Positions 1 to 64,000 of a DNA stretch of 64,000 bases are shown here, piece by piece. The translations under genes were made by a program, and so were the position numbers. Position 1 is the stretch's first letter. Each line of letters begins with the position of its first letter. Under the pieces are notes generated by a model. That model had not been told where the DNA came from. It did no database searches and worked only from the letters and a program-made list of their open reading frames with translations. Origin of the DNA: a virus; IMG/VR virus record IMGVR_UViG_3300020463_002440, positions 1-64,000 of that record; one strand, written 5' to 3'.

Positions 1-288
1 GGATTGCCACTACAAAGAATATCTACAAATGTAATTAGGCATGTGTACAGAAGAACTAGAGGTAAATTAACTATCATTGGTGTTGGCGGTGTATTTACAG
101 CCAAAGATGCTTATGAAAAAATTACATCAGGTGCTAGTTTACTACACATGATCACAACTATGATATTCGACGGTCCACAAAATATTAATGAAATTAATAG
201 AGGGCTTGTTAAACTTATTAAAAAAGACGGATTTGAATCTATTGAACAGGCAGTAGGTTGTCGTAATCCATTACCGGAGCTAAATTAA
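1..288 (+). CDS. pyrD: Dihydroorotate dehydrogenase, C-terminal fragment (cut by window edge)
   Basis: The frame is open from base 1, so the gene starts outside the window. The visible ~95 residues match the end of class 2 (quinone-linked) dihydroorotate dehydrogenase: GLPLQRIST near the edge, then the FMN-phosphate loop IIGVGGV, a GAS-containing helix (SGASLLHM) and a FDGP turn. In the family the enzyme oxidises dihydroorotate to orotate in de novo pyrimidine synthesis at the membrane. A phage copy fits the nucleotide-supply genes further right (thyX, nrdA/B). The TTG at base 4 is internal and should not be read as the start. Completeness and activity cannot be judged here. Confidence 0.85.
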   Translation, partial: GLPLQRISTNVIRHVYRRTRGKLTIIGVGGVFTAKDAYEKITSGASLLHMITTMIFDGPQNINEINRGLVKLIKKDGFESIEQAVGCRNPLPELN

Positions 289-290
289 AA

Positions 291-980
291 ATGAAAAATT
301 TTAGACAAATTTTAGAAAATGTCGATTCAATCGACGAAAATCTCTCGAGAGAATCTAAAGCTTTAGCAAAAGAAATTAACGATGCTGCTCGTCGTGAGAG
401 TGGAGCCGATAAAAAAGATTTCCAAAATATTGCTAAAATGATATCTCAAAACAAACACAAAGAAGCAGCTAAGTATATGGCAAAACTTGATACAGTTGTT
501 CTTGAAGATCTTGTTACTTTTATTATGGGACATCAAGAAGTATTTAAAAAGATGTATCCAAAAGCAAGAGAAGGACAATACGTTGCACATTTTGCTAGAA
601 AAGTAGAATCAAAAAACGAAGAAGCTGAACCAATTGTCGAAGCAATGTCTGAAAGAGACAAAAAGAAAAGACTCATTATGATTAAGAAAGCTGTTGAAAA
701 ACTCAATAAGCAAAATCTTGATAAGGCAAAGAAAGACGCAATTGCTATGATGAAAGCATCAGGAATGTTTGACGAAGAAGAACACCACGATGATGCAGAG
801 TTATCAGAAGCTAAATTAAAGTTTTACGGTTCTGAAATATCAGGTCTTAGAGATAATAAAGGCGGAATGTATACTGCCAAGCCTGTAGAACATAAAGGTA
901 AAGTCGGTTATAGGGTTGTAAATCAATTTGGAGATTTTGAGACAATTGATCTTAAAGCCTTCGCAAAAAAATTCGGGTAA
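291..980 (+). CDS. Unknown protein with T4 capsid-targeting-like N-terminus
   Basis: 229 aa, starting 2 nt after the pyrD stop with GGAG about 11 nt upstream. No recognised domain. The N-terminus MKNFRQILEN resembles the capsid-targeting sequence of T4 internal proteins (as I recall it, MKTYQEFIAE), with Glu at position 9-10 where T4 gp21 protease cuts. The body is charged, Lys/Glu-rich and helical, with a more hydrophobic stretch around VVLEDLVTFIMG (residues 69-80). Context is the head/virion-type gene cluster at 0.3-8 kb. Inference: a candidate internal head protein. Confidence 0.7.
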   Translation: MKNFRQILENVDSIDENLSRESKALAKEINDAARRESGADKKDFQNIAKMISQNKHKEAAKYMAKLDTVVLEDLVTFIMGHQEVFKKMYPKAREGQYVAHFARKVESKNEEAEPIVEAMSERDKKKRLIMIKKAVEKLNKQNLDKAKKDAIAMMKASGMFDEEEHHDDAELSEAKLKFYGSEISGLRDNKGGMYTAKPVEHKGKVGYRVVNQFGDFETIDLKAFAKKFG

Positions 981-986
981 ATAAAA

Positions 987-1448
987 ATGGTAAATATAGA
1001 AATCCAAGTCAAAGGCCTTAAAGGTAATATTGACAAATTAGAAGATTATATGGAAGATGAATCTCTTGCAGGAATTATGTTTGGTTATTTTGATATTAAC
1101 GAACCAGAAGAACATGAAATTAAATACAAAGGCAATAAAATATTAATGTCTTATAGTGATGATGAAGATCCTATGGTTCAGTTCAAAAAGATTAAAACAT
1201 TTTGTGCAGATTATACTAAGTTCGCAAGATTGACATCAAAGGTAATAGTACAACATATTAAAAATGGTGGAGATCCAACTGATCTTTCAGATATATCTGA
1301 TAAAGGTCCAATTGATCCTTACTTCAGAGGCGCAGTAGAATCAGGTAAATTTGGAGATGCAAAAAGACCATTTTCTTATTCAGCAACAATGAAACAAGTA
1401 AGAGAGTCAATTAAATCATTCAGGAATTTTAGTGATGGAATCGTTTAA
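987..1448 (+). CDS. Hypothetical protein
   Basis: 153 aa, acidic and mostly soluble. I do not recognise a domain. It starts 6 nt after the previous stop with only a weak A-rich upstream region, and its 3' end overlaps the next gene by 14 nt, indicating translational coupling in the 0.3-4.7 kb operon. No signal peptide or membrane segment. Confidence 0.65.
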   Translation: MVNIEIQVKGLKGNIDKLEDYMEDESLAGIMFGYFDINEPEEHEIKYKGNKILMSYSDDEDPMVQFKKIKTFCADYTKFARLTSKVIVQHIKNGGDPTDLSDISDKGPIDPYFRGAVESGKFGDAKRPFSYSATMKQVRESIKSFRNFSDGIV

Positions 1449-1998
1449 ACAATTTTTAGAAAGAGACGGTTGCTGGGATGGCTACAAAAAAGTAGGCATG
1501 AAAAAGAAAGGTGACAAGATGGTTCCTAATTGTGTGCCTGAAGAAAATGTAGAAGAAAAATTTCAAAAAACAAAAACAATGAAAGACATAATGCGTGTTT
1601 ATGGTAGAGATTTAAAAAAGGCTGAAAGAACTGGAAAGTTAGATTTACCAAGCGATGTTGAAGATGCTTTAAAGAGTTGGGTATTTAAAAACGAACCTTA
1701 TATCGGAGATGATCCTGATGATTTCGATGAATGGTTAGATAATAATATAGAAGATATTGTAAAAGGTAAAATCAGAGAATCGGCTGAAGTCGAAGAAGGA
1801 TCAGAAACTTGGGAAGATGGATTTCAAAGGCGTGTTGTAAAAACAACAAAAGATTCCCATAAAAAAGATGGATACAATTGGCGAATTAAAGGCAAAGATA
1901 AAGATCATCTTTCAATTAAGTTATATAAAAGTAAACCAGATTTTGCTGAATTTAAAAAACAGATGAAGCGAGTCGCAGGACACGAATTCGGAGGATAA
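1435..1998 (+). CDS. Unknown protein with capsid-targeting-like N-terminus
   Basis: 187 aa from ATG 1435. A GTG three bases earlier is possible, but AGGAA at 1422-1426 is spaced best for 1435. The N-terminus MESFKQFLERDG is amphipathic with Glu 9, like T4 internal-protein leader peptides cut by the prohead protease. It is followed by the short motif CWDGYKKVGMKKKGDKMVPN (residues 12-31), which I associate with conserved phage hypotheticals. The rest is charged and has no recognised fold. Overlap with the upstream gene implies co-translation. Confidence 0.7.
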   Translation: MESFKQFLERDGCWDGYKKVGMKKKGDKMVPNCVPEENVEEKFQKTKTMKDIMRVYGRDLKKAERTGKLDLPSDVEDALKSWVFKNEPYIGDDPDDFDEWLDNNIEDIVKGKIRESAEVEEGSETWEDGFQRRVVKTTKDSHKKDGYNWRIKGKDKDHLSIKLYKSKPDFAEFKKQMKRVAGHEFGG

Positions 1999-1999
1999 C

Positions 2000-2626
2000 G
2001 TGGATAATAGACAAGATAGAATAGACGCGGAAATCAAAAAAGCAATTGATGGACGCACAAAAGAATTTAAAGAAAAGCTTGCAAAGCTTGCTTACGAAAA
2101 GATTAAACAACAATTAATTAAACATCCAAAGGAACCACTAAAAGGATTTCCTTATAACGAAGATGTTGAATTAGAAGATGGCGAAATACTTGTTTGTCTT
2201 GATGAAAAGGTTCGTGGCGGAAAAGGTAATGGCACTGTTGATATTGATTATATCGGAGATGCAGATTTATCAAAAAAGCTTATGAAGAAGTTCAAAATTA
2301 AAATCAAACAAACAGGTAGAACTACAGCTGATATCATTGGTAAGAAACAAGATGTTATCAATTTCCTTCAATCAGACGCAATGATGATGGACGACGATGA
2401 TATTGTAGATATGTATCCTGAACTTACTGAAGCAGTTGCAGAGCTACAAGAGCTTAACGCAAGATATGAACTATCTGATATGAAGCAATCAAAAGACCCT
2501 AAGGTCAAAAGAGAGCTTGCTAAATTGATGAGAGCAAAATATCCATCTATGCAATACATTAGACAATATAAAGAAGTTGAAGCTGCATTAGACGCAAGCC
2601 TTCCTGCGCATAAGCGTAAGAAGTAA
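2000..2626 (+). CDS. Hypothetical Lys/Glu-rich protein (GTG start)
   Basis: 208 aa. GTG 2000 is chosen because a perfect GGAGG lies at 1990-1994, 5 nt upstream. Highly charged and helical, with an acidic run MMMDDDDIVDMYPEL around residues 127-141 and a basic C-terminus (AHKRKK). I recognise no domain. It lies in the same tight operon as the capsid-targeting-like proteins, so a virion role is possible but unproven. Confidence 0.65.
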   Translation: MDNRQDRIDAEIKKAIDGRTKEFKEKLAKLAYEKIKQQLIKHPKEPLKGFPYNEDVELEDGEILVCLDEKVRGGKGNGTVDIDYIGDADLSKKLMKKFKIKIKQTGRTTADIIGKKQDVINFLQSDAMMMDDDDIVDMYPELTEAVAELQELNARYELSDMKQSKDPKVKRELAKLMRAKYPSMQYIRQYKEVEAALDASLPAHKRKK

Positions 2627-2646
2627 AAATACTTGAAATTAATATT

Positions 2647-4095
2647 ATGAAATCTATATCTGAATACAGAACCTCAACTCTTGAAGAAGAAGTAAGTTCA
2701 GAATTATCCTTTGAAGATTTACACGTTGTTGTACTAGGTACAGGCGACGGTGATGGTACTTTTGCTGGACTCATGGAAGAGGTTACAATTAAACGAAATA
2801 TCAAATATGATTTCGTTGATGTAAGACAAGCATGGATTGCCGGTTCAGATATTGAAATTGGCTCCGTTAAGATTCGTAATATTGATGGAAAAGGAAAGGA
2901 CGCAGAAGTACAAACACATGACTCAATTGTATTTGTTAGAGCAGGAGCCATTGAAACTCTATCCTCACAATCAATGGTTTCTTCCTTACAAGATATTGGT
3001 TTCCTAGTTGTTAATGATTTAGATTCAATGTTAGTTTGCGATAATAAAATGTCAAACGCATTGATGATGGAAAGAAACAATATTCCAATTCCAAAAACAT
3101 CAATCATATCAAACGAAAAATCTATTGAAGACGCTCATAAACGTATTGGCGGTAAATTTCCTGTTATTATTAAAACACTAAAAGGTACACAAGGTGTTGG
3201 TGTTATGAAGGTTGATAGTATGTCTTCACTTACAGGTGTATGCCAAGGTCTATGGAAATACGAAGCAGATTTATTGTTACAAGAATATAAAGAAATGAAA
3301 TCTGATATTCGTACTCTTGTTATTGGTGGTAAAATATTAGCATCAGCTGAAAGAATAAGAGAAAAAGATAATAAAGACTTTAGAAACAATGTTCATTTAG
3401 GTGCAAGCACAGTACCATATAGTTTATCAAAGAAAGAGATAGCAGTAATCAAAGCAGCTGCTCGTGCAAGTGGTGCAATGTATTGTGGAGTTGACCATGC
3501 AATGGTTCAAGGTAAACCGTATATCTTGGAAGTAAATGGTTCACCAGGTATTCGTTCTCACTTTGAAGGTTATGATCCTTGGACAGAAGAAAAGCAAGGT
3601 AAAATATCAGATAAGAAAGTATTGGAAAAGATTATACAATTCTTTTCCAAAGATGTCAATAGACGACCTGTATTTAGACAAGAAGCAGGTTATATTGAAA
3701 CAATTTTATTCGAAGGTATGGAAAAGAATCCTGTTAGAGCAAAGTTTGATACAGGAAATAGTGCCAAGGCAAGTATGCTTCACGTTGATTCAATGACAGT
3801 TAAAAATGGAAAGGTTACTTGGGAAAAGAACGGATACGAGTTTGAAGATAAGTTATTGTATATTTCAAAACCAATGAGAGGTCAAAAACCATTTGACGAA
3901 AGACCAGTAATTGAACATAATATATATTTTAACAATAAAAAGCATATTGCTGAAATTGCGTTGTCTTTAAAGGATACTGCATCAGAGATGTTAGTAAATA
4001 GAAAACTTATGACAAAATTTAAAGTTGCAGTTAATCCAAATAGAAGATTTATATTATCAAACAAAACAGCAAGAAACGACGAGTCAGATCACTAA
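2647..4095 (+). CDS. RimK-like ATP-grasp ligase fused to a RimB-like aspartyl/zinc protease domain
   Basis: 482 aa with two domains. Residues ~100-320 form an ATP-grasp ligase of the RimK type: FPVIIKTLKGTQGVGV is the nucleotide-binding hairpin, LLLQEYKE a mid strand, and ILEVNGSPG the metal-binding strand. Residues ~340-460 match the RimK-associated protease family (PF05618-like), with the AKFDTGNSAKASMLH stretch carrying the aspartyl-protease-like DTG. RimK enzymes add Glu to protein C-termini, and the companion domain is thought to process such tails. The start MKSISEYRTSTLEEE is a weak match to the capsid-targeting peptide. Overlap of the stop with the next ATG shows coupling. The virion-protein target is inference. 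Confidence 0.8.
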   Translation: MKSISEYRTSTLEEEVSSELSFEDLHVVVLGTGDGDGTFAGLMEEVTIKRNIKYDFVDVRQAWIAGSDIEIGSVKIRNIDGKGKDAEVQTHDSIVFVRAGAIETLSSQSMVSSLQDIGFLVVNDLDSMLVCDNKMSNALMMERNNIPIPKTSIISNEKSIEDAHKRIGGKFPVIIKTLKGTQGVGVMKVDSMSSLTGVCQGLWKYEADLLLQEYKEMKSDIRTLVIGGKILASAERIREKDNKDFRNNVHLGASTVPYSLSKKEIAVIKAAARASGAMYCGVDHAMVQGKPYILEVNGSPGIRSHFEGYDPWTEEKQGKISDKKVLEKIIQFFSKDVNRRPVFRQEAGYIETILFEGMEKNPVRAKFDTGNSAKASMLHVDSMTVKNGKVTWEKNGYEFEDKLLYISKPMRGQKPFDERPVIEHNIYFNNKKHIAEIALSLKDTASEMLVNRKLMTKFKVAVNPNRRFILSNKTARNDESDH

Positions 4096-4493
4096 TGAAA
4101 AAGTATACAGATTGGAAACAAGAAAACTTTGGATTATATGAAGGAGTTACGGTTCCTTTAGAAAAACCACTTATTGAGTTTGATAATTCAATGGGATTGC
4201 TTGCAGCAGAAAAAGATGTAGAACTAAATAAGCCAAAACGTTCAAGTGGAGATAAGAAATATGTTGTTTATGTTAGAAACCCTGACACAGGCAATATCAA
4301 GAAGATTGAGTTCGGTGATGAAAAAGGTGGTCTCACGGCAAAGATTAATGATAGAGAAGCAGCAAAGAATTTTGCATCAAGACACAATTGCGATACTAAA
4401 ACAGATAAACTCACTCCTGGATATTGGGCATGTCGATTACCAAAATACGCAAACGAACTCGGACTTAAAGGTGGCGGAGATTTTTTCTGGTAA
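4095..4493 (+). CDS. Conserved marine T4-like phage protein (CDTKTDK motif)
   Basis: 132 aa, its ATG overlapping the upstream stop. The C-terminal half reads YVVYVRNPDTGNIKKIEFGD, then FASRHNCDTKTDKLTPGYW and CRLPKY, a pattern I recognise from conserved T4-like cyanophage proteins of unknown function (DUF5872-like; label uncertain). Two Cys in HNCD and WACR are the conserved ones. The start MKKYTDWKQENFGLYE loosely resembles the capsid-targeting peptides of its neighbours. Confidence 0.7.
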   Translation: MKKYTDWKQENFGLYEGVTVPLEKPLIEFDNSMGLLAAEKDVELNKPKRSSGDKKYVVYVRNPDTGNIKKIEFGDEKGGLTAKINDREAAKNFASRHNCDTKTDKLTPGYWACRLPKYANELGLKGGGDFFW

Positions 4494-4743
4494 GCCATAT
4501 ACTGATATTGACGATATTCGTATCTTCGATGTTAATAAAGATGAATCAGAATATGTTTGGCACAGAGATAATGAAGATCGTATGATTGAGGTATTAAAAG
4601 GAGATGGATGGCAATTTCAGCCTGAAGGATCTCTACCTTTATTATTAAAACCTGGAATTGGGTTTACAATAAGAAAAGGGGAATACCATAGATTACATAA
4701 GGGTATTAACAATTTGGAGATTAGAGTTACCAAACTGTTATAA
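4471..4743 (+). CDS. Small cupin-like protein, GTG start inside the upstream gene
   Basis: 90 aa from GTG 4471. Upstream in-frame codons read the wrong frame of the preceding gene, so the longer open frame is rejected. The sequence has alternating strands with the motif EYVWHRDNEDRMIEVLKGDG and a second half LLLKPGIGFTIRKGEYHRLHKG, which looks like a small cupin barrel (His/Glu candidates for metal binding). Function unknown. It overlaps the previous gene by 23 nt and ends on a late promoter. Confidence 0.6.
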   Translation: MAEIFSGKPYTDIDDIRIFDVNKDESEYVWHRDNEDRMIEVLKGDGWQFQPEGSLPLLLKPGIGFTIRKGEYHRLHKGINNLEIRVTKLL

Positions 4744-4746
4744 ATA
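4739..4746 (+). promoter_or_regulatory. T4-type late promoter (TATAAATA)
   Basis: Perfect TATAAATA over the stop codon of the cupin-like gene, 33 nt before ATG 4779. This is the T4 gp55-dependent late consensus. It should drive the 4.8-7 kb small-protein cluster. Confidence 0.75.
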
Positions 4747-4778
4747 AACATAGAATAAAAAATAATAGGAATTAAGAA

Positions 4779-5258
4779 ATGGCCGACGGAAGTTTTAAAT
4801 TAGTTGATATGGACGACAAGTCCTATAAGAACGCGTTATCACTTGCTAAGAAGGCAAGACTTAATCCATTTACTAAAAAGACATCGACAGGAATGGAGAT
4901 AAGTGTTTTTGGTAGTAACAAAGATATAATGAAATTTTTAAAGTCATTACCAGAAAATTATAAAGAGGAAACCACAATGTCAAATTGGAAAGAAATCATA
5001 GAGAGCAAAATCGAAGAAAAGATTATGGCTCGTTTACAAAACGAAGAAGATACTGATTATCAGGAATTCTTCAAAAGTGTACTAAAAAAGTTTGGAGTCG
5101 AATCACCAGCTGAATTGGACGATGCAAAGAAAAAAGAATTCTTTGACCACATCGACAAGAACTGGAAAGGCGACAATGAAAAGGCTGAGGATACTGAAGC
5201 ATCAGATACTCTTGAGCCAAAGAAAAAGAAATTAGCTGCTAGCAATTGCGGTAGTTAA
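4779..5258 (+). CDS. Conserved T4-like phage protein, likely virion-associated
   Basis: 159 aa. The C-terminal ~95 residues begin at an internal Met, MSNWKEIIESKIEEKI, and contain FFKSVLKKFGVESPAELDD followed by FFDHIDKNW. This block is common to T4-like marine phages, sometimes as a separate protein. The N-terminal ~60 residues look like a small alpha/beta domain (FKLVDMDDKSYKNAL). An internal start at 4978 could give a second product. A late promoter 33 nt upstream suggests a structural or assembly role. Confidence 0.65.
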   Translation: MADGSFKLVDMDDKSYKNALSLAKKARLNPFTKKTSTGMEISVFGSNKDIMKFLKSLPENYKEETTMSNWKEIIESKIEEKIMARLQNEEDTDYQEFFKSVLKKFGVESPAELDDAKKKEFFDHIDKNWKGDNEKAEDTEASDTLEPKKKKLAASNCGS

Positions 5259-5295
5259 TTTGTAATTATATAATTATATATTATAGGAGTAAATT

Positions 5296-5535
5296 ATGTT
5301 TATTATTGATTGGCTAAAAAGCCTATTCGGTATGACTGATACTGTTAAATCGGTGGATGTTGTTAAGGAGCCTAAAAAGGCAGCCGCAGCAGCAGGTCCT
5401 AAGGTAACTAAAGCTTCGTTAAACAAATTAACGAAAGCAGGGTTAGAAACAGAAGGTCGTAAAGTTGGGATAGAACTCGATAAAAGACTTAAAAAAGCTG
5501 AGTTAGTAGACCAGCTTTATAAAGCAATTAAATAA
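5296..5535 (+). CDS. Small protein with SAP/LEM-like C-terminal helix pair
   Basis: 79 aa with TAGGAG 7-12 nt upstream of ATG. The N-terminus is amphipathic (MFIIDWLKSLFGM), followed by an Ala/Lys linker. The last ~40 residues, SLNKLTKAGLETEGRKVGIE then KAELVDQLYKAIK, fit the helix-extended-helix pattern of SAP or HeH/LEM nucleic-acid-binding motifs. DNA binding is inference. Confidence 0.6.
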   Translation: MFIIDWLKSLFGMTDTVKSVDVVKEPKKAAAAAGPKVTKASLNKLTKAGLETEGRKVGIELDKRLKKAELVDQLYKAIK

Positions 5536-5581
5536 TTTTTTTTGTTATAAAGAATTTAATTAAAATAAAAAGGAGATAACA

Positions 5582-5893
5582 ATGGCACTATGGGGAAAAA
5601 CAGACGCTGCATCAAGCGTACCAAAGTGGCTCGAAACATCCGCAGATAATACAAACAAATCTCATGATGAAGATTTAGCTGTATTCGTTGATACGACTGA
5701 AGCAGGCGTAGCGGCTAACAGAGCAAAAGGTCTTAAAACACCTGGTTGGAATTTGTATCATACTTATACTGATGCAACAGGCGCAACTCGCCATAAAGCA
5801 GAATCTTTAGTAGTAATGAAAGTTGCTGCTGCTGACGCAGGCGATGCTGGTGTAACAGGTACAGGTGATGATTCAATTGTAGCTGACAGCTAA
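5582..5893 (+). CDS. Probable virion-associated small protein (MALWG family)
   Basis: 103 aa with strong SD AAGGAG 6-7 nt upstream. Starts MALWGKTDAAS, a start seen in T4-like cyanophage virion proteins. The middle (GLKTPGWNLYHTYTDATGATRHKAE) looks like a beta-rich domain and the tail is Ala/Gly/Asp-rich. No Cys, signal or membrane segment. Structural assignment rests on family memory and on the late-gene context. Confidence 0.6.
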   Translation: MALWGKTDAASSVPKWLETSADNTNKSHDEDLAVFVDTTEAGVAANRAKGLKTPGWNLYHTYTDATGATRHKAESLVVMKVAAADAGDAGVTGTGDDSIVADS

Positions 5894-5918
5894 TTTTAAA
5901 TAGTTAGCCTTTATTGTT

Positions 5919-6293
5919 ATGAATTTGACAGAATCAACCTTTCTGCTATATGCGATGAAACACTATGACAACCCTCAGTGTACTGAGATGTCAGAGTTCG
6001 AAGAGGATATTAAAAGATTTCAGTATCTTCGTAAACTCTTCAGTCGTTACAGGCAAGATGATGAATTAAAGGAAAGGTTGATACTGAACCATCTCATTGT
6101 AATATTCAATGTGTTTGGTGCAGAGGCAACAAATATGTTATTCATGCGATTGCATGAGTATCACGAATATTTAAAACCATTCGTAGTATATTTGAATTTT
6201 ATGCCTTCAATTATTAAGTATGATGATACAGTAATCAACTCAAGAAGTATTAATGCTGATGAGTTTGTTATTAACAGGCTTAAGGAAATCTAA
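5919..6293 (+). CDS. Conserved phage protein (DUF7207-like)
   Basis: 124 aa, all-helical by appearance. Motifs such as YDNPQCTEMSEFEEDIKRF near the start and NHLIVIFNVFGAEAT in the middle match a conserved T4-like marine phage family of unknown function. The stop is directly followed by the next ATG. The family label is from memory and uncertain. Confidence 0.65.
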   Translation: MNLTESTFLLYAMKHYDNPQCTEMSEFEEDIKRFQYLRKLFSRYRQDDELKERLILNHLIVIFNVFGAEATNMLFMRLHEYHEYLKPFVVYLNFMPSIIKYDDTVINSRSINADEFVINRLKEI

Positions 6294-7052
6294 ATGGTAG
6301 TAGATCTATTTTTAGTATATTCGTTTATTCGACGGTTAGTGACACCTTTTAATAAGTGGGCAGCTTATAAAGAAGGTATTATTGACGATAAAGGTAAATT
6401 ACTAATAAAGCGTAAAGAATTTACTAAGAACGCTCAAAAGAAAGCGTTTGGTGTATTTGACCAAATGATTCTTAATTTGAAAAAGCTTCTTGGTAAACTA
6501 CCAGGCGGACAGACTAAACTTGCATCATATGCATCGGCTCTTTGGTTAATTCGTGAAGAGCAACGTATTAGTGCAACTAATTATTTAACAGAGGAATCTG
6601 TTGACGAAGACATTGAGACGGCCTTAGAAAGGTTTGTTGAAGAGTATGGTATAATTATTGCAGAAGCCGCAAAGAAGGAAGTTGAAGAAGAACCAGCAAA
6701 TTCTGCAGGCGGTGGTGGTATCGCAGGTATAGGTATTGGACCTGACGGCGAACCAGGTGTTTCTAAAAAGAAACAAAAGAAACACAAAAAGAGAGTTAAA
6801 GATTTAATGAAAATCTTGGTTGATGAAGATGCAGTTGCACAGGCTCAACTTAAAGCAAGACAAGCAAGTGAAGCTGACCGTTTAAAGGATCAACAAGATA
6901 AAGATAAAGAAAGAATGAAATTAAAGCATGCCGCTGAAGTTGAACGACAAAAGTCAATTGACGATACAGAAAAAGAGCGTGAGAAACGTAAACAAGACCG
7001 TGATAAAGAGCGGGCTGCTGCAAAACAAGCAATGGGTTCTGCCGCAGGTTAA
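6294..7052 (+). CDS. Conserved T4-like phage protein with charged coiled-coil tail
   Basis: 252 aa. The N-terminal ~100 residues (MVVDLFLVYSFIRRLVTPF, later KLLGKLPGGQTKLAS) match a conserved cyanophage/pelagiphage family. Residues ~130-160 are a Gly-rich linker (GGGGIAGIGIGPDGEPG). The final ~95 residues are an almost unbroken Lys/Arg/Asp/Glu coiled coil. No catalytic motif recognised. Adjacent to lysis genes in a late-type cluster. Confidence 0.65.
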   Translation: MVVDLFLVYSFIRRLVTPFNKWAAYKEGIIDDKGKLLIKRKEFTKNAQKKAFGVFDQMILNLKKLLGKLPGGQTKLASYASALWLIREEQRISATNYLTEESVDEDIETALERFVEEYGIIIAEAAKKEVEEEPANSAGGGGIAGIGIGPDGEPGVSKKKQKKHKKRVKDLMKILVDEDAVAQAQLKARQASEADRLKDQQDKDKERMKLKHAAEVERQKSIDDTEKEREKRKQDRDKERAAAKQAMGSAAG

Positions 7053-7071
7053 TTAAAGGATGGTAACATAA

Positions 7072-7539
7072 ATGTTTTTTAGAGATACAAAATTAGACCG
7101 CGAGGCGGTATTTGAACAATTGAAAATAGACGAAGGTGTGGTGTATGAAATCTATCACGATCACCTGGGATACCCTACTTTCGGAGTTGGCCACTTGGTA
7201 CTCGAATCCGATCCTGAATTCGGATCTCCTCTTGGAACTCCAATCGATGAAAAACGAGTTAAGGACTGCTTCGAGCATGACCTTGATCTCGCCATCTCAG
7301 AATGTAATGCTTTATACGAAGATGGGATATTTGAAGATTTACCAGACGAGGTCCAACAGATCTTGGTTAATATGATGTTTAATATGGGTAGAACCAGACT
7401 AAGCAAATTTAAGAAAATGCACGCAGCAATTCTCGATGGAGATTGGAAAACTGCAGCCGTTGAGGGTAGAGATTCTCGATGGCACAAACAAGTTACTAAC
7501 CGAGCCGAGAGATTAATGGTTCGTTTAGAAAATGTATAA
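7072..7539 (+). CDS. Endolysin, T4-type lysozyme (GH24 muramidase)
   Basis: 155 aa, close to T4 lysozyme length. It cleaves the MurNAc-GlcNAc bond of peptidoglycan. The catalytic triad is visible: Glu in IDEGVVYEIYHD, Asp at the end of the same stretch, and Thr in GYPTFGVGHL. The C-terminal lobe carries NMMFNMGRTRLSKFKKM and a terminal RAERLMVRL. There is no signal peptide, so release needs a holin. Spanin genes follow 0.3 kb downstream. SD AAGGA is about 13 nt upstream. Its stop codon lies within a late promoter. Confidence 0.93.
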   Translation: MFFRDTKLDREAVFEQLKIDEGVVYEIYHDHLGYPTFGVGHLVLESDPEFGSPLGTPIDEKRVKDCFEHDLDLAISECNALYEDGIFEDLPDEVQQILVNMMFNMGRTRLSKFKKMHAAILDGDWKTAAVEGRDSRWHKQVTNRAERLMVRLENV

Positions 7540-7542
7540 ATA
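7535..7542 (+). promoter_or_regulatory. T4-type late promoter (TATAAATA)
   Basis: Perfect TATAAATA overlapping the lysozyme stop codon, 31 nt before ATG 7573. It should place the following gene and the spanin pair under late control. Confidence 0.75.
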
Positions 7543-7572
7543 AATTTACGATATACAATATGGAGAAAAATT

Positions 7573-7833
7573 ATGCCAGTAAATGATATTATTCAACAAG
7601 CTTTAGACAACAATCCGTTGAATCTAAAGAAAGCGTTTGACGATGAAATGACAACTCGAGTAAGAGCTGCATTAAATCAAAAGTATACTGATATGACTCA
7701 GGAACATCCTGAAGTTGCTGAGGTGGACACAATGGCAGCTGAACTAGCAGCCGAACCTGAAGTTGATGTAGTTGATACACCAGCAGAAGAAGCACCTGAA
7801 GCAGTAATGGACACTGAAGAACCTGCGAGCTAA
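7573..7833 (+). CDS. Small acidic protein, prohead-core-like
   Basis: 86 aa with GGAG upstream and a late promoter. The N-terminal half, NDIIQQALDNNPLNLKKAF followed by TTRVRAALNQKY, resembles small prohead core proteins (gp68 type) of T4-like phages. The C-terminal half is a Glu/Ala/Pro-rich acidic tail. Core-protein assignment is tentative. Confidence 0.5.
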   Translation: MPVNDIIQQALDNNPLNLKKAFDDEMTTRVRAALNQKYTDMTQEHPEVAEVDTMAAELAAEPEVDVVDTPAEEAPEAVMDTEEPAS

Positions 7834-7834
7834 T

Positions 7835-8218
7835 ATGTTTAACCAATTATTCATTGGTATTATATTAGTTCTCAGTTTAGGTTCATACTGGTTATATTCA
7901 GAAAACCAAACACTTAAAGAAAATACTGTAAAACTCGAAGCAGCTGTTGAAGAACAGAAAGCTACGTTGACTGCGGTTCGTGAATCGTTTGAAACACAAG
8001 GCAAGTCTTTACAGAATTTACAAAGAAACTATAATCAAATAGAGCAAGAGAAAGATCAGTACCTTGCTATATTTGCCAAACACAATTTTGATAAACTTGC
8101 GTTAGCAAAGCCGGGTCTTATGGAAATAAGATTTAATAATGGTACCGCAGCAGTATTTGAGGACATAGAGAATGACAGCAAAGCTATTAGCGAGCTTGAT
8201 GCTCCTGACGTTCCTTAG
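7835..8218 (+). CDS. Inner-membrane spanin (Rz-like)
   Basis: 127 aa. A single N-terminal membrane segment (residues ~4-22, FIGIILVLSLGSYWLY) is followed by a ~60-residue coiled coil (QTLKENTVKLEAAVEEQK onward). This is the i-spanin architecture: anchored in the inner membrane with a periplasmic coiled coil that pairs with the outer-membrane lipoprotein to fuse membranes at lysis. The overlapping lipoprotein gene in another frame supports the call. Confidence 0.8.
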   Translation: MFNQLFIGIILVLSLGSYWLYSENQTLKENTVKLEAAVEEQKATLTAVRESFETQGKSLQNLQRNYNQIEQEKDQYLAIFAKHNFDKLALAKPGLMEIRFNNGTAAVFEDIENDSKAISELDAPDVP

Positions 8219-8711
8219 CGGTTGTAGTACCTTACAAAATGTATTCGGTACTAAACAAGTTGAGATCGTAACAAAACCAATAGAAATAGAAATCATACAG
8301 CCTACCCTCCCAAGGCCTATTGATTTAGCAAACCCTAAATGGTATGTTGTATCAGAAGCGATTATAACAAATCCTTGTGTTAAATCTATTTCTTTTGAAC
8401 CTAAAAAGTTTGATGATGAAGGTAAGGAAAAACTAAAACGTCCAAAGACATGTTCTCTCGAAGAGCGTGAAAACCCGGACTGGCCTGTTGGTTATACTTA
8501 CCTTGATAGATTCCTTGACGATATGAAAAAGTTGAATAACGGAGAAGTCGTGTTTGTTGCGATGACTGTTGGAGACTATCAAATGATGTCAGGAAATACT
8601 CAAGAGCTTCGTAGATACATTCGTGAGCTAGGTGAAGTCATTATTTATTATCGTAATGTAACAATTAAAGACGAGCCAGGCGCCGGTGTCGCAATAAAGA
8701 AAAAAGATTAA
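8172..8711 (+). CDS. Outer-membrane lipoprotein spanin (Rz1-like)
   Basis: 179 aa. Lys 4, a hydrophobic h-region and the lipobox LSGC with Cys 18 predict a lipoprotein of 162 residues after processing. The gene starts 47 nt inside the i-spanin gene in a different frame, the classic nested Rz/Rz1 arrangement. It is long for an Rz1; the C-terminal ~120 residues (WPVGYTYLDRFLDDMKKLN, then ELRRYIRELGEVIIYYRNV) match a conserved marine phage lipoprotein. Function in lysis is inferred from the architecture. Confidence 0.75.
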   Translation: MTAKLLASLMLLTFLSGCSTLQNVFGTKQVEIVTKPIEIEIIQPTLPRPIDLANPKWYVVSEAIITNPCVKSISFEPKKFDDEGKEKLKRPKTCSLEERENPDWPVGYTYLDRFLDDMKKLNNGEVVFVAMTVGDYQMMSGNTQELRRYIRELGEVIIYYRNVTIKDEPGAGVAIKKKD

Positions 8712-8745
8712 AAAGATTCCAATTAATCTTAATATCTGACACCGG
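8683..8745. repeat. Nested inverted repeat at the 3' end of the spanin gene
   Basis: Outer arms CCGGTGTC (8683-8690) and GACACCGG (8738-8745) are perfect complements. Inside them AAGATT (8713-8718) pairs with AATCTT (8725-8730). There is no T-tract, so it may protect or process the mRNA 3' end rather than terminate. Confidence 0.5.
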
Positions 8746-8749
8746 GTAT

Positions 8750-8757
8750 TATAAATA
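8750..8757 (+). promoter_or_regulatory. T4-type late promoter (TATAAATA)
   Basis: Perfect TATAAATA, 5 bases before the -35 of a sigma-70-type promoter. The next gene therefore has tandem late and early signals. Confidence 0.6.
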
Positions 8758-8761
8758 TCCA

Positions 8762-8790
8762 TTGACAAATCATGCACTCTGTGATATAAT
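8762..8790 (+). promoter_or_regulatory. Sigma-70-type promoter
   Basis: TTGACA 8762-8767, 17-nt spacer, TATAAT 8785-8790. Predicted start about 8797, 16 nt before ATG 8813. Confidence 0.8.
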
Positions 8791-8812
8791 AACCATATAA
8801 CTGGAATAATAT

Positions 8813-9307
8813 ATGTCCCAAGACTTAAGTCACGTAAAAACAGACGTTGCGTTAATCAAGAAAGATATAAAACAAATAGAAAAATTTTTTACAAAGTTTG
8901 ACTATATTGTGGAAATTTCTGCAGAGCGCGACAAGAACATGGCCGTTCAGGTTGAGGTTCTTAAAGGTGTCTCTGAAAAAATTGAAGCGATGGACTTCAA
9001 AATTGAAGAGCATAAGCAAGATGCAGCCAAGGCTCTTGCTGTGGTTCATGATAGATTAGAAATGTATCGAAAGTCTTCAAGAGAAGACCATGAAAGATTG
9101 TCAAGCACAAGTGCTGAATCTCGAAAAGAGCGCAATGCTGAGATTATGGAAGCACTTGGCAAACTCAACGGACAACTTGATAAAAGAATATCTGATATGG
9201 AAAACCAAGTAACAACACTTGATAGATGGAAGTGGTATACACTTGGAATGGTTGCCATAATTGTTTTCATATCAACAAGATTAGACCTTTCTGCAATTTT
9301 TAGTTGA
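8813..9307 (+). CDS. Coiled-coil protein with C-terminal membrane anchor (holin-like topology)
   Basis: 164 aa. Residues ~1-130 are heptad-like and charged. A single membrane segment lies near the C-terminus (WYTLGMVAIIVFISTRL, ~146-162). XhlA-like and some T4-like marine phage proteins beside lysis genes have this topology. A holin or holin-regulator role is possible because no other holin candidate is obvious near the lysozyme and spanins, but topology alone does not prove it. Confidence 0.65.
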   Translation: MSQDLSHVKTDVALIKKDIKQIEKFFTKFDYIVEISAERDKNMAVQVEVLKGVSEKIEAMDFKIEEHKQDAAKALAVVHDRLEMYRKSSREDHERLSSTSAESRKERNAEIMEALGKLNGQLDKRISDMENQVTTLDRWKWYTLGMVAIIVFISTRLDLSAIFS

Positions 9308-9332
9308 CATTCTAAACATTTTTTGTTATAAT
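9304..9332 (+). promoter_or_regulatory. Sigma-70-type promoter
   Basis: TTGACA 9304-9309, 17 nt, TATAAT 9327-9332, overlapping the end of the upstream gene. The -10 lies in an inverted repeat, TTTTGTTAT (9321-9329) with ATAACAAAA (9341-9349), a possible operator. It drives primase and probably the thyX-nrd operon. Confidence 0.8.
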
Positions 9333-9368
9333 AGCAGTTAATAACAAAACATTTGGCTTTTTTATATA

Positions 9369-10388
9369 ATGATTGATTTTACCGACCTACAATACGCCCA
9401 GCATTTAGCAGGCCGACTTGATAGATTCAGAATAAGACACACTAACCCTTATAAGATCAATTTTCGTTGTCCGCTATGCGGCGATTCAAAAAAGAGCCGA
9501 ACAAAAGCTCGTGGTTGGCTCCTTGAGAAAGAATCAAGCTTTCACTACTATTGTCATAACTGTGGTGCAAGTCATTCCTTTTCCAACTTTCTCAAGGTAG
9601 TCGACCCTTTATCATATAATGATTACATCGCAGAAAAATTTATCAACAATGCAAATTCATCTCCTAAAACAGAAACATCAACTCTAGATGACACTAAATT
9701 TGAGCAACCAAAATTCTCTCATGGGGAACCACTAAAAAAGTTAAAAAAAATCAGCCAGCTTGAACATTCTCACCCAGTAAAGAAATATATAGATAAAAGG
9801 TCTATTCCTTCTAAGCATCATTATCGACTTTACTTTGCTCCAAAGTTTAAAGAATGGATTAACGGAATTATTCCAAATAAGTTAGAATATGGTAAAGAAG
9901 AGCCTCGCTTAGTTATACCTTTTTTAGACAAAGACCGAAAGTGTTTCGGTGTTTCAGCCAGAGGATTCGATCCTGACGGTCTTAGGTACATTACCATTAT
10001 GTTTGATGAGGTACCTAAAATATTTGGACTCGACAAAGTAAACTTTCAAGAAAAGTATTACGTGGTCGAAGGTGCGTTGGATAGCATGTTTTTATCAAAC
10101 GCTGTTGCCATGGCAGGAGCCGATGGTAATACAAATGCACTTGACCATGTAGGGAATGCTGTCTTTGTCTTTGATGCTGAACCTCGTAATAAAGAGATTC
10201 ACAAAAGAATGGAAAGAATAATTGATAAAGGTCATAGTATTGTAATATGGCCGTCCGATACTCCTGGTAAGGATATCAATGAAATGGTACTCTCAGGCAA
10301 GATATCTTGTGTCGAGAGTTTAATGAGAACAGTAACGTATAAAGGCTTAGAGGCAAAATTGAAATTTCAACAATGGAGAAGGACATAG
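9369..10388 (+). CDS. gp61: DNA primase (T4 gp61-like)
   Basis: 339 aa, the length of T4 gp61. An N-terminal zinc-binding module has CPLCGD (~residue 36) and CHNCGA (~62). The TOPRIM part includes YVVEGALDSMFL (acidic motif) and FVFDAEPRNKEI, where the DxE-type metal ligands lie. It synthesises RNA primers for lagging-strand replication with a gp41-type helicase, which is outside this window. It is the first gene after a strong promoter and is closely followed by thyX. Confidence 0.85.
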   Translation: MIDFTDLQYAQHLAGRLDRFRIRHTNPYKINFRCPLCGDSKKSRTKARGWLLEKESSFHYYCHNCGASHSFSNFLKVVDPLSYNDYIAEKFINNANSSPKTETSTLDDTKFEQPKFSHGEPLKKLKKISQLEHSHPVKKYIDKRSIPSKHHYRLYFAPKFKEWINGIIPNKLEYGKEEPRLVIPFLDKDRKCFGVSARGFDPDGLRYITIMFDEVPKIFGLDKVNFQEKYYVVEGALDSMFLSNAVAMAGADGNTNALDHVGNAVFVFDAEPRNKEIHKRMERIIDKGHSIVIWPSDTPGKDINEMVLSGKISCVESLMRTVTYKGLEAKLKFQQWRRT

Positions 10389-10391
10389 ATA

Positions 10392-11075
10392 ATGAAGGTT
10401 AAATTGATTAGTCATAGCCAATCACCTGAGTACAACGAATCTGCTCAGGACTTAATTGCTTATTGTGCACGAGTAAGTAATCCATCAAATCAAAATAATA
10501 AAGAGACATCTGAAAAACTTTTGAAGTACCTTGCTAAACATAAGCATTGGTCTCCATTTGAAATGGTTAGTGCATGTCTTGAAATTGAAACAACGAGGGA
10601 TATCGCTCGCCAGCTACTAAGGCATCGTAGTCTAAGCTTCCAGGAATTTAGTCAACGTTATGCCGATCCTGTTTCTGATTTGGAACTTATTCCAAGAGAA
10701 GCAAGATTACAAGATCCGAAGAATCGTCAAAATAGTATTTCTATTAATGAAGACGATGAACAACAAAGAAGAATAAATGAAGAATGGCGTATGAAACAAA
10801 TGACTTTCATTAGAGAAGCCAAGAAACTATATAACTGGGCTATTGATAAAGGTATAGCAAAAGAACAAGCAAGAGCCGTATTGCCTGAAGGTAATACTGT
10901 GTCCAGATTATATGCAAATGGTACTTTGAGAAGTTGGATTCATTATATTGAATTACGATCCGCAAATGGAACACAGAAGGAACACATGGACCTTGCGATT
11001 GCGATTGCTAAAGTTATAGCTGAAATTTTTCCTTTATCTGAACAATATATTACAAATGAACAAGGAGAACATTAA
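10392..11075 (+). CDS. thyX: Flavin-dependent thymidylate synthase
   Basis: 227 aa, family-typical. The ThyX signature RHRSLSFQEFSQR (RHRxxSxxxxSxR) is intact at ~residues 77-89, and YADP follows. It makes dTMP from dUMP using methylene-tetrahydrofolate as carbon donor and reduced FAD; methylene-THF is supplied by GlyA, encoded 7 kb downstream. The stop abuts the nrdA start, so thyX, nrdA and nrdB form one nucleotide operon. Confidence 0.95.
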   Translation: MKVKLISHSQSPEYNESAQDLIAYCARVSNPSNQNNKETSEKLLKYLAKHKHWSPFEMVSACLEIETTRDIARQLLRHRSLSFQEFSQRYADPVSDLELIPREARLQDPKNRQNSISINEDDEQQRRINEEWRMKQMTFIREAKKLYNWAIDKGIAKEQARAVLPEGNTVSRLYANGTLRSWIHYIELRSANGTQKEHMDLAIAIAKVIAEIFPLSEQYITNEQGEH

Positions 11076-12866
11076 ATGCAGCACTTAGGAATTGACATTG
11101 ATAAGAAGAGAGATAAAATATTAGGAGAGCAGTCATTTAAACTGTTAAAAGATTATTATTGTAGAGACGATGAGAAAACACCACAGATGGCATTTGCCCG
11201 AGCAGCGGTAGCTTTTTGTGGTAACAACATTGGACTAGCTCAAAGAATTTATGACTATGTATCAAAAGGTTGGTTTATGTATTCATCTCCTGTATTATCA
11301 AATGCACCGCTTAAAGGAGAAGAAGTAAAAGCATTACCTATTAGTTGTTTCCTAACTTATGTACCTGATACACTTGATGGATTAATTGACCATACAGCAG
11401 AGTTAAGATGGTTATCCGTTAAAGGTGGCGGAGTAGGTGGTCATTGGTCAGACATAAGAGCGGTATCAAAGAAAGCACCTGGGCCAATGCCATTCTTACA
11501 TACTGTTGACGCTGATATGGTCGCTTATCGTCAAGGCAGGACACGTAAAGGATCTTATGCTGCATATATGGATATTGACCATCCTGATATTGTAGAGTTC
11601 ATTAATATGAGGATTCCTACAGGAGATGTAAATCGAAAGAATTTAAATCTTCATCATGCTGTTAATTTATCTGATAAGTTTATGGAAGCAGTAAGAGATG
11701 GTAAGCAATGGGGTTTATTAGATCCAAATGATAAGTCGGTTCGTGAAATGACTGATGCTCGTAAACTATGGGAGTTAATATTAGAAACAAGGTATCGTAC
11801 TGGTGAACCTTATGTTAACTTTATTGATACGGCAAACAGAGCATTACCTCAAGCTCAGAAAGATTTAGGTCTTAATATAAAAGGATCTAACCTATGTAAT
11901 GAAATTCATTTAGTGACCAATGAAGAAAGAACAGCAGTATGTTGTTTATCTTCCGTCAATTTAGAAATGTATGACGACTGGAAAGATACAACCATGGTTA
12001 AAGACCTTATTGTATTCCTAGACAATGTATTACAATTCTTCATTGATAATGCAGGAGATGAGATCTCAAAGGCTCGTTATTCTGCACAACAAGAAAGATC
12101 ATTAGGTTTAGGAGCGATGGGATTACATTCCTATTTCCAAAAACATTTAATTGCATTTAATAGTCAAGAGGCTATTGATAAAAACGAGGAAATATTTTCT
12201 CACATAAAAGCAAAGTCAGTTGAAGCAACTTTACAGATGGGTAATCGACGTGGTGAAGCACCAGATATGATTGGCACAGGCCGTCGTAATGCTCATATGT
12301 TAGCAATTGCTCCAAATGCAAACAGTTCTATGATTGTAAATACCTCACCATCAATTGAACCATGGAAGGCAAATGCATTTACTTCAAGAACAAGGGTGGG
12401 TAGCCACCTAAATAAAAATCCATATCTGAAAAAGGTATTAGGAGATCTTGACAAAGACACTGAAGAAGTGTGGTCAATTATAATTACAAATGGAGGATCA
12501 GTTCAGGGTCTAGACTTCTTAGATGATCATTTAAAGGAAGTATTTAAGACGGCAATAGAATTGGATCAGCATGTATTAATCCGCTTAGCAGGAGACCGAC
12601 AAAAGTATTTATGTCAAGGACAATCATTAAACATCTTTTTCCCAGCAGGAGCTGATAAGAGGTACTTACATACAGTACACTATCAAGCATGGGCAGAAGG
12701 ATGTAAAGGATTATATTATTTAAGAACAGAATCTTCTAACAAGGCAGAAAACGTATCTCAAAAAGTAGAACGCGAAAAGTTAGATGATATTATTAACCCA
12801 GACTCAATAAAGTTCAGCAACGGCTCGGAGGAACAACAAGATGAGTGCATCGCCTGCGAAGGATAA
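11076..12866 (+). CDS. nrdA: Ribonucleotide reductase class Ia alpha subunit, lacking the ATP-cone
   Basis: 596 aa against ~750-760 in E. coli or T4. It begins directly in the catalytic region, so the N-terminal ATP-cone that mediates dATP inhibition is absent. Visible motifs: SSPVLSNAP, ISCFLTY (first redox Cys), NLCNEI (radical Cys with Glu), CCLSSVNLE (second redox Cys), and a C-terminal CIACEG tail (CxxC that accepts electrons from glutaredoxin). It reduces NDPs to dNDPs with NrdB. Its start is immediately after the thyX stop. Confidence 0.93.
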   Translation: MQHLGIDIDKKRDKILGEQSFKLLKDYYCRDDEKTPQMAFARAAVAFCGNNIGLAQRIYDYVSKGWFMYSSPVLSNAPLKGEEVKALPISCFLTYVPDTLDGLIDHTAELRWLSVKGGGVGGHWSDIRAVSKKAPGPMPFLHTVDADMVAYRQGRTRKGSYAAYMDIDHPDIVEFINMRIPTGDVNRKNLNLHHAVNLSDKFMEAVRDGKQWGLLDPNDKSVREMTDARKLWELILETRYRTGEPYVNFIDTANRALPQAQKDLGLNIKGSNLCNEIHLVTNEERTAVCCLSSVNLEMYDDWKDTTMVKDLIVFLDNVLQFFIDNAGDEISKARYSAQQERSLGLGAMGLHSYFQKHLIAFNSQEAIDKNEEIFSHIKAKSVEATLQMGNRRGEAPDMIGTGRRNAHMLAIAPNANSSMIVNTSPSIEPWKANAFTSRTRVGSHLNKNPYLKKVLGDLDKDTEEVWSIIITNGGSVQGLDFLDDHLKEVFKTAIELDQHVLIRLAGDRQKYLCQGQSLNIFFPAGADKRYLHTVHYQAWAEGCKGLYYLRTESSNKAENVSQKVEREKLDDIINPDSIKFSNGSEEQQDECIACEG

Positions 12867-12888
12867 CGATAAAAAATCAGGAAGAAAA

Positions 12889-14097
12889 ATGGAAGTACTA
12901 ATATACACAAAATCAAACTGCCCCTTTTGTGAAAAGGCAAAAGCTTGGTTTACACAACATGGATTAACATACACACAGGTTGTATTAGACGATGAAGAAC
13001 AAAGATTAGCATTTTACCAAAGAATATCAAATGGTAAAGAAGTAAGATCAGTACCACAGATTTATATAGATGATAAACATATTGGAACGTATAATGATTT
13101 AATGGCAATTTCCAATACATTAATTAAAAAACAAGGCGGTCTTTTAGAGTTCTCAGAAACTTATAAACCGTTTCACTATCCTTGGGCTGTTGAAATTACA
13201 ACAAGGCATGAAAAGGCTCATTGGATTGAAGATGAACTTGACCTATCAGAAGATGTTTCTGATTGGAAAGGTGGTAAGATTACGCCGACTGAAAAAGAAT
13301 ATATTACAAACATCTTAAGATTATTTACGCAATCAGATGTTGCTGTAGGTCAAAACTATTACGATCAATTTATTCCGAAGTTTAAGAATAATGAAATACG
13401 TAATATGTTAGGATCTTTTGCTGCTCGAGAAGGTATTCACCAAAGAGCATATGCATTATTAAATGAAACATTAGGTTTGTCAGACGCTGAATACCACGCA
13501 TTCTTAGAGTATTCTGAAATGGCAGATAAGATTGATTATATGCGTAAAGCAGATCCATCTACATTGCGTGGTCTTGGTCTTTGTTTAGCAAAATCTGTAT
13601 TTAACGAAGGAGTTGCTTTATTTGCTTCTTTCGTTATGCTACTTAACTTTCAGCGTTTCGGTAAAATGAAAGGTATGGGTAAAGTAGTAGAGTGGTCAAT
13701 TCGTGATGAGTCAATTCACGTTGAAGGTATCTCTAAATTATTTAAAGCATTTGTTAAAGAGCACAGCCGTGTTGTTGATGATAGTTTTAAAAAGGAAATC
13801 TACGAAATGTCAAAAGACATTGTAGATCTGGAAGATAAGTTTATCGACCTAGCTTATTCGTTAGGCGCAATCGAAGGCTTGAAAGAATCCGAAGTAAAAG
13901 AATATATAAGGTATATAACTGACAGAAGATTATTACAGCTGGGTATGAAGCCAAACTTCAAGGTTAAGGAAAATCCATTACCTTGGTTAGAATGGGTGCT
14001 GAATGGTGCAGACCATACAAATTTCTTCGAAAATCGTGTAACTGAATATGAAGTTGCTGGTTTAGAAGGAAGTTGGGACGATGCCTACGCTGCTTAA
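12889..14097 (+). CDS. nrdB: Glutaredoxin-NrdB fusion: RNR class Ia beta subunit
   Basis: 402 aa from ATG 12889 (AGGAAG 5 nt upstream). ATG 12841 would add 16 residues and overlap nrdA. Residues 1-~85 are a glutaredoxin with CPFC at ~10-13 and SVPQIYIDD. Residues ~100-402 are the di-iron R2 subunit with ligands in [18 protein letters not shown] (includes the radical Tyr), [10 protein letters not shown] and RDESIHVEG. The C-terminus ends in acidic/aromatic residues as needed for docking to NrdA. Fusing the electron donor to the radical subunit is unusual; T4 has a separate NrdC. Confidence 0.9.
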
Positions 14098-14108
14098 GGC
14101 GAAGGACA

Positions 14109-15311
14109 ATGATAAACAAAAAATACTTTCAGGATGTAGTCGACACTCTTAAAGAAGAGGGTAAGTATCGCATCTTTAATGATATAGTAAGAGAGAGGGG
14201 AAACTTTCCTAAGGCTACATGGTACTCAAAATATTCACCAAAGACAATTACTCATTGGTGTTCAAATGATTACCTTGGGCAAGGGCAAAACAAATACGTC
14301 ATAGACGCAATGGAAACTGCACTCAAAAAGACAGGAAGTGGTAGTGGAGGTACACGTAATATAGGCGGTACCTCTCATTATCATGTTACTCTCGAAGCAG
14401 TCATAGCTGATTTACATAAAAAAGAAAAAGGTTTACTTTTTACTTCAGCATATGTTGCTAATGAATGGGCTCTGATTGCTCTTAGTCGTATTGTTCCAAA
14501 TATCTGTTTTATATCCGATAATAAAAATCATGCCTCAATGATTATGGGTATTAAACATTCTCGAGCAGAAAAGATAATTTGGGAACACAATAATATGGAA
14601 CAGTTAGAGAATGCTTGTCAACAGGCAGTTGAGAATAACTTAATTCCATGTATTGTATTTGAATCCGTATATAGTATGGATGGAGATGTTGCACCAATTA
14701 AAAAAGTTTGCGATATAGCAGATAAGTATAACGCAATGACTTATATTGATGAAGTTCATGCAGTAGGACTTTACGGTGACACAGGAGCTGGGTACTGCGA
14801 AAAATTAGGACTCTCAGATAGAGTAGATATTATAAATGGAACATTGGGCAAAGCGTTTGGTTGTCACGGTGGTTATATTACTGGTGATAGTATCGTACTT
14901 GATGCTATACGCAGCGTGGCCTCAGGGTTTATATTTACCACTTCCCTTTCACCTGTAATGTGTGCAGGAGCAATTGCTTCAATACGTTACTTAAAGGAAC
15001 ACAACGAATTACGCGAATCACACCAGGAAAGAGCAAATACATTAAGACAAATGCTTAATGATAATAATATTGAGCTTCATCCAAGCAGTTGCACTCATAT
15101 ATTACCAGTTATGGTTAGAGATGCAAAGAAATGTAAACTTATGTCGGACAAATTATTAAATGACTATGGAATATATGTTCAGCCTATTAATTACCCAACA
15201 GTCGATGTGGGTTCGGAGCGGCTTAGAATTACACCAACACCATTTCACGATGATATTATGATGGATCAATTAATCGTAGGACTTAAGGAGACGTTTAGGG
15301 ATATACAATGA
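14109..15311 (+). CDS. hemA: 5-aminolevulinate synthase
   Basis: 400 aa from ATG 14109 (AAGGA just upstream; the longer frame from 14073 lies inside nrdB). A PLP enzyme of the alpha-oxoamine synthase family that condenses glycine with succinyl-CoA to 5-aminolevulinate, the first step of Shemin-type haem synthesis. Seen: [23 protein letters not shown], the cofactor Asp region [12 protein letters not shown], and the PLP-Lys region [13 protein letters not shown]. The WCSNDYLG and RNIGG details favour ALAS over the related KBL, BioF and SPT enzymes. It lies between nrdB and an oxygenase gene whose start overlaps its stop. HemC and HemE are encoded elsewhere in the window. Confidence 0.88.
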
Positions 15312-15913
15312 CAATGAATAAAGTGTACCCGGCGTTCAGTACACCGATATATAAAGATTACATAAACTTAAATAAAGATATATTAAATCCAGTTTTAAGA
15401 AACATTGATTTTAAAAGAATTAATACTAATGATAGATTTCATTCAGCAGATTATAAAATATTAGATAATGATTTAAATTTTTTAAAGCAACTCATAGTTG
15501 AAAAGATAAAAGAATATAGCCAAAACTATTTGGGTTTAGTAGAAAGGCATAAAATAGTAATAACAGATAGTTGGGTTATGAAACATACTTCAGGAGATAG
15601 TTCTGAAATACATTGGCATCCTAATAGTATTATATCAGGTTGCTTGTATTTACAAACAGATCCGAAGAGTGGTAATATTTGTTTCTTTAGAGAAAAAAGT
15701 TTATTTAACGATGTACTTGATTTTGAAACTACAGAGAGTGAATTTAATAAAAAAGAAGTACAAGTTGCACCAACTGATGGAATGATTATATTATTTCCGT
15801 CTACATTAAAACATGGAGTAAATCCATCAAGAAGTGATATACCGCGTTTTTGTCTCGCGTTTAACACTTGGATAGAAGGGGAATTAGATCCACCTTTTAG
15901 GAGTAAAACATGA
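15308..15913 (+). CDS. Putative 2-oxoglutarate/Fe(II) oxygenase (TIGR02466-like)
   Basis: 201 aa. A cupin-like dioxygenase fold: [19 protein letters not shown] supplies the first metal His, [11 protein letters not shown] the distal His, and PRFCLAFN the 2-oxoglutarate-binding Arg. This family is frequent in T4-like marine phages; substrates are unknown (protein or nucleotide hydroxylation is possible). Its start overlaps the ALA synthase stop and its end overlaps the next gene. Confidence 0.75.
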
Positions 15914-16734
15914 AATGGTTAACACTATTCACGTCTTTAACACTTGCATCTACAGCAGCCTACTTTAGTATTATCGGTTTAATGACAATCTTTAGTGGAG
16001 CAGCCATATCAATTGCTGTAATGACAACTGTATTAGAATTTGGTAAACTTGTATCAGCAGCTTGGCTACACTATGAGTGGGACCGCATAAATAATTTAGT
16101 AAGAGGTTATTTTACAGCAGCAGTGCTTGTATTAATGTTAATTACCTCAATGGGTATCTTTGGATTTTTATCAAAGGCTCATATTGATTCAGCATTAGTA
16201 TCGGACAGTTATAGTTTGGAAGCAAGCATTATTGATACAAGAATAAATGCAGAACAGTCAAAACTCAAAGCTGCACAAGATCGTATTGAAGGTTTAGATT
16301 ACGTACTTGAAACATCAAGACCACAAGATCGTAATTATGTAAATGTCAAACAAACAGAAGAAAGAGAAAGTTTAGCAATAACTATTGACAAAGCAGTAGA
16401 AAGTATTGTAAAATATAACGAACAAAAATTACCAATACAGAGGCAACAGTTAGAACAAGAATCAGAATTAGGACCAGTTAAATATATCGCTGATATGATA
16501 TATGGTTCTGAAGCTAAAGAATATTATGACAATGCAGTAAGATGGGTTATCTTAACAATCATATTTGTGTTTGACCCACTGGCAATTATGCTATTAATTG
16601 TAAGTACCGCAGCGTTTAAAAGAGAGCGTGAAACTCCGGCAACGCCGTTAGTTGACGAAGGTCAAATTATGAATATGGAAATCGAAGAAAAGCGCAACGG
16701 ATTAACAACAACAATTAATAGGAGAAAAATATGA
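15910..16734 (+). CDS. Conserved phage membrane protein
   Basis: 274 aa. Three hydrophobic segments near the N-terminus (about residues 5-25, 30-50 and 68-90), a ~110-residue periplasmic or cytoplasmic coiled-coil stretch, and a C-terminal segment ~212-232 (WVILTIIFVFDPLAIMLLIV). A very similar architecture occurs in many T4-like marine phages, but the function is unknown. Translationally coupled to its neighbours on both sides. Confidence 0.7.
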   Translation: MKWLTLFTSLTLASTAAYFSIIGLMTIFSGAAISIAVMTTVLEFGKLVSAAWLHYEWDRINNLVRGYFTAAVLVLMLITSMGIFGFLSKAHIDSALVSDSYSLEASIIDTRINAEQSKLKAAQDRIEGLDYVLETSRPQDRNYVNVKQTEERESLAITIDKAVESIVKYNEQKLPIQRQQLEQESELGPVKYIADMIYGSEAKEYYDNAVRWVILTIIFVFDPLAIMLLIVSTAAFKRERETPATPLVDEGQIMNMEIEEKRNGLTTTINRRKI

Positions 16735-17147
16735 GTATTAAAAAATTAGGTTGGATGGCTTTGGGATTTGTATCACTAGGTGTTGCATATATTGGAGTAG
16801 TACTTCCTGGTATACCTTTTAGTATTCCTGCCGTATTTGCTGCTTATTGTTTCGCAAAGAGTTCTGATAGAATGCATACATGGTTATATAATCATAAACT
16901 ATTTGGACCTTTTTTAACAAACTGGGAAACAAAGAAAGTATTTCCACAAAAAGCAAAATATGCTATGATAGGATTTATGGCCTTTGCATTAATCTTAATG
17001 TGGTTTACAACAGGTAACATTAAAGCAATGTTGTATTCAGGTACATTTATGGCTCTAGGTGCATTATGGGGTTGGCAATATCCTAATTCACCAGAAGAAT
17101 ATGACAGGCGTATTAAGGCCGGAGAAAAAATAGGATTATTTAAGTAA
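16731..17147 (+). CDS. YbaN-like inner-membrane protein (DUF454)
   Basis: 138 aa. The DUF454 pattern is visible: LGWMALGFVSLGVAYIGVVL, PGIPFSIPAVFAAYCFAKSS and WLYNHKLFGPFLTNW, then two further membrane spans. The family is widespread in bacteria with no established function. Overlaps the neighbours by 4 nt and 1 nt. Confidence 0.8.
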   Translation: MSIKKLGWMALGFVSLGVAYIGVVLPGIPFSIPAVFAAYCFAKSSDRMHTWLYNHKLFGPFLTNWETKKVFPQKAKYAMIGFMAFALILMWFTTGNIKAMLYSGTFMALGALWGWQYPNSPEEYDRRIKAGEKIGLFK

Positions 17148-17422
17148 TGTCGAAACGAGACGACAATGAAATGCCATTTGATGATGATGGTCGTATAGAT
17201 TTAGAAAGGTGGAAAAGAATTAATGCCTTTGTAAATATGCTACACGACATGCATTATATGAATCAGCAGGAGAAGGCAAAACAGTTTCGTACTATACGAA
17301 ACAAATATCTTCAAGAGTTGGATATGGTTGACACAGTCGTCGATATGATGGAAGAATATCCTGAAGCCGAATTGATAATAAATAAGATCCTAAGAAGGTT
17401 AGATAATGACAAAAAATACTGA
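17147..17422 (+). CDS. Hypothetical helical protein
   Basis: 91 aa, charged and all-helical, no recognised domain. Ends inside the next gene's start. Position in the coupled 15.3-20 kb microprotein string suggests an early or middle accessory role only. Confidence 0.6.
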   Translation: MSKRDDNEMPFDDDGRIDLERWKRINAFVNMLHDMHYMNQQEKAKQFRTIRNKYLQELDMVDTVVDMMEEYPEAELIINKILRRLDNDKKY

Positions 17423-17600
17423 TTGCACTTACGAGGAAGCAACTCCTGAGGCAATAGAAAAATGGCATAAAGAAGACTATTGGATGCGTATGGATTATAA
17501 TCCATTAGTTATGTTTGTAGTCATTCCAACAATCATTCAATTACTTGCGTTCTTACTTATGGGTGGAGTGATGCTTATGAATAGTTATTTCTTCGGATGA
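17406..17600 (+). CDS. Small single-span membrane protein
   Basis: 64 aa: a soluble N-terminal ~32 residues, then a hydrophobic segment LVMFVVIPTIIQLLAFLLMG. Starts within the previous gene (17 nt overlap) and its TGA overlaps the next ATG. Function unknown. Confidence 0.6.
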   Translation: MTKNTDCTYEEATPEAIEKWHKEDYWMRMDYNPLVMFVVIPTIIQLLAFLLMGGVMLMNSYFFG

Positions 17601-17761
17601 TAAAAGAAGTACTTAAAGCATTAGTAGGAGTAGGTAGACCACCTGAAACTCCATTTGAGCCGAGTCCTAAGAATATACTTATATTCGCTATTTTATTATT
17701 GTTATGTTTTCTTGGAACAGTAACAGGTGCATTATTTTTAACAAGTTTAGTATTGAGGTAA
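17597..17761 (+). CDS. 54-aa membrane microprotein
   Basis: Starts ATGA over the previous stop. Sequence: an amphipathic N-terminus (MIKEVLKALVGVGRPPETP), then one membrane segment (LIFAILLLLCFLGTVTGALF). Tight coupling on both sides supports reality; function unknown. Confidence 0.55.
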   Translation: MIKEVLKALVGVGRPPETPFEPSPKNILIFAILLLLCFLGTVTGALFLTSLVLR

Positions 17762-17764
17762 TAT

Positions 17765-17941
17765 ATGACTATGATTTATGAAAGTCCTGATAAAGGCAAA
17801 ACAGTTTACGAAAGGCCGTTTGGCGCGCCTTTGAGTGAACGCAAATTGGTTAAACAAGAACCAAGTGCAGTAGAAGATGCAGCTAATGCTATGGCACAGG
17901 CAGCATATAACGATAAATTACGAAAAGAAAAGTTACGCTAA
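17765..17941 (+). CDS. 58-aa soluble microprotein
   Basis: Begins 3 nt after the previous stop (MTMIYESPDKGKTVYERPFG) and ends in a Lys/Arg-rich tail. No domain recognised. Supported by placement between two coupled genes with no gap. Confidence 0.55.
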   Translation: MTMIYESPDKGKTVYERPFGAPLSERKLVKQEPSAVEDAANAMAQAAYNDKLRKEKLR

Positions 17942-17952
17942 TAGAGGTAAAT

Positions 17953-18282
17953 ATGAAAAGTGATTATGTAATAATTGATACAGTATCAATGTTTAAACAA
18001 AGATACATAGTACCTAGAGAAGAGGTACAAAGGTGGAATGAAGAAATTAAGTTAACTGATAAGCTTGCAAAGCAGTGGGCTCAGGAATCAGTTGAAGCAG
18101 AAGAAATAAAAGAATTCAGTCAACGATGGTTGGGTGAAACTGTTTCTAATGTAGATTTTGCTGATACTGAAAAAGTACTTAAATTATTCAAAGAAGATAA
18201 TGAACAATTATCTGAAGAATGGACTCAGGCAAAACAGCTTGACTACATTAACGACTGGAAAGATAAGACACCAAAAGAGTGA
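17953..18282 (+). CDS. Hypothetical protein
   Basis: 109 aa with AGAGG 5-9 nt upstream. Starts with a strand-like MKSDYVIIDTVSMFKQRYIV, then helical and acidic. No recognised domain. Its TGA overlaps the GTG start of the glutaredoxin. Confidence 0.65.
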   Translation: MKSDYVIIDTVSMFKQRYIVPREEVQRWNEEIKLTDKLAKQWAQESVEAEEIKEFSQRWLGETVSNVDFADTEKVLKLFKEDNEQLSEEWTQAKQLDYINDWKDKTPKE

Positions 18283-18518
18283 TATACATTTATGGAACTA
18301 GGTCTTGCACATTCTGTGACAAGGCTAAAGTGATGGCAACCGATTACTATGGAGGATATAAATTCCTTGACATCGGCATCACAATGTATTATAATAAACT
18401 AATAGAGCAAGATATAAGTACAAACGTACTACCTCAGATCTTTGAGGACAAGCGGTACATTGGTACATACTATGACTTTATGAAAGAAAAACAGACTAAA
18501 CTGAGAGGAACATGTTAA
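18279..18518 (+). CDS. Glutaredoxin-like protein (GTG start)
   Basis: 79 aa. CTFC active site at ~residues 10-13 in a thioredoxin-fold start (MIYIYGTRSCTFC), the cis-Pro strand NVLPQIFEDKRYIGTYYDF. GTG 18279 is the only start before the active site and overlaps the upstream stop. It probably donates electrons to RNR or other targets, in addition to the glutaredoxin fused to NrdB. Overlaps glyA. Confidence 0.8.
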   Translation: MIYIYGTRSCTFCDKAKVMATDYYGGYKFLDIGITMYYNKLIEQDISTNVLPQIFEDKRYIGTYYDFMKEKQTKLRGTC

Positions 18519-19672
18519 ACGAAGAGATCAATAGGATCTATCAAAAAGAATTGTCAAGACAAAAATTGACAGTAGAACTTATCGCAAGCGAAAACTTTGC
18601 TTCAAAGGCTGTAATGAAATTGTGCGGTTCAGAATTTACAAACAAATATGCAGAAGGTTATCCTGGAGCACGTTATTATAATGGTTGTGAATTCATGGAC
18701 GAAATTGAAACATTGGCAATTAATCAACTTAAAGAAATATACGGATGTGAATTTGCGAATGTTCAACCACATAGTGGAGCAAATGCAAATCTTGCTGTAT
18801 ATAAAGCGTTCTTAAATCCAGGAGATACAATTCTTGGAATGGATTTAGCAAGCGGCGGACATTTAACTCATGGAGCTCCTGTTACAATTTCAGGCAAATG
18901 GTTTAATGCCCATACTTACGGTGTTGACGAAAACGGTTTAATTGATTACGATGAAGTTGCTCGATTAGCACAAGAACACAAACCCGATATGATAGTTGCT
19001 GGTGCAAGTGCATATCCAAGACAAATCAATTGGGTAAAGTTTAGAGCAATAGCTGATTCTGTTGGTGCGTTGTTATTAGTGGACATGGCTCATTATTCTG
19101 GATTGATCGCAGGAGGTGTATATGACAATCCAGTAGAATATGCAGATGTTGTTACTTCAACAACGCACAAAACATTACGAGGACCTCGTGGTGGAATTAT
19201 ATTATGGAACAATCCTGAGTATACAAGAAAGCTAAATGGAGCAATCTTCCCAGGTACTCAAGGCGGACCATTAATGAATATTATCGCAGCTAAGGCCCAA
19301 GCATTTGTCGAAGCAAATACTCGAGACTTTCAATGGTATTCAAAAAAGGTAGTTGAGAACGCAAAAGAATTAGCAAAAGTAATACATAATTCAAAAACAT
19401 TGGAAGTACTAACAGGTGGAACCGATTCACATATTATTCTTGTAAGTTTAGTCAATTCTAAATTAAGTGGTAGAGAAGCTGCTGATATTTTAGAAAAGCA
19501 TCGTATTACTGTAAATAAAAATGGCATACCAAACGATCCTAGAAACTTTAAAGAAACAAGTGGCATACGTATTGGTACAGCAGCAGAAACAACTCGCGGT
19601 ATGACAACAAAAGAATTTGGAAAGTTAGGGCAAAGAATTGTTAAGATACTTGAAGACGAATCACAATGGTAG
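18512..19672 (+). CDS. glyA: Serine hydroxymethyltransferase
   Basis: 386 aa, slightly shorter than the ~415 of bacterial GlyA. Converts serine plus THF to glycine plus 5,10-methylene-THF with PLP. Motifs: LIASENF, EGYPGARYYNG, NVQPHSGANANLAVY, LVDMAHYSGLIAGG, and the PLP-Lys in TSTTHKTLRGPRGG. One product feeds ThyX and the other, glycine, is the substrate of the phage ALA synthase. Coupled to the preceding glutaredoxin by a 7-nt overlap. Confidence 0.95.
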   Translation: MLNEEINRIYQKELSRQKLTVELIASENFASKAVMKLCGSEFTNKYAEGYPGARYYNGCEFMDEIETLAINQLKEIYGCEFANVQPHSGANANLAVYKAFLNPGDTILGMDLASGGHLTHGAPVTISGKWFNAHTYGVDENGLIDYDEVARLAQEHKPDMIVAGASAYPRQINWVKFRAIADSVGALLLVDMAHYSGLIAGGVYDNPVEYADVVTSTTHKTLRGPRGGIILWNNPEYTRKLNGAIFPGTQGGPLMNIIAAKAQAFVEANTRDFQWYSKKVVENAKELAKVIHNSKTLEVLTGGTDSHIILVSLVNSKLSGREAADILEKHRITVNKNGIPNDPRNFKETSGIRIGTAAETTRGMTTKEFGKLGQRIVKILEDESQW

Positions 19673-19842
19673 ATATGATAGGCAACTCAAAAAGATGGCA
19701 AGACTCATCTAGTGGTTGGGTTGATACTATGACAAAATCAAAAGAGAACAAAGAAGAGTATCAAGAATATATAAAAACAAGAAACAATCCAATCCCATAT
19801 AGAGATTGGTTAAGAGAGAAAGCAAATGGCATTAAAAAGTAA
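19666..19842 (+). CDS. 58-aa microprotein
   Basis: ATG overlaps the glyA stop (ATGGTAG). Charged, with Trp-rich spots (KRWQDSSSGWVDTM) and YRDWLREKANGIKK at the end. No domain recognised; supported by overlaps on both sides. Confidence 0.5.
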   Translation: MVDMIGNSKRWQDSSSGWVDTMTKSKENKEEYQEYIKTRNNPIPYRDWLREKANGIKK

Positions 19843-19969
19843 CGCATATACATCATCGCATAACGGCATAAGAAAAGGTACGAGTATTGGAGCAAATCCA
19901 AAGAGCAGAGCTACGATGAACAAATCAAAGAAACGTTCATTTAAAAAGTATCGCGGCCAAGGTAAGTGA
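19826..19969 (+). CDS. 47-aa basic microprotein
   Basis: Starts within the previous gene (MALKSNAYTSSHNGIRKGTS) and ends KKRSFKKYRGQGK. Strongly basic and Ser/Gly-rich, suggesting nucleic-acid contact, which is inference. A similar small basic protein is common in T4-like marine phages. Confidence 0.5.
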   Translation: MALKSNAYTSSHNGIRKGTSIGANPKSRATMNKSKKRSFKKYRGQGK

Positions 19970-20058
19970 TTTATAACAGATTAGCTTCAGCAGCTTATGG
20001 AGAAGGTAGAAAATATTTTAAATGGTGGATAAATGTTTGGTGTAAACGACCTCGTTAA
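19966..20058 (+). CDS. Possible 30-aa microprotein (GTG start)
   Basis: GTG overlaps the preceding TGA (GTGA). Translates to MIYNRLASAAYGEGRKYFKW and a basic end. Only the coupling pattern supports it. Confidence 0.3.
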   Translation: MIYNRLASAAYGEGRKYFKWWINVWCKRPR

Positions 20059-20137
20059 AAAATTATTAATTTTAGGAATCGTTTTACTTCCATGGGAAGT
20101 TTTGCTGGTATATATTATAGTTAAGGCCTTTGTATAA
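20033..20137 (+). CDS. 34-aa membrane microprotein
   Basis: Translates to MFGVNDLVKKLLILGIVLLP and then WEVLLVYIIVKAFV, one hydrophobic span. Overlaps the preceding small frame. Plausible but short. Confidence 0.4.
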   Translation: MFGVNDLVKKLLILGIVLLPWEVLLVYIIVKAFV

Positions 20138-20151
20138 TAATAAATAAAGAT

Positions 20152-20598
20152 ATGGCATATAGCAATAAAGTAGTAAATAGATTTGAAGATGTATTAAATA
20201 ACCCTGAAAAACATGGAGTTGGACGATTTGATCCAAACGATCCACATGTAGCAACAGGACTAACAGGTGCACCTGCTTGCGGCGACGTTATGAAATTGGA
20301 TTTAAAACTAAATCCTGATAACGACGAAATCATTGATGTTAAATTTAAAACATACGGATGTGGTTCAGCAATTGCTTCATCTACTTTGTTTGTTGAAATG
20401 CTTAAGGGAAAAACAATTGAAGAAGCTAAACTTATAAAAGATAAGGATATAGCTGATTCTTTGGAACTACCTCCAATTAAAATACATTGTTCAGTTTTAG
20501 CTGAAGACAGTATTAAAAAAGCAATTGAAGATTGGGAAGAAAAGAAAGCAGGGCGTAATACTTCCTGGATTGAAAAGATGACAATGGGAAAAAAATAA
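20152..20598 (+). CDS. iscU: Fe-S cluster assembly scaffold IscU
   Basis: 148 aa, close to bacterial IscU. All key residues are present: GAPACGD (first Cys plus Asp), YGCGSAIASS (second Cys) and KIHCSVLAEDSI (third Cys). IscU holds nascent [2Fe-2S] clusters made by a host cysteine desulfurase. No iscS, hscA/B or fdx partner of the isc operon lies next to it, so it would have to work with host machinery. An AATAAATA element ends 5 nt before the ATG. Confidence 0.92.
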   Translation: MAYSNKVVNRFEDVLNNPEKHGVGRFDPNDPHVATGLTGAPACGDVMKLDLKLNPDNDEIIDVKFKTYGCGSAIASSTLFVEMLKGKTIEEAKLIKDKDIADSLELPPIKIHCSVLAEDSIKKAIEDWEEKKAGRNTSWIEKMTMGKK

Positions 20599-20600
20599 AA

Positions 20601-21083
20601 ATGTATGAATATAAAAGTAAATTAAGAAGAGTTGTAGACGGAGATACAGTAGATGTCGATATTGACTTGGGGTTTGGTATTTGGCTTTATAACGAGCGTG
20701 TACGTATTATGGGAATTGATACACCAGAGTCTAGAACGCGTAATAAAATTGAAAAACTATTTGGCTTGGCAGCAAAGAAAAGAGTTAAAGAGCTTCTTGG
20801 AAAAAGTCCCGTCCTCAAAACGTTTGTAGGTCGTGGTGGCGAAGATATGAAAGGCAAGTTCGGTCGTATCCTTGGAGATTTTGATTGTTATAATCCATCT
20901 GAAGATTCTTGGAGTCCATTAACAAAAATTATGATTGCCGAAGGTCATGCAGTAGAATATCATGGTCAATCAAAAGATGATATTGAAGATGCTCACTTAG
21001 AGAATCGCGACAGAATATTAAAAGAAGGTTTAATTGACAAAAAAGCTTACGATAAACTCGTTAAGACAGGGAAGTATAGTTAA
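20601..21083 (+). CDS. Thermonuclease-like (SNase-fold) nuclease
   Basis: 160 aa. Staphylococcal nuclease fold: VVDGDTVDVDIDLGFGI (metal Asp), VRIMGIDTPESR (Arg plus Asp), and GKFGRILGDF. Likely a DNA/RNA nuclease; no signal peptide, so it acts in the cytoplasm, possibly in host DNA breakdown. Starts 2 nt after iscU. Substrate is not inferable. Confidence 0.85.
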   Translation: MYEYKSKLRRVVDGDTVDVDIDLGFGIWLYNERVRIMGIDTPESRTRNKIEKLFGLAAKKRVKELLGKSPVLKTFVGRGGEDMKGKFGRILGDFDCYNPSEDSWSPLTKIMIAEGHAVEYHGQSKDDIEDAHLENRDRILKEGLIDKKAYDKLVKTGKYS

Positions 21084-21386
21084 ATGCTTTTTTGGATAGG
21101 CTTTACTCTAATGGTCTTAAACGAAGGATTTGTTATTATGCGACATGTCCATCCTTGGTTTGCGAATAAAAGACAACAGCTTATGGACAAACTTGGAGAC
21201 AAGTGGAAGAAAATTCATGGAACACTTGACTTTGCATGGATAGGTGGTGTTACTGCTGGTATTCTGATTGATCTTGATAATTGGAAAACTTATGTAGCGG
21301 CTTTAGGAATATTTTGGGGAGCTGTTTTATTATTCGTCTATATGCCAAAATTGTATTGTAAAATTCATTCTAGGTTAATTAAATGA
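21084..21386 (+). CDS. Small membrane protein
   Basis: 100 aa with hydrophobic segments at ~2-18, ~52-62 and ~70-88 (YVAALGIFWGAVLLFVYMP). Directly follows the nuclease stop and overlaps the PAP2 gene by 4 nt. No family recognised. Confidence 0.6.
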   Translation: MLFWIGFTLMVLNEGFVIMRHVHPWFANKRQQLMDKLGDKWKKIHGTLDFAWIGGVTAGILIDLDNWKTYVAALGIFWGAVLLFVYMPKLYCKIHSRLIK

Positions 21387-22051
21387 AAACTTATAAAGAA
21401 TACATAAACGAAGATTCCAGATTAGACGATCGTCTCAAAAGTAGATTAGCCAATTTAGTATTCAAATCACAAGATGAATTAAAGAAACCACCATACGATG
21501 AAATTAAAATCTTTCGTGATGGTTGGGAACGCATAATATTACCAAGTCCTCCAAGAGAAGATAGAGAATTGGATGCAGTCATAGATGCTGTGAAAAACGC
21601 AACTAAAGAACAAATTGAAGATTATAAACTATGTGATCAGAATTCTTCTCATTTCATTGAAAAATATTTAAAAGATAATAATTTAAAATACAATAAAGAT
21701 ACCGTAGAGTTTATTGAAGATCAGTGTGTACCAATTGTTAGACATTATAAAAATCACTTTAATAGACCAAGACCATATCAAGTAGCTGAAGTATACAATA
21801 AAGAACTTAACAGATTTGTATCTGACACAGCAAAAACTCCGGCCTATCCTTCAGGCCACGCAATGCAACCAATGGTCGTTGCCCTATATTATGCAAGAAA
21901 ATATCCAGAACATAAGTCTGAATTAGTCCGTGGTGCAAAAAGATGCGGATACGGTAGAGTAATAGCAGGAATGCATTATCCTTCCGATTATGATGCTGGT
22001 ATTGAATTAGCAAAACAATTAATGGATTACGTGGAATACAACAAATACTAA
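21383..22051 (+). CDS. PAP2-type phosphatase with capsid-targeting-like N-terminus
   Basis: 222 aa. The PAP2 signature is complete: KNHFNRPRP (KxxxxxxRP), PSGHAM (catalytic-helper His), and GRVIAGMHYPSDYD (nucleophile His). The family dephosphorylates lipid or small-molecule phosphates. There is no membrane segment, so it should be soluble. The first ten residues, MKTYKEYINE, nearly match the T4 internal-protein capsid-targeting leader, suggesting packaging in the head and delivery with the DNA. Overlaps the upstream gene by 4 nt. Confidence 0.85.
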   Translation: MKTYKEYINEDSRLDDRLKSRLANLVFKSQDELKKPPYDEIKIFRDGWERIILPSPPREDRELDAVIDAVKNATKEQIEDYKLCDQNSSHFIEKYLKDNNLKYNKDTVEFIEDQCVPIVRHYKNHFNRPRPYQVAEVYNKELNRFVSDTAKTPAYPSGHAMQPMVVALYYARKYPEHKSELVRGAKRCGYGRVIAGMHYPSDYDAGIELAKQLMDYVEYNKY

Positions 22052-22069
22052 AATATTTTCAAAAAACCA

Positions 22070-22099
22070 TTGACATTCATAAAGAACTGTAATATAATA
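22070..22099 (+). promoter_or_regulatory. Sigma-70-type promoter, near-leaderless
   Basis: TTGACA 22070-22075, 18-nt spacer beginning TTCATAAAGAA, TATAAT 22094-22099. ATG of the bS21 gene is at 22108, 8 nt after the -10, so the transcript should have no or almost no leader. Confidence 0.8.
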
Positions 22100-22107
22100 T
22101 AACCATA

Positions 22108-22392
22108 ATGAGATATAATAATAATAACGGTGGCTTGTCTGTAGACTTGACACCTAGGAAAAGACATCCTAAAGATAAAAGACCGCCAACACCAATGCCA
22201 TTTGAGATTGGGTTAAGAAAGTTTAGAAAAAATGTTGAAAAAGCAGGAATTCTAAAAGAACTTAGAAAAAAAGAATTTTACGAAAAGCCGACGGCAAAGC
22301 GTAAAAGAAAAAGGGCAGAAGGTATTAAAAGACACCAAAAGAAACTTGCACTGGAAAGCAGAGCATTTAATTCAAGAGGAAAAAGATACTAA
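22108..22392 (+). CDS. rpsU: Ribosomal protein bS21
   Basis: 94 aa; bacterial bS21 is ~70. The core is clear: [20 protein letters not shown], then [16 protein letters not shown] and RHQKKL. Residues 1-28 are an extra Asn-rich, basic N-terminal extension. bS21 sits by the anti-Shine-Dalgarno region of the 30S subunit and aids initiation. Phage copies are known in pelagiphages and huge phages, where they are thought to bias translation to phage mRNAs. The predicted leaderless transcript is notable for that role. Confidence 0.92.
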
Positions 22393-22398
22393 AAACTA

Positions 22399-22427
22399 TT
22401 GACATCTGTCATTAGTTTTGTTATAAT
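22399..22427 (+). promoter_or_regulatory. Sigma-70-type promoter of a structured RNA
   Basis: TTGACA 22399-22404, 17 nt, TATAAT 22422-22427. The predicted start falls at 22434, exactly where the closing helix of the RNA begins. AACTATT before and AATAGTT after the core form an inverted repeat. Confidence 0.85.
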
Positions 22428-22433
22428 AGTTTT

Positions 22434-22574
22434 GTTCAGTGGGAATAAACCATGACGGCGAGATCGCAAGATTGAGGACCCACGACGGCTACCGCGTTCG
22501 GGAGCAACTTTTGAACTACCAATATACCGAGTAGGAATCTGACGCCAAAGAACCAACCACTGAACAACTTTTTT
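22434..22574 (+). ncRNA. ~140-nt structured RNA with terminator: sRNA or leader attenuator
   Basis: GTTCAGTGG (22434-22442) pairs perfectly with CCACTGAAC (22557-22565), followed by a T6 run, so the RNA is closed by a terminal helix and terminator. Inside are GCT-CCG/CGG-AGC around a CGTT loop, an ATC-GCAA-GAT tetraloop hairpin, and a GGCG/CGCC helix. GTGGG (22439-22443) can alternatively pair with CCCAC (22479-22483), which excludes the closing helix. A gene starts 17 nt beyond the T-run, so it could be a riboswitch-like attenuator. It matches no RNA family I can name. Confidence 0.7.
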
Positions 22575-22590
22575 GAATGGAATTTATATT

Positions 22591-23001
22591 ATGGGATTAG
22601 TACGTGGAATGTCAACGCTTAACACTCGTAAGCGTAAAGTAAAACTCACAAAGGCTAAATTAGCATCTTACCATGAACAGTGGCTTGCTCACAATCGCTG
22701 GGCAAAATCTAAACATTTACATGATCTTCGTTATAATACGGTAGAAGAGTATATAGATTACTGTTTAGGTAAAACTAAAATCACAAGGGAATTCAAACCT
22801 TACATACCAGAACCAACTCCTTATCGAAATACACCACACTATCCTAGTATGGAAATTTCCGGCGGTGGATGTGGTACTAAGAAAGAATCTCCTAAATACA
22901 CTGGGACATTAGTAAAAGGTATTGCTACGATGCATAAATCAAATGCAGTTCCTGTTATTAATCAAAAAGAAGCAACAGAAATATCGAGGATGGCAAAATA
23001 A
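22591..23001 (+). CDS. Conserved T4-like phage protein downstream of structured RNA
   Basis: 136 aa from ATG 22591; the TTG at 22573 lies in the terminator T-run and is rejected. Starts MGLVRGMSTLNTRKRKVKLT, followed by YNTVEEYIDYCLGKTKITRE, a pattern conserved in marine T4-like phages with unknown function. The C-terminal half contains a Gly/Cys stretch ISGGGCGTKK. Expression may depend on read-through of the upstream structured RNA. Confidence 0.7.
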   Translation: MGLVRGMSTLNTRKRKVKLTKAKLASYHEQWLAHNRWAKSKHLHDLRYNTVEEYIDYCLGKTKITREFKPYIPEPTPYRNTPHYPSMEISGGGCGTKKESPKYTGTLVKGIATMHKSNAVPVINQKEATEISRMAK

Positions 23002-23201
23002 TGTTGTATATGGAATATCATTTTGAAATAAATGAAAACGGCCTTCTGTTAACAGATAAGGCAAACCCTAACGAAACCTACATGGTTCAGTTAAAAAGCA
23101 CTCCATTTAATATTGGAGATAAATTTACATTAGAGTTAGATAACCACAATCGTATGTTCTTTAAGAAAGACGGTCCGGTTCAACTTGCTCTTGGAATTTA
23201 A
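23001..23201 (+). CDS. Small beta-rich hypothetical protein
   Basis: 66 aa; alternating strands (YHFEINENGLLLTDKANP, then FTLELDNHNRMFFKKDG). No family recognised. Starts within 2 nt of the upstream stop, and its last base is the first of the next ATG. Confidence 0.6.
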   Translation: MLYMEYHFEINENGLLLTDKANPNETYMVQLKSTPFNIGDKFTLELDNHNRMFFKKDGPVQLALGI

Positions 23202-23386
23202 TGACAACAAAAAACGACATAACCGGAGATTCTTTAAAAAGCAAAGCATCTAATAAAGCGTATGATAAAGGCTGGGATAGAATTTTTGGTAAAAAGAAAA
23301 AACCATTGGATACTAAATATGCACATCCCGTGTATACAAGATATCCACATCTTAAAGATAAGGAAATAAAAGATGAACAACAGTGA
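23201..23386 (+). CDS. Small basic hypothetical protein
   Basis: 61 aa, Lys-rich (NKAYDKGWDRIFGKKKKP). Overlaps genes on both sides. Resembles small conserved phage proteins of unknown role. Confidence 0.6.
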   Translation: MTTKNDITGDSLKSKASNKAYDKGWDRIFGKKKKPLDTKYAHPVYTRYPHLKDKEIKDEQQ

Positions 23387-23624
23387 AGTAGAGGATCTCA
23401 AGATTCAACTGACTATCGCAAATAGAAAAATTGAAACTTTGGTAGAAGAGGTTAATCTCTATAAACAAAAGTATCGTGACGAAGTAGATAACAATGAATA
23501 TAAATTAAAGTACCGAGAGTTGCTTGATAGTCATTGGGATTTCAAACTAAAACAAAAAGCAATGACCGAATTAAATTACGATGGTAATGAAGATCGCGGC
23601 CGATACGGTGAAGACGAGTCTTAG
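23373..23624 (+). CDS. Small coiled-coil protein
   Basis: 83 aa with a long heptad-like region (VEDLKIQLTIANRKIETLVE onward) and an acidic C-terminus. Overlaps the previous gene by 14 nt and precedes DNA ligase by 8 nt. Function unknown. Confidence 0.6.
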   Translation: MNNSEVEDLKIQLTIANRKIETLVEEVNLYKQKYRDEVDNNEYKLKYRELLDSHWDFKLKQKAMTELNYDGNEDRGRYGEDES

Positions 23625-23632
23625 GAGACAAT

Positions 23633-24904
23633 ATGAAACCTTGGGAATTAATCCAATTACTTGAAAGAGACAACAGTAGAATCTATAAAGAAGATCTACT
23701 TGGCTTACATATAAATGATGAAGGATTAATACAAGGACTACAGTATTGTCTGGATAATATGATTACTTTTGGAGTTGCTGATATTCCAACAAGTCAAACA
23801 AACGGCCCAGGACTTTCTCCTGATTCTTTTTATGAACTTGCTAATAAGTTAAAAGATCGTAAGTTAACAGGTCATGATGCTCGAGATGCAATTGTTGTCG
23901 CAAGAGAACAAGCAACAAGCGCTGAATGGAATGATTGGTATCGTAGAATCCTTTTAAAAGACCTTAAATGCGGAGTATCTCTCAAGACGGTCAATAACGT
24001 TAAGAAAGAAACTATCCCTGTATTCACCTGCATGCTTGCTCATAGTGGTGATAATCATCCAAAGAAAATTACAGGAGATTGTGTTGTTGAATATAAGTAT
24101 GATGGTGTAAGAGCCATTGTTATTGTTGAAAACGCAAACGCAACGATATATTCTCGAAACGGTAAACAACTTAAAAACTTTCCACATATTGAAAACGCAT
24201 TCAGTCATAAGATGTTTGATAACTTAGTTTTTGATGGCGAAGTAATGTCAGCTGATTTTCAAACACTAATGAAACAAGTTCATCGTAAAGAAAATGCTCA
24301 AACTGAAGATGCATACTTTGCATTATTTGATTTTCTACCTCTTGATGAGTTCAAAACTGGATCGTCAACATTACCTTTAATAAAAAGAAAAGAATTGCTT
24401 AAAGGATTTGAACATTCAGAATATTTTAAAGAATGTATTGTTAATACTGAATATACAGTTCTTAATATTGAAGATGATGCTGAAAAGTTTAAAGCAATGA
24501 ATACCGAAGCAATTGAAAAAGGTTATGAAGGTATTATGGTCAAACCCGTAAATGGTGCTTACGAATGTAAACGATCTTACGGTTGGTTGAAAATGAAACC
24601 TTTTATTGAAGTAACACTTAAAGTAATTGATATTGAAGAAGGCACAGGAAAGAACGAAGGAAGCACAGGAGCACTCGTCTGTGAAGGCATTGATGAAGGT
24701 AAGCACATTAAAGTTAATGTTGGCACAGGCCTTAGCGATGATCTTAGGAATAGTATTTGGATTGACACTGACTCTGTTGTTGGTCAATTAGTTGAAGTAA
24801 GAGCTGATGCAATTACAATAAGTCAAGATTCAGATACAATATACAGTTTAAGATTTCCAAGATTTAAAACTTTTAGAGGCTTTGAGCCAGGAGAAAAACT
24901 ATGA
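23633..24904 (+). CDS. gp30: ATP-dependent DNA ligase
   Basis: 423 aa, comparable to T4 ligase (~487). Nucleotidyltransferase motif I is EYKYDGVRA with the AMP-accepting Lys, motif III VFDGEVMS, motif IV YEGIMVKP, motif V GWLKMKP. It seals nicks in lagging-strand synthesis and repair. SD GGAGA lies 5 nt upstream. Coupled to the following small gene by a 4-nt overlap. Confidence 0.93.
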   Translation: MKPWELIQLLERDNSRIYKEDLLGLHINDEGLIQGLQYCLDNMITFGVADIPTSQTNGPGLSPDSFYELANKLKDRKLTGHDARDAIVVAREQATSAEWNDWYRRILLKDLKCGVSLKTVNNVKKETIPVFTCMLAHSGDNHPKKITGDCVVEYKYDGVRAIVIVENANATIYSRNGKQLKNFPHIENAFSHKMFDNLVFDGEVMSADFQTLMKQVHRKENAQTEDAYFALFDFLPLDEFKTGSSTLPLIKRKELLKGFEHSEYFKECIVNTEYTVLNIEDDAEKFKAMNTEAIEKGYEGIMVKPVNGAYECKRSYGWLKMKPFIEVTLKVIDIEEGTGKNEGSTGALVCEGIDEGKHIKVNVGTGLSDDLRNSIWIDTDSVVGQLVEVRADAITISQDSDTIYSLRFPRFKTFRGFEPGEKL

Positions 24905-25173
24905 CACAATATGATAGTACGGTAGAACAACAACGACTACTAATAGAGGCAGAGAAATGGGCAGAAGGTGTAAAAGCCATTCATTGTCATTCTTTTACTT
25001 CTATGTGGTATGACACTCGTCCACAAGATACAAATTACGGTAAAGAAAATGTTACCGATGTAGAATATAATAATGGTTTAATTAAAAGATCTAAAGGCGG
25101 TAATCCTATTCATACTTTTGGAAAAGAACTCAAAGGTCGTGATTTGGTTGATGCTTACAGACAAATGACATGA
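24901..25173 (+). CDS. Hypothetical protein
   Basis: 90 aa, soluble, no domain recognised; contains HCHSFTSMWYDTRPQD (~residues 28-43) with clustered His/Cys/Trp. Overlaps ligase and SleB genes by 4 nt each. Confidence 0.6.
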   Translation: MTQYDSTVEQQRLLIEAEKWAEGVKAIHCHSFTSMWYDTRPQDTNYGKENVTDVEYNNGLIKRSKGGNPIHTFGKELKGRDLVDAYRQMT

Positions 25174-25718
25174 AATATTTTATATACATTTTAGGTTTAG
25201 CATCTCTTATTGCATTTACCGTTTCTCCATCAGTTGATCTTTCAGCATCAACAAGTTATGAAACAGACTTGTCATATATTGAAACATCCGATTACGAACA
25301 GGAATGCCTAGCAGTAAATGTTTATCATGAAGCAAGATCTGAAAACTTGGCAGGTAAATATGCCGTTGCTGATGTTGTATTGAATCGTGTACGTGACGAT
25401 AGATACCCAGATTCTATCTGTGGTGTAATATATCAAGGAGAACATACACCTTCTTGGAAGAACCCTAATGTTCTTGTACCTGTAAGAAATCGTTGTCAGT
25501 TCAGTTGGTATTGCGATGGTAGGTCAGATGAAACAACAGAATTAGACGCATGGGAAGAATCAAAAATGGTTGCGATTCAAATATTAGATCATAACAAGTA
25601 TCGTGGTTTAACAGAAGGAGCAACTCATTATCATACAACATTCATAGATCCATATTGGGCTTCATCACTTCAGCAAGTAGGAACAATCGGAAGTCATATT
25701 TTCTATCGTGCAGAATGA
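25170..25718 (+). CDS. Exported cell-wall hydrolase, SleB (Hydrolase_2) family
   Basis: 182 aa. N-terminal signal sequence (residues ~1-20, FIYILGLASLIAFTVSPS) followed by the SleB core: ECLAVNVYHEARSENLAGKY (catalytic Glu), VADVVLNRVRDDRYP, and RCQFSWYCDGRSD. The family contains lytic transglycosylase/amidase-type peptidoglycan hydrolases. It is a second muralytic enzyme besides the GH24 lysozyme and, being exported, could act without a holin or at entry. Confidence 0.85.
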   Translation: MKYFIYILGLASLIAFTVSPSVDLSASTSYETDLSYIETSDYEQECLAVNVYHEARSENLAGKYAVADVVLNRVRDDRYPDSICGVIYQGEHTPSWKNPNVLVPVRNRCQFSWYCDGRSDETTELDAWEESKMVAIQILDHNKYRGLTEGATHYHTTFIDPYWASSLQQVGTIGSHIFYRAE

Positions 25719-25725
25719 ATAAATA
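25718..25725 (+). promoter_or_regulatory. Possible late promoter (AATAAATA, one mismatch)
   Basis: AATAAATA overlaps the end of the SleB gene, 30 nt before ATG 25755. One mismatch to TATAAATA; spacing suits a late promoter. Confidence 0.35.
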
Positions 25726-25754
25726 ACTCTATAATATAAATTATGGAGTACATT

Positions 25755-26324
25755 ATGAAATACGCTGGAGTTGACTACAGTTTAAGTAGTCCAGCAATTT
25801 GTATACATGAAGGTAAAGAATGGAGTTATGATAACTGTACCTTTCATTATTATGTAAAGCAAAAGAAATTGCTACAAGGAGAAAAAGGTCAGTATCAAGC
25901 TACTATGTATCCTGACAATTGGAACACAGACCAAGAAAGATATGACATGCTTGGTTCTTGGTCGCAATCGAAATGTTTTGAATGCGACTTTGTTGGTATT
26001 GAAGGATATGCATTTGGAGCAGTAGGTAGAGTTTTTCAAATCGCAGAGAACTGTGGTTTATTTAAACATAAGCTATATGAAAAAAATATACCTCACGAAG
26101 TTTATCCTCCAACAATGATTAAAAAGTTTGGAAGTGGAAAAGGAAATGCAAATAAAGAATTTATGATTGAAGCGTTTGAAAAAGAAGTTTCTATTGACAT
26201 TCGCGAAAAATGTGGTATAATAACAAAATCATGGAATCCTATTACTGATATCGTAGATGCTTACTATATTTGTAAATACGGATTCTACAAACAAAACGGA
26301 AAATTAGATGATAGTAATATTTAA
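25755..26324 (+). CDS. RuvC/RNase H-fold Holliday junction resolvase-like nuclease
   Basis: 189 aa from ATG 25755 (GGAG 25745-25748 is well spaced; ATG 25743 is too close to the SD). Acidic motifs of the fold: AGVDYSLSSPAI (first Asp), VGIEGYAFGA (Glu), and DIVDAYYICKYG (terminal Asp pair), with KFGSGKGNANKEFM between them as in RuvC-type resolvases. Likely acts on branched DNA before packaging. Confidence 0.75.
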   Translation: MKYAGVDYSLSSPAICIHEGKEWSYDNCTFHYYVKQKKLLQGEKGQYQATMYPDNWNTDQERYDMLGSWSQSKCFECDFVGIEGYAFGAVGRVFQIAENCGLFKHKLYEKNIPHEVYPPTMIKKFGSGKGNANKEFMIEAFEKEVSIDIREKCGIITKSWNPITDIVDAYYICKYGFYKQNGKLDDSNI

Positions 26325-27003
26325 CGGACCCCCAGCTTCAGGTAAAGATGAAGCAGCAAGTTTATATAAAGAACAATTTGGTTTCGGTAACCTATCTTTT
26401 AAGTATCAGTTATTTAAAGAAACTGTAAAACATTTTGGTGTTGACCAAAGATGGTTTATGGAAGGGTATGATAATAGAGAGACAAAAGAAAAGAAAGAAA
26501 TTGCATTAAACGATATGTCTCGTAGAGAAGCAATGATTCATGTCTCTGAAGATATTATTAAACCAAAGCATGGATTAGATTACTTCGGACAATTAGTTGC
26601 TGAAGAAATTGAAGTAGACAAACACTATGCAGTAGCAGACGGTGGATTTGTTGAAGAACTTGAACCTATTATTGAAAAAGTAGGAACCGAAAATATAGTC
26701 ATTGTTCAATTGACAAGAGAAGGACACGATTATTCAACAGATAGCAGAAGATACTTTAACGGTAACTTAATTAAAGAAGTAGCAATTAATCATGAAACCA
26801 GAGTTGATAAAGCATATGTACTTAAAGAAGAAATGGATATTAAAACTTATAGAGTACATAACAACGGCTCAGTGAGAAACTTTCAAAGTGTACTTACCGA
26901 TATTTACAATGAACTAAACGAAGATTATAAACTTGATAGCATTAACAGACAAACTGAAGAACATTCCGAAACCGAACATAATCAATCTGAAGACGTGTCC
27001 TGA
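26308..27003 (+). CDS. Deoxynucleoside monophosphate kinase-like (T4 gp1)
   Basis: 231 aa. P-loop FNGPPASGKDEA at residues 4-15; later motifs VADGGFVEELEP and LTREGHDYSTDSRRY fit the dNMP kinase family. It would phosphorylate dNMPs to dNDPs for phage DNA synthesis. The last ~25 residues overlap the next gene (71 nt) and look low-complexity (EEHSETEHNQSEDVS). Confidence 0.75.
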   Translation: MIVIFNGPPASGKDEAASLYKEQFGFGNLSFKYQLFKETVKHFGVDQRWFMEGYDNRETKEKKEIALNDMSRREAMIHVSEDIIKPKHGLDYFGQLVAEEIEVDKHYAVADGGFVEELEPIIEKVGTENIVIVQLTREGHDYSTDSRRYFNGNLIKEVAINHETRVDKAYVLKEEMDIKTYRVHNNGSVRNFQSVLTDIYNELNEDYKLDSINRQTEEHSETEHNQSEDVS

Positions 27004-27742
27004 TAGAAAAGCCTGGACTGAATCAGAATTTTTAAGACACGGCGTTGAAGATATAAGAGTTCATTCTTATGATCGTTATGAGGAAGGAGTATCAATTCCT
27101 TTCGTAGGTGATCCTGACATTGTAACTAAAACTACAAAAGGAGTTACATCATCTCATTTACTTACGATTAAATGGTGGTATGAAAATACCAACGAAGAGT
27201 TTGGATTATTCTTTGAAGACGATCTTGATTACGAAACAGTTCAACATTGGAATTTTACATTAGAAGAATATATCGAAAGATGTGATAGATATGATTGGGG
27301 AGCATTACATATGTGTAATGTATTTGAGTATCCTTATGATTATCAAAATGAGTACATACCTATGATTCCTCGAAAACGAGTTCCTTGGGATCATGGATTA
27401 CAGGCTTATGCGTTAACAAGGAATTACGCACAAAAGATAGTAGAATATTATTTTCCTGAAGACGGCGGTAAGATACATTATAAAATGCCATTAGGTTCTC
27501 CAATAACAACAGAGAACAATATATTACATGGCTTTGGATTAGTTATTTCCTTTCCACTGTTTAACCATAATGTAACCGACTTCAGATCAAAGAATATATA
27601 TTATTATAATGAACAAGCAAGTTCAGCTTTCTACTCATACGAGTTCTTAAAAGCTTGGTGGGAAGACAAAGGTCAATGGTTATCGCTTGATGGCATATTT
27701 GATAGTGAACGTGAAGAAAATAAAATTTATGAGGAATTATAA
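26933..27742 (+). CDS. Glycosyltransferase family 25-like protein (TTG start)
   Basis: 269 aa. The N-terminus KPNIINLKTCPDRKAWTESE matches the start of GT25/LPS-type glycosyltransferases, with EEFGLFFEDDLDYE as the DxD-like metal motif and a conserved HGLQAYALTRNYA. TTG 26933 is the only start before the first motif; a later Met would delete the fold. Could glycosylate DNA, virion protein or host surface. It is followed 2 nt later by a second glycosyltransferase. Confidence 0.7.
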   Translation: MIALTDKLKNIPKPNIINLKTCPDRKAWTESEFLRHGVEDIRVHSYDRYEEGVSIPFVGDPDIVTKTTKGVTSSHLLTIKWWYENTNEEFGLFFEDDLDYETVQHWNFTLEEYIERCDRYDWGALHMCNVFEYPYDYQNEYIPMIPRKRVPWDHGLQAYALTRNYAQKIVEYYFPEDGGKIHYKMPLGSPITTENNILHGFGLVISFPLFNHNVTDFRSKNIYYYNEQASSAFYSYEFLKAWWEDKGQWLSLDGIFDSEREENKIYEEL

Positions 27743-27744
27743 AA

Positions 27745-28707
27745 ATGAGTTGCATATATAAAGGCGAAGTTGTAGAATCAGAACTATCCGTAAATAGTAA
27801 AGGCGGAACTGAAATGATGAGACAACGTTTAATAGATAACATTGGTAAAGAAGTATTGGAAAAGGTAGCAGTACATTTATCAAGACCAAGAGAATTATAC
27901 GATGATGTACCAAATATACTTTGGTGTCATGACCTAGCAGAAGATCCTGAGAATAAAGTATTAAGAGACGGTGGTTGGGATAAGTTCAATCATTTTGTAT
28001 TTGTCTCTGCATGGCAAAGAGATCAATATGTTGTAAGATATGGTATTCCGTATTCTAAATGTTCTGTTATTAATAATGCAGTTGAAAAGAAATACGATCC
28101 AAAAGAAAAGGACATGGAAACAGTTCGTTTCATTTATCATACAACTCCTCATCGTGGATTAGAATTACTTGTTCCTGTATTTGAGGCTTTATGTAAACAA
28201 CACGACAATATTCATCTTGATGTTTATTCAGGATTTGAAATATATGGTTGGGAACAACGTAATGAAGCATACAAAGGTTTATTTGAAAGAATTAATCAAC
28301 ATGATAAAATGACTCATCATGGAGTCGTATCAAACGATGAAGTACTCGAAGCTTTAGATAAGTCTCATATATTCTTATACCCTAATGTATGGAAAGAGAC
28401 ATCGTGTATCGCACTGATTGAAGCTGTTAAATCTCAAGTAATATGTATCCATCCAAATTATGGAGCTCTTCCTGAGACTGCATCAAATGCAACCATTATG
28501 TATGATTGGAATGAAGATATCAATGCTCACGCAAACTTTAGCTTTGCAGTTGCGAACCAAATTCTAAATCAGATGAAACAAGATCCTAAGTACTTTCATG
28601 GATTTACTTTTTCTGATAGATTTAACCTAGCAAGGAATAGTATCGCTTCCTTTGCTACTATGTGGAACACTCTATTAAGGAACATCGGAGATGCCTACCA
28701 AAGATAA
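27745..28707 (+). CDS. GT-B glycosyltransferase (group 1/GT4-like)
   Basis: 320 aa, shorter than typical GT4 enzymes (~370). Features: NSKGGTEMMRQRL near the N-terminus (GGTE loop), FVFVSAWQRDQY, VINNAVEK, RFIYHTTPHRGLELLVPVFE and KETSCIALIEAV (EX7E-like motif). Acceptor unknown. It pairs with the upstream GT25-like enzyme and possibly with the epimerase at 36.9 kb. Confidence 0.8.
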   Translation: MSCIYKGEVVESELSVNSKGGTEMMRQRLIDNIGKEVLEKVAVHLSRPRELYDDVPNILWCHDLAEDPENKVLRDGGWDKFNHFVFVSAWQRDQYVVRYGIPYSKCSVINNAVEKKYDPKEKDMETVRFIYHTTPHRGLELLVPVFEALCKQHDNIHLDVYSGFEIYGWEQRNEAYKGLFERINQHDKMTHHGVVSNDEVLEALDKSHIFLYPNVWKETSCIALIEAVKSQVICIHPNYGALPETASNATIMYDWNEDINAHANFSFAVANQILNQMKQDPKYFHGFTFSDRFNLARNSIASFATMWNTLLRNIGDAYQR

Positions 28708-29077
28708 CATAATTCAGTTTCCTGTATTAAATGAAGATAATAACTGGACTCCTGAAGACGTCGGAAATCGTATTCGAGAATACAAAGAAAGTTATTCATC
28801 AGAACTAACTGAAATTATTTGGGAAAACGTATTAGGAGAAATGGCAAGAGCTGGGTGTAACCTAGACGAAGATATTGAAAAATACTTTCCAAGTATGATA
28901 TTAGTATTTGAGGCAATCAAATCTTTACATCTACAAACAATGGGTGTGGATCACGAATTGCAGAATTTTGCTGAGGAACATGTATTTGTTCAAGATAGCG
29001 AAACTCCAGGGTCAGTAACTGGTGGATATATCACAAATATTGAAGAAACTATTGACAATGACGAAGAAATAGATTAA
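28691..29077 (+). CDS. Conserved T4-like phage hypothetical
   Basis: 128 aa; starts MPTKDNIIQFPV, a start common in marine T4-like phage proteins, with helical middle ITEIIWENVL-like region and an acidic tail. No activity inferred. Overlaps the glycosyltransferase by 17 nt. Confidence 0.65.
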   Translation: MPTKDNIIQFPVLNEDNNWTPEDVGNRIREYKESYSSELTEIIWENVLGEMARAGCNLDEDIEKYFPSMILVFEAIKSLHLQTMGVDHELQNFAEEHVFVQDSETPGSVTGGYITNIEETIDNDEEID

Positions 29078-29112
29078 AATAGCTATTGTAAATTAAATTA
29101 TGAGTGTACACT

Positions 29113-29970
29113 ATGATATTAGTAGATTATAACCAAGTTATGCTTGCGAGTCTTTTCGCAGGTATTGGTAATCATACAAACGTTGAATTAGATGAAAATC
29201 TGTTACGACATATGTTTCTGAATTCTATCAGATTCAATCGTAAAAAGTTTTCTGAAGACTATGGAGAGATTGTTCTCTGTTGTGATAATACAAATGTTTG
29301 GAGACGTGATTACTTTCCTTATTACAAAGCAAATCGTAAAAAGAATCGCGACGAATCAGAATTAGATTGGAATTACTTATATGATGTGATTCATCAAATT
29401 CGGAAAGAAGTTCAAGAATTCTTTCCGTATAAAGTATTATACATTGATCGTTGTGAAGCAGACGATATCATTGCTACGATAGTTCAAGAAAAAGGTACTG
29501 AATTAAATACAGGTTCAGAACCAATTTTGATTCTATCAGGAGATAAGGACTTTATACAATTACATAAGTATGCAAATGTCTCACAATACAATCCAGTTCT
29601 CAAAAAGTGGATTCGTCATGCAAACCCAGAAGTATATATTCAAGAACATATACTAAAAGGTGATGTTGGTGACGGTGTACCAAATATCTTGAGTGCTGAT
29701 AATTGTTTAGCAATTGGTGAAAGACAAAGGCCAATGACTAAGAAAAGAATTGATATGTTTACAAAAACTCCTGAAGAAATGGATGAAGAAACAAAACTAA
29801 GATTTAATCGTAATAAACAAATGATTGATCTTAGTCAGATTCCTCAGGAATATAAAGATATCATTCTTAAAGAATATAATAACCAAGAAGAGGTTGGCAG
29901 AGAACATCTATTTAACTACTTCGTAAAACAAAAGCTGAAGAATTTAATTTCAGATATACAGGATTTTTAA
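29113..29970 (+). CDS. rnh: 5'-3' exonuclease / RNase H (T4 Rnh-like flap nuclease)
   Basis: 285 aa from ATG 29113, which gives the expected MILVDYNQ start; the GTG at 29104 adds three residues. FEN-type acidic residues: VDYNQ, VLCCDNTNVWRRDYFPYYKA, EADDIIATIV and ILSGDKDFIQLHKY. T4 Rnh removes RNA primers and processes flaps, followed by gp30 ligase. The helix-hairpin region GDVGDGVPNI is intact. Confidence 0.88.
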   Translation: MILVDYNQVMLASLFAGIGNHTNVELDENLLRHMFLNSIRFNRKKFSEDYGEIVLCCDNTNVWRRDYFPYYKANRKKNRDESELDWNYLYDVIHQIRKEVQEFFPYKVLYIDRCEADDIIATIVQEKGTELNTGSEPILILSGDKDFIQLHKYANVSQYNPVLKKWIRHANPEVYIQEHILKGDVGDGVPNILSADNCLAIGERQRPMTKKRIDMFTKTPEEMDEETKLRFNRNKQMIDLSQIPQEYKDIILKEYNNQEEVGREHLFNYFVKQKLKNLISDIQDF

Positions 29971-29971
29971 T

Positions 29972-30409
29972 ATGATAAGAGATGCAATATCAAAAATACT
30001 TACCAATGCAGGTAAGGAAAAAACAGTAAAAGGTAAAATTGAAGTTTTACTTTCAAACGATTCGGTACCTTTAAGAACAGTACTAAGATTAATATACGAT
30101 GAAACAATTGAATTCTTAGTACCTGATACACCACCGCCTTTTAAAGAAAGCAAACTTGACGATTTAGATACTTTACTATATCGTGAAGCAAGACGTTTGA
30201 AAATTTTCTTTAAAGGTGGAGGATATGATAATATCGCACAAATGAAAAGAGAATCACTATTCATAAGTTTGCTTGAAGATCTCGATAAAGGAGATGCTAA
30301 ACTTTTAGCAAATAATCTAATAAGTCATACACCTGTTAAAGGTTTGACTCGCAAAACTGTAGAAGCAGCTTATCCTGAGTTGTTTACTACTCCAATGGAC
30401 ATGACGTAA
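29972..30409 (+). CDS. Conserved phage protein (DUF6433-like)
   Basis: 145 aa. IKVLLS/VPLRTVLRLIYDETIEFLVPDTPPP-type pattern and a C-terminal NLISHTPVKGLTRKTVEAAY match a conserved T4-like family found beside Rnh in cyanophages. Function unknown; the DUF number is from memory. Begins 1 nt after rnh. Confidence 0.7.
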   Translation: MIRDAISKILTNAGKEKTVKGKIEVLLSNDSVPLRTVLRLIYDETIEFLVPDTPPPFKESKLDDLDTLLYREARRLKIFFKGGGYDNIAQMKRESLFISLLEDLDKGDAKLLANNLISHTPVKGLTRKTVEAAYPELFTTPMDMT

Positions 30410-30422
30410 TAAGGAGACCGAT

Positions 30423-30566
30423 ATGAGCAAGCGGATTAAAAGATACCGCGATGCCGATTGGGCCGAACCAAAAGTTGAAGATAAACAACTAGACAAAGAA
30501 AAGAAATCTCGTAGATCTGAAGATCGAAAGCGCAAATTATCCGATAAAAAACAATTTATCTCATAA
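30423..30566 (+). CDS. 47-aa charged microprotein
   Basis: ATG 30423 preceded by AAGGAG (30411-30416). Sequence MSKRIKRYRDADWAEPKVED and a Lys/Arg/Asp-rich tail. Small basic proteins at this spot occur in related phages. Function unknown. Confidence 0.6.
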   Translation: MSKRIKRYRDADWAEPKVEDKQLDKEKKSRRSEDRKRKLSDKKQFIS

Positions 30567-30571
30567 AACTA

Positions 30572-30600
30572 TTGACATTATCTCCGTTTTGTGTTATAAT
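30572..30600 (+). promoter_or_regulatory. Sigma-70-type promoter
   Basis: TTGACA 30572-30577, 17 nt, TATAAT 30595-30600, preceded by AAAACTA. It serves the HAD gene at 30623; a 12-codon frame from ATG 30607 lies in the leader. Confidence 0.8.
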
Positions 30601-30622
30601 ATTATTATGAAATGGAAAAAAA

Positions 30623-31216
30623 ATGGAAAAAATTATGGATCATAGAACAGATAAACTGATCCTTGTAGATTGTGACGGCGTATTGCTTGATTGGAAATAT
30701 GCATTCTATAAATGGATGTCAGAAAATAATTATTCAGTAGTTAAGGAAGGCGTCTACGATGTTGCCGAAACTTTTGGAATTACTAAGAAAGAATCAAAAA
30801 TACTTGTTAGACAATTCAATGAGTCTGCAAGAATTGGATTTTTACCGGCTTTAAGGGATTCAATTAAATATGTCAAAAGATTACATGAAGAAGGTTATAT
30901 TTTTCACTGTATTACTTCTCTTTCTACTGACTTCTTTGCCGGTAAGCTGAGACAACAAAATCTTGAAAAGCTTTTCGGAGCTTCAGTATTTGAAACAATT
31001 GTATGTTTAGACTGTGGAGCCGATAAGGATGACGGTCTATTACCTTACAAGGATAGTGGCTGTATTTGGGTTGAAGACAAACCCAAAAATGCTGAACTTG
31101 GAGTTGAATTAGGTCTAAGGTCTGTATTAATAGAACATCTATTTAATGCTGATTATGAACATCCTGAAGTACAAAAAGTTAAAAATTGGAAAGAGATTTA
31201 CGAATCAATCGTATAA
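30623..31216 (+). CDS. HAD-superfamily phosphatase (5'-nucleotidase-like)
   Basis: 197 aa. HAD motif I LVDCDGVLLDW, motif II HCITSLS, motif IV CIWVEDKPKNAELG. Similar phage enzymes resemble 5'(3')-deoxyribonucleotidases. It probably acts on nucleotides or sugar phosphates; substrate unknown. ATG 30635 is an alternative start. Confidence 0.8.
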   Translation: MEKIMDHRTDKLILVDCDGVLLDWKYAFYKWMSENNYSVVKEGVYDVAETFGITKKESKILVRQFNESARIGFLPALRDSIKYVKRLHEEGYIFHCITSLSTDFFAGKLRQQNLEKLFGASVFETIVCLDCGADKDDGLLPYKDSGCIWVEDKPKNAELGVELGLRSVLIEHLFNADYEHPEVQKVKNWKEIYESIV

Positions 31217-31219
31217 ATA
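31212..31219 (+). promoter_or_regulatory. T4-type late promoter (TATAAATA)
   Basis: Perfect TATAAATA across the HAD stop, 30 nt before ATG 31249. Confidence 0.65.
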
Positions 31220-31248
31220 CTATTATGCAATATAGGATTGGATACTAA

Positions 31249-31494
31249 ATGCCGACATATATCTTTGAAGATCAAAATACAGGTGAACAATTTGAAAAGT
31301 TCATGTCTATCGCATCCCGCGAACAATACCTCAAAGACAACCCACATTTAAAAACTATTATAGCTTCAGCGCCCGGTTTGACTGATGCGGCGCGACTTGG
31401 ACGGATGAAACCCGACCAAGGTTTTCGTGATTTACTTACATCAATGAAAAATAATAAATCATACACTGGAAACAAAATCAACGATTGGAAGTAA
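31249..31494 (+). CDS. Conserved T4-like phage protein, FmdB-like start without zinc ligands
   Basis: 81 aa. Starts MPTYIFEDQNTGEQFEKFMS like FmdB zinc-ribbon proteins, but there are no Cys residues, so no zinc site. The C-terminal half FRDLLTSMKNNKSYTGNKIN is conserved in cyanophage homologues. Role unknown; late promoter upstream. Confidence 0.65.
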   Translation: MPTYIFEDQNTGEQFEKFMSIASREQYLKDNPHLKTIIASAPGLTDAARLGRMKPDQGFRDLLTSMKNNKSYTGNKINDWK

Positions 31495-31503
31495 TTTCTA
31501 ATT

Positions 31504-31531
31504 GCCTCCATCAAGTTGATGTATAAGGAGG
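31504..31531 (+). promoter_or_regulatory. Hairpin that can mask the phoH Shine-Dalgarno
   Basis: CCTCC at 31505-31509 is complementary to the SD GGAGG at 31527-31531, with a self-complementary CATCAA/TTGATG hairpin between. ATG is 4 nt after the SD. Possible translational control. Confidence 0.45.
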
Positions 31532-31535
31532 TTTT

Positions 31536-32291
31536 ATGTCAAGACAGCGTCGTTTATCACCAAAAGAGAAGAGGAAGATGGTAGGGAAACAAAAGAGGAC
31601 TTTAGATACTAAATTCTCAATGAATAATATTTCACCATTGACACCAACTCAAGAAGATATGTTCGACAGCTATCATGCTGGGTATAATATAGCTGCTATC
31701 GGAACGGCAGGCACAGGAAAAACAATGTGCGGATTATATCTTGGTTTAAGTGATATTTTAAATGATGATAATTATGACCAAGTAATAATTGTTCGTTCGG
31801 CAGTACAAACAAGAGAGCAAGGTTTTATGCCAGGCACTCAGGCTCAAAAAGAAGCCGTATATTCTGTACCCTATGCTGATATAGTCAACAACCTATTTGG
31901 CAGAGGAGATGCTTGGGAAATACTAAACCATAAGCATTCTGTTAAATTTATGACATCATCGTTCGTTCGCGGACTTACATTTGATAATTCTATTATTATT
32001 GTAGATGAATGTCAAAGCATGACTTATCACGAACTCGACAGTATAATAACAAGAGTTGGTGATTCGTCGAGAATCATATTCTGTGGTGATACAGCGCAAG
32101 ACGACCTTGCGGGAACTAGACACAAACATGATACATCAGGACTTGCAGATTTTTTAAGAGTCCTACAAAGAATGGACCATTCTTTCAAAGTAGTTCAATT
32201 TGGAATTGAAGATATTGTAAGAAGCGGTCTGGTAAAAGAATACATTATAGCAAAGGAGAGGACGGAACTCAAGCCGGCTTTAGTGGCTTAA
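31536..32291 (+). CDS. phoH: PhoH-family ATPase
   Basis: 251 aa. Walker A IGTAGTGKTMC (~residues 52-62), the PhoH-typical QKEAVYSVPYADI, Walker B NSIIIVDECQSM, and the sensor FCGDTAQDDL. PhoH-like proteins are near-universal in marine T4-like phages; biochemically they are SF1-like ATPases/helicase-like, and a link to phosphate is not certain. Perfect SD, possibly occluded by an upstream hairpin. A long stem-loop follows the gene. Confidence 0.92.
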   Translation: MSRQRRLSPKEKRKMVGKQKRTLDTKFSMNNISPLTPTQEDMFDSYHAGYNIAAIGTAGTGKTMCGLYLGLSDILNDDNYDQVIIVRSAVQTREQGFMPGTQAQKEAVYSVPYADIVNNLFGRGDAWEILNHKHSVKFMTSSFVRGLTFDNSIIIVDECQSMTYHELDSIITRVGDSSRIIFCGDTAQDDLAGTRHKHDTSGLADFLRVLQRMDHSFKVVQFGIEDIVRSGLVKEYIIAKERTELKPALVA

Positions 32292-32297
32292 TAAACT

Positions 32298-32329
32298 TGG
32301 AAGGGGATCTTTGGATCCCCAACCTTCCA
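32298..32329. terminator. Stem-loop after phoH, possible terminator
   Basis: TGGAAGGGGATC pairs with GATCCCC-aa-CCTTCCA around a short loop. Very stable, but no T-run follows on the plus strand, so it may stabilise the mRNA end instead. Confidence 0.5.
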
Positions 32330-32342
32330 TTAGGAATATATT

Positions 32343-33035
32343 ATGAAATTATTTGAACATAACGCGGACGCACCTGTCCTTGAAAAATTAACAAGATCTT
32401 CAGTAAATGGTAAAAGAATTTACCAAACTCCATCCGGTGACGGATATCCATCTGTTACGACTGTCCTATCAATATTAGGAAAAGAAGATATACAAAGGTG
32501 GAGAGATCGTGTAGGCCATGAAGAAGCCAATCGTATATCAACACAAGCTGCTCGAAGAGGTACTGCAGTTCATAAGTTATGTGAAGATTATTTAGATAAT
32601 GATCCTGACTTTTCTAAAAAGCATATGCCATCAAATATACATATGTTTAATACAATGAAACCTATCTTAGATAAAAATATAAATAATATTTGGTACCAAG
32701 AGTGTTTTCTCTATTCTAACGAATTACAAACTGCAGGACAAGTAGATTGCATCGGAGAATGGAAAGGTGAACTTGCTGTTATTGATTTCAAGACATCAAG
32801 GAAACTAAAGAAAGAAGAATGGATTCTAAATTATTATATGCAGGTTTCATTCTATGCAAAAGCATTCGAGGAAATGACTGGTAATAAGGTTAATAAAGGA
32901 GTGGTCTTTATAGGTGTAGATGGAAACGATCCTCAAGTATTTGAGTTTAACACAAAAGAATATCTTGACCACTTTAAAGCAGTAAGAAGTACATATAAGG
33001 AATTATATGAAAAAGATAAGATACATAATCTCTGA
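32343..33035 (+). CDS. PD-(D/E)XK exonuclease-like protein
   Basis: 230 aa. RecB-type nuclease core: GTAVHKLCEDYL (His/Glu), TAGQVDCIGEWKGELAVIDF and then KTSRK carry the Asp...DxK residues, and YYMQVSFYAKAFEE is the conserved Gln-Tyr helix. Likely acts in recombination or DNA degradation. A 29-nt overlap couples it to the next gene. Confidence 0.82.
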   Translation: MKLFEHNADAPVLEKLTRSSVNGKRIYQTPSGDGYPSVTTVLSILGKEDIQRWRDRVGHEEANRISTQAARRGTAVHKLCEDYLDNDPDFSKKHMPSNIHMFNTMKPILDKNINNIWYQECFLYSNELQTAGQVDCIGEWKGELAVIDFKTSRKLKKEEWILNYYMQVSFYAKAFEEMTGNKVNKGVVFIGVDGNDPQVFEFNTKEYLDHFKAVRSTYKELYEKDKIHNL

Positions 33036-33354
33036 TGATAACATGGGAGTGTTCCTAGGAACATACAACGGATATGATCTTGGGATGGAAGAAGATGGTA
33101 GAATATACGCTTGCTTTGCTGCTAACAATCCATTTGGGCTAACTACTGCTTGTTCTTTTAAAACTGAACGAGCTGCAAGACAATATATGATAGATATGTT
33201 CCCACAAAAGAAAATGAAAAATCTTATCACTAAAGTAGTTGAGACCGAGAGCGAATTTCCTACTGTAGTAGATATTATTAAATCAGGTCACGGAGAAGAT
33301 TGCTTTGATATGATAGATGGATTGGTAGCTGAAGGAAGCCAAGTAATTCACTAA
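33007..33354 (+). CDS. Hypothetical protein
   Basis: 115 aa; N-terminal half looks like a small alpha/beta domain (KIRYIISDDNMGVFLGTYNG), C-terminal half acidic. No family recognised. Overlaps the exonuclease gene; followed by a strong promoter. Confidence 0.6.
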   Translation: MKKIRYIISDDNMGVFLGTYNGYDLGMEEDGRIYACFAANNPFGLTTACSFKTERAARQYMIDMFPQKKMKNLITKVVETESEFPTVVDIIKSGHGEDCFDMIDGLVAEGSQVIH

Positions 33355-33363
33355 ATTTAACTA

Positions 33364-33392
33364 TTGACATTCATAAAGAAATGTAGTATAAT
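33364..33392 (+). promoter_or_regulatory. Sigma-70-type promoter, leaderless
   Basis: TTGACA 33364-33369, spacer starting TTCATAAAGAA (17 nt), TATAAT 33387-33392. ATG 33399 is 6 nt after the -10, at the expected transcription start. Confidence 0.85.
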
Positions 33393-33398
33393 AATCAG

Positions 33399-33929
33399 AT
33401 GTTAAATGAAAAAAAATTAGTACAAGAAGCGCTGATGTTGGCAATCAAAGCCCATGAGGGTCAAAGACGGAAGTACACCGGCGAACCTTATTCCATACAT
33501 CCTATAGGTGTATCGAAAATAGTGGAATCTGTTGAGCATACTCCGGAGATGGTTGCAGCTGCATTATTACATGATGTAGTTGAAGATACTCCAGTTACCT
33601 TTCGAGAACTCAAAGATAAGTTTGGATCTACGGTAGCAGAATATGTTCACTACTGCACAAACGTTTCCGAAAAGGAAGATGGAAACCGTGCGTTTCGTAA
33701 AAAGATGGACGCAGACCATTTTGCATTAGGACCTCCAGAGTCTCAAACAATTAAGATCGCTGACCTAATACATAATAGTCAAACAATCATACCTTACGAT
33801 CAAAAGTTCTTCCATAAAGCATACAAGTACGAAAAGAAGTACATGATGGATGTTTTAACGAAGGCAGATCAATCCCTTAAAGATCAGGCGCAATCGATGC
33901 TTGACGAATCTTGGAATCCGGCCAAATAG
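33399..33929 (+). CDS. HD-domain (p)ppGpp hydrolase-like (SpoT/MESH1 type)
   Basis: 176 aa. The SpoT-type HD core is complete: AIKAHEGQRRKYTGEPYSIH (first metal His and substrate Arg/Lys), VAAALLHDVVEDTPVT (HD plus ED) and TIKIADLIHNSQT (distal Asp). It has no synthetase, TGS or ACT domain, which is the stand-alone small alarmone hydrolase architecture. It would remove ppGpp and relax stringent control during infection. The mRNA should be leaderless; a terminator overlaps its 3' end. Confidence 0.85.
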   Translation: MLNEKKLVQEALMLAIKAHEGQRRKYTGEPYSIHPIGVSKIVESVEHTPEMVAAALLHDVVEDTPVTFRELKDKFGSTVAEYVHYCTNVSEKEDGNRAFRKKMDADHFALGPPESQTIKIADLIHNSQTIIPYDQKFFHKAYKYEKKYMMDVLTKADQSLKDQAQSMLDESWNPAK

Positions 33930-33945
33930 GTCGGATTTCTTTCTA
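33915..33945 (+). terminator. Intrinsic terminator
   Basis: AATCCGGCC pairs with GGTCGGATT (one G-T pair) around AAATA, followed by TCTTTCT. The left arm overlaps the HD gene stop. Confidence 0.7.
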
Positions 33946-34012
33946 TATTCCAAAAAGTTCTAACAATATAACTATAAATTATAAAAAAGTTCATATTTCT
34001 TTATGAAAACTA

Positions 34013-34041
34013 TTGACATCATAACGAAACTATAGTATAAT
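34013..34041 (+). promoter_or_regulatory. Sigma-70-type promoter
   Basis: TTGACA 34013-34018, 17 nt (TCATAACGAAAC...), TATAAT 34036-34041, preceded by AAAACTA and followed by GGTTGTATAAATT. Confidence 0.85.
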
Positions 34042-34072
34042 GGTTGTATAAATTATGGAAAAGGTGGAAAAC

Positions 34073-34387
34073 ATGACAAAATTTGACAAACAACTATTTA
34101 CTTGGGATGGTATGTATCTCATGTATAGAGGAGATTTTGAAGGCTCCAAAACAATGGATGAAGTTCATCCTAACTGCCATCCTTCTTGGGTTGGTAAAGT
34201 AAAACCTTCTTTTATTGCTAGGTTCAAGTATGGTGCAAAGCCGTATAAATCTTACATCAATTGTATTACTGAAAATTATACAGTTGAAGAATACCTAAAA
34301 GTTTCAACCGAAAAAAGTCCTCTTGAAGCTGTTCAAGCTGTTGGATATTCAGGAAGAGGAAGATATTATTCAAGGAGTGCTGCATAA
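34073..34387 (+). CDS. Hypothetical early protein
   Basis: 104 aa from ATG 34073 (AAGGTGG 6 nt upstream; ATG 34055 would place the SD inside the gene). Aromatic- and Tyr-rich, no domain recognised; ends SGRGRYYSRSAA. First gene of a two-gene unit behind a strong promoter, consistent with host take-over function but unproven. Confidence 0.65.
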   Translation: MTKFDKQLFTWDGMYLMYRGDFEGSKTMDEVHPNCHPSWVGKVKPSFIARFKYGAKPYKSYINCITENYTVEEYLKVSTEKSPLEAVQAVGYSGRGRYYSRSAA

Positions 34388-34737
34388 TGAAAAATACATA
34401 TTGGGAAGAAAAAGGAACTTATCAAGAAATTTGCGATAAGCTTCAAGAAATGGTTCCAGTAAGTGGAGCTTGTTATAATATACCTGATGATGAAACGTCA
34501 GGCGTTAATAAACCACTTGATATGTTTCGTGAATCTGTTAATGCATATTACGATATTTTTAATAACGGTGGATGTAACTCCGCGACTCGTAGAGTTTCTT
34601 ACTACTTTCCTGGTGTTATGTCAGTCATTAATCGTAACTATAGAAACATTGATTGGGAACTCGTTGAAAGTATTGTGGAACCTATAATGGATAAGAGAGT
34701 TTTGCTCACAGCAAAAAAGATGAATTTATTTTCATAA
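34387..34737 (+). CDS. Hypothetical early protein
   Basis: 116 aa, TAATG-coupled to the preceding gene. Contains two Cys (GACYNI, GGCNSA) and RRVSYYFPGVM; no family recognised. Directly followed by another promoter. Confidence 0.65.
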   Translation: MKNTYWEEKGTYQEICDKLQEMVPVSGACYNIPDDETSGVNKPLDMFRESVNAYYDIFNNGGCNSATRRVSYYFPGVMSVINRNYRNIDWELVESIVEPIMDKRVLLTAKKMNLFS

Positions 34738-34742
34738 AACTA

Positions 34743-34771
34743 TTGACATTCATTATGAAACCATATATAAT
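34743..34771 (+). promoter_or_regulatory. Sigma-70-type promoter
   Basis: TTGACA 34743-34748, spacer with the palindrome TTCATTATGAA (17 nt), TATAAT 34766-34771. Leader GGAAAAAGGAATAAA before ATG 34800. Confidence 0.85.
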
Positions 34772-34799
34772 GGTACTATAAATTGGAAAAAGGAATAAA

Positions 34800-35183
34800 A
34801 TGGAAAATTACATTGTAAAACAAATTAAGATCCCAGAGGCAGAAGAGGAATATCCAAATCTGTATGGGTGGAACGGAGCTGAGGAGAAATCACCAGCTTG
34901 GAAAGCAAAGCTTGAGTCTATGCATTTTAGACAAGAGGATAAGTTTGATATAAACAACTTACCTTATTATCAAGATTGCTACGAGGTTCAAGCGCAATGC
35001 TTGGATAGTGTATTTAGAATCACAAACCTATGGGATGAACCTGATGCAGTGTTCACCATTCAAGTTGGTCATAGTACTTCAGTCGGTGATATCATCGTTG
35101 AGAAAAGTACAGGAGATCATTACATGGTTTGTAATTTTGGATTTAAATTGTTAGGCGTTACTGAGGTACAGAAAGTTGCTTAA
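34800..35183 (+). CDS. Hypothetical early protein
   Basis: 127 aa, acidic, beta-rich C-terminus (FTIQVGHSTSVGDIIVEKST, then DHYMVCNFGFKLLGVTE). No family recognised. SD AAGGA 5-9 nt upstream. Small, strongly driven early-type gene. Confidence 0.65.
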   Translation: MENYIVKQIKIPEAEEEYPNLYGWNGAEEKSPAWKAKLESMHFRQEDKFDINNLPYYQDCYEVQAQCLDSVFRITNLWDEPDAVFTIQVGHSTSVGDIIVEKSTGDHYMVCNFGFKLLGVTEVQKVA

Positions 35184-35187
35184 GGAA

Positions 35188-35334
35188 ATGTTTACCTTTT
35201 TGGATGATCTCCGTGCAAGCGGCAAGATCAATATGTTTGGAGCGCCGACGGCTTTACAAGAAGCTTTCGGTATAACAAAAGAAGAGTCATTCGAAGTCTT
35301 TAAGGCTTGGACTGACACATTTAATAATAAGTGA
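35188..35334 (+). CDS. Conserved 48-aa phage microprotein
   Basis: Translates to MFTFLDDLRASGKINMFGAP and EAFGITKEESFEVFKAW, a pattern seen repeatedly in unrelated phages (small protein with FLDxLRxSGxINMFGA). AAGG just upstream. Function unknown. Confidence 0.7.
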   Translation: MFTFLDDLRASGKINMFGAPTALQEAFGITKEESFEVFKAWTDTFNNK

Positions 35335-35346
35335 GGAAAATATATT

Positions 35347-36312
35347 ATGGCACATGAATTAGAAATTGTGAATGGTGTAGCAAACATGGCTTATCGTCAA
35401 TCGTCAGGAGTACCCTGGCATGGACTTGGAACTCCAGTTGAAGATGGCATGTCACCTATCGAAATGATGAAGGCTGCAAATCTTGATTGGACAGTGTCCA
35501 AGAAAAAATCATTCGTTGAAATCAACGGAGAAAATGTAGAAACAGGTCAGGAAGCTTTAGTTCGCGACAGCGACGGTAAGATTCTGACAAATGTTTCTGG
35601 TAATTGGAAACCTTGTCAAAACCAAGAAGCTTTTGAATTCTTTAATGAGTTCGTAAATGCTGAAGGTGCTAACTCTATGGAGATGGACACAGCAGGTAGT
35701 TTAAAAGACGGTCAAATCGTTTTTGCAGCTGCTAATGTAAATGACGGGTTTACACTCGCAGGTGGAGACGAAGTAAAAGGATATCTTTTATTCTCAAATC
35801 CGCATGTATACGGAAAGTCAATCGATGTTAAATTCGTAATGACAAGAGTTGTTTGTAACAATACTCTTTCTATGGCTTTAACTGAAAGAGGTCAACCTGC
35901 CGTAAGGTTATCTCATAGAAATCATTTCAATCCTGAAATGGTTAAAGAGTTACTTGGTATCTCACACAATCGTGTTGAGCAATTCCAACAAGCTGCTGAG
36001 TTCCTTTCTTCAAAAAGGTATTCTGATTCTGCTTACAAGACATTCCTTGCTCAAGTATTTGGTACTTCTAATCAAGAAGGTAAAGTTCTATCAAGAACTG
36101 CTGAACGTGCATTGGAAGTTGTTGATACTCAACCAGGAGCAAATATGTCACCAGGAACATGGTGGAATGCTTATAACTCAGTAACCTATATGACTGACCA
36201 CGAAATGGGTAGGTCTGCGGATACAAGAGCTGCTGCTGCTTGGTTCGGACATAACGCAAAGAGAAAGCTTGATGCTCTCAATCTTGCGGTTGAAATGGCG
36301 GAGGCTGCATAA
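35347..36312 (+). CDS. DUF932 phage/plasmid-like protein (TIGR03299)
   Basis: 321 aa. Recognised by the N-terminus with MAYRQSSGVPWHGLGTPV, the middle VTRVVCNNTLSMAL and a C-terminal WWNAYNSVTYMTDHE. The family is widespread in phages and plasmids; its function is not established. SD AGGA about 13 nt upstream; followed by tandem hairpins. Confidence 0.85.
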   Translation: MAHELEIVNGVANMAYRQSSGVPWHGLGTPVEDGMSPIEMMKAANLDWTVSKKKSFVEINGENVETGQEALVRDSDGKILTNVSGNWKPCQNQEAFEFFNEFVNAEGANSMEMDTAGSLKDGQIVFAAANVNDGFTLAGGDEVKGYLLFSNPHVYGKSIDVKFVMTRVVCNNTLSMALTERGQPAVRLSHRNHFNPEMVKELLGISHNRVEQFQQAAEFLSSKRYSDSAYKTFLAQVFGTSNQEGKVLSRTAERALEVVDTQPGANMSPGTWWNAYNSVTYMTDHEMGRSADTRAAAAWFGHNAKRKLDALNLAVEMAEAA

Positions 36313-36338
36313 GCAGCTTCCATTTTCATGGAATTTAA
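36304..36338 (+). terminator. Tandem hairpins, terminator-like
   Basis: GCTGC-ATAA-GCAGC immediately followed by TTCCAT-TTTC-ATGGAA and TTTAATTT. The first overlaps the DUF932 stop. Confidence 0.5.
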
Positions 36339-36351
36339 TTTATCACAGCTA

Positions 36352-36380
36352 TTGACATTCATAAAGAACTATTGTATAAT
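36352..36380 (+). promoter_or_regulatory. Sigma-70-type promoter with flanking inverted repeat
   Basis: TTGACA 36352-36357, TTCATAAAGAA spacer (17 nt), TATAAT 36375-36380. ACAGCTAT (36346-36353) and ATAGCTGT (36380-36387) are perfect complements flanking the core. Confidence 0.85.
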
Positions 36381-36411
36381 AGCTGTATAAATTAAATTAA
36401 TTGGAGAAGAT

Positions 36412-36765
36412 ATGAAATTTGATAATAATGGAAAAGTGAGAACAGATGCCTATGTAGGAACATTTGCTACTGATGATGCAGCAGGAATGCTGGAAGTTGA
36501 GTCAATTAAAACCTTTGTTAAAAATATGAACAAAGAACTTAAATACCTTGACGCAAGAGATAAGAGAAACATGCCGATTAGGTTTAGAACTACTCTTAAA
36601 GCAAGAAAGCCAATTAATAAAATAAGACATTTTAGAACTGGACAACTCAGAGGTTATTCATACCACGGAGATGTTCTTGGTGGAATGGCAAATGCTGGAG
36701 CTGTTGATGTTTACATTCACAGAAATCTAACTGATGCCATGTGGAAACAAAGAGTGATGGCATGA
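36412..36765 (+). CDS. Hypothetical basic protein
   Basis: 117 aa, Lys/Arg-rich (MPIRFRTTLKARKPINKIRH); no domain recognised. SD GGAGA 6 nt upstream. ATGA-type overlap with the next frame. Confidence 0.65.
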   Translation: MKFDNNGKVRTDAYVGTFATDDAAGMLEVESIKTFVKNMNKELKYLDARDKRNMPIRFRTTLKARKPINKIRHFRTGQLRGYSYHGDVLGGMANAGAVDVYIHRNLTDAMWKQRVMA

Positions 36766-36881
36766 AGATAAAGATTGAAGTAGAACTTGATACTGATAGA
36801 GATGCTCATGAAATAGAACAACTTATTGATATCGTAGAAAAAATCAAAGAAAAAGCAAAAGAGGTAATAGAAGATGAGTAA
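36762..36881 (+). CDS. 39-aa acidic/helical microprotein
   Basis: ATG 36762 overlaps the previous stop and the end overlaps the epimerase start. MKIKIEVELDTDRDAHEIEQ then a Lys/Glu helix. Coupling on both sides supports it. Confidence 0.5.
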   Translation: MKIKIEVELDTDRDAHEIEQLIDIVEKIKEKAKEVIEDE

Positions 36882-37887
36882 GATTCTTATTACGGGTGGT
36901 ACTGGGTTTGTGGGAACAAACCTTTTGCCTATGTTAATTGAAAACGGTCATGAGGTTGTCTTGGTTGATAATCTTGCACAATCCGTTTATGTACCAGAGT
37001 TTCATCGAGCAGCAAACTTTTATCTTGCTGATATTCGCGATGCAAACATGATGAATAAAATTTTTGAAGCTGAAAAGCCTGATATGGTATTTCACTTTGG
37101 TGGTTTGGTTTCTATATATGACTGTCATAATGACCCAGTAGATGCAGCAGAGAATAATATCATTGGTTCTATCAATGTATTTAATGCAGCTCTTAATAGT
37201 GGTTGTGATAGAGTTATATTTTCAGAAACTTCAGCAGTATATGAAAATGTTGAATTACCTGAGAGTGGATATCAAGAAGGTTCTTCAGATCCTACAACTT
37301 TCTATGCAGCTTCAAAAGCATCAGTTGCTTTGATAGCAGATAGTTATGCTAGGACAAGAGGATTAAAATATACTGCATTAAGGTATTTTAATATCGCAGG
37401 ACCAATACAAGATTATAAGAGAACTGTACCTCCTCTATTCGCAGGAGTTGCACTTAGACTATTAGGTGGTAATAATCCAATCATATTTGGAGACGGTACA
37501 CGTAGACGAGATTTTATACACGTTGATGATGTAAATCGTTTTCACTTACAATGTCTAACTGACGAAAGAACAATTGGAGAGACCTTTAATCTAGGTATGA
37601 ATCAATCTCATTCTCTATACGAAATATCAGAAATTATTTGGGATTACCTTAAAGATGAAACAAGTCTATCTAACCTAGAATATGACCAACTTCCAGAGAT
37701 CAATGGAGAAGCTCATACAATTTTTGCTAATATTGATAAGGCAAATGAATTAGGCTGGGTCCCAGAAAAGACGATACAAGATGCTATTTATGATACGATA
37801 GATTACCTGAAGAACGAAATAACAGAAGGTAATGTGAATCCAGAAGGCTTTATGGCTGATATTGATACAGATTCCGTAAAAATATAG
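36874..37887 (+). CDS. NAD-dependent nucleotide-sugar epimerase/dehydratase (GalE-like SDR)
   Basis: 337 aa, typical for extended SDRs. Rossmann motif ITGGTGFVGTNLLP, FHFGGLVSIYDCHNDP, FSETSAVYEN, and the catalytic YAASK. The substrate is probably a UDP- or dTDP-sugar; GalE-type activity is most likely but not proven. It may provide sugars to the two glycosyltransferases at 27-28.7 kb. Confidence 0.85.
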   Translation: MSKILITGGTGFVGTNLLPMLIENGHEVVLVDNLAQSVYVPEFHRAANFYLADIRDANMMNKIFEAEKPDMVFHFGGLVSIYDCHNDPVDAAENNIIGSINVFNAALNSGCDRVIFSETSAVYENVELPESGYQEGSSDPTTFYAASKASVALIADSYARTRGLKYTALRYFNIAGPIQDYKRTVPPLFAGVALRLLGGNNPIIFGDGTRRRDFIHVDDVNRFHLQCLTDERTIGETFNLGMNQSHSLYEISEIIWDYLKDETSLSNLEYDQLPEINGEAHTIFANIDKANELGWVPEKTIQDAIYDTIDYLKNEITEGNVNPEGFMADIDTDSVKI

Positions 37888-37926
37888 CAACTATTAAAAA
37901 AAGTTAGTTTATTTTCATAAAAACTA

Positions 37927-37955
37927 TTGACATTCATTATGATATAGAGTATAAT
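37927..37955 (+). promoter_or_regulatory. Sigma-70-type promoter
   Basis: TTGACA 37927-37932, TTCATTATGAT in the spacer (17 nt), TATAAT 37950-37955; AACTATT and AATAGTT flank the core as an inverted repeat. Confidence 0.85.
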
Positions 37956-37987
37956 AGTTGTATAATTTGAAAGGAAAAGGAGAAATT

Positions 37988-38482
37988 ATGAAAATCGTTA
38001 TTCAAACTCAATACCGCGAAAACTATGCGGCTCACAACGAGGACTATGTCCATGGGGTTTCTGAACCTTATTGGAAGTTCAAAGGTGGCGACACGTATGT
38101 CGTAAGTTGTAGTTTGGCCGACGCCCAAGATTCTTTCTTTAGGCAAGCTGCTATGGATGCAGTTACTTTCTCTAATGAGGCTGCTGAGGAATATGTACTT
38201 GATTACAATATTCTTGATGACGCAGACTTTTCTATCAAAGACCACATTCAAGACTGGGAGACTCCTACAAACCTTTGGTTTGATGGTGAGAACTTCTGTG
38301 CTACCAAGATCACTCACAATGATGAGTTCGGTTATATGAGATCTGAAATTAAGGGTAAGACTGAGTCTTGGATTATCACTAAAGAGAACAATAGGTCTAA
38401 ATACGAATGTTCCTTTATTGTAGAAAGTGGTGATGAACTGTCTAGTTCTGAGCTTAAAGCATATTTAGCAGAGGCAGCGTAA
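37988..38482 (+). CDS. Hypothetical early protein
   Basis: 164 aa from ATG 37988 (AAGGAG about 7 nt upstream); the longer TTG frame is rejected because it would include the promoter -10 region. MKIVIQTQYRENYAAHNEDY then acidic, Trp/Tyr-rich. I recall similar proteins in marine T4-like phages but no function. Confidence 0.7.
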   Translation: MKIVIQTQYRENYAAHNEDYVHGVSEPYWKFKGGDTYVVSCSLADAQDSFFRQAAMDAVTFSNEAAEEYVLDYNILDDADFSIKDHIQDWETPTNLWFDGENFCATKITHNDEFGYMRSEIKGKTESWIITKENNRSKYECSFIVESGDELSSSELKAYLAEAA

Positions 38483-38483
38483 T

Positions 38484-38714
38484 ATGTATATTGAAAAAGA
38501 AACTAATAAAATTGCCGACACACTTTTAACAGTCGGTTTTGGAATAGTAGTGCTATTGCTTGTTTTTATAGCACTCGTTAACACGACATCAATACCTGAT
38601 GTTCACATATCACATTCAACAGGAGAATGCGTTAAAGTAATAAATTACGATGAAAGGTTTATCTACAACTGTAGTAACTACCCTTCAAAGTACAATCACA
38701 TATGGGTGAAATAA
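38484..38714 (+). CDS. Small single-span membrane protein
   Basis: 76 aa; membrane segment at ~residues 14-32 (TVGFGIVVLLLVFIALVNTT), then a short domain with two Cys (GECVKV, IYNCSN) that could form a disulfide outside the cytoplasm. Two nt after the previous stop. Confidence 0.65.
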   Translation: MYIEKETNKIADTLLTVGFGIVVLLLVFIALVNTTSIPDVHISHSTGECVKVINYDERFIYNCSNYPSKYNHIWVK

Positions 38715-38908
38715 TGGAAATAATAACAGGAATCTTGGCTTGTATTATAATGGGCTTGTTTACTTACATCGGAGTTCACATTCAAGAAGAAAGAAGACAA
38801 GGTAATCATATACCTTTACTATGGGAAGAAGGCGGTTTCTTTAAAAGAACCAAAAGAAAAATATTTGACAAGTCAGATCTTAAATATAGAGATGGAGACA
38901 ATACATGA
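38714..38908 (+). CDS. Small single-span membrane protein
   Basis: 64 aa from ATG 38714 (TAATG overlap, GGGTGA 5-10 nt upstream; ATG 38702 is the alternative). Membrane span MEIITGILACIIMGLFTYIG, then basic cytoplasmic tail. Function unknown. Confidence 0.6.
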   Translation: MEIITGILACIIMGLFTYIGVHIQEERRQGNHIPLLWEEGGFFKRTKRKIFDKSDLKYRDGDNT

Positions 38909-39114
38909 GACCTTTAATTGAATATTGGAATGATAGTATTGATTCTATCTCAAATTTAACAGATTGGAAATATGTTGGAAAAGTAGTTTTAGTTTTCCTA
39001 CCAGTTATTTTCTTTACTGTTTGGTATTATACATTAAAAGGTATTTGGCTTTCAACTGAGTACATCAATAAGCAAGGCGATAAATTTCTAAAATGGTTTA
39101 TACAAGATGATTGA
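38905..39114 (+). CDS. Small membrane protein
   Basis: 69 aa with one central span (VGKVVLVFLPVIFFTVWYYT). Overlaps neighbours by 4 and 8 nt. Unknown. Confidence 0.6.
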   Translation: MRPLIEYWNDSIDSISNLTDWKYVGKVVLVFLPVIFFTVWYYTLKGIWLSTEYINKQGDKFLKWFIQDD

Positions 39115-39430
39115 AATATTAAAAGAAATTACTGAATGGGATTGCTATAAAGTTAATAATGGCTTTTATCATATTAACGGTGCAGGACAATTAGTTGCAC
39201 ATCAACCTGAAGGTGGTGAATTGAAAGTTTTTAAAACACCTATCAAAAACTTCTCTAAATCAAGACGTAAGTTTTTAAAGGTCGGAGATTATCAAGAAAA
39301 GAATAATCTCGGAGGTATTCCTGTGAAAGGCAGTAATGGGAATACATATTATATTGTGGACGGTAAATGTTCTTGTAAAGGATTTCAGTTCCGCGGAGAT
39401 TGTAAACACATAAGGAGCTTGGCAGCATGA
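39107..39430 (+). CDS. SWIM zinc-finger protein
   Basis: 107 aa. The C-terminus has the SWIM pattern CxCxnCxH: KCSCKGFQFRGDCKHI. SWIM fingers mediate DNA or protein binding. The N-terminal ~60 residues form an unrecognised alpha/beta region. Overlapping genes on both sides. Confidence 0.8.
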   Translation: MIEILKEITEWDCYKVNNGFYHINGAGQLVAHQPEGGELKVFKTPIKNFSKSRRKFLKVGDYQEKNNLGGIPVKGSNGNTYYIVDGKCSCKGFQFRGDCKHIRSLAA

Positions 39431-39750
39431 AAAGATTATTACAAAAAGGAACGATATTTATAGTAGACAGTTGGAGACTAGTAATGGATGCAAGGTATAA
39501 TCCATTAAGGTTTATACCAGATCCAAGTTTACAAATGTATTTTACATTAGTGCTATTTACTGTGTGGAGTGTATACTTCGGTTTCGTTGCGACATTTTAT
39601 ATGGGATGGTTAGGATATCAAACACTAACAAGTATTGCAGTACATATTGGAGTTATATTTCCAATTGCATTTACAAATGCGGTCTTTTTAGATGCTGAAA
39701 GAAACGGTTCAAAATGGTTACAAAATTGGAGAAAGAAAGATGAATTATGA
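39427..39750 (+). CDS. Small membrane protein
   Basis: 107 aa, two hydrophobic segments (~37-60 and ~66-85: MYFTLVLFTVWSVYFGFVAT and IAVHIGVIFPIAFTNAVFL). Overlaps the SWIM gene by 4 nt. Unknown. Confidence 0.6.
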   Translation: MKRLLQKGTIFIVDSWRLVMDARYNPLRFIPDPSLQMYFTLVLFTVWSVYFGFVATFYMGWLGYQTLTSIAVHIGVIFPIAFTNAVFLDAERNGSKWLQNWRKKDEL

Positions 39751-40129
39751 TTCTATAGAATTTGCTACAAGGGAAAACTTTATTAGGCAATACTTTAATG
39801 CATTTAGTAATAAAGACATTGATGCTTTAGAAAAAATGTTTGATAAAGATGTTACTCTAACAGATTGGGATATATCTGCTGAAGGTATTCTACCTGTCTG
39901 CAGAGCAAATGAACAAATCTTTAATTCTGTATTAAGGATTACTGCTATTCCTGAAGAGATTATTATTGACGGTAATAATGTTTGTGCATTGTTAACTATT
40001 GAAGTAATCACTGAAGGAACAGATCCAATAAACGATTTCGCAGAAAACCACGAAACACTTAAGGTCGTAGATTTAATAACGCTGACTAATGACTTTAAGA
40101 TTAAATCAATATCAGCGTTTAAACAATAA
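39740..40129 (+). CDS. NTF2/SnoaL-like protein
   Basis: 129 aa from ATG 39740 with GGAGAAAGAAAG upstream. The alpha+beta cone pattern of NTF2-like proteins is apparent: ENFIRQYFNAFSNKDIDALE, KMFDKDVTLTDWD, then strands ending KIKSISAFKQ. The fold serves enzymes and binding proteins alike, so no reaction is assigned. Confidence 0.65.
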   Translation: MNYDSIEFATRENFIRQYFNAFSNKDIDALEKMFDKDVTLTDWDISAEGILPVCRANEQIFNSVLRITAIPEEIIIDGNNVCALLTIEVITEGTDPINDFAENHETLKVVDLITLTNDFKIKSISAFKQ

Positions 40130-40131
40130 GT

Positions 40132-40308
40132 ATGGACGAAAGAATCTTAAAAGAGATACGACTCGCAAGAAATTTAGCAAGAGAAATACAATGGGTTATA
40201 GATTCTGGTGGTGTAATGCCAGTTCAGATTCGTAACCAATTTGATCCTCTTAAAAAGTTTTATGATGAGTGTATAGCAGAAGAAGAAAGTATTTTTTACA
40301 GTATGTAA
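40132..40308 (+). CDS. 58-aa soluble microprotein
   Basis: Starts 2 nt after the previous stop: MDERILKEIRLARNLAREIQ, helical and charged. No domain. Confidence 0.5.
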   Translation: MDERILKEIRLARNLAREIQWVIDSGGVMPVQIRNQFDPLKKFYDECIAEEESIFYSM

Positions 40309-40400
40309 AATATATCATATTTTTATAAGTAGTTATTCATTCCGGTTATATATACTTGTATAGGCCAAGTGAAATTCTTGGTTTAGTAACGTGGATAAAT

Positions 40401-40496
40401 ATGAGCTTTGAAAAAATTAAAGATGGTGCAGAACTTGCAGTTCTTGTCATGATCTTCTGTCTATCAATCAGTGGTGTAAGTCCAAGTTTATTATAA
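40401..40496 (+). CDS. 31-aa hydrophobic microprotein
   Basis: MSFEKIKDGAELAVLVMIFC then LSISGVSPSLL. A membrane-like span; GATAAATA overlaps its start (late-like element). Region 40309-40640 otherwise holds only a CCAAG/CTTGG hairpin near 40375 and the next small frame. Confidence 0.4.
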   Translation: MSFEKIKDGAELAVLVMIFCLSISGVSPSLL

Positions 40497-40516
40497 TAAA
40501 AAATCAGAGGTGGACC

Positions 40517-40624
40517 ATGAGGCAATTCGTAAGACGGGTTGTACTCAGCGAAATCTGTATCGAGTGTATGTTAATTCTTATGTTTATGGGAACAACAATT
40601 TACAGCATAAGTACGATTGTATAA
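40517..40624 (+). CDS. 35-aa microprotein
   Basis: MRQFVRRVVLSEICIECMLI then LMFMGTTIYSISTIV; basic N-terminus and a membrane-like span. AGAGGTGG lies about 5 nt upstream. Directly followed by a strong terminator. Confidence 0.45.
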   Translation: MRQFVRRVVLSEICIECMLILMFMGTTIYSISTIV

Positions 40625-40646
40625 CCTGAGTGCAATCTAACCGGTT

Positions 40647-40672
40647 AAGGGAGTTGAAAGGCTCCCTTTTTT
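40647..40672 (+). terminator. Intrinsic terminator at the convergent junction
   Basis: AAGGGAG pairs with CTCCCTT around a GAAA-containing loop, followed by T6. It ends the plus-strand run and abuts the stop of the minus-strand late operon. Confidence 0.85.
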
Positions 40673-41000
40673 ATTGTGTATGTTTTTTAGCAATTGCTAT
40701 TGCTTCTTCTACTGTATACGGACTACTATGTGCCAATGGTGCTTTCGTTTCGGTTATGTTTGGAAAAACATCTGATAGTCTTGCATTGATTTCAAAGAAT
40801 GGTATTTGCTCAGGTGGTAATTCATCTTCACTCCATATTGCTTCAACAGGACATTCAGGAACACAAAGACCACAATCAATACATTCATCAGGATGTATTA
40901 CTAAAAAATCAGGTCCTTCATAAAAGCAGTCAACAGGACATACTTCCACACATTTAGTATCTTTACATCCGACACAAGGACTACCTACTACAAAAGCCAT
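40671..41000 (-). CDS. fdxA: 7Fe ferredoxin (FdxA type)
   Basis: 109 aa. Cys pattern of [3Fe-4S][4Fe-4S] ferredoxins: [19 protein letters not shown] at the start and [18 protein letters not shown] following, with the FdxA C-terminal extension. It is a low-potential electron carrier. It is the last gene of the late curli/haem/cyclase operon; the electron acceptor is unknown. Confidence 0.9.
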
Positions 41001-41006
41001 AACGAA

Positions 41007-41576
41007 TTATCTCTTAGGACATCTAATTTTTGCTTTTTTGGTTATCTTATAATTATTATATGCTACCAAGCCAGTCAAAGCAGCTGACATAAATTTCCAT
41101 TCATTCCACATTAGTTCACCATATTCTTCATCAGCATAAAACACGTTACTCACAGCCCAGATAACACTACCTTTTAAAGCAATCATCTCGCCAACTTCTG
41201 GGACTGGTGGTAATAAAGGATTTGCTTCTTCAATACATGAATACTTAACTCCTTCATAAGTCGTATATACATCTGCTATATGTGCTGTCCAAAATAAAAC
41301 ATTAACTAATAATTTATCCTTATTACTATGTTGCATAACAAATTCATTAAAACTTAATTCACCAAGTATTAACGTAGGTTCTTTATATTGAGGTAAGGTT
41401 TGAACTCTTCTAACTGTTTCGTCACTATAAGGAGCGTGATGTCCTAATCTGATAAGTTCTTTTGTTGCTTCAGAGAGTTCTGATAATAATGGGTCTTTTG
41501 GAACATATGCTTGTGCAGGAATTATAAAACATAATCCTAAAATAAGACTACTTAGTAGTCGCGATAAAAACACCAT
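41007..41576 (-). CDS. Exported protein with DUF5658-like domain
   Basis: 189 aa. Signal peptide (residues ~1-23, LLSSLILGLCFIIPAQAYV). Residues ~95-165 (HIADVYTTYEGVKYSCIEEA, then NPLLPP and ALKGSVIWAVSNV) resemble the DUF5658 family. Starts 29 nt inside the cyclase gene, so the two are translated together. Periplasmic role unknown. Confidence 0.65.
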   Translation of the reverse strand: MVFLSRLLSSLILGLCFIIPAQAYVPKDPLLSELSEATKELIRLGHHAPYSDETVRRVQTLPQYKEPTLILGELSFNEFVMQHSNKDKLLVNVLFWTAHIADVYTTYEGVKYSCIEEANPLLPPVPEVGEMIALKGSVIWAVSNVFYADEEYGELMWNEWKFMSAALTGLVAYNNYKITKKAKIRCPKR

Positions 41577-43593
41577 TCCAATCCTTGGGAAGATCTTGCG
41601 TTTTCATGTATTCACAACGCTCAATCCACATTTTGTAATAACCGTCCATTTGTCCTTCAAAGCAATCCATGAGGTCATTACATATTTTAATCGCCTTATC
41701 AAAGTTTTGCTTTTGATAATTTGAATGCATTGCTTTGTGCATATCTACTGGTTTAATATATTTATCTTTATTTAGATCGAGAACAGTATATATTGTGATA
41801 CCTATTGTTTTTCCTTTCACAGCAAGATCATCAACCTTTAGAAAAAAGAATTCATTCGGATTACAACGATCTACAGTTTCTTCTCCGACTAATAATAGAC
41901 AACCATATTCTTTACACTTGGATTCTATTCTTGCGGCTGTTGATACGGCATCTCCAAGTATATCGTAGCTGTGACGAGATGTACTTCCCATTTCGCCAAC
42001 ATATCCAAGACCGCTATTAATACCTGCTCCCATACCAATCGGAGGTCGACCTTCTTTTGTAATTTTATTATTAAAGGATTCAACAGCTCTTAACATATTA
42101 ATACCAGTTTGTACTGCCGTCTTTGCATGATCTTTATCTTCCATAGGAGCATTATGTATATGCATACTTGCGTCTCCAATGTATTTGATAATCATTCCAT
42201 TTGCATCTAGAACAGGTTGTGTAATTGCATCCATATAACCATTCATTAATGTGGTCAGTCCTTTAACATCATCTCCGAAGCTTTCGCCCAGTGGAGTAAA
42301 TCCTCGAAGATCACTGAATACAATACTTACATCTTTTTTCATTCCGTCCTTGACAAGTGAGGGATTTTGTTGTAAAATAGTAACAACTTCTGGAGAACAA
42401 TACCCAGCGAATTGTTTCATGATTTCGCGCTTTTCTAAAAATGTTAAATAGTATTTGTTAAAGGAACTTTGGGCAAACACAACTAAGGAACTCAATGAAA
42501 TCAAAGATGCGTCAACGAAGATCAATGAACCGCTCCAAAGCCAGTAACTCACTCCGTATCCGGAAGAAACAAGACCAAGACTTATTAACACCCCAGGAGT
42601 TATGGGCAAGATATAGACCGCTCCAAGGATACCTAGACTCAATAAGACCAGAAGACCGAGCTCGAGTATTGGCTTCCAGTCGGGAATCTGTATTTCAACT
42701 CCTGAAAGAACGGTCTGAATTAGTTGGGCTTGAACTTCGTGGGGATACATTGCACCCGTTGGGGTTGAAACTGGATTAGAGACACCTTCAGCTGTTACTC
42801 CAAAGATAAGAACCTTTCCACTAGGTAAAGGATCAGTAATACTTATTTGTTCAAATTGATTCCAAAACGCAATTGGTAATTCAGCAAAACTATTTGTTGT
42901 GATAGGATCTTGACGACCCATACGAATCCATTCAACGCCGTTGGCGCCTACCTTCATTTGGTAACTGGGTTCTCCTGAATACACACGTAAGGTGTCAAGG
43001 GCGAGACTAGGGTATACGTTCCCGGCTGCTTCGACAACAAGTGGTGCTCTACGCACGACTCCGGTTGGTTCATCAGGTATAGCAACGGTAGCACCAACCC
43101 CGAAAGCGAAATTAGACAAATTGTCGATAGGATAAAGTAATCCAGGAAATTTGTAGAGCCATTTTTCATTTTGTTCTCCAAAGGTAGCGACACCTACAAA
43201 GGTACCTAAACCACCTGTTAATTGTTGTGATGGTGCTGAGGCCAACACCACTGCTTTTTGTTGCATTTCAAATGCAAGTAAATTGTCTTCTCCAAATCTA
43301 TCTTCTTCGGAGTATATTAAGTTAAGTACATAAAGGCTATCATTAGGGCCGTCACGTAAATAATCAGCAATGGAACCGCGAGGCCAAGGATACTGACCTT
43401 TGGCAGAGATTGCGGTTTCGTCGATGTTGACGAGGACCACGTCTTCAATAATTTCTTTTGTTTGATTTTGCTGTAACGCGTCATAATAAGCGTATTCTAT
43501 ACTTTGTATGAAACTAGGATTAACAATACTTAAAGTAGCAAAGCCTGCGATTGTAATAAGTACTGTCCACCACTGAGTTAGTGTTTTAAACAT
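41548..43593 (-). CDS. CHASE2-domain class III adenylate cyclase, membrane-bound
   Basis: 681 aa. Membrane segment ~10-28; periplasmic CHASE2 sensor ~30-300 (VVLVNIDETAISAKGQYPWP is typical); three spans ~308-378; cyclase ~418-600. Catalytic residues: metal Asp in FSDLRGF (428) and YIGDASM (474), adenine-type Lys 470, substrate Asp 544, transition-state Arg 555. The transition-state Asn is replaced by Ser 551 (GDAVSTAAR), which could lower activity. A C-terminal ~70-residue helical tail follows. Family members make cAMP in response to an outside signal. Overlaps hemE by 8 nt. FecR plus CHASE2-cyclase pairs are known in bacterial operons. Confidence 0.9.
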   Translation of the reverse strand: MFKTLTQWWTVLITIAGFATLSIVNPSFIQSIEYAYYDALQQNQTKEIIEDVVLVNIDETAISAKGQYPWPRGSIADYLRDGPNDSLYVLNLIYSEEDRFGEDNLLAFEMQQKAVVLASAPSQQLTGGLGTFVGVATFGEQNEKWLYKFPGLLYPIDNLSNFAFGVGATVAIPDEPTGVVRRAPLVVEAAGNVYPSLALDTLRVYSGEPSYQMKVGANGVEWIRMGRQDPITTNSFAELPIAFWNQFEQISITDPLPSGKVLIFGVTAEGVSNPVSTPTGAMYPHEVQAQLIQTVLSGVEIQIPDWKPILELGLLVLLSLGILGAVYILPITPGVLISLGLVSSGYGVSYWLWSGSLIFVDASLISLSSLVVFAQSSFNKYYLTFLEKREIMKQFAGYCSPEVVTILQQNPSLVKDGMKKDVSIVFSDLRGFTPLGESFGDDVKGLTTLMNGYMDAITQPVLDANGMIIKYIGDASMHIHNAPMEDKDHAKTAVQTGINMLRAVESFNNKITKEGRPPIGMGAGINSGLGYVGEMGSTSRHSYDILGDAVSTAARIESKCKEYGCLLLVGEETVDRCNPNEFFFLKVDDLAVKGKTIGITIYTVLDLNKDKYIKPVDMHKAMHSNYQKQNFDKAIKICNDLMDCFEGQMDGYYKMWIERCEYMKTQDLPKDWNGVFIATTK

Positions 43594-44527
43594 GTTTACG
43601 ATATACTTTTACCGTATTAATTAATTGTCTTACGTGTTCAACTGGAGTTGTCTTATCAATTCCATGAGCCAAGTTAACAATATACGGCCTGTCTTTCATT
43701 TTATTGAGTACAGGTGTAATATCTTCTCCTTTAATTAATCGGCTTACTGAAATACCTCCTTGAAGTACTTCGCCATTAATTTGATCCACAGGTAAATCAT
43801 CGCTCATATTTGTTGCGTCAGGATTTACTTGTTCTATATAATCATTTATTTTTGTACCAACAAGTCTTGGAAAGGCAATAATACAAACATCAGGATAATG
43901 AGCTCTTATAACATCAACAATTTGCTGTGTTGGTTGAATTACATATTCATAAAAGTTTTCTTCTGATATGTCACAAGCATGACTATCAAATATTTGTATT
44001 GTATCACACCCTGCTTCAATTTGCATTGATAGGTGGTCAATAATATAAGGTACTAATTTTTGTACTACATCCAATCTTTGTTCTTCACACATATATTTAC
44101 ATATTGTGTATGGTGCTGCAGCAAATCCAATTAAAGATTTACTATCATCAAGCTCTTCTCTAACTTTTCGTATTGCTTCGTAAACTGGTTCGCACTTATC
44201 TTGGAATTCTTCTCGTGTTGTTTCCCAAAATGATTCGTTGTATGGACCTAGCTTTGGACCAGGAACATAATCAAGTTCTTGTCCTAAAGCGTAATTCACA
44301 ATTAATATATCTGAAAATATAATTGCACAATCCATATCAAACTCAAGAATAGGTTGCATCGTAATCTCAGCAGCCTTCCAAGGAGTAAGAGCCATATCTA
44401 AAAAGCCATCGGATTCTTTTTTCATTGCCATATATTCTGGCATATATCTTCCGGCTTGTCTCATTAACCAAACAGGATATAAATTAACTTCTTTATCCTG
44501 AATCGTTCTCTGTAATAATGTTTTCAT
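43586..44527 (-). CDS. hemE: Uroporphyrinogen III decarboxylase
   Basis: 313 aa, somewhat shorter than bacterial HemE (~345). Diagnostic PVWLMRQAGRYMPEY at residues ~18-32, IIFSDILIVNYALG, GFAAAPYTICKYM, IQIFDSHACDISEE, and C-terminal VNLAHGIDKTTPVE. It decarboxylates uroporphyrinogen III to coproporphyrinogen III in haem synthesis. Located between a membrane protein and the cyclase in the late operon, far from hemA (14 kb) and hemC (53 kb). Confidence 0.93.
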   Translation of the reverse strand: MKTLLQRTIQDKEVNLYPVWLMRQAGRYMPEYMAMKKESDGFLDMALTPWKAAEITMQPILEFDMDCAIIFSDILIVNYALGQELDYVPGPKLGPYNESFWETTREEFQDKCEPVYEAIRKVREELDDSKSLIGFAAAPYTICKYMCEEQRLDVVQKLVPYIIDHLSMQIEAGCDTIQIFDSHACDISEENFYEYVIQPTQQIVDVIRAHYPDVCIIAFPRLVGTKINDYIEQVNPDATNMSDDLPVDQINGEVLQGGISVSRLIKGEDITPVLNKMKDRPYIVNLAHGIDKTTPVEHVRQLINTVKVYRKHV

Positions 44528-44532
44528 AATTT

Positions 44533-44844
44533 TTAACTTAATTTCTTTTGTATGTATTTCACCGCAGCATATATCGTTAAACCATATATTGCGAATATTG
44601 TTAAGGGAACTGCCATGTTGAGGATTACACTGATATCTAGGAATAGCAAATCTTTTGTAAAATCAATAATTGCTTCTGCGTCACCTTGTGCAGGTTCAAT
44701 ATTTCCTTCTATAGTATATTGCATATCTGCATCTGTAAGCATCAAGTGAAACTCATCTTCAGGAATACACATCATACCTTCAGGACAACCTTCTTCACCT
44801 GGGTATTTCGTTCCCACAGGATTTCCAAACATATCTAAATCCAT
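44533..44844 (-). CDS. Small membrane protein
   Basis: 103 aa; soluble N-terminus with two Cys (EEGCPEGMMCIPEDEF), then a hydrophobic C-terminal region (~70-97, ISVILNMAVPLTIFAIYGLT). Sits between the second curlin-like gene and hemE, 2 nt from the former. Possibly part of the curli export module; unrecognised. Confidence 0.65.
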   Translation of the reverse strand: MDLDMFGNPVGTKYPGEEGCPEGMMCIPEDEFHLMLTDADMQYTIEGNIEPAQGDAEAIIDFTKDLLFLDISVILNMAVPLTIFAIYGLTIYAAVKYIQKKLS

Positions 44845-44846
44845 AA

Positions 44847-45587
44847 TTATTCTTGAATCACCGATGTACTACAACCACCGACTGTCATACAATCAACTGA
44901 TATAGTATAAGACTGTGTACCGCTAGTACCAAATTGTATTAATGTTAAGTCTGTTCCATATAAACCATCAAGAGTTATATTTGCAGTGTGTGGTTGATTA
45001 GTTCCTTTCTGACGAACATACACATCGTTATAATCATTGTATATTGTTAAGTTTGTAGTTTTTGAAGCTTTGCCTTGTTGTTTTATTTGAACTTCGTTAT
45101 GGTCACCTGCTAAATGTAAATCAAAGTTATGTCCATCAGCTGCATTCCACTGATTGGTTTGTTGAACTGCTAATTGATTATAGTCACCGTACATAGTAAT
45201 ATCTATCTCATGACCACCACCTTCATCTCCATCGTCACTCCAATCTAAATTAGTATCAGAATTAAGAACGTCCCAAGAAACACCTTGTCCTAATTTCATT
45301 TGATTACCTGTACCACTTACTTCATCAAATCTTATTTTATTAGGAAGTGAAGTATTGCTTGTATTTACTTGTACTAAATACATATCTAAACTTGATGCTG
45401 TAATATATGAATTATTATCTAACATTAAAATTTGATTATCAAATCCAACTTGGTCAACACCTAATTGAAAAGTATCACCGCTCTGTTCAATATTGATTTC
45501 GTTATCTGCAAGTGCAACAGGTGCCAACATTAATACACCAAATAATATACCTGCTAAAAATATGTATGTTCTTTTTTCATTTGCCAT
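44847..45587 (-). CDS. Curlin-like amyloid subunit 2
   Basis: 246 aa. Signal peptide/anchor (residues ~1-27, FLAGILFGVLMLAPVALADN). Curlin-type repeats with GxxNxxxxxQ spacing: NEINIEQSGD, GDYNQLAVQQ, GDHNEVQIKQQG, NDYNDVYVRQKG and LTLIQFG. Ends with a Cys pair (DCMTVGGCST). In bacteria such subunits are secreted by CsgG and nucleate or extend amyloid fibres. It is paired with the similar protein at 46.7-47.4 kb, as CsgA is with CsgB. Confidence 0.75.
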   Translation of the reverse strand: MANEKRTYIFLAGILFGVLMLAPVALADNEINIEQSGDTFQLGVDQVGFDNQILMLDNNSYITASSLDMYLVQVNTSNTSLPNKIRFDEVSGTGNQMKLGQGVSWDVLNSDTNLDWSDDGDEGGGHEIDITMYGDYNQLAVQQTNQWNAADGHNFDLHLAGDHNEVQIKQQGKASKTTNLTIYNDYNDVYVRQKGTNQPHTANITLDGLYGTDLTLIQFGTSGTQSYTISVDCMTVGGCSTSVIQE

Positions 45588-45595
45588 AATATTAT

Positions 45596-46750
45596 TTATC
45601 CTCCTTGTCTAATCACAATTATTGAATCATTACCACCATTCAAATCTATAATCCCTTGATAACCATCTACTGATGTATCAACTCTAACTGATGCGTCTAC
45701 TGCAAAAGAAATATTTACTACTCCATTTACAGTTCTATAAAAAAATATTTTTCCGCTTTGTTCGTATATGTTATATTGACTGTCGTTATTAAATCCAAAA
45801 CTTGCTCCACGTAATTCAGCACCTAATGCTGTTCCGCTAATTGCACTATCATCAAGTGATGCGGTTGTTCTAACGAGAGCTTCGACTACATCTAATAAAT
45901 CTGTTAAAAAATCAACATCAAGATAATCAATATCAAGTTCTGAAAATTCTAATGCATCTTCATCGAGAGCATCATATTCTAATTCATTAAATTCTAAAAA
46001 ATCGAAATCAAGTAATCCTTGATCCATGTTTGCTTCGTCTTCGGCTGTTTCTTCAATTGCTTCTTTTACTTCAGGAGGCGGAGAAACAATAAACATATTA
46101 TCAATCATATTAGGTGTAATACCTTGCATTGTGATTTGTCTTGTAGGCGGGGTATCTAAACTGCTCACCATCGTTGCTGCATATGCTTCTGATAAAGTAA
46201 TTGTTCCACCATTGTTTGTTACATCGATAATACCTGAAGGATTACCGAACTCATCAGGTAAAAGTATTACGAGTGATCTACCTAACTCATCAATGGTTGC
46301 TGTAAAATCTGTTCCTCTTACAGCGATTTGTGCTGTTGGTGTTGATAGGTCAATATTTGCTTTATTAACCATTCCTAATCGACCAGATGCAAACCGCGCT
46401 GTGCCAACTGCCATGCGCATTGCCATTTTGGATTTACTTGGATCTGGATCGTAGTATATCTTGTCGATATATACTTTGGTGTGTTCTGTTAAAGATAACT
46501 GAGCTTCGTCTAAAAACTCAATCTTCATTCGGCCTTGGCCTGTTTCAGCCGTATCGTTTAATTCAATATTTGGAATAGAAGACGCGTCTAATATTTCGCC
46601 TTCTTCTCGAACAATTTGTCCGCTGCCAGTTTGTTCAATGATATCGCCAATTGGGCTCGCCATTGCTGTTCCGAAAAACAACATTGGCAAACCCAATAAT
46701 AGTCTAGCTGTCGTTAGCTGAATCTTTCTGATTAATTTGAATTGTAGCAT
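45596..46750 (-). CDS. Exported FecR-domain protein
   Basis: 384 aa from ATG 46750, which gives a signal peptide (MLQFKLIRKIQLTTARLLLG then LPMLFFGTAMA); ATG 46783 would add 11 residues. FecR domain ~30-170: GSGQIVREEGEILDASS, LTEHTKVYIDKIYYD, STPTAQIAVRGTDFTATIDE. Then an acidic, repetitive Leu/Glu/Asp stretch (~240-285) and a beta-rich end. FecR domains are periplasmic sensors or carbohydrate-associated modules and often accompany CHASE2 cyclases. Overlaps the first curlin gene by 47 nt. Confidence 0.8.
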   Translation of the reverse strand: MLQFKLIRKIQLTTARLLLGLPMLFFGTAMASPIGDIIEQTGSGQIVREEGEILDASSIPNIELNDTAETGQGRMKIEFLDEAQLSLTEHTKVYIDKIYYDPDPSKSKMAMRMAVGTARFASGRLGMVNKANIDLSTPTAQIAVRGTDFTATIDELGRSLVILLPDEFGNPSGIIDVTNNGGTITLSEAYAATMVSSLDTPPTRQITMQGITPNMIDNMFIVSPPPEVKEAIEETAEDEANMDQGLLDFDFLEFNELEYDALDEDALEFSELDIDYLDVDFLTDLLDVVEALVRTTASLDDSAISGTALGAELRGASFGFNNDSQYNIYEQSGKIFFYRTVNGVVNISFAVDASVRVDTSVDGYQGIIDLNGGNDSIIVIRQGG

Positions 46751-47435
46751 TTTCACTATCAACATCCAAAGTAATAATTCCATTACAAGTAGAAATGCCT
46801 TGTGGGCATGTTCCGCTCATTTGGTTAATATCAATATCTGCAGATGATCCGTTAAGAACTAAATTAATTTCATGTTCTCCACCATCTTTCTGTAAGGTAT
46901 TAATATTGTTTGATCCACCTGTGATGTCCATATTCCAAACTGCATCATCAACATCTATGTCAATATCAAAGATATTACTATCTCCAATTACAGTTAAGTC
47001 AAGATCTAATCTTTCTGCACTTGCGTTATACCCTTGGTCAAAGTCCATAGTATTTGAATCACCAGTAATATCAACATCATATGTTGAAGTATCTGCTGAA
47101 CCTACATATCCTACGTCCCAATCCCAAACGTTGCTGTCACCTGTCCAAAGTAAATTGGCAGTTGAGCTGTCGCCAACAAATTTTCCGAATAGTAAATTTT
47201 CGTTTCCTATTTGGTCAATATTGAAAGTTAAAGTTGTACCTGTGATAGGCATAGCACTTGAACCTGATGCAAAATTGTCTAAACCAATTTTGTTACCATA
47301 TCCATATTGGTCAATGTAAAGTGTTAAAGTATCACCTTGTTGGTCAATATTAATTTCATTATCGTCGGTAGCTTGCGCATTCGCATTGAAAGAAAAAACA
47401 CATAATAAAGATAGGCCTAATATTTTACGTATCAT
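46704..47435 (-). CDS. Curlin-like amyloid subunit 1
   Basis: 243 aa. Clear signal peptide (MIRKILGLSLLCVFSFNANA). At least seven repeat-like units with N, Q and G at curlin spacing: NEINIDQQGD, TLYIDQYGYGN, FNIDQIGNEN, GDSNVWDWD, GDSNTMDFDQG, GDSNIFDID, ADIDINQMSG, ATIQINQKDS. Very Asp/Asn/Ser-rich and low in Lys/Arg, as amyloid subunits are. Starts at the csgG stop. Probably the major or nucleator fibre subunit. Confidence 0.78.
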   Translation of the reverse strand: MIRKILGLSLLCVFSFNANAQATDDNEINIDQQGDTLTLYIDQYGYGNKIGLDNFASGSSAMPITGTTLTFNIDQIGNENLLFGKFVGDSSTANLLWTGDSNVWDWDVGYVGSADTSTYDVDITGDSNTMDFDQGYNASAERLDLDLTVIGDSNIFDIDIDVDDAVWNMDITGGSNNINTLQKDGGEHEINLVLNGSSADIDINQMSGTCPQGISTCNGIITLDVDSENATIQINQKDSANDS

Positions 47436-48376
47436 TATTCTTCCTCTTTTAAGTTAATCGACCAGAAGCCACGTTCGTCGCCCTGGTACACCATTTCTAG
47501 TACGGCAGCTTCAATTGCTGTTCGTACTGCGTATGTCACTGATTCATTATTACCAATTCCGTCCTCGTATTCAATCAACTGAGTTCCCTGCTCGATAAAG
47601 CGGAAGACGTCTCCTCCTGAGCCATAGCTCAGTATTGATTTTTTCGTCTGAACATTCAATAATATTTCACCTGTTAAAACCGATACAGCTCGCACTGAAA
47701 CTGTTACGACATCTTGTCTATATTGTCGACTAAAACCTATGCCTAACGTTCTTGCGCCTCGCCCTCCTGTCTTTACATTACTATCATAACCAATGATGCC
47801 GCCCTCAATTATCATTCCCGCGAATAATAGAGGACCAACACCTTTTGTTTCTTCGCCCAGTTTCTTTGCCGCTTCATCACGACCTGTACGAATGATTTGA
47901 CGTTCTCTTACAAGAGCGTCAATTCCTTGTCTTTCTACTACTCTGAACCAGGTACCATTTCCTGCTGTCTTCAGAGCATCTATTAATAATTCTGTTCCAC
48001 CTTGTGTTACCGCCGTGGAAAAACTTTGTCCTGTGACAGAATCTTTTCTCTGTCCTGTCTTATCTAAAAATCCATATACTGCTACCACAGGTTTACTTGC
48101 TGCAGGCGGTAAATTTAATAACTCAATGTAAGATGGTAATCTAACAACTTGAGGCTGTTCGATACATATCTGTTTACTCTCAATATATTTACGAGTACCT
48201 GTATTAATCTTATCTATTAATAAACCGTCACCGTTTTCATCTTTTACTTTGCCAAACCCTTGCGAGTAATATCCTTGCCCGTATTCGCAATTTGCAGGTC
48301 CTTCAGACCATTGTGGCATTTGTGCACAGCTTGTTAAAAACGCAAGGCTAACCGCCGTCAGGATTCGAGTCACCAT
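47435..48376 (-). CDS. csgG: Curli secretion channel CsgG, lipoprotein
   Basis: 313 aa from ATG 48376; GGAGG lies 5 nt upstream, so the longer start at 48400 is rejected. Lipobox LTSC with Cys 17. CsgG core: KPVVAVYGFLDKTGQRKD, TELLIDALKTAGNGTWFRVVE, ERQIIRTGRDEAAK, LLFAGMIIEGGIIGYDSN, GGRGARTLGIGFSRQYRQD (the transmembrane barrel region) and LLNVQTKKSILSYG. In E. coli CsgG forms the nonameric outer-membrane pore for curli subunits. It is followed directly by a curlin gene and preceded by csgF. Confidence 0.92.
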   Translation of the reverse strand: MVTRILTAVSLAFLTSCAQMPQWSEGPANCEYGQGYYSQGFGKVKDENGDGLLIDKINTGTRKYIESKQICIEQPQVVRLPSYIELLNLPPAASKPVVAVYGFLDKTGQRKDSVTGQSFSTAVTQGGTELLIDALKTAGNGTWFRVVERQGIDALVRERQIIRTGRDEAAKKLGEETKGVGPLLFAGMIIEGGIIGYDSNVKTGGRGARTLGIGFSRQYRQDVVTVSVRAVSVLTGEILLNVQTKKSILSYGSGGDVFRFIEQGTQLIEYEDGIGNNESVTYAVRTAIEAAVLEMVYQGDERGFWSINLKEEE

Positions 48377-48860
48377 CCGTTCCTCCACCAAAATTTCCAC
48401 TACCTATTGGTATCTCAATAATAGTAGTAGTCCCATTTTCGTCAATAATTGTCATTTTAATATATTCAGTTCCATCTGTGTTAGTTATAACTTCATATGT
48501 TACTGTTGATCCTTCTAATACGAAAGATCCAAACCTTACAGGATTATCGTTAGAGAACATATTATCTACTAACTGTTTTGCTAACTGAGCATAAATCCTT
48601 GACTCAAGGTTACGAATAAACTTTGATAATGTTGTATTATCAGCTTCTCGTTGTGCAGCTCTTTCAGCTGCTTCAAGAGCATCCTTTATTTGCTCCTTTC
48701 TTGAAAACTCTTGGTTCTCAATTGTTAAATAATGCGCTCCTGCGCCTACACCGCTGAACGATGGATTTTTAAATTTATGAACAATTGGCTCTGCACAGAC
48801 TTGTGCAGAAAAATAAACTCCAATTACAAGTATTCCTAAAAGTGTTCCATTAATCTTCAT
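48348..48860 (-). CDS. csgF: Curli assembly factor CsgF-like
   Basis: 170 aa from ATG 48860 (GGTGAG SD; GTG 48872 is inferior). Signal peptide to ~Ala 23 (LLGILVIGVYFSAQVCAEP). The mature start VHKFKNPSFSGVGAGAHYL matches the CsgF motif that plugs the CsgG pore (FRNPNFGG in E. coli). A helix-rich middle and a beta C-terminus follow. Ends in a Gly/Asp-rich tail (NFGGGTDGDSNPDGG) that E. coli CsgF lacks. Overlaps csgG by 29 nt. Confidence 0.82.
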   Translation of the reverse strand: MKINGTLLGILVIGVYFSAQVCAEPIVHKFKNPSFSGVGAGAHYLTIENQEFSRKEQIKDALEAAERAAQREADNTTLSKFIRNLESRIYAQLAKQLVDNMFSNDNPVRFGSFVLEGSTVTYEVITNTDGTEYIKMTIIDENGTTTIIEIPIGSGNFGGGTDGDSNPDGG

Positions 48861-49119
48861 TGTCTTTCTCACCTTTTTTCTTCAATTCTTCTATTTCTTT
48901 ATATTTCAGAACAACATCAACTTTTTGTTGTAAACGTATTAAGTCTTGATCTAACATCCTCATTCTGTCAATTAACTTTATAAGTGCCATGTGTTGCTTA
49001 TCAATTTCAGGTTGCAGTTTAGTATTCACAAACTGCCACACAAAATATACAAAATAACCAAGTCCTACTACCATAACAGCAGGAAAGCCATACTCATTAA
49101 CTAAGCTCGCAATATCCAT
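48850..49119 (-). CDS. Small membrane protein with coiled-coil tail
   Basis: 89 aa; membrane segment ~10-32 (YGFPAVMVVGLGYFVYFVWQ), then ~50 residues of charged coiled coil. Similar in plan to phage holin/anchoring proteins. Second gene of the late operon; overlaps csgF. Confidence 0.65.
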   Translation of the reverse strand: MDIASLVNEYGFPAVMVVGLGYFVYFVWQFVNTKLQPEIDKQHMALIKLIDRMRMLDQDLIRLQQKVDVVLKYKEIEELKKKGEKDNED

Positions 49120-49123
49120 TATA

Positions 49124-49420
49124 TCAATCTCTTCTTACGTCTACTTTTCCATCTTCTATAAAATTTTCTGCTCGGGCTACTCTTTCAATATCTGGATTTA
49201 ATCCTAATGCACTACTCACAAGAAGATCAATCTTGATCATTTCATTAGACATCATAGATGCTCTATTTTCCAATGATTCTGCGAACATTGTTAACGTGCC
49301 AATACTATCAACGATTCCTTCAAAGATTTGTTTTATAATTACAAAAATAAAGAATCCCATTGTAAGGGCTCCGGCAATAGGCAATCCTACGTCAGATATA
49401 AGTTGAAAAATTTCTTCCAT
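49124..49420 (-). CDS. Small membrane protein, first gene of the late curli operon
   Basis: 98 aa; membrane segment ~10-32 (VGLPIAGALTMGFFIFVIIK), helical tail. The same topology as the next gene (GxPxxxxLxxG-F-F/Y pattern), so the two may be paralogues forming one complex. A late promoter lies 38 nt upstream. Confidence 0.65.
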   Translation of the reverse strand: MEEIFQLISDVGLPIAGALTMGFFIFVIIKQIFEGIVDSIGTLTMFAESLENRASMMSNEMIKIDLLVSSALGLNPDIERVARAENFIEDGKVDVRRD

Positions 49421-49457
49421 AGTAATCCTAGTATTGAAAGGTAAAACCTCTCAATGT

Positions 49458-49465
49458 TATTTATA
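49458..49465 (-). promoter_or_regulatory. T4-type late promoter of the curli/haem/cyclase operon
   Basis: Perfect TATAAATA on the minus strand, 37 nt before ATG 49420. No other strong promoter was seen inside the 8.7-kb operon, apart from GATAAATA near 45590. Confidence 0.8.
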
Positions 49466-49590
49466 CATTTTAGATACTATATAGGTAACAAATTGTCTTC
49501 TAATAGGCTCCATATTCTCCTTCTAGTCCTCTTGTAATGTATGGCAATACAATCCAATTAGTAAAAATAACCACTTTTAGAGGACATTTA

Positions 49591-49624
49591 TTTTGTTATA
49601 TACATGATGATTAATATAACAAAA
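49591..49624. repeat. Inverted repeat in the divergent control region
   Basis: TTTTGTTATA (49591-49600) and TATAACAAAA (49615-49624) are perfect 10-bp complements. The same arms occur around the -10 at 9321-9349. Candidate operator or bidirectional terminator. GTCCTCT/AGAGGAC (49526/49579) is another inverted pair nearby. Confidence 0.5.
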
Positions 49625-49649
49625 AGTTCTAAAAAGATGAAAAAAGTTG

Positions 49650-49678
49650 TTGACATTCTTTATGAAATAGATTAGAAT
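49650..49678 (+). promoter_or_regulatory. Sigma-70-type promoter
   Basis: TTGACA 49650-49655, TTCTTTATGAA in the spacer (17 nt), TAGAAT 49673-49678. Confidence 0.75.
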
Positions 49679-49710
49679 ATACATTCAACAATTGAAAAAG
49701 GAATCAAATA

Positions 49711-49944
49711 ATGTCTACTGAATTGAGAACTGTTCCAACAACAGATATTCAACAAACGCGTTTCTTTGGTGGAAAAGACCGAGGAACATGTATTCAATTA
49801 ACGCCACCATGGCAATCACAAGGTCACATTCAGCTAACTCGTAAACAGGCTGCTGAGTTGGCTGCAGAATTAACGCTGTTCGCAAATGGTGAAGAAGTTG
49901 CCGAGCATCTACTACCTCTATTCCAAGTTGTCAAAAATAAATGA
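49711..49944 (+). CDS. Hypothetical early protein
   Basis: 77 aa, no domain recognised; contains RFFGGKDRGTCIQLTPPW and a helical tail LTRKQAAELAAELTLF. AAGGA upstream. Its own promoter on each side suggests strong early expression. Confidence 0.65.
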   Translation: MSTELRTVPTTDIQQTRFFGGKDRGTCIQLTPPWQSQGHIQLTRKQAAELAAELTLFANGEEVAEHLLPLFQVVKNK

Positions 49945-49953
49945 AAAAAACTA

Positions 49954-49982
49954 TTGACATCATAAAGAAACTATGGTATAAT
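49954..49982 (+). promoter_or_regulatory. Sigma-70-type promoter
   Basis: TTGACA 49954-49959, TCATAAAGAAAC spacer (17 nt), TATAAT 49977-49982. Confidence 0.85.
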
Positions 49983-50016
49983 GGTTGTATAAATTAAATT
50001 AATCAGGAAATAAATT

Positions 50017-50295
50017 ATGAAATTATCAAAAAGTGAAATGACTAAATTAGAAACTTTAATCAATAAAGCTGAAGGTACTGATGTATCGGTTATCATTCAG
50101 ATGATTAAGGCAAAGCAAAGAAACGATCAGTTTAAAGCTGCTAAGTCTTTTGAAGTTGGTCAAACTGTTTCCTTTACTACAAGGATCGGCGAAAAGATCG
50201 TTGGTGAAGTTATGAAAGTCAATACCAAGAACATCAAGGTAAGGACTCCTCAAGGTAACTGGAATGTTACTGCTTCATTACTGTCAGCTGCATAG
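50017..50295 (+). CDS. Small conserved phage protein with SH3-like C-terminus
   Basis: 92 aa. N-terminal helix bundle (KLETLINKAEGTDVSVIIQM) and a beta-barrel-like end (FEVGQTVSFTTRIGEKIVGE, then KVRTPQGNWNVTASLL). Likely nucleic-acid or protein binding by fold only. Monocistronic: promoter before, terminator after. Confidence 0.7.
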   Translation: MKLSKSEMTKLETLINKAEGTDVSVIIQMIKAKQRNDQFKAAKSFEVGQTVSFTTRIGEKIVGEVMKVNTKNIKVRTPQGNWNVTASLLSAA

Positions 50296-50315
50296 GACGT
50301 TCTGTCCGACCGAAG

Positions 50316-50340
50316 AGCCTATCTATCTTGGTAGGCTTTT
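50316..50340 (+). terminator. Intrinsic terminator
   Basis: AGCCTATC pairs with GGTAGGCT (one T-G) around TATCTT, followed by T3. Confidence 0.75.
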
Positions 50341-50372
50341 CACTACCCAACTATTAACATAGAGGAAAGTAA

Positions 50373-50576
50373 ATGAGTAATGTAATTAAATTTCCAATGG
50401 ATCGTATTCGATTAAGTCCAAATGCAGAAGACTTTTTTGCTGATAGAATTTGCGACCAAGCAGATCAACTTGAAGAGCAACTGAACGATGTCTTGAGTCA
50501 AGCAATTGCTATTGAAGAACAGACAGCACGTCTTCTTAAAATGATGGAAGCAATAGATGAGGATGATCATGTTTGA
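50373..50576 (+). CDS. Small acidic coiled-coil protein
   Basis: 67 aa; MSNVIKFPMDRIRLSPNAED then a helical acidic stretch. AGAGGAAAG about 8 nt upstream. Its end overlaps the next microprotein. Function unknown. Confidence 0.6.
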   Translation: MSNVIKFPMDRIRLSPNAEDFFADRICDQADQLEEQLNDVLSQAIAIEEQTARLLKMMEAIDEDDHV

Positions 50577-50724
50577 TTGGAATCACATTGTGAAAATGAC
50601 TATAATATTTTCAGTGTTTTTGTTTTTGATGTTGGCAATGCAATCTAGCATAAACCATTGGACACCAGAAAAAATGTATTTTGATGCGCCAAACCAGTCC
50701 TTTGAGACAGATAAGATTGCATAG
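50569..50724 (+). CDS. 51-aa single-span membrane protein
   Basis: ATG overlaps the previous gene by 8 nt. MFDWNHIVKM, then TIIFSVFLFLMLAMQS (span) and a polar tail. No family. Confidence 0.5.
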   Translation: MFDWNHIVKMTIIFSVFLFLMLAMQSSINHWTPEKMYFDAPNQSFETDKIA

Positions 50725-50733
50725 CATAAACTA

Positions 50734-50762
50734 TTGACATTTTCTTTTAACTTTGATATAAT
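50734..50762 (+). promoter_or_regulatory. Sigma-70-type promoter, leaderless
   Basis: TTGACA 50734-50739, 17 nt, TATAAT 50757-50762. ATG 50770 is 7 nt beyond the -10. Confidence 0.8.
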
Positions 50763-50769
50763 ATACATT

Positions 50770-51327
50770 ATGAATATTTTTATTTTAGACAACGATCCAA
50801 TAAAAGCAGCTCAATCTCAGTGCGACAAGCATGTCGTAAAAATGATTATTGAGTCTGCTCAGATGTTATCGACCGTTCATCGTATGTTGGACGGCAAAAT
50901 GGAACGCAGGCCTTCAAAGTCTGGTTCTATGTTAAAGTATTATTACCTTGAAGACAGTCGAGAAGATACACTCTACAAAGCCTGTCATCATAATCATCCG
51001 TCCACAGTTTGGACGAGAGAATCCAAAGCCAACTATGATTGGCACTACAAACACTTTGTTGCGTTATGTGATGAATACACTTATCGTTATGGTAAGATCC
51101 ATATGACAGATACTAAATTAAGACAAGCATTAAAATATTTTCCAACTAATATACCTGATATAGGACCAACTAAATTTAAGTTAGCAATGAGTTCTAATCC
51201 TGAGTGTATATTTGAGGATGCAGTTAAATCGTATCGTGCTTTTTATCATACCAAAGAAGAAAGATTTAAATTGGTGTGGAGTAAAAGACCGATTCCTGAC
51301 TGGTGGCAAGGTCGGAGATTAGCTTAG
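50770..51327 (+). CDS. Conserved phage protein (CDKHVVKM family)
   Basis: 185 aa from ATG 50770; the longer frame from 50734 runs through the promoter. Starts MNIFILDNDPIKAAQSQCDK, with HVVKMIIESAQMLSTVHR next, a conserved pattern of T4-like marine phages. I associate it with annotations ranging from pyrimidine-dimer glycosylase-like to unknown, so no activity is assigned. Conserved NHPSTVWTRESKANYDW and KRPIPDWW. Confidence 0.7.
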   Translation: MNIFILDNDPIKAAQSQCDKHVVKMIIESAQMLSTVHRMLDGKMERRPSKSGSMLKYYYLEDSREDTLYKACHHNHPSTVWTRESKANYDWHYKHFVALCDEYTYRYGKIHMTDTKLRQALKYFPTNIPDIGPTKFKLAMSSNPECIFEDAVKSYRAFYHTKEERFKLVWSKRPIPDWWQGRRLA

Positions 51328-51359
51328 TTATAATTATGGTAATTAAATAGGAGTGTAAT

Positions 51360-51587
51360 ATGCAAAAGAAACTAGGAGAGCAGCTATTAAGCGATGCCAA
51401 AAGAAGAATCATTTCAAAAGATGATTTACTTGAAGCTTGTTTAAAAACTTTAACCGATGATCAGATATACGAAATAGCAATTGCTAATGATTTTGTAATG
51501 ACTGAAAACGAAGATGCAAATATTGATATGGAGAATTCTCCGCAACAACGAATCATTGATGCGGTCTTGGCACGACATGGAGATTAA
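51360..51587 (+). CDS. Small helical hypothetical protein
   Basis: 75 aa, acidic and helical (MQKKLGEQLLSDAKRRIISK). TAGGAG 6-11 nt upstream. No domain. Confidence 0.6.
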   Translation: MQKKLGEQLLSDAKRRIISKDDLLEACLKTLTDDQIYEIAIANDFVMTENEDANIDMENSPQQRIIDAVLARHGD

Positions 51588-51594
51588 CTTAAGT

Positions 51595-51798
51595 ATGGAT
51601 CTTTGGATGTATTGGGTAACTGCAATTGTATTTACAGCTCTTGGTTACGCATTTGCACGAGATAAAAAAGCTTCTTTCGAAGAATCAAGACGAATTACAC
51701 AAGAAACTATTGATACTCTAATTGAAATGGGGTTTATAAAAACTCGTCTTGATGACAATAATGAAATTGAACTAGTCAAATACGAAGAGGAAATTTAA
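51595..51798 (+). CDS. Small membrane-anchored protein
   Basis: 67 aa from ATG 51595 (ATG 51577 also possible). N-terminal span LWMYWVTAIVFTALGYAFAR, then a charged cytoplasmic tail. Cyanophages carry similarly built proteins. Confidence 0.6.
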   Translation: MDLWMYWVTAIVFTALGYAFARDKKASFEESRRITQETIDTLIEMGFIKTRLDDNNEIELVKYEEEI

Positions 51799-51999
51799 AT
51801 GGAAATACCAGCAGTAAGTTCTACAGGACCTACTCCAACTTATCGGTTTCAACAGAATAATGTTGAATATGATACTCGTACTGTTAAAGTAACAACAAAA
51901 GTAATGAACGATTATCAACAAGAAACAATTTACACATACGATAAGTATGGCCACTTACAGTCAACAGTGATTCACAAATCGGATATTGCTTTAATATGA
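51799..51999 (+). CDS. Small hypothetical protein
   Basis: 66 aa, beta-rich (DTRTVKVTTKVMNDYQQETI), no domain recognised. ATG directly after the previous stop; TATGA overlap with the next. Confidence 0.6.
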   Translation: MEIPAVSSTGPTPTYRFQQNNVEYDTRTVKVTTKVMNDYQQETIYTYDKYGHLQSTVIHKSDIALI

Positions 52000-52187
52000 T
52001 ATCAGATTTTACACTTTTTAATGTTTCTATTATTAATCCATCCACAATGGAAAAAATTGACCAAGGTGAGATGAGATATAAACACGCAAAAGATTTTCTT
52101 AATAAAATGGATAAGAAAGGAATACCTGTAATTGTTGAAGCAATCAACGATTCTGATGTAGCAGATTTCATATTATCAAATAATTAA
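51996..52187 (+). CDS. Small hypothetical protein
   Basis: 63 aa (MISDFTLFNVSIINPSTMEK, then mixed alpha/beta). Overlaps the previous gene by 4 nt. Last gene before the large structured RNA. Confidence 0.55.
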   Translation: MISDFTLFNVSIINPSTMEKIDQGEMRYKHAKDFLNKMDKKGIPVIVEAINDSDVADFILSNN

Positions 52188-52206
52188 ACTTTTTTCATAA
52201 AAACTA

Positions 52207-52235
52207 TTGACATTCATTATGAACTATAGTATAAT
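52207..52235 (+). promoter_or_regulatory. Sigma-70-type promoter of the large structured RNA
   Basis: TTGACA 52207-52212, palindrome TTCATTATGAA in the spacer (17 nt), TATAAT 52230-52235. Predicted start about 52242. Confidence 0.85.
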
Positions 52236-52241
52236 AGACGT

Positions 52242-52922
52242 ATATTGAGGGAAACACCCCCGACTCGCAAGAGAAATGGTAAAATGCAATTACCAAAGCG
52301 ACGGAGATATCTCGAGGTCATAAAAGTTGTTCTTATCAAACAAAGGCCGAGAAAAAACAGGTGGACAAACCCGACTGGCAGCTGAAGCTGTTGAGTATAT
52401 CCAATCGTAACAGATATATTCGGACAGAGTAATGAGAGGGCCAATACTGGAAAGTATGTAATTATACGGGTACAGAACAAATCAATAGAGACTGAGGCGA
52501 GCCCGAGTTTGAAGAAACGCTCGAAACTAAAGTGGATTAAATTCCCGCAGTCCGAAAAGAGATAGGTTTAGCTTGCAAGCTAAACGACACAAGACGGCAG
52601 TCTAGGATCTTCTCTTTTTTACTTGAGAGTATGCTTAAGTGTTACCCAAGAAACTAGAGTTAACGAAGTACGATGTAAGTCCGAGGCCAGCCAGTCGACC
52701 TAATAGTTTTACTTGGAATGCTACGATTAACAATTCAGCATTATTTAACGAATTACGTTAACACAGCATTCCATTTTCTAGGTGGTTAGAAACCGCAGCT
52801 TAGTCGGCTGTTCCTTTAGAAAGGATCCAATAACAAATGACGATTGTGAGGCATGAGTTCTACACCGAGGCGGTTCTTGTCATACCTTTGATGGGTGTAT
52901 ATGGAAGAACCGCCGTTTTTTT
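52242..52922 (+). ncRNA. ~680-nt highly structured non-coding RNA upstream of hemC
   Basis: There is no plus-strand reading frame here and base composition is visibly richer in G+C than the neighbours. Helices seen: CTC-GCAA-GAG (52264-52273); TGGTAA/TTACCA (52277/52290); GGCAGC-TGAA-GCTGTT (52377-52392); AAAAGAGA/TCTCTTTT (52555/52611) enclosing the palindrome 52566-52585; GGAATGCT/AGCATTCC (52715/52765) with TTAAC/GTTAA and AATTC/GAATT inside; and a terminator at 52869-52922. The T-run at 52615-52620 may give a shorter ~380-nt form. It is not RNase P, tmRNA or a group I intron by any core motif I could find. Size and setting recall giant phage RNAs such as GOLLD and ROOL, without identifiable similarity. 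Confidence 0.75.
52869..52922 (+). terminator. Terminator of the structured RNA, just before hemC
   Basis: GGCGGTTCTT (52869-52878) pairs with AAGAACCGCC (52905-52914), then a T7 run. The loop holds ATACC/GGGTGT sequences that could pair with TACACC at 52861. hemC starts 14 nt later. Confidence 0.85.
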
Positions 52923-52936
52923 ATTAAGGACATAAT

Positions 52937-53779
52937 ATGATTCCATTAATTGGAACAAGAAAATCAAAACTTGCTCTTGCATATACTAACAAAGCAATAA
53001 AACGTTTAGATATTTCACTTACAACTGTCCTCATTGATTCAGAAGCAGATCTTAAACCTGATGTTACTATTGAAGAATTAGGTAATAAAGGAGTCTTTTC
53101 TAAAGAGGCTGAAACCTCTCTAATTAATAATCATATTGATATTGCATGTCATGCATACAAAGATCTTACAAGAGATAACGATCACCTTCTAGAAATATCC
53201 TGCGTACTACCAAGAGCTGACTTTAGAGATTGTTTAATTGGTAATAATATAAATCCAAGAACAATAGGTACAAGCTCTCCAAGAAGATTATTTCAATTAC
53301 AAGAATTATATCCAAATGCACAGATAGTTCCTATTCGTGGTAACATAGATACTCGAATACAAAAACAAGAGAACGGTGAATATGATGCAATTGTTTTAGC
53401 AAAAGCTGGTCTTGATTCTTTAAACCTTACTCACAAAGCAAGTAGAATATTTGGAACTGCAGATATGTTGCCTGCACCAGGACAAGGAGTTATTGCTTTA
53501 CAGACAAGAATACCAAATAATGATAGAGATCGCGATATTACAGGAATGTTATGGGCAAGAAATCATATTGACACTTGGTATACAGTAATGGCTGAAAAAG
53601 CAATGCTTAAAGAAATAAATGGAGACTGCCATACTCCAATTGGTGTATTATCATATGTTGAAAATAATACATTACACATGGTTGCGAAACACTTTGAAAC
53701 AGATAAGCTAAGTTTGAATAAAGGTCCTATTGAAGAATATAATGAAATAGGTTCGCAGCTCGGCAAATCTTTAATATGA
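52937..53779 (+). CDS. hemC: Hydroxymethylbilane synthase (porphobilinogen deaminase)
   Basis: 280 aa, a little shorter than bacterial HemC (~310). Catalytic Asp in CHAYKDLTR, ADFRDCLIGN, GTSSPRRLFQLQ, IVPIRGNIDTRIQK, LPAPGQGVIALQ, and the dipyrromethane-cofactor Cys in INGDCHTPIG. It joins four porphobilinogens into hydroxymethylbilane. With HemA and HemE it gives three of the first five haem steps (HemB and HemD not seen). SD AAGGA; no promoter of its own between the RNA terminator and the ATG. Confidence 0.93.
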   Translation: MIPLIGTRKSKLALAYTNKAIKRLDISLTTVLIDSEADLKPDVTIEELGNKGVFSKEAETSLINNHIDIACHAYKDLTRDNDHLLEISCVLPRADFRDCLIGNNINPRTIGTSSPRRLFQLQELYPNAQIVPIRGNIDTRIQKQENGEYDAIVLAKAGLDSLNLTHKASRIFGTADMLPAPGQGVIALQTRIPNNDRDRDITGMLWARNHIDTWYTVMAEKAMLKEINGDCHTPIGVLSYVENNTLHMVAKHFETDKLSLNKGPIEEYNEIGSQLGKSLI

Positions 53780-53994
53780 AACAAAGAACAAAACAAATAC
53801 ATAAAGAAACATCATTTCAAATTGCTACAGGATTAGCTATAAATTACCCTTTAAACCTCTTTTTACTGTATATCTATATAGAACGGTTTGGCATTACTGA
53901 CCCTGTCATGTTGGGCACTCTAGTCACTTTAGTTATGACTATTGTGGCATACACTAGAATCTTTCTGATTCGATCTTATTTCTCTAAAAAATAA
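53776..53994 (+). CDS. Small membrane protein (DUF7220-like)
   Basis: 72 aa; two hydrophobic segments with INYPLNLFLLYIYIERFGI and TLVTLVMTIVAYTRIFLIRS. Overlaps hemC by 4 nt. The family label is from memory; role unknown. Confidence 0.65.
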   Translation: MKQRTKQIHKETSFQIATGLAINYPLNLFLLYIYIERFGITDPVMLGTLVTLVMTIVAYTRIFLIRSYFSKK

Positions 53995-54017
53995 CTGAAC
54001 TTTTTCTCATAAAACTA

Positions 54018-54046
54018 TTGACATTTGCTCTCATATAGAGTATAAT
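54018..54046 (+). promoter_or_regulatory. Sigma-70-type promoter
   Basis: TTGACA 54018-54023, 17 nt, TATAAT 54041-54046, followed by the GGAAAAAGGAATTAAA leader also seen at 34.8 kb. Confidence 0.85.
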
Positions 54047-54075
54047 TGTATTATAAAATGGAAAAAGGAATTAAA

Positions 54076-54411
54076 ATGAATAGAGTAGATATGATAGAGA
54101 TTTGGGATTCAGTTGAATTTAAAATTAACGGAGTTCATCACAGAGGTTTCATCAAAGAATTAAGAAAAGATGGAATGTCAGTTAAAGTCATTGAACAAGA
54201 TTTCGTAAACAGTTACCATGATGAAAGCTTTGATGCTTTTATGTTAGATATTAATGAATCTGAATTTGATTCTTTTAAATTAGAAATATGGTCTGATGGT
54301 AGAGGTGGAGACAATTCTGCTATTGGAGTTCAAGGCTGTCATGAACCATGGAAATTGGTTTGGATGCCTGCCGCTGAATTTGATGAATGGAAAAACAGGA
54401 GGGCTGCATAA
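54076..54411 (+). CDS. Hypothetical early protein
   Basis: 111 aa from ATG 54076 (AAGGA 8 nt upstream; the longer TTG frame starts at the promoter -10). Begins MNRVDMIEIWDSVEFKINGV; no domain recognised. TAATG-coupled to the next gene. Confidence 0.65.
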   Translation: MNRVDMIEIWDSVEFKINGVHHRGFIKELRKDGMSVKVIEQDFVNSYHDESFDAFMLDINESEFDSFKLEIWSDGRGGDNSAIGVQGCHEPWKLVWMPAAEFDEWKNRRAA

Positions 54412-54533
54412 TGAGTTGTGAATTTAAAGATGCAATGATGGAGTCTTTAGTTCAAGAAGCCGAAGAGTTAGGACTTAGCGGTGATGAATTAGAGAACTGG
54501 GTCGAAGAGCAATTTGACATGAGATTGAGATAA
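54411..54533 (+). CDS. 40-aa acidic microprotein
   Basis: MSCEFKDAMMESLVQEAEEL then GLSGDELENWVEEQFDMRLR. TAATG overlap with the upstream gene. The GLSxDELxxWVEE stretch recurs in small phage proteins. Confidence 0.55.
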   Translation: MSCEFKDAMMESLVQEAEELGLSGDELENWVEEQFDMRLR

Positions 54534-54558
54534 AAAAAGGCAACCCCGAAGGGTTGCC
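54532..54558 (-). terminator. UUCG-loop terminator of the capsid operon
   Basis: On the minus strand GGCAACCC-TTCG-GGGTTGCC is followed by T7. A perfect 8-bp stem with the extra-stable UUCG tetraloop, ~55 nt after the gp23 stop. Confidence 0.9.
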
Positions 54559-54611
54559 CAAATGTTCCGAAGAACTTTTAATTGTGGTTTAGTTGACCTA
54601 AACTCTTAGTA

Positions 54612-55922
54612 TTAGAATAAGTTAGAGATTCTTACTTTTCTGTAATACTTGTTGGTATCCTGAGTCAATGCACCAGAACCTTGTGAGGCTCCTTCAGCAA
54701 AAGGATTAGCAACCATACCGTAACGAGTTTTAAAACCAATTTTCGGTTGGAAACTATTTTCACCAACGGCACGAACCATTTGCAATGGTACGTAAGGACA
54801 ATAGAATAGTCCAGCGTCAAATGCGCTTGAACCTTTATATCCAACTACTAAGTAGTTTCCGCCTGCGAAAGGATCAACATATACTCTGAATCTTCCGTTA
54901 AGAACACCAGCAAAAGTATTGCCTGTGTCATCAACTTCTAGATTGTTAGAGTTAAGAGCAGGAGTATAGTCGAGAACGCCAGCCATTTGAAGTGCTGAAG
55001 CAACATCAGAAGAACAAATAACAACGTTACCTTTTCCTCTTCTTGTATCTTTAGCGATAGCATTAGCTTCTTGCTCGATTTGGAACATTAAGCCTTTGAA
55101 CTTCTCAACTGACCATCTTCCGTTGGAATCAACGTCAAGGTCGAATACACCAGCAGATGCAGTACCAGCGGCACCTTCAACAGCAGTTGTATAAATTGTT
55201 CTAACAACTTCTCTATTGATCTCTGTTAGGATTTCAGTTTGAAGAATGTTAGCAAGTTCTGTTTCAGCGTCTAAGCCGTGAACAGCCTTAAGATCCTGAG
55301 CAAGCTCAGTTGTATACTCAGCCTTTAGGGCACGAGTCTTAGCAGATACAGTAACCTTCTCGATTGAGAATGCCATTTCTGCATAGTTAGTACCATTACC
55401 ATCACCTAAAGCTTCCGCTTCAGTTGTTCCCATACCAGTACCAGTTGTAATCAACGTAGTATTAGCATTAGGAAGTGTGTTAGCATGAGTACCTGCACCA
55501 GCGAAGTCTGTATCAGCTTCGTTGTACATTGCTTCTGCACCACCTTGTGAGCTGTATCTTGAACGCATTGCGAAGATAAGTCCTGTAGGACCTGTCATCG
55601 GCTGAACACCACAGATGTCATATGCGATTAAGTTAGGTACAGCACGTCTTACCAATGAGATAAGAATTGGGTCGTAACCTGCAACTGGACCAGTTGCTGT
55701 AGCTCCACCACTAAATCCACCTGTTGAGGCGTCGTTAGCATGTGTCTCTGACAACAATGAAGTCATGTTAGCAGATAAGTCACCAGACTCAGTTAGTGCT
55801 TTTTCAGTGTTCTCAAGAATAGTAGCCGTAACTGCTTTTCTATGATTATCACTGATTGGTGAAAAAGATTCGTGCTCTAAGATAGGCTCCCACTTTTCCA
55901 CTAGTCTTTGATAGTTATCCAT
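54612..55922 (-). CDS. gp23: Major capsid protein (T4 gp23-like)
   Basis: 436 aa; T4 gp23 is 521, marine relatives are often shorter. Recognised by DPILISLVRRAVPNLIAYDI, CGVQPMTGPTGLIFAMRSRY, YTTELAQDLKAVHGLDAETE, ANILQTEILTEINREVVRTI and the C-terminal VGYKGSSAFDAGLFYCPYVP followed by GFKTRYGMVANPF. HK97-fold shell subunit, N-terminally cut by gp21. Last gene of the head block. Confidence 0.96.
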   Translation of the reverse strand: MDNYQRLVEKWEPILEHESFSPISDNHRKAVTATILENTEKALTESGDLSANMTSLLSETHANDASTGGFSGGATATGPVAGYDPILISLVRRAVPNLIAYDICGVQPMTGPTGLIFAMRSRYSSQGGAEAMYNEADTDFAGAGTHANTLPNANTTLITTGTGMGTTEAEALGDGNGTNYAEMAFSIEKVTVSAKTRALKAEYTTELAQDLKAVHGLDAETELANILQTEILTEINREVVRTIYTTAVEGAAGTASAGVFDLDVDSNGRWSVEKFKGLMFQIEQEANAIAKDTRRGKGNVVICSSDVASALQMAGVLDYTPALNSNNLEVDDTGNTFAGVLNGRFRVYVDPFAGGNYLVVGYKGSSAFDAGLFYCPYVPLQMVRAVGENSFQPKIGFKTRYGMVANPFAEGASQGSGALTQDTNKYYRKVRISNLF

Positions 55923-55966
55923 TTTGGATCTCCTTTAATTAATGTTTAATTTAATAAAACCAATTA

Positions 55967-56962
55967 TTAATTATTCTTTTTTCTAGTGTTGAAAGCTTCA
56001 ACAAGAGCATTAATAGAAGTGTGCTCAGAAGCTGGTTTAGTTGCTTCCTGTTCTTCTAGAATAATTTCATCGTTTTCTTCTTGAACATCCTTATTTTCTA
56101 CAATAGGTTTGTCGCTGAAGAACGATTCCTTAATTACTTGAAGATTTTCAGTATAAGACTCAAGATCTTCAATATCAAGCTTTTCAGACAATACTTTCAA
56201 ACGCTCTACCTGATTTTCAGATAAACCTTCTGCTAGTTTGTCAAATTCCTGTCCTGCCTTATAGGTTGAAATTTCTTTCGCAAGCTCAATATTTTCATTT
56301 ACTAAATTATTAGCTTTACCTTCTAAGTCAGAGACCTGTGTTTCTAAGTTTTGAACAACATCAACAGTTTCTTCCGAAACGTTAACATTATGTTCTACGA
56401 ATAAGTTCTTTAGACCTGACATTAATGATTCAGCCATCTCAACCTTAATTCCAGATTCGATTGCTATTTCATTCTCGCCCATCCACTCAGTTACAACGTA
56501 ATCTAAATACTTATCAACATTCTCAGTAATTGATTCTAATTTCTCAGAAACAGTTTCTTCCAATGCTTCGTCTAAAGATTTTGTTAACTCTTCGCGAATT
56601 GTTTCAGTCTGCTTTGCGACTTCTTCGTTTAATGCGGCTTCAAATACTAAAGATATTTTAGATTTGAATTCTTCTGATAATTCTTCGCCTTCGATGATTG
56701 ACTCTATTGAAGATTCTACAACAACCTCTTCGATTGTTTCGACTTCTTCAGTTTCAACTTCTGACTCTTCAGCTGTTGGGACAGGTTTGCCAGCATCACC
56801 TTGTGCAGGTGTTACTTTCTTCGCGTCTACAGCTCCTTTAGGCTCATCAGTTGTAGTCTTTTTCAGCTTATCCTTTTTGCCTTCACCACCCTCAGGTGCT
56901 ACAGCATCAGGTACACTAGAGATACCATCATCAGCAACGAATTTTTCTTCTACGTTTGCCAT
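55967..56962 (-). CDS. gp22: Prohead scaffold/core protein (T4 gp22-like)
   Basis: 331 aa, very acidic and Glu-rich; N-terminal ~90 residues low-complexity (Glu/Val/Pro/Thr), the rest coiled coil. Position between protease and capsid genes and this composition are typical of gp22, the main scaffold degraded during maturation. Late promoter 64 nt upstream. Confidence 0.85.
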   Translation of the reverse strand: MANVEEKFVADDGISSVPDAVAPEGGEGKKDKLKKTTTDEPKGAVDAKKVTPAQGDAGKPVPTAEESEVETEEVETIEEVVVESSIESIIEGEELSEEFKSKISLVFEAALNEEVAKQTETIREELTKSLDEALEETVSEKLESITENVDKYLDYVVTEWMGENEIAIESGIKVEMAESLMSGLKNLFVEHNVNVSEETVDVVQNLETQVSDLEGKANNLVNENIELAKEISTYKAGQEFDKLAEGLSENQVERLKVLSEKLDIEDLESYTENLQVIKESFFSDKPIVENKDVQEENDEIILEEQEATKPASEHTSINALVEAFNTRKKNN

Positions 56963-57025
56963 TATTTTCTCCTTTAAATTTGTTTTTAATTTACAAATAT
57001 CTAATTATAATAAACTTGTCTATTT

Positions 57026-57033
57026 TATTTATA
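57026..57033 (-). promoter_or_regulatory. T4-type late promoter before gp22
   Basis: Perfect TATAAATA on the minus strand, 63 nt before the scaffold ATG. Confidence 0.75.
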
Positions 57034-57038
57034 AAAAG

Positions 57039-57713
57039 TTAGTTTCTCAAAGAACGAACGAATGTTTCAAACATTCTTGTTGCCGTTGCTTCATCAATAG
57101 TTTTTACTACTGTTCTATATTGCTTCTCTACAGTTTCTTGGATTTGTTCAACAACCTGAGTTGCTTTCCAATTACCAGAAGCTATATCGTAGTAATACTC
57201 TACGTTCTCCATGATTCCATTTACGAACGCGTTTGGTGCTGAAGGGTCAGTAACAATATCAACAGTAGAAAGGTGGAAATCCTTTTGCACTTCCATTACT
57301 CCATCTCTACCTGCCTTGACCGAACCAAGACCTCGAGTCGAAACTCCAATCTTTACTCCTTCGTCTAATAGGCTTTTAACGATTTCCCCCATAGGTGTTG
57401 ATAAGATCTTTGCCTTACCATAAAAATCGTTTTCATCGCGTCTCATTTCAGTAATTAAATGTGAAACACGATCCCCATTGATCTGCGGACCATCGGGGTG
57501 ACCTAGTTCTCCAAGTGCACGTTTAGTATCAATAAATTCTTTTTGATAACGAGCCATCTCGCTTTCTAACGTTTTACTTGGATAAATTCTTCCGTTGCGA
57601 TTCTTGATATCTCCTTGCATAAAGATACCTTCAATAAAGTAATTCTTTTTACCGTCTTCTTTAGCTTCGGTAATTACTTCGCAACCTTCTGTATATTCTG
57701 TTATTAAGTTCAT
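57039..57713 (-). CDS. gp21: Prohead maturation protease (T4 gp21-like)
   Basis: 224 aa, as T4 gp21. Herpesvirus-type serine protease fold: NYFIEGIFMQGDIKNRNGRI, LGELGHPDGPQINGDRVSHL (catalytic His), KIGVSTRGLGSVK (catalytic Ser). It cleaves capsid, scaffold and proteins carrying capsid-targeting peptides, so it is the predicted processing enzyme for the MKxFxxF-type proteins in this window. Confidence 0.92.
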   Translation of the reverse strand: MNLITEYTEGCEVITEAKEDGKKNYFIEGIFMQGDIKNRNGRIYPSKTLESEMARYQKEFIDTKRALGELGHPDGPQINGDRVSHLITEMRRDENDFYGKAKILSTPMGEIVKSLLDEGVKIGVSTRGLGSVKAGRDGVMEVQKDFHLSTVDIVTDPSAPNAFVNGIMENVEYYYDIASGNWKATQVVEQIQETVEKQYRTVVKTIDEATATRMFETFVRSLRN

Positions 57714-57733
57714 ATGTTTTTCCTATTAAAACC

Positions 57734-57741
57734 TATTTATA
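57734..57741 (-). promoter_or_regulatory. T4-type late promoter before gp21
   Basis: Perfect TATAAATA, 20 nt before the protease ATG and overlapping the stop codon of the preceding gene. Confidence 0.75.
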
Positions 57742-58732
57742 AGTTTTCTTTAGCAAATGTAAGAATTTCATTATATCCTGCTTCATCAGTGGTCATAACA
57801 TTCCACATTTCTTTTGCATTTGTTTCGGTCAACTCTTCAAACATTTTGTTTAATAAATTTGCATCTTCTTCTGTTATTTCAACTGAAGATGTGTTATTCA
57901 ATTCAAACATTCCTGCTTCAATTGATTCGCCATATCCTGCCTTAGCAAATATCTTTGCAGCACCCATTGGACGACCGCTTACCATTTGCTCACCTTTGCT
58001 ATATGCATAAAGTGATTTAACATTCGAGAATACTTCTGCTAATTTGTTTTGCCACCATTCTTCAGGATCTACACCTTCTCCAAGGTATTCACCGATTTCC
58101 TGAGATGCATAACAAATAAACTCTAACTGTTTCATCATCATTGGAATTTCTTGTTGGGGACTCTCAAGAAGTTCTTCCTCTGTAGAAACTTTGCTTAACA
58201 TTTCTTTAAACGTTAGGCTTATTGTTTTACCATTTGAATCTTTTATAGTAACTTGACTTGGTTTAGGCTTTGCTACTTTAGGCTGTTTATCTAAAGTATC
58301 AGCCGCATCAGTATGGTCTGCTTCTTTCTTTTCTTTTTCTTCAGGTTTCTTTTCAGCAGCTACTAATTCGCCTTCTTCCATTGAGTCATCTTTCTTTTTC
58401 TTATTTTCAGTCTTCTTTTTATTGACTCCTAGAATTTCAGTAATAGATTTTTTAATCTCTACTTCTTCTTTAGCAACTTGTTTACCTGCACCTGCACGTT
58501 GAGGTAGCGTTTGTGCTACTTTATTTTTGTATGCTTTATCGTAATCAGCTTCATCGTTAACCTTGTCAGCTTGACGTTTACCGTCAACCATGCCAGGTAT
58601 TTCACCAGTAAAAACGTGATCAGGAGCAACAGGATGAGGTATCACCTCAATTGTATGCTGATCCTTAAAGCGCTTTTCTTCGGGAGCTTTTGGTTGGGCA
58701 ACTTCCGAAACTAGATCTTTAAAATTTTTCAT
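57737..58732 (-). CDS. Prohead core-like protein with capsid-targeting-like N-terminus
   Basis: 331 aa in the position of T4 gp67/gp68. N-terminus MKNFKDLVSEVAQPK with Glu 10. Residues ~95-155 are Lys/Glu-rich low complexity; the C-terminal ~160 residues form a helical domain (MMMKQLEFICYASQEIGEYL, then WWQNKLAEVFSN). Likely an internal head protein cut by gp21. Late promoter upstream. Confidence 0.7.
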   Translation of the reverse strand: MKNFKDLVSEVAQPKAPEEKRFKDQHTIEVIPHPVAPDHVFTGEIPGMVDGKRQADKVNDEADYDKAYKNKVAQTLPQRAGAGKQVAKEEVEIKKSITEILGVNKKKTENKKKKDDSMEEGELVAAEKKPEEKEKKEADHTDAADTLDKQPKVAKPKPSQVTIKDSNGKTISLTFKEMLSKVSTEEELLESPQQEIPMMMKQLEFICYASQEIGEYLGEGVDPEEWWQNKLAEVFSNVKSLYAYSKGEQMVSGRPMGAAKIFAKAGYGESIEAGMFELNNTSSVEITEEDANLLNKMFEELTETNAKEMWNVMTTDEAGYNEILTFAKENL

Positions 58733-58763
58733 ATTTAGTCCCTAATGTTTAATTTATATTACC

Positions 58764-58771
58764 TATTTATA
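58764..58771 (-). promoter_or_regulatory. T4-type late promoter
   Basis: Perfect TATAAATA on the minus strand immediately after the gp20 stop, 31 nt before ATG 58732. Confidence 0.75.
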
Positions 58772-60295
58772 TTAAAAAGGATTATCATCGTCTTCGTGAC
58801 CACCTTGCGCCTTTTCATCTGCAATCTGGTCTTCCATTGTTTGCTGATCTTCGTCAGACATTTGAAGAACATTACGTGTAATCCACTGATGAGAGAAATA
58901 CTTTCCAGTATAATCTGATATATCTCTGAGAGTATTCAATCGTTCTCTCAAAATTTCAGCTTCTTTCAATTCTTCAAAATAATTGTCTTTAACAAAATCA
59001 TATCTTAAATCGTTTCTAATTTCGTTAAACTCTTCAGGTGTTAATATACCTTTGAGTACTAACTGTTTTTCTAAAACGACATTAAACAAAAATGAAAAAC
59101 GAGTTCTAATTCTTCTAATAAATTTGCCAAACTTCAATTCATCTCTTGTTATCTCTGAAGTTCTACCAAAGGTTGCCATTGCTTCTGGCTCTAAACGAGT
59201 TAAAGGTACTTTCAACGCCTTATATAATTTACGTTGAAAATACTCTAAGTTTTCGTTTCCACTCAAACCTGGTGCATTACCACCAGCTAAAGTATCTACC
59301 TCTGTTGATCTTTCTCCACCTCTACGAGGGAACCAAAAATCTTCAGTCATTGTTAACATTTTTCTGGCATCGGTAATTTCACCTGTACCTGAATTATATT
59401 GTAATTTGTTTTTATGGCGAGCCATCATATCTCTAAGATATTGCTCTGCCTTATTCTTTGGCAAATTACCTACATCAATATAAAAAATCCTTCTTTCCGG
59501 TGCTCTTGTTAACGTGTATATAACAACAGCATCTTCCAACATACGAAGTTGATTTAACGCCTTCGTTGCTGGATGTAAATGAGATAATACCAAACTGTTA
59601 TTCTCATTCATCAAGCCTGAAGTTACTCTACCTATAGAGTCCTTCGCAATTTTTATTCCTGATGTACTTGTGGAGCCACCGGCTCCTGTACCTGCGTTCT
59701 GAAACCCAGTTTCAGAATACATATAATATTCATTCTTAACTTTCTTAACTGGTACGCCAGAATGTTTATCTTTCTGTTTCTTATCAACTTCTCGAATTAA
59801 CTTTAGTTTTCGAGGATCAACATATCTTAATTCAACTACACCTTTCTTTATGTCTTCAGGATCAATTATAATATGATAATTTAATCTTCCATCAACATAA
59901 AATTTTGAAAACATATCATATGCATTGTTTGTAAAATCAAATAATGCAAGTATACTATCAAATTCCTTAACAATTGTCTTCTTTACTTTATCAGGTAAAT
60001 CGGTTTCTCCTAATGAGATCTCAACCACCCTATCATCTGTATTAACACTAATTGCTTCGTTCACAATGTCATCGAGAGCCTGACTTATTTCAGGTTGCAT
60101 TGCCATGTGACGATATTTTGTAATAAGTTCAGATTCTGATTTAGCAGAACCTTCCATATCCAAAATTGTATTATAAAATCCACCAAGAGCATTACCAACG
60201 GTAATTGCTCCATCTTCATTAGAGGGTTCGGCGAAGGAGACCGGTAATGTGGTCTCTTCCTCTGCCCTCTTTATATCAAAGCCAAAAATTTTCAA
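58772..60295 (-). CDS. gp20: Portal vertex protein (T4 gp20-like)
   Basis: 507 aa, close to T4 gp20 (524). Recognised by ITKYRHMAMQPEISQALDDI, VNEAISVNTDDRVVEI, LRMLEDAVVIYTLTRAPERR, IFYIDVGNLPKNKAEQYLRD and FWFPRRGGERSTEVDTLAGG, the hallmarks of marine gp20 sequences. Forms the dodecameric DNA gate. Confidence 0.96.
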   Translation of the reverse strand: MKIFGFDIKRAEEETTLPVSFAEPSNEDGAITVGNALGGFYNTILDMEGSAKSESELITKYRHMAMQPEISQALDDIVNEAISVNTDDRVVEISLGETDLPDKVKKTIVKEFDSILALFDFTNNAYDMFSKFYVDGRLNYHIIIDPEDIKKGVVELRYVDPRKLKLIREVDKKQKDKHSGVPVKKVKNEYYMYSETGFQNAGTGAGGSTSTSGIKIAKDSIGRVTSGLMNENNSLVLSHLHPATKALNQLRMLEDAVVIYTLTRAPERRIFYIDVGNLPKNKAEQYLRDMMARHKNKLQYNSGTGEITDARKMLTMTEDFWFPRRGGERSTEVDTLAGGNAPGLSGNENLEYFQRKLYKALKVPLTRLEPEAMATFGRTSEITRDELKFGKFIRRIRTRFSFLFNVVLEKQLVLKGILTPEEFNEIRNDLRYDFVKDNYFEELKEAEILRERLNTLRDISDYTGKYFSHQWITRNVLQMSDEDQQTMEDQIADEKAQGGHEDDDNPF

Positions 60296-60311
60296 AATAT
60301 CACCTATTTAA

Positions 60312-60845
60312 TTATGTAGTTGGAATACCGGTTGCGCCTTCAACTTTCCATAAGTCGTATTCAAAGGTACAACTAAATTCCTGAATTGCGTCATTAGTTG
60401 ACCAATCCATTGCGATCTGTCCCAAACTTGTTGGGAACAAACCTTCAAACACGTATGTTCTAATTGGATCACCACCTTTACTGTATTGAGTAATCAATGC
60501 GTTAGACTTATAGTCTCCAGGTAATGCACGTGTATTTGAATCATGCGAATTTAATGCATTCATCCACGCTTCCAACGAGTTACGTACTAAGAAATCCTCA
60601 TCATTAATGATAGTAACTTCCCATGATGCAAATGTTCTATCACCAGAATATTTAACCTGTCTTCCAAAATATGGAACCGTGAATGATGCAACATCCGACG
60701 CAGGTAACCCTGCTGTCTTAATCATAAACGGCGCCTTAAAATCAGCCGAAGGATCTACTGGGTTGAGAATTTGCACTTGGAAAAGGTTAGCACGAGCGCC
60801 GCCACCAACTAATTGGGACTTAAACTCATTTATATTAAATGCCAT
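60312..60845 (-). CDS. gp19: Tail tube protein (T4 gp19-like)
   Basis: 177 aa (T4 163). MAFNINEFKSQLVGGGARAN, LPASDVASFTVPYFGRQVKY, SGDRTFASWEVTIINDEDF, and WMNALNSH are conserved gp19 segments. Polymerises into the inner tail tube inside the gp18 sheath. Own late promoter. Confidence 0.95.
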   Translation of the reverse strand: MAFNINEFKSQLVGGGARANLFQVQILNPVDPSADFKAPFMIKTAGLPASDVASFTVPYFGRQVKYSGDRTFASWEVTIINDEDFLVRNSLEAWMNALNSHDSNTRALPGDYKSNALITQYSKGGDPIRTYVFEGLFPTSLGQIAMDWSTNDAIQEFSCTFEYDLWKVEGATGIPTT

Positions 60846-60868
60846 TCTTATTCTCCTTTATTTAAAAA

Positions 60869-60876
60869 TATTTATA
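60869..60876 (-). promoter_or_regulatory. T4-type late promoter before gp19
   Basis: Perfect TATAAATA, 23 nt before the tube ATG. Confidence 0.75.
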
Positions 60877-60879
60877 CTG

Positions 60880-62802
60880 TTAGAGCGATCCAACAATTTC
60901 TTCAAACTCAACCCCGCTTCTTGTAGCAACAAAGGTCAGTTCAATTACATTAATTGAACGCGCAGGCTTAATAAAGATATTAGCTCTGAACTTACTTTGA
61001 TCTACAATTGCTGGTGTATTAACTGTTTCATCAGAAACTACTCTGAAATCAATAATACCGCGTCTGCCTTGAATATCTCTCAAGAATGGTTCAACAATTC
61101 CTTTGAACTGAGCTTGAGTAAATTCATCGTTCATTTCAAATAAGAACGATTGAGCAGCATTTGCGATTGCTTTTTCAACTGATATAAACAGTCTTCTAAC
61201 ATTTATTCTATCAAATGCACTGTTCTGACCTAATCCAGTCTTATCACCAAATAGAACAATTCCTTGTCCTACTTGACTCATTACTGGGTTAACTTCAGAG
61301 CTGTATAGTTGATCTCTTTGAGTTTTGTTAGGATTAAAAGCAAGCTTTACTACATTCTTGATTACACCCTTACGGAAACCTGCTGGACTTTCAAAAGGTT
61401 CAACTCTTGAATTAAGACCTGCGATATCACCGTTGAGTGGAGTATATCTATATACATCGTTGTATCTGTCGTATCTATATTTGTAACCTGAATCCATTAC
61501 ATAGTATGAAGAACTAGGTAGTGCATTCTTATATGCGATTACATTTGCTAATTTAGTTTCAGTTTTGCTTTCGTCAACAACATCAGATTTAGCAGGCGAA
61601 ATAAACGCAATTGCGTCCTTTCTGAAATCTGCAATATTTGATATGAGGTATGTAGCAAGATTACCTGAATCATCACCTTTACCTTGTAGTATGAAAGAAA
61701 CATCAATTTCATTTGAACTCTTAAACAAATCGTATCCTGCAGCGAGATCTGCCAACGTTGCCGCTGATTCAGTTCTACCTGCTGTTCCACTTGCTAATGA
61801 TTCATATTCTTTTGTTTTACCTTCAAAATGAGCAGTGTTAGCAACTACAACCCAAGATGAATCTTGTTCTATAACTTCTTTATAGTAATTAGTTTTACCA
61901 TTTGCTAGTTTTGCGCTTGCTGATACTGATACATCGGTGTATGCTTCTAATAGAGTACCTGCAGTTCCACTTACCAATCCATCTTCATCAATAACGGCAA
62001 TATGATAGTTGCCTGCTTGAGGAGCTTTGCCAAATGATCCAGATAATCCCCATTTCTTTTCAATGGAAAGTTTATTTAAATCAGTTTCGGCAAGTCGGAA
62101 GTTTTGACCTAACGATACTGTATAGTGGTATGCTGTTGTTAATACTGTGTTAGCAGTAGGATCACCTGCGGCATCTCGAGCTTCTTCTGAAATTGAAGAT
62201 ACTGGGATCGTTTGGAATCCAACTGATTCGTTACCGATTACAAATAAATCGCCACTGGCGACATCTGCAACTGTAATTCTTTTTGCTGGTGCAACTTCAA
62301 AGTTAATTGAAGAAGCGTTAAAAGTAGTTGTTTGATTAGTGTTTTGCTCGACACTGTTTCCACTTATTCTTGTTGATGGAATGTCACCTACAACAATAAT
62401 GTCTTGAGCGAAGTTAGTATCTTTAACATATGCAACTTCTATTGAATTACCAAGATCTCCAGGATACTTAGCGTCAAATGAACCGAATGTATGTAATGCA
62501 CTGTTAGCATTAGTAGTATCGGATGCTGAAGCAGTAGTTGCGCCGTTATCGACACGAGCTACATACAAAGCATTTGCGTATGAAAGATAATCTGCTGCTA
62601 CAAAGAACGTTTCATAGTTATCGTTATCAGGTGTACTGAAACGGTTTACTAATTCATTCTCTGAAGAAACAAGTACTGCCTCGCCAACAGGACCCCATCT
62701 AAAAACACCAGCTACTGCTGCAGGCGGCGTTGCGATGGCAGGAACCGATGCTGATGCGTCCACCTCTCGAACAATTACGGAAGGACTTACGGAAAAAGCC
62801 AT
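60880..62802 (-). CDS. gp18: Contractile tail sheath protein (T4 gp18-like)
   Basis: 640 aa (T4 659). N-terminus SVSPSVIVREVDASASVPAI, with GVFRWGPVGE after it; C-terminal domain with FLFEMNDEFTQAQFKGIVEP, FLRDIQGRRGIIDFRVVSDE and NVIELTFVATRSGVEFEEI. The insertion domain (~residues 100-400) is variable. Confirms a contractile (myovirus) tail. Confidence 0.96.
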   Translation of the reverse strand: MAFSVSPSVIVREVDASASVPAIATPPAAVAGVFRWGPVGEAVLVSSENELVNRFSTPDNDNYETFFVAADYLSYANALYVARVDNGATTASASDTTNANSALHTFGSFDAKYPGDLGNSIEVAYVKDTNFAQDIIVVGDIPSTRISGNSVEQNTNQTTTFNASSINFEVAPAKRITVADVASGDLFVIGNESVGFQTIPVSSISEEARDAAGDPTANTVLTTAYHYTVSLGQNFRLAETDLNKLSIEKKWGLSGSFGKAPQAGNYHIAVIDEDGLVSGTAGTLLEAYTDVSVSASAKLANGKTNYYKEVIEQDSSWVVVANTAHFEGKTKEYESLASGTAGRTESAATLADLAAGYDLFKSSNEIDVSFILQGKGDDSGNLATYLISNIADFRKDAIAFISPAKSDVVDESKTETKLANVIAYKNALPSSSYYVMDSGYKYRYDRYNDVYRYTPLNGDIAGLNSRVEPFESPAGFRKGVIKNVVKLAFNPNKTQRDQLYSSEVNPVMSQVGQGIVLFGDKTGLGQNSAFDRINVRRLFISVEKAIANAAQSFLFEMNDEFTQAQFKGIVEPFLRDIQGRRGIIDFRVVSDETVNTPAIVDQSKFRANIFIKPARSINVIELTFVATRSGVEFEEIVGSL

Positions 62803-62866
62803 ATTATTCTCCTTTAAATTATTATCTATTTAAAACCTATTTTTTAATTTATAGTTATCACAGTTT

Positions 62867-62874
62867 TATTTATA
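62867..62874 (-). promoter_or_regulatory. T4-type late promoter before gp18
   Basis: Perfect TATAAATA on the minus strand, just upstream of the end of gp17 and 65 nt before the sheath ATG. Confidence 0.75.
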
Positions 62875-62881
62875 AAAATTT

Positions 62882-64000
62882 CTATATCTCAAAACTTCTT
62901 TGAGGATATTCTATCCAGCCTTGGTCATCGGCCATAGGATCCCCTGTATCAATAAAGCCAAAAGGTAGCAATTCTTCATCAAGCTGTTGTTCTGTTTTTT
63001 CTTTTAAAGCTGCTAATGTATTAATATCTGTAAGTTCTCTAAAGAACCTTTGGTCTGATAACCAAGCAAATAAAACCAAATTCATGGCGAGATCATCATG
63101 TGTTCCCGCTTCAGCCTCATAAGAATTACCCTTTTTACTAAATCGTGATAACTCCTGTATCGTATTATAATCTTGTATTATTAACTGATTTTGTTCAATT
63201 AATAACTTCAAAATAGAACAACCTTTAGATTTTACACTTTTTGTTGTTCGTATTCCATGATCTGCACGCTTCCCTCCAAAACCACTTGAAACTTGCTTGC
63301 CAGCTCGGCCTGCGTTTTCTGTGAAGAGAAGATTCTCATAGCCGTAGTCCATTAAGAGTACATCAGCGACTTGTTCCCCGATGTCATTTATCTCAATTAA
63401 GATAGCACTCTCATTATACATCAGCCCTATTCTATATATAACGGAGGCAAAGTCTACTGGACTTATAGTATTATCCTGAAAGCAACAAACTTGTTTATAC
63501 GGCATTTCTGTTACATCAAACATTGTAAAGGTTGAATAATCTAATCCTTTACCTCTTGATACATCAACCGTCATTACATACGAGTTTCCCGGCTCCACTT
63601 TTTCGTATTGTGTTACATTTTCACTTTCAGCTATTGGGCGTGAAGGAGCAAGTTCCTTTAATTTTGCTCCACTTATAAGAGTTCCTGAACTGCCTAAAAA
63701 TTGACAGCAGTACTCTTGATTAAATTTTTCTTGGTCAAAGTCTAATGCTTCTAATGTTTCATCTTTCCATTGGTCATCTCTACCAGGAACATCATACCAC
63801 ATAACCTCAACATATTCATATCCATTCGTTCCTTCTTTAGCACCCTTACATGTCTTCCAAAAGTGGTTTAAACCATTAGGAGTAGAAGTCATTAATAGTT
63901 TTGTACTTTTTCCTGATGAAATTGTTGGATAAACAGAAGCAAAGAATTCATCAAAGCCTTCAATAAATGCAACCTCATCAAGATATAGAAAAGATATAGA
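62882..64000 (-). CDS. gp17: Terminase large subunit (T4 gp17-like), C-terminal part (cut by window edge)
   Basis: 372 residues visible; the frame is open to base 64000, so the gene begins outside. The Walker B segment FLYLDEVAFIEGFDEF lies at the edge, followed by the ATPase coupling motif LLMTSTPNGLNHFW. The nuclease domain shows MTVDVSRGKGLDYS (first Asp), ILIEINDIGEQV, and GTHDDLAMNLVLFAWL (last Asp). It powers and cuts DNA during headful packaging. The Met at 63892 is internal. Confidence 0.95.
   Translation of the reverse strand, partial: SISFLYLDEVAFIEGFDEFFASVYPTISSGKSTKLLMTSTPNGLNHFWKTCKGAKEGTNGYEYVEVMWYDVPGRDDQWKDETLEALDFDQEKFNQEYCCQFLGSSGTLISGAKLKELAPSRPIAESENVTQYEKVEPGNSYVMTVDVSRGKGLDYSTFTMFDVTEMPYKQVCCFQDNTISPVDFASVIYRIGLMYNESAILIEINDIGEQVADVLLMDYGYENLLFTENAGRAGKQVSSGFGGKRADHGIRTTKSVKSKGCSILKLLIEQNQLIIQDYNTIQELSRFSKKGNSYEAEAGTHDDLAMNLVLFAWLSDQRFFRELTDINTLAALKEKTEQQLDEELLPFGFIDTGDPMADDQGWIEYPQRSFEI

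Follow-up and report, generated by a model that had tools for sequence, protein, structure and literature searches.

A modular family of structured non-coding RNAs without an Rfam match, predicted upstream of hemC in a T4-like marine phage

The locus and its signals

We describe here a non-coding locus in a 64,000-nt stretch of viral DNA (the window), which comprises positions 1 to 64,000 of a 156-kb IMG/VR record. The interval of ~750 nt at 52188-52936 is bounded by a 63-aa ORF that ends at 52187 and by hemC, and plus-strand ORFs that reach 50 aa are absent from it, in agreement with a sequence-only reading that had marked out ~700 nt free of plus-strand ORFs. The hemC gene (52937-53779) is preceded by an AAGGA Shine-Dalgarno sequence at 52926, and its identity as a porphobilinogen deaminase gene is given by Pfam matches to PF01379 (E 4e-56) and PF03900. 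The gp23/22/21 region of this phage is nearest to those of Methylophilales phage Melnitz and Pelagibacter phage Mosig, with 69-71% identity in aligned pieces, and both of these phages are filed as Kyanoviridae.

On the plus strand, to which all features below belong, a sigma-70 promoter (TTGACA-17-TATAAT, 52207-52235) matches the consensus at 12 of 12 positions, with +1 expected near 52242. An intrinsic terminator lies at 52869-52922, in which 52869-52878 pairs with 52905-52914 to form a 10-bp stem around a conserved 26-nt loop, and a T-run reaches to 52922. These two signals predict a non-coding transcript of ~681 nt (52242-52922), and the G+C content is 39-44% in the RNA stretch compared with ~30-33% in its surroundings. 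The perfect sigma-70 promoter implies that the RNA gene would be transcribed early, by the host RNA polymerase. The T-run and hemC are separated by 14 nt, there is no promoter of hemC's own between the terminator and the gene, and hemC is probably reached by read-through from the RNA. We also note a second perfect TTGACA-17-TATAAT at 54018-54046, ahead of an ORF at 54076 and with the same AT-rich stretch upstream, which probably belongs to the same promoter class.

Homologues and a covarying core

Homologues were sought in IMG/VR with exact patterns and then with nhmmer, and the contigs handled in this way carry L-numbers. The core of the RNA was recovered in ~60 viral contigs of uncultured phages, from which 38 distinct 5’ domains were extracted. 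Wherever the upstream sequence is present, a sigma-70-like promoter is in register, situated directly 5’ of AUAUUGAGGGARACACCCC, or of GGGAAAGGCCCC in L118 and its relatives. The homologues have no ORF in common, and within their first 430 nt the ATG ORFs of the plus strand attain a maximum length of between 7 and 77 aa.

The window has no match to an Rfam family at the gathering score or at E up to 5, and nine homologue loci (E up to 1) and seven D3 loci (described below) returned only tRNAs and chance matches. Group I and group II introns, RNase P RNA, and tmRNA were without an Rfam covariance match in the window and the nine homologue loci, and ARAGORN and Rfam together found neither a tmRNA nor a riboswitch in the window, as had been anticipated for RNase P, tmRNA, and group I introns from the letters alone. 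Among cellular genomes, 117 pattern matches yielded no homologue by profile. When isolated phages were queried by blastn with the large RNA in three versions and with three stretches that contain D3, and plasmids with one query, only promoter-like or chance AT-rich similarity emerged. The RNA is absent from isolated phages, as is this hemC as far as searched; HemC matches in the phage collection (AGRM01000003, AFYI01000004, CAKLQH020000023, and others), annotated as porphobilinogen deaminase and 26-34% identical, were set aside as apparently misfiled bacterial sequence. By these comparisons, the RNA is a previously unlisted family without an Rfam match.

Folding of the single sequence gives -177.6 kcal/mol compared with -164.0 kcal/mol by chance, and as this difference is modest (z -1.9), the claim of structure rests on the homologues. 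A fold that is forced to contain the core helices derived by comparison lies ~16 kcal/mol above the minimum reached without constraints, so these helices would escape single-sequence folding. Most of the short local helices proposed previously are real, whereas it is only by comparison that the long-range pairings emerge.

In the predicted fold of the ~681-nt product, the first bases of the RNA close a 5’ domain and helix H9 closes a central domain; a rod hairpin, a 3’ module that we call D3, and the terminator follow. The 5’ domain (52242-52487; covariation was scored over 27 distinct rows) is closed by H0 (52243-52248 with 52482-52487), in which the extreme 5’ end UAUUGA pairs with UCAAUA, or UGUUGA with UCAACA in L027. 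It further contains H1 (52249-52259), H2 (52260-52304), which encloses H3, H6 (52370-52373 with 52467-52470), H7, and H8 (52445-52456), the last with a GGAA loop of the GNRA type. The central domain (52490-52696) contains H10 (52506-52528) and hairpins near 52566-52585 and 52593-52602. Its closing long-range helix H9 pairs GACUG at 52490-52494 with CAGUC at 52692-52696 and is 100% paired at its five pairs. Homologues fall into three groups that have a common fold with entire helices swapped, and H9 is GACUG/CAGUC in group A, which includes the window, GGUGG/CCACC in group B, GUGGG with CCCAC or CCUAC in group C, and GCGGG/CCCGC in L118.

Over the 27 distinct rows and 34 pairs of the core, 98.7% of cells are paired and 17 pairs show two-sided changes, with a covariation score of 0.448 compared with 0.148 for shuffled controls (0/300). 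The arms of H7, H8, and H10 were chosen by best pairing, which inflates the counts for these helices, but the five pattern-anchored helices by themselves still score 0.309 against 0.091. A MAFFT alignment of the H6-H8 block set two H6 variants one column apart and was for that reason left out of the counts. Strong covariation extends over the 5’, central, and 3’ domains as well as the stem of the terminator, and by this comparative evidence, with compensatory changes far in excess of both shuffled and slid controls, the RNA is a structured non-coding RNA. A large phage RNA that carries a promoter and a terminator of its own, as proposed earlier, is supported by the homologues, by their covariation, and by the lack of an Rfam match for the window or its homologues.

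Exchangeable 3’ modules

The order of modules is core (415-490 nt), rod hairpin, D3 (91 nt), and terminator, and the rod and the terminator lie where the sequence-only reading had placed them. The rod (52715-52772) has a conserved apical part (AUUAACAAUUC...GAAUUACGUUAA) and a variable outer stem, occurs in many homologues, and its outer stem is paired above shuffles (0/500). A scan with the rod tip matched contigs of the large-RNA and D3 family, plus L303. In L008, L042, and L073 a different hairpin (GGCUGGUUGACU...AGUCAACCAGCC) takes the rod's place directly 3’ of the core; its loop retains the rod-like CACUAUUUAAC (CACUAAGAAAC in L008), and it doubles as a terminator ahead of hemC.

D3 (52780-52870) is a four-helix module with a conserved CAAAUGACGAUUGUGA. 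Among 19 distinct sequences, its four helices have 93.4% of cells paired and two-sided changes in 20 of 28 pairs, with a covariation score of 0.672; shuffled controls give 0.183 (0/500), and partners slid out of register do not exceed 0.166. A covariance model of D3 finds a single match in the 156-kb record of the window and one in each D3-bearing record. The P2 and P4 loops are complementary in all sequences (GUCA or GUCG with UGAC), although these columns scarcely vary and the loop-loop contact, GUCG:UGAC in the window, is therefore a proposal. We considered D3 as a tRNA-like element, with a loop-loop contact as in D and T loops, and rejected this since it has neither a T-loop motif nor a CCA end. 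The terminator stem also covaries, with 98.8% paired (0/500 shuffles), and there is almost no variation in the loop that it closes (CAUACCUUUGAU.GG..UA.AUGG).

The modules are found in a variety of combinations. The core is followed by its own terminator and then an independently promoted gene in L029, L021, L025, and L018; core and rod occur together in L011, L012, L044, L051, and L055; and the complete series of core, rod, D3, and terminator is present in the window, L037, L038, L047, L062, L063, L067, and others. L132 has rod and D3 without the core, and L050 has the 5’ domain, rod, and D3 without the central domain. D3 and terminator stand alone with their own promoter in L150 and L166, with a predicted RNA of ~145 nt. 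D3 is also located directly 3’ of a PNKP-type phosphatase gene in L121, L126, L143, and L145 (the assignment, by PF25109, was made on L145, E 4e-25), behind a 5’-nucleotidase-like gene in L127 and L128, and at the end of another non-coding region of ~1 kb in L114, L133, L137, and L165. The 156-kb record of the window itself has no PNKP-type phosphatase. From these sequence arrangements, the family is modular, with interchangeable parts that include the core alone, D3 alone, and core-rod-D3 fusions.

The mobility of D3 suggests a model in which D3 and the terminator are chiefly a 3’-protection or 3’-processing signal shared by phage transcripts, the large RNA being one carrier among others. D3 ends three types of transcript and is always then followed by a terminator hairpin with the conserved loop. 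A tRNA-Glu lies close behind D3 in many phages, and of the standalone copies, tRNA-Glu(UUC) follows D3 in L143 (2078-2296) and precedes it in L150 (4011-4265). However, this model leaves the large and highly conserved core unexplained, and the core also exists without D3, such that we regard it as a quite unlikely account of the RNA as a whole.

Genomic placement and possible roles

The family occupies at least four genomic places. At the slot near gp23, hemC lies behind the RNA in the window, L008, L012, L039, L042, L050, L052, and L073, and tRNA-Glu(UUC) lies behind it in L037, L038, L062, L063, L067, and others; in L047 the RNA is followed by tRNA-Glu and then by hemC. Other members adjoin a helicase-like, major capsid, or thermonuclease-like gene, as judged by ORF order with labels from sequence reading rather than family searches. 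L001-L005 have hemC without the RNA, and there hemC overlaps its upstream ORF (ATGA). The hemC and tRNA-Glu genes at a single slot both touch tetrapyrrole synthesis, which is possibly a coincidence.

This placement bears directly on whether the RNA acts in cis on hemC, as a leader that responds to a ligand or a protein and governs how far transcription passes the terminator, in the manner of a haem-pathway riboswitch or attenuator. The immediate proximity of hemC to the T-run without an intervening promoter fits such a leader, as does the presence of hemC behind the RNA in several divergent phages; in other phages the RNA is followed by the gene for tRNA-Glu, a tRNA that, once charged, supplies one route of tetrapyrrole synthesis. 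The RNA is, however, not constantly linked to a gene it would regulate: the five phages L001-L005 have hemC without it, and it precedes tRNA-Glu or unrelated genes elsewhere, although several of the records with the RNA and without hemC are fragments. At other loci a strong terminator and independently promoted genes lie behind the RNA, D3 and the terminator occur behind or apart from unrelated genes, and ~680 nt with four domains far exceed what known riboswitches need. A porphobilinogen deaminase gene has been described in pelagimyophage genomes from metagenomes, in which no riboswitch was found (PMC7029224). We consider the leader unlikely, and the earlier suggestion of a long haem-pathway leader with ligand-controlled antitermination is not supported by these loci. 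The accompanying suggestion that hemC expression may depend on read-through is plausible for this phage, but control of it by a ligand is unsupported. Read-through into hemC is plausibly a side effect of position. Any leader function must have been acquired later, in only some of the lineages, and the RNA may have a secondary regulatory role where the Shine-Dalgarno sequence directly follows the T-run and hemC adjoins the RNA.

The occurrence of the RNA in several places, with its own promoter, its own terminators, and free modules, marks it as an autonomous non-coding RNA gene of a T4-like marine phage that is not a leader of hemC, a reading that we favor with good confidence. Expression of hemC would then arise by partial read-through, and hemC would not be the RNA's target. 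The nearest kind among known RNAs is that of the ornate phage RNAs GOLLD and ROOL, whose cages consist of RNA alone (PMC12286853), yet no homology to either was found. GOLLD is likewise a large phage-encoded RNA without an ORF, frequently near tRNA genes and found in marine samples, with a conserved 3’ region and a more variable 5’ region (PMC12286853). In contrast, it gives no covariance match to the RNA described here, is often longer than 800 nt compared with 415-690 nt, and differs from an RNA whose 3’ module is 91 nt long and is also found alone. The tRNA proximity is seen here as tRNA-Glu directly behind the RNA in many homologues, whereas the window's own 156-kb record has no tRNA. ROOL shares the phage-borne ornate character, a similar length (659 nt in the solved example), a location often near tRNA genes, and the lack of a known protein partner (PMC12286853), but it too gives no covariance match, and it differs in host range and from the module exchange and standalone parts seen here. 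By analogy of size, phage location, frequent tRNA neighbors, lack of an ORF, and conserved 3’ end, we propose an architectural RNA that most likely works in trans, a role also inferred for the GOLLD and ROOL class, with D3 perhaps providing a stable, recognizable 3’ end or cap.

A large, structured, phage-borne RNA that is present or absent at one site among related phages could also serve a protein system as its guide or template, in the manner of an OMEGA- or HEARO-type nuclease RNA, a retron, a Ro-associated Y RNA, or an intron, and HEARO and OMEGA RNAs share both a mobile context and variable presence at a site. We consider this very improbable. No linked ORF travels with the RNA across homologues, Rfam gives no intron or HEARO match, and, unlike HEARO and OMEGA RNAs, the RNA has its own promoter and terminator. 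The 156-kb record has no TnpB-type zinc-finger domain, reverse transcriptase, or TROVE protein; a search of the record for IscB/IsrB-type (RRXRR) proteins was uninformative, as its control matched nowhere. Melnitz, a related marine T4-like phage with gp23/22/21 ~69% identical in aligned pieces, also carries an RNA gene, a two-piece tmRNA with a glutamine riboswitch (PMC9004378), but neither was detected in the window by ARAGORN and Rfam.

More tentatively, the RNA may belong to a broader new superfamily, in which modular phage RNAs that are transcribed early have a mobile D3 in common although they fall into three or more transcript classes that are otherwise unrelated. Its large members might assemble into particles made of RNA alone, or might counter defence systems or modulate translation while abundant ocean bacteria are being infected. 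Few classes of giant phage RNA are known, and the best studied of them unexpectedly build cages of RNA. The RNA described here would add an independent family with a deep and well-covarying alignment, found in T4-like phages whose relatives infect bacteria that are abundant in the ocean. Because its modules also occur separately, each can be tested by itself, and D3 is small enough for structure determination, or for direct tests of 3’-end protection or protein binding.

The other D3-terminated region of ~1 kb (L137:1440-2620, plus strand; also L133, L165, and L114) is situated behind the PNKP-type phosphatase gene and has a promoter. A T-arm resembling that of a tRNA (GGTCGCAGGTTCGAATCCTGCC) lies near its 5’ part, and D3 forms its 3’ end. 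It contains no ARAGORN gene, has only weak Rfam matches (YrlA and a tmRNA T-arm), and is possibly a second new large phage RNA.
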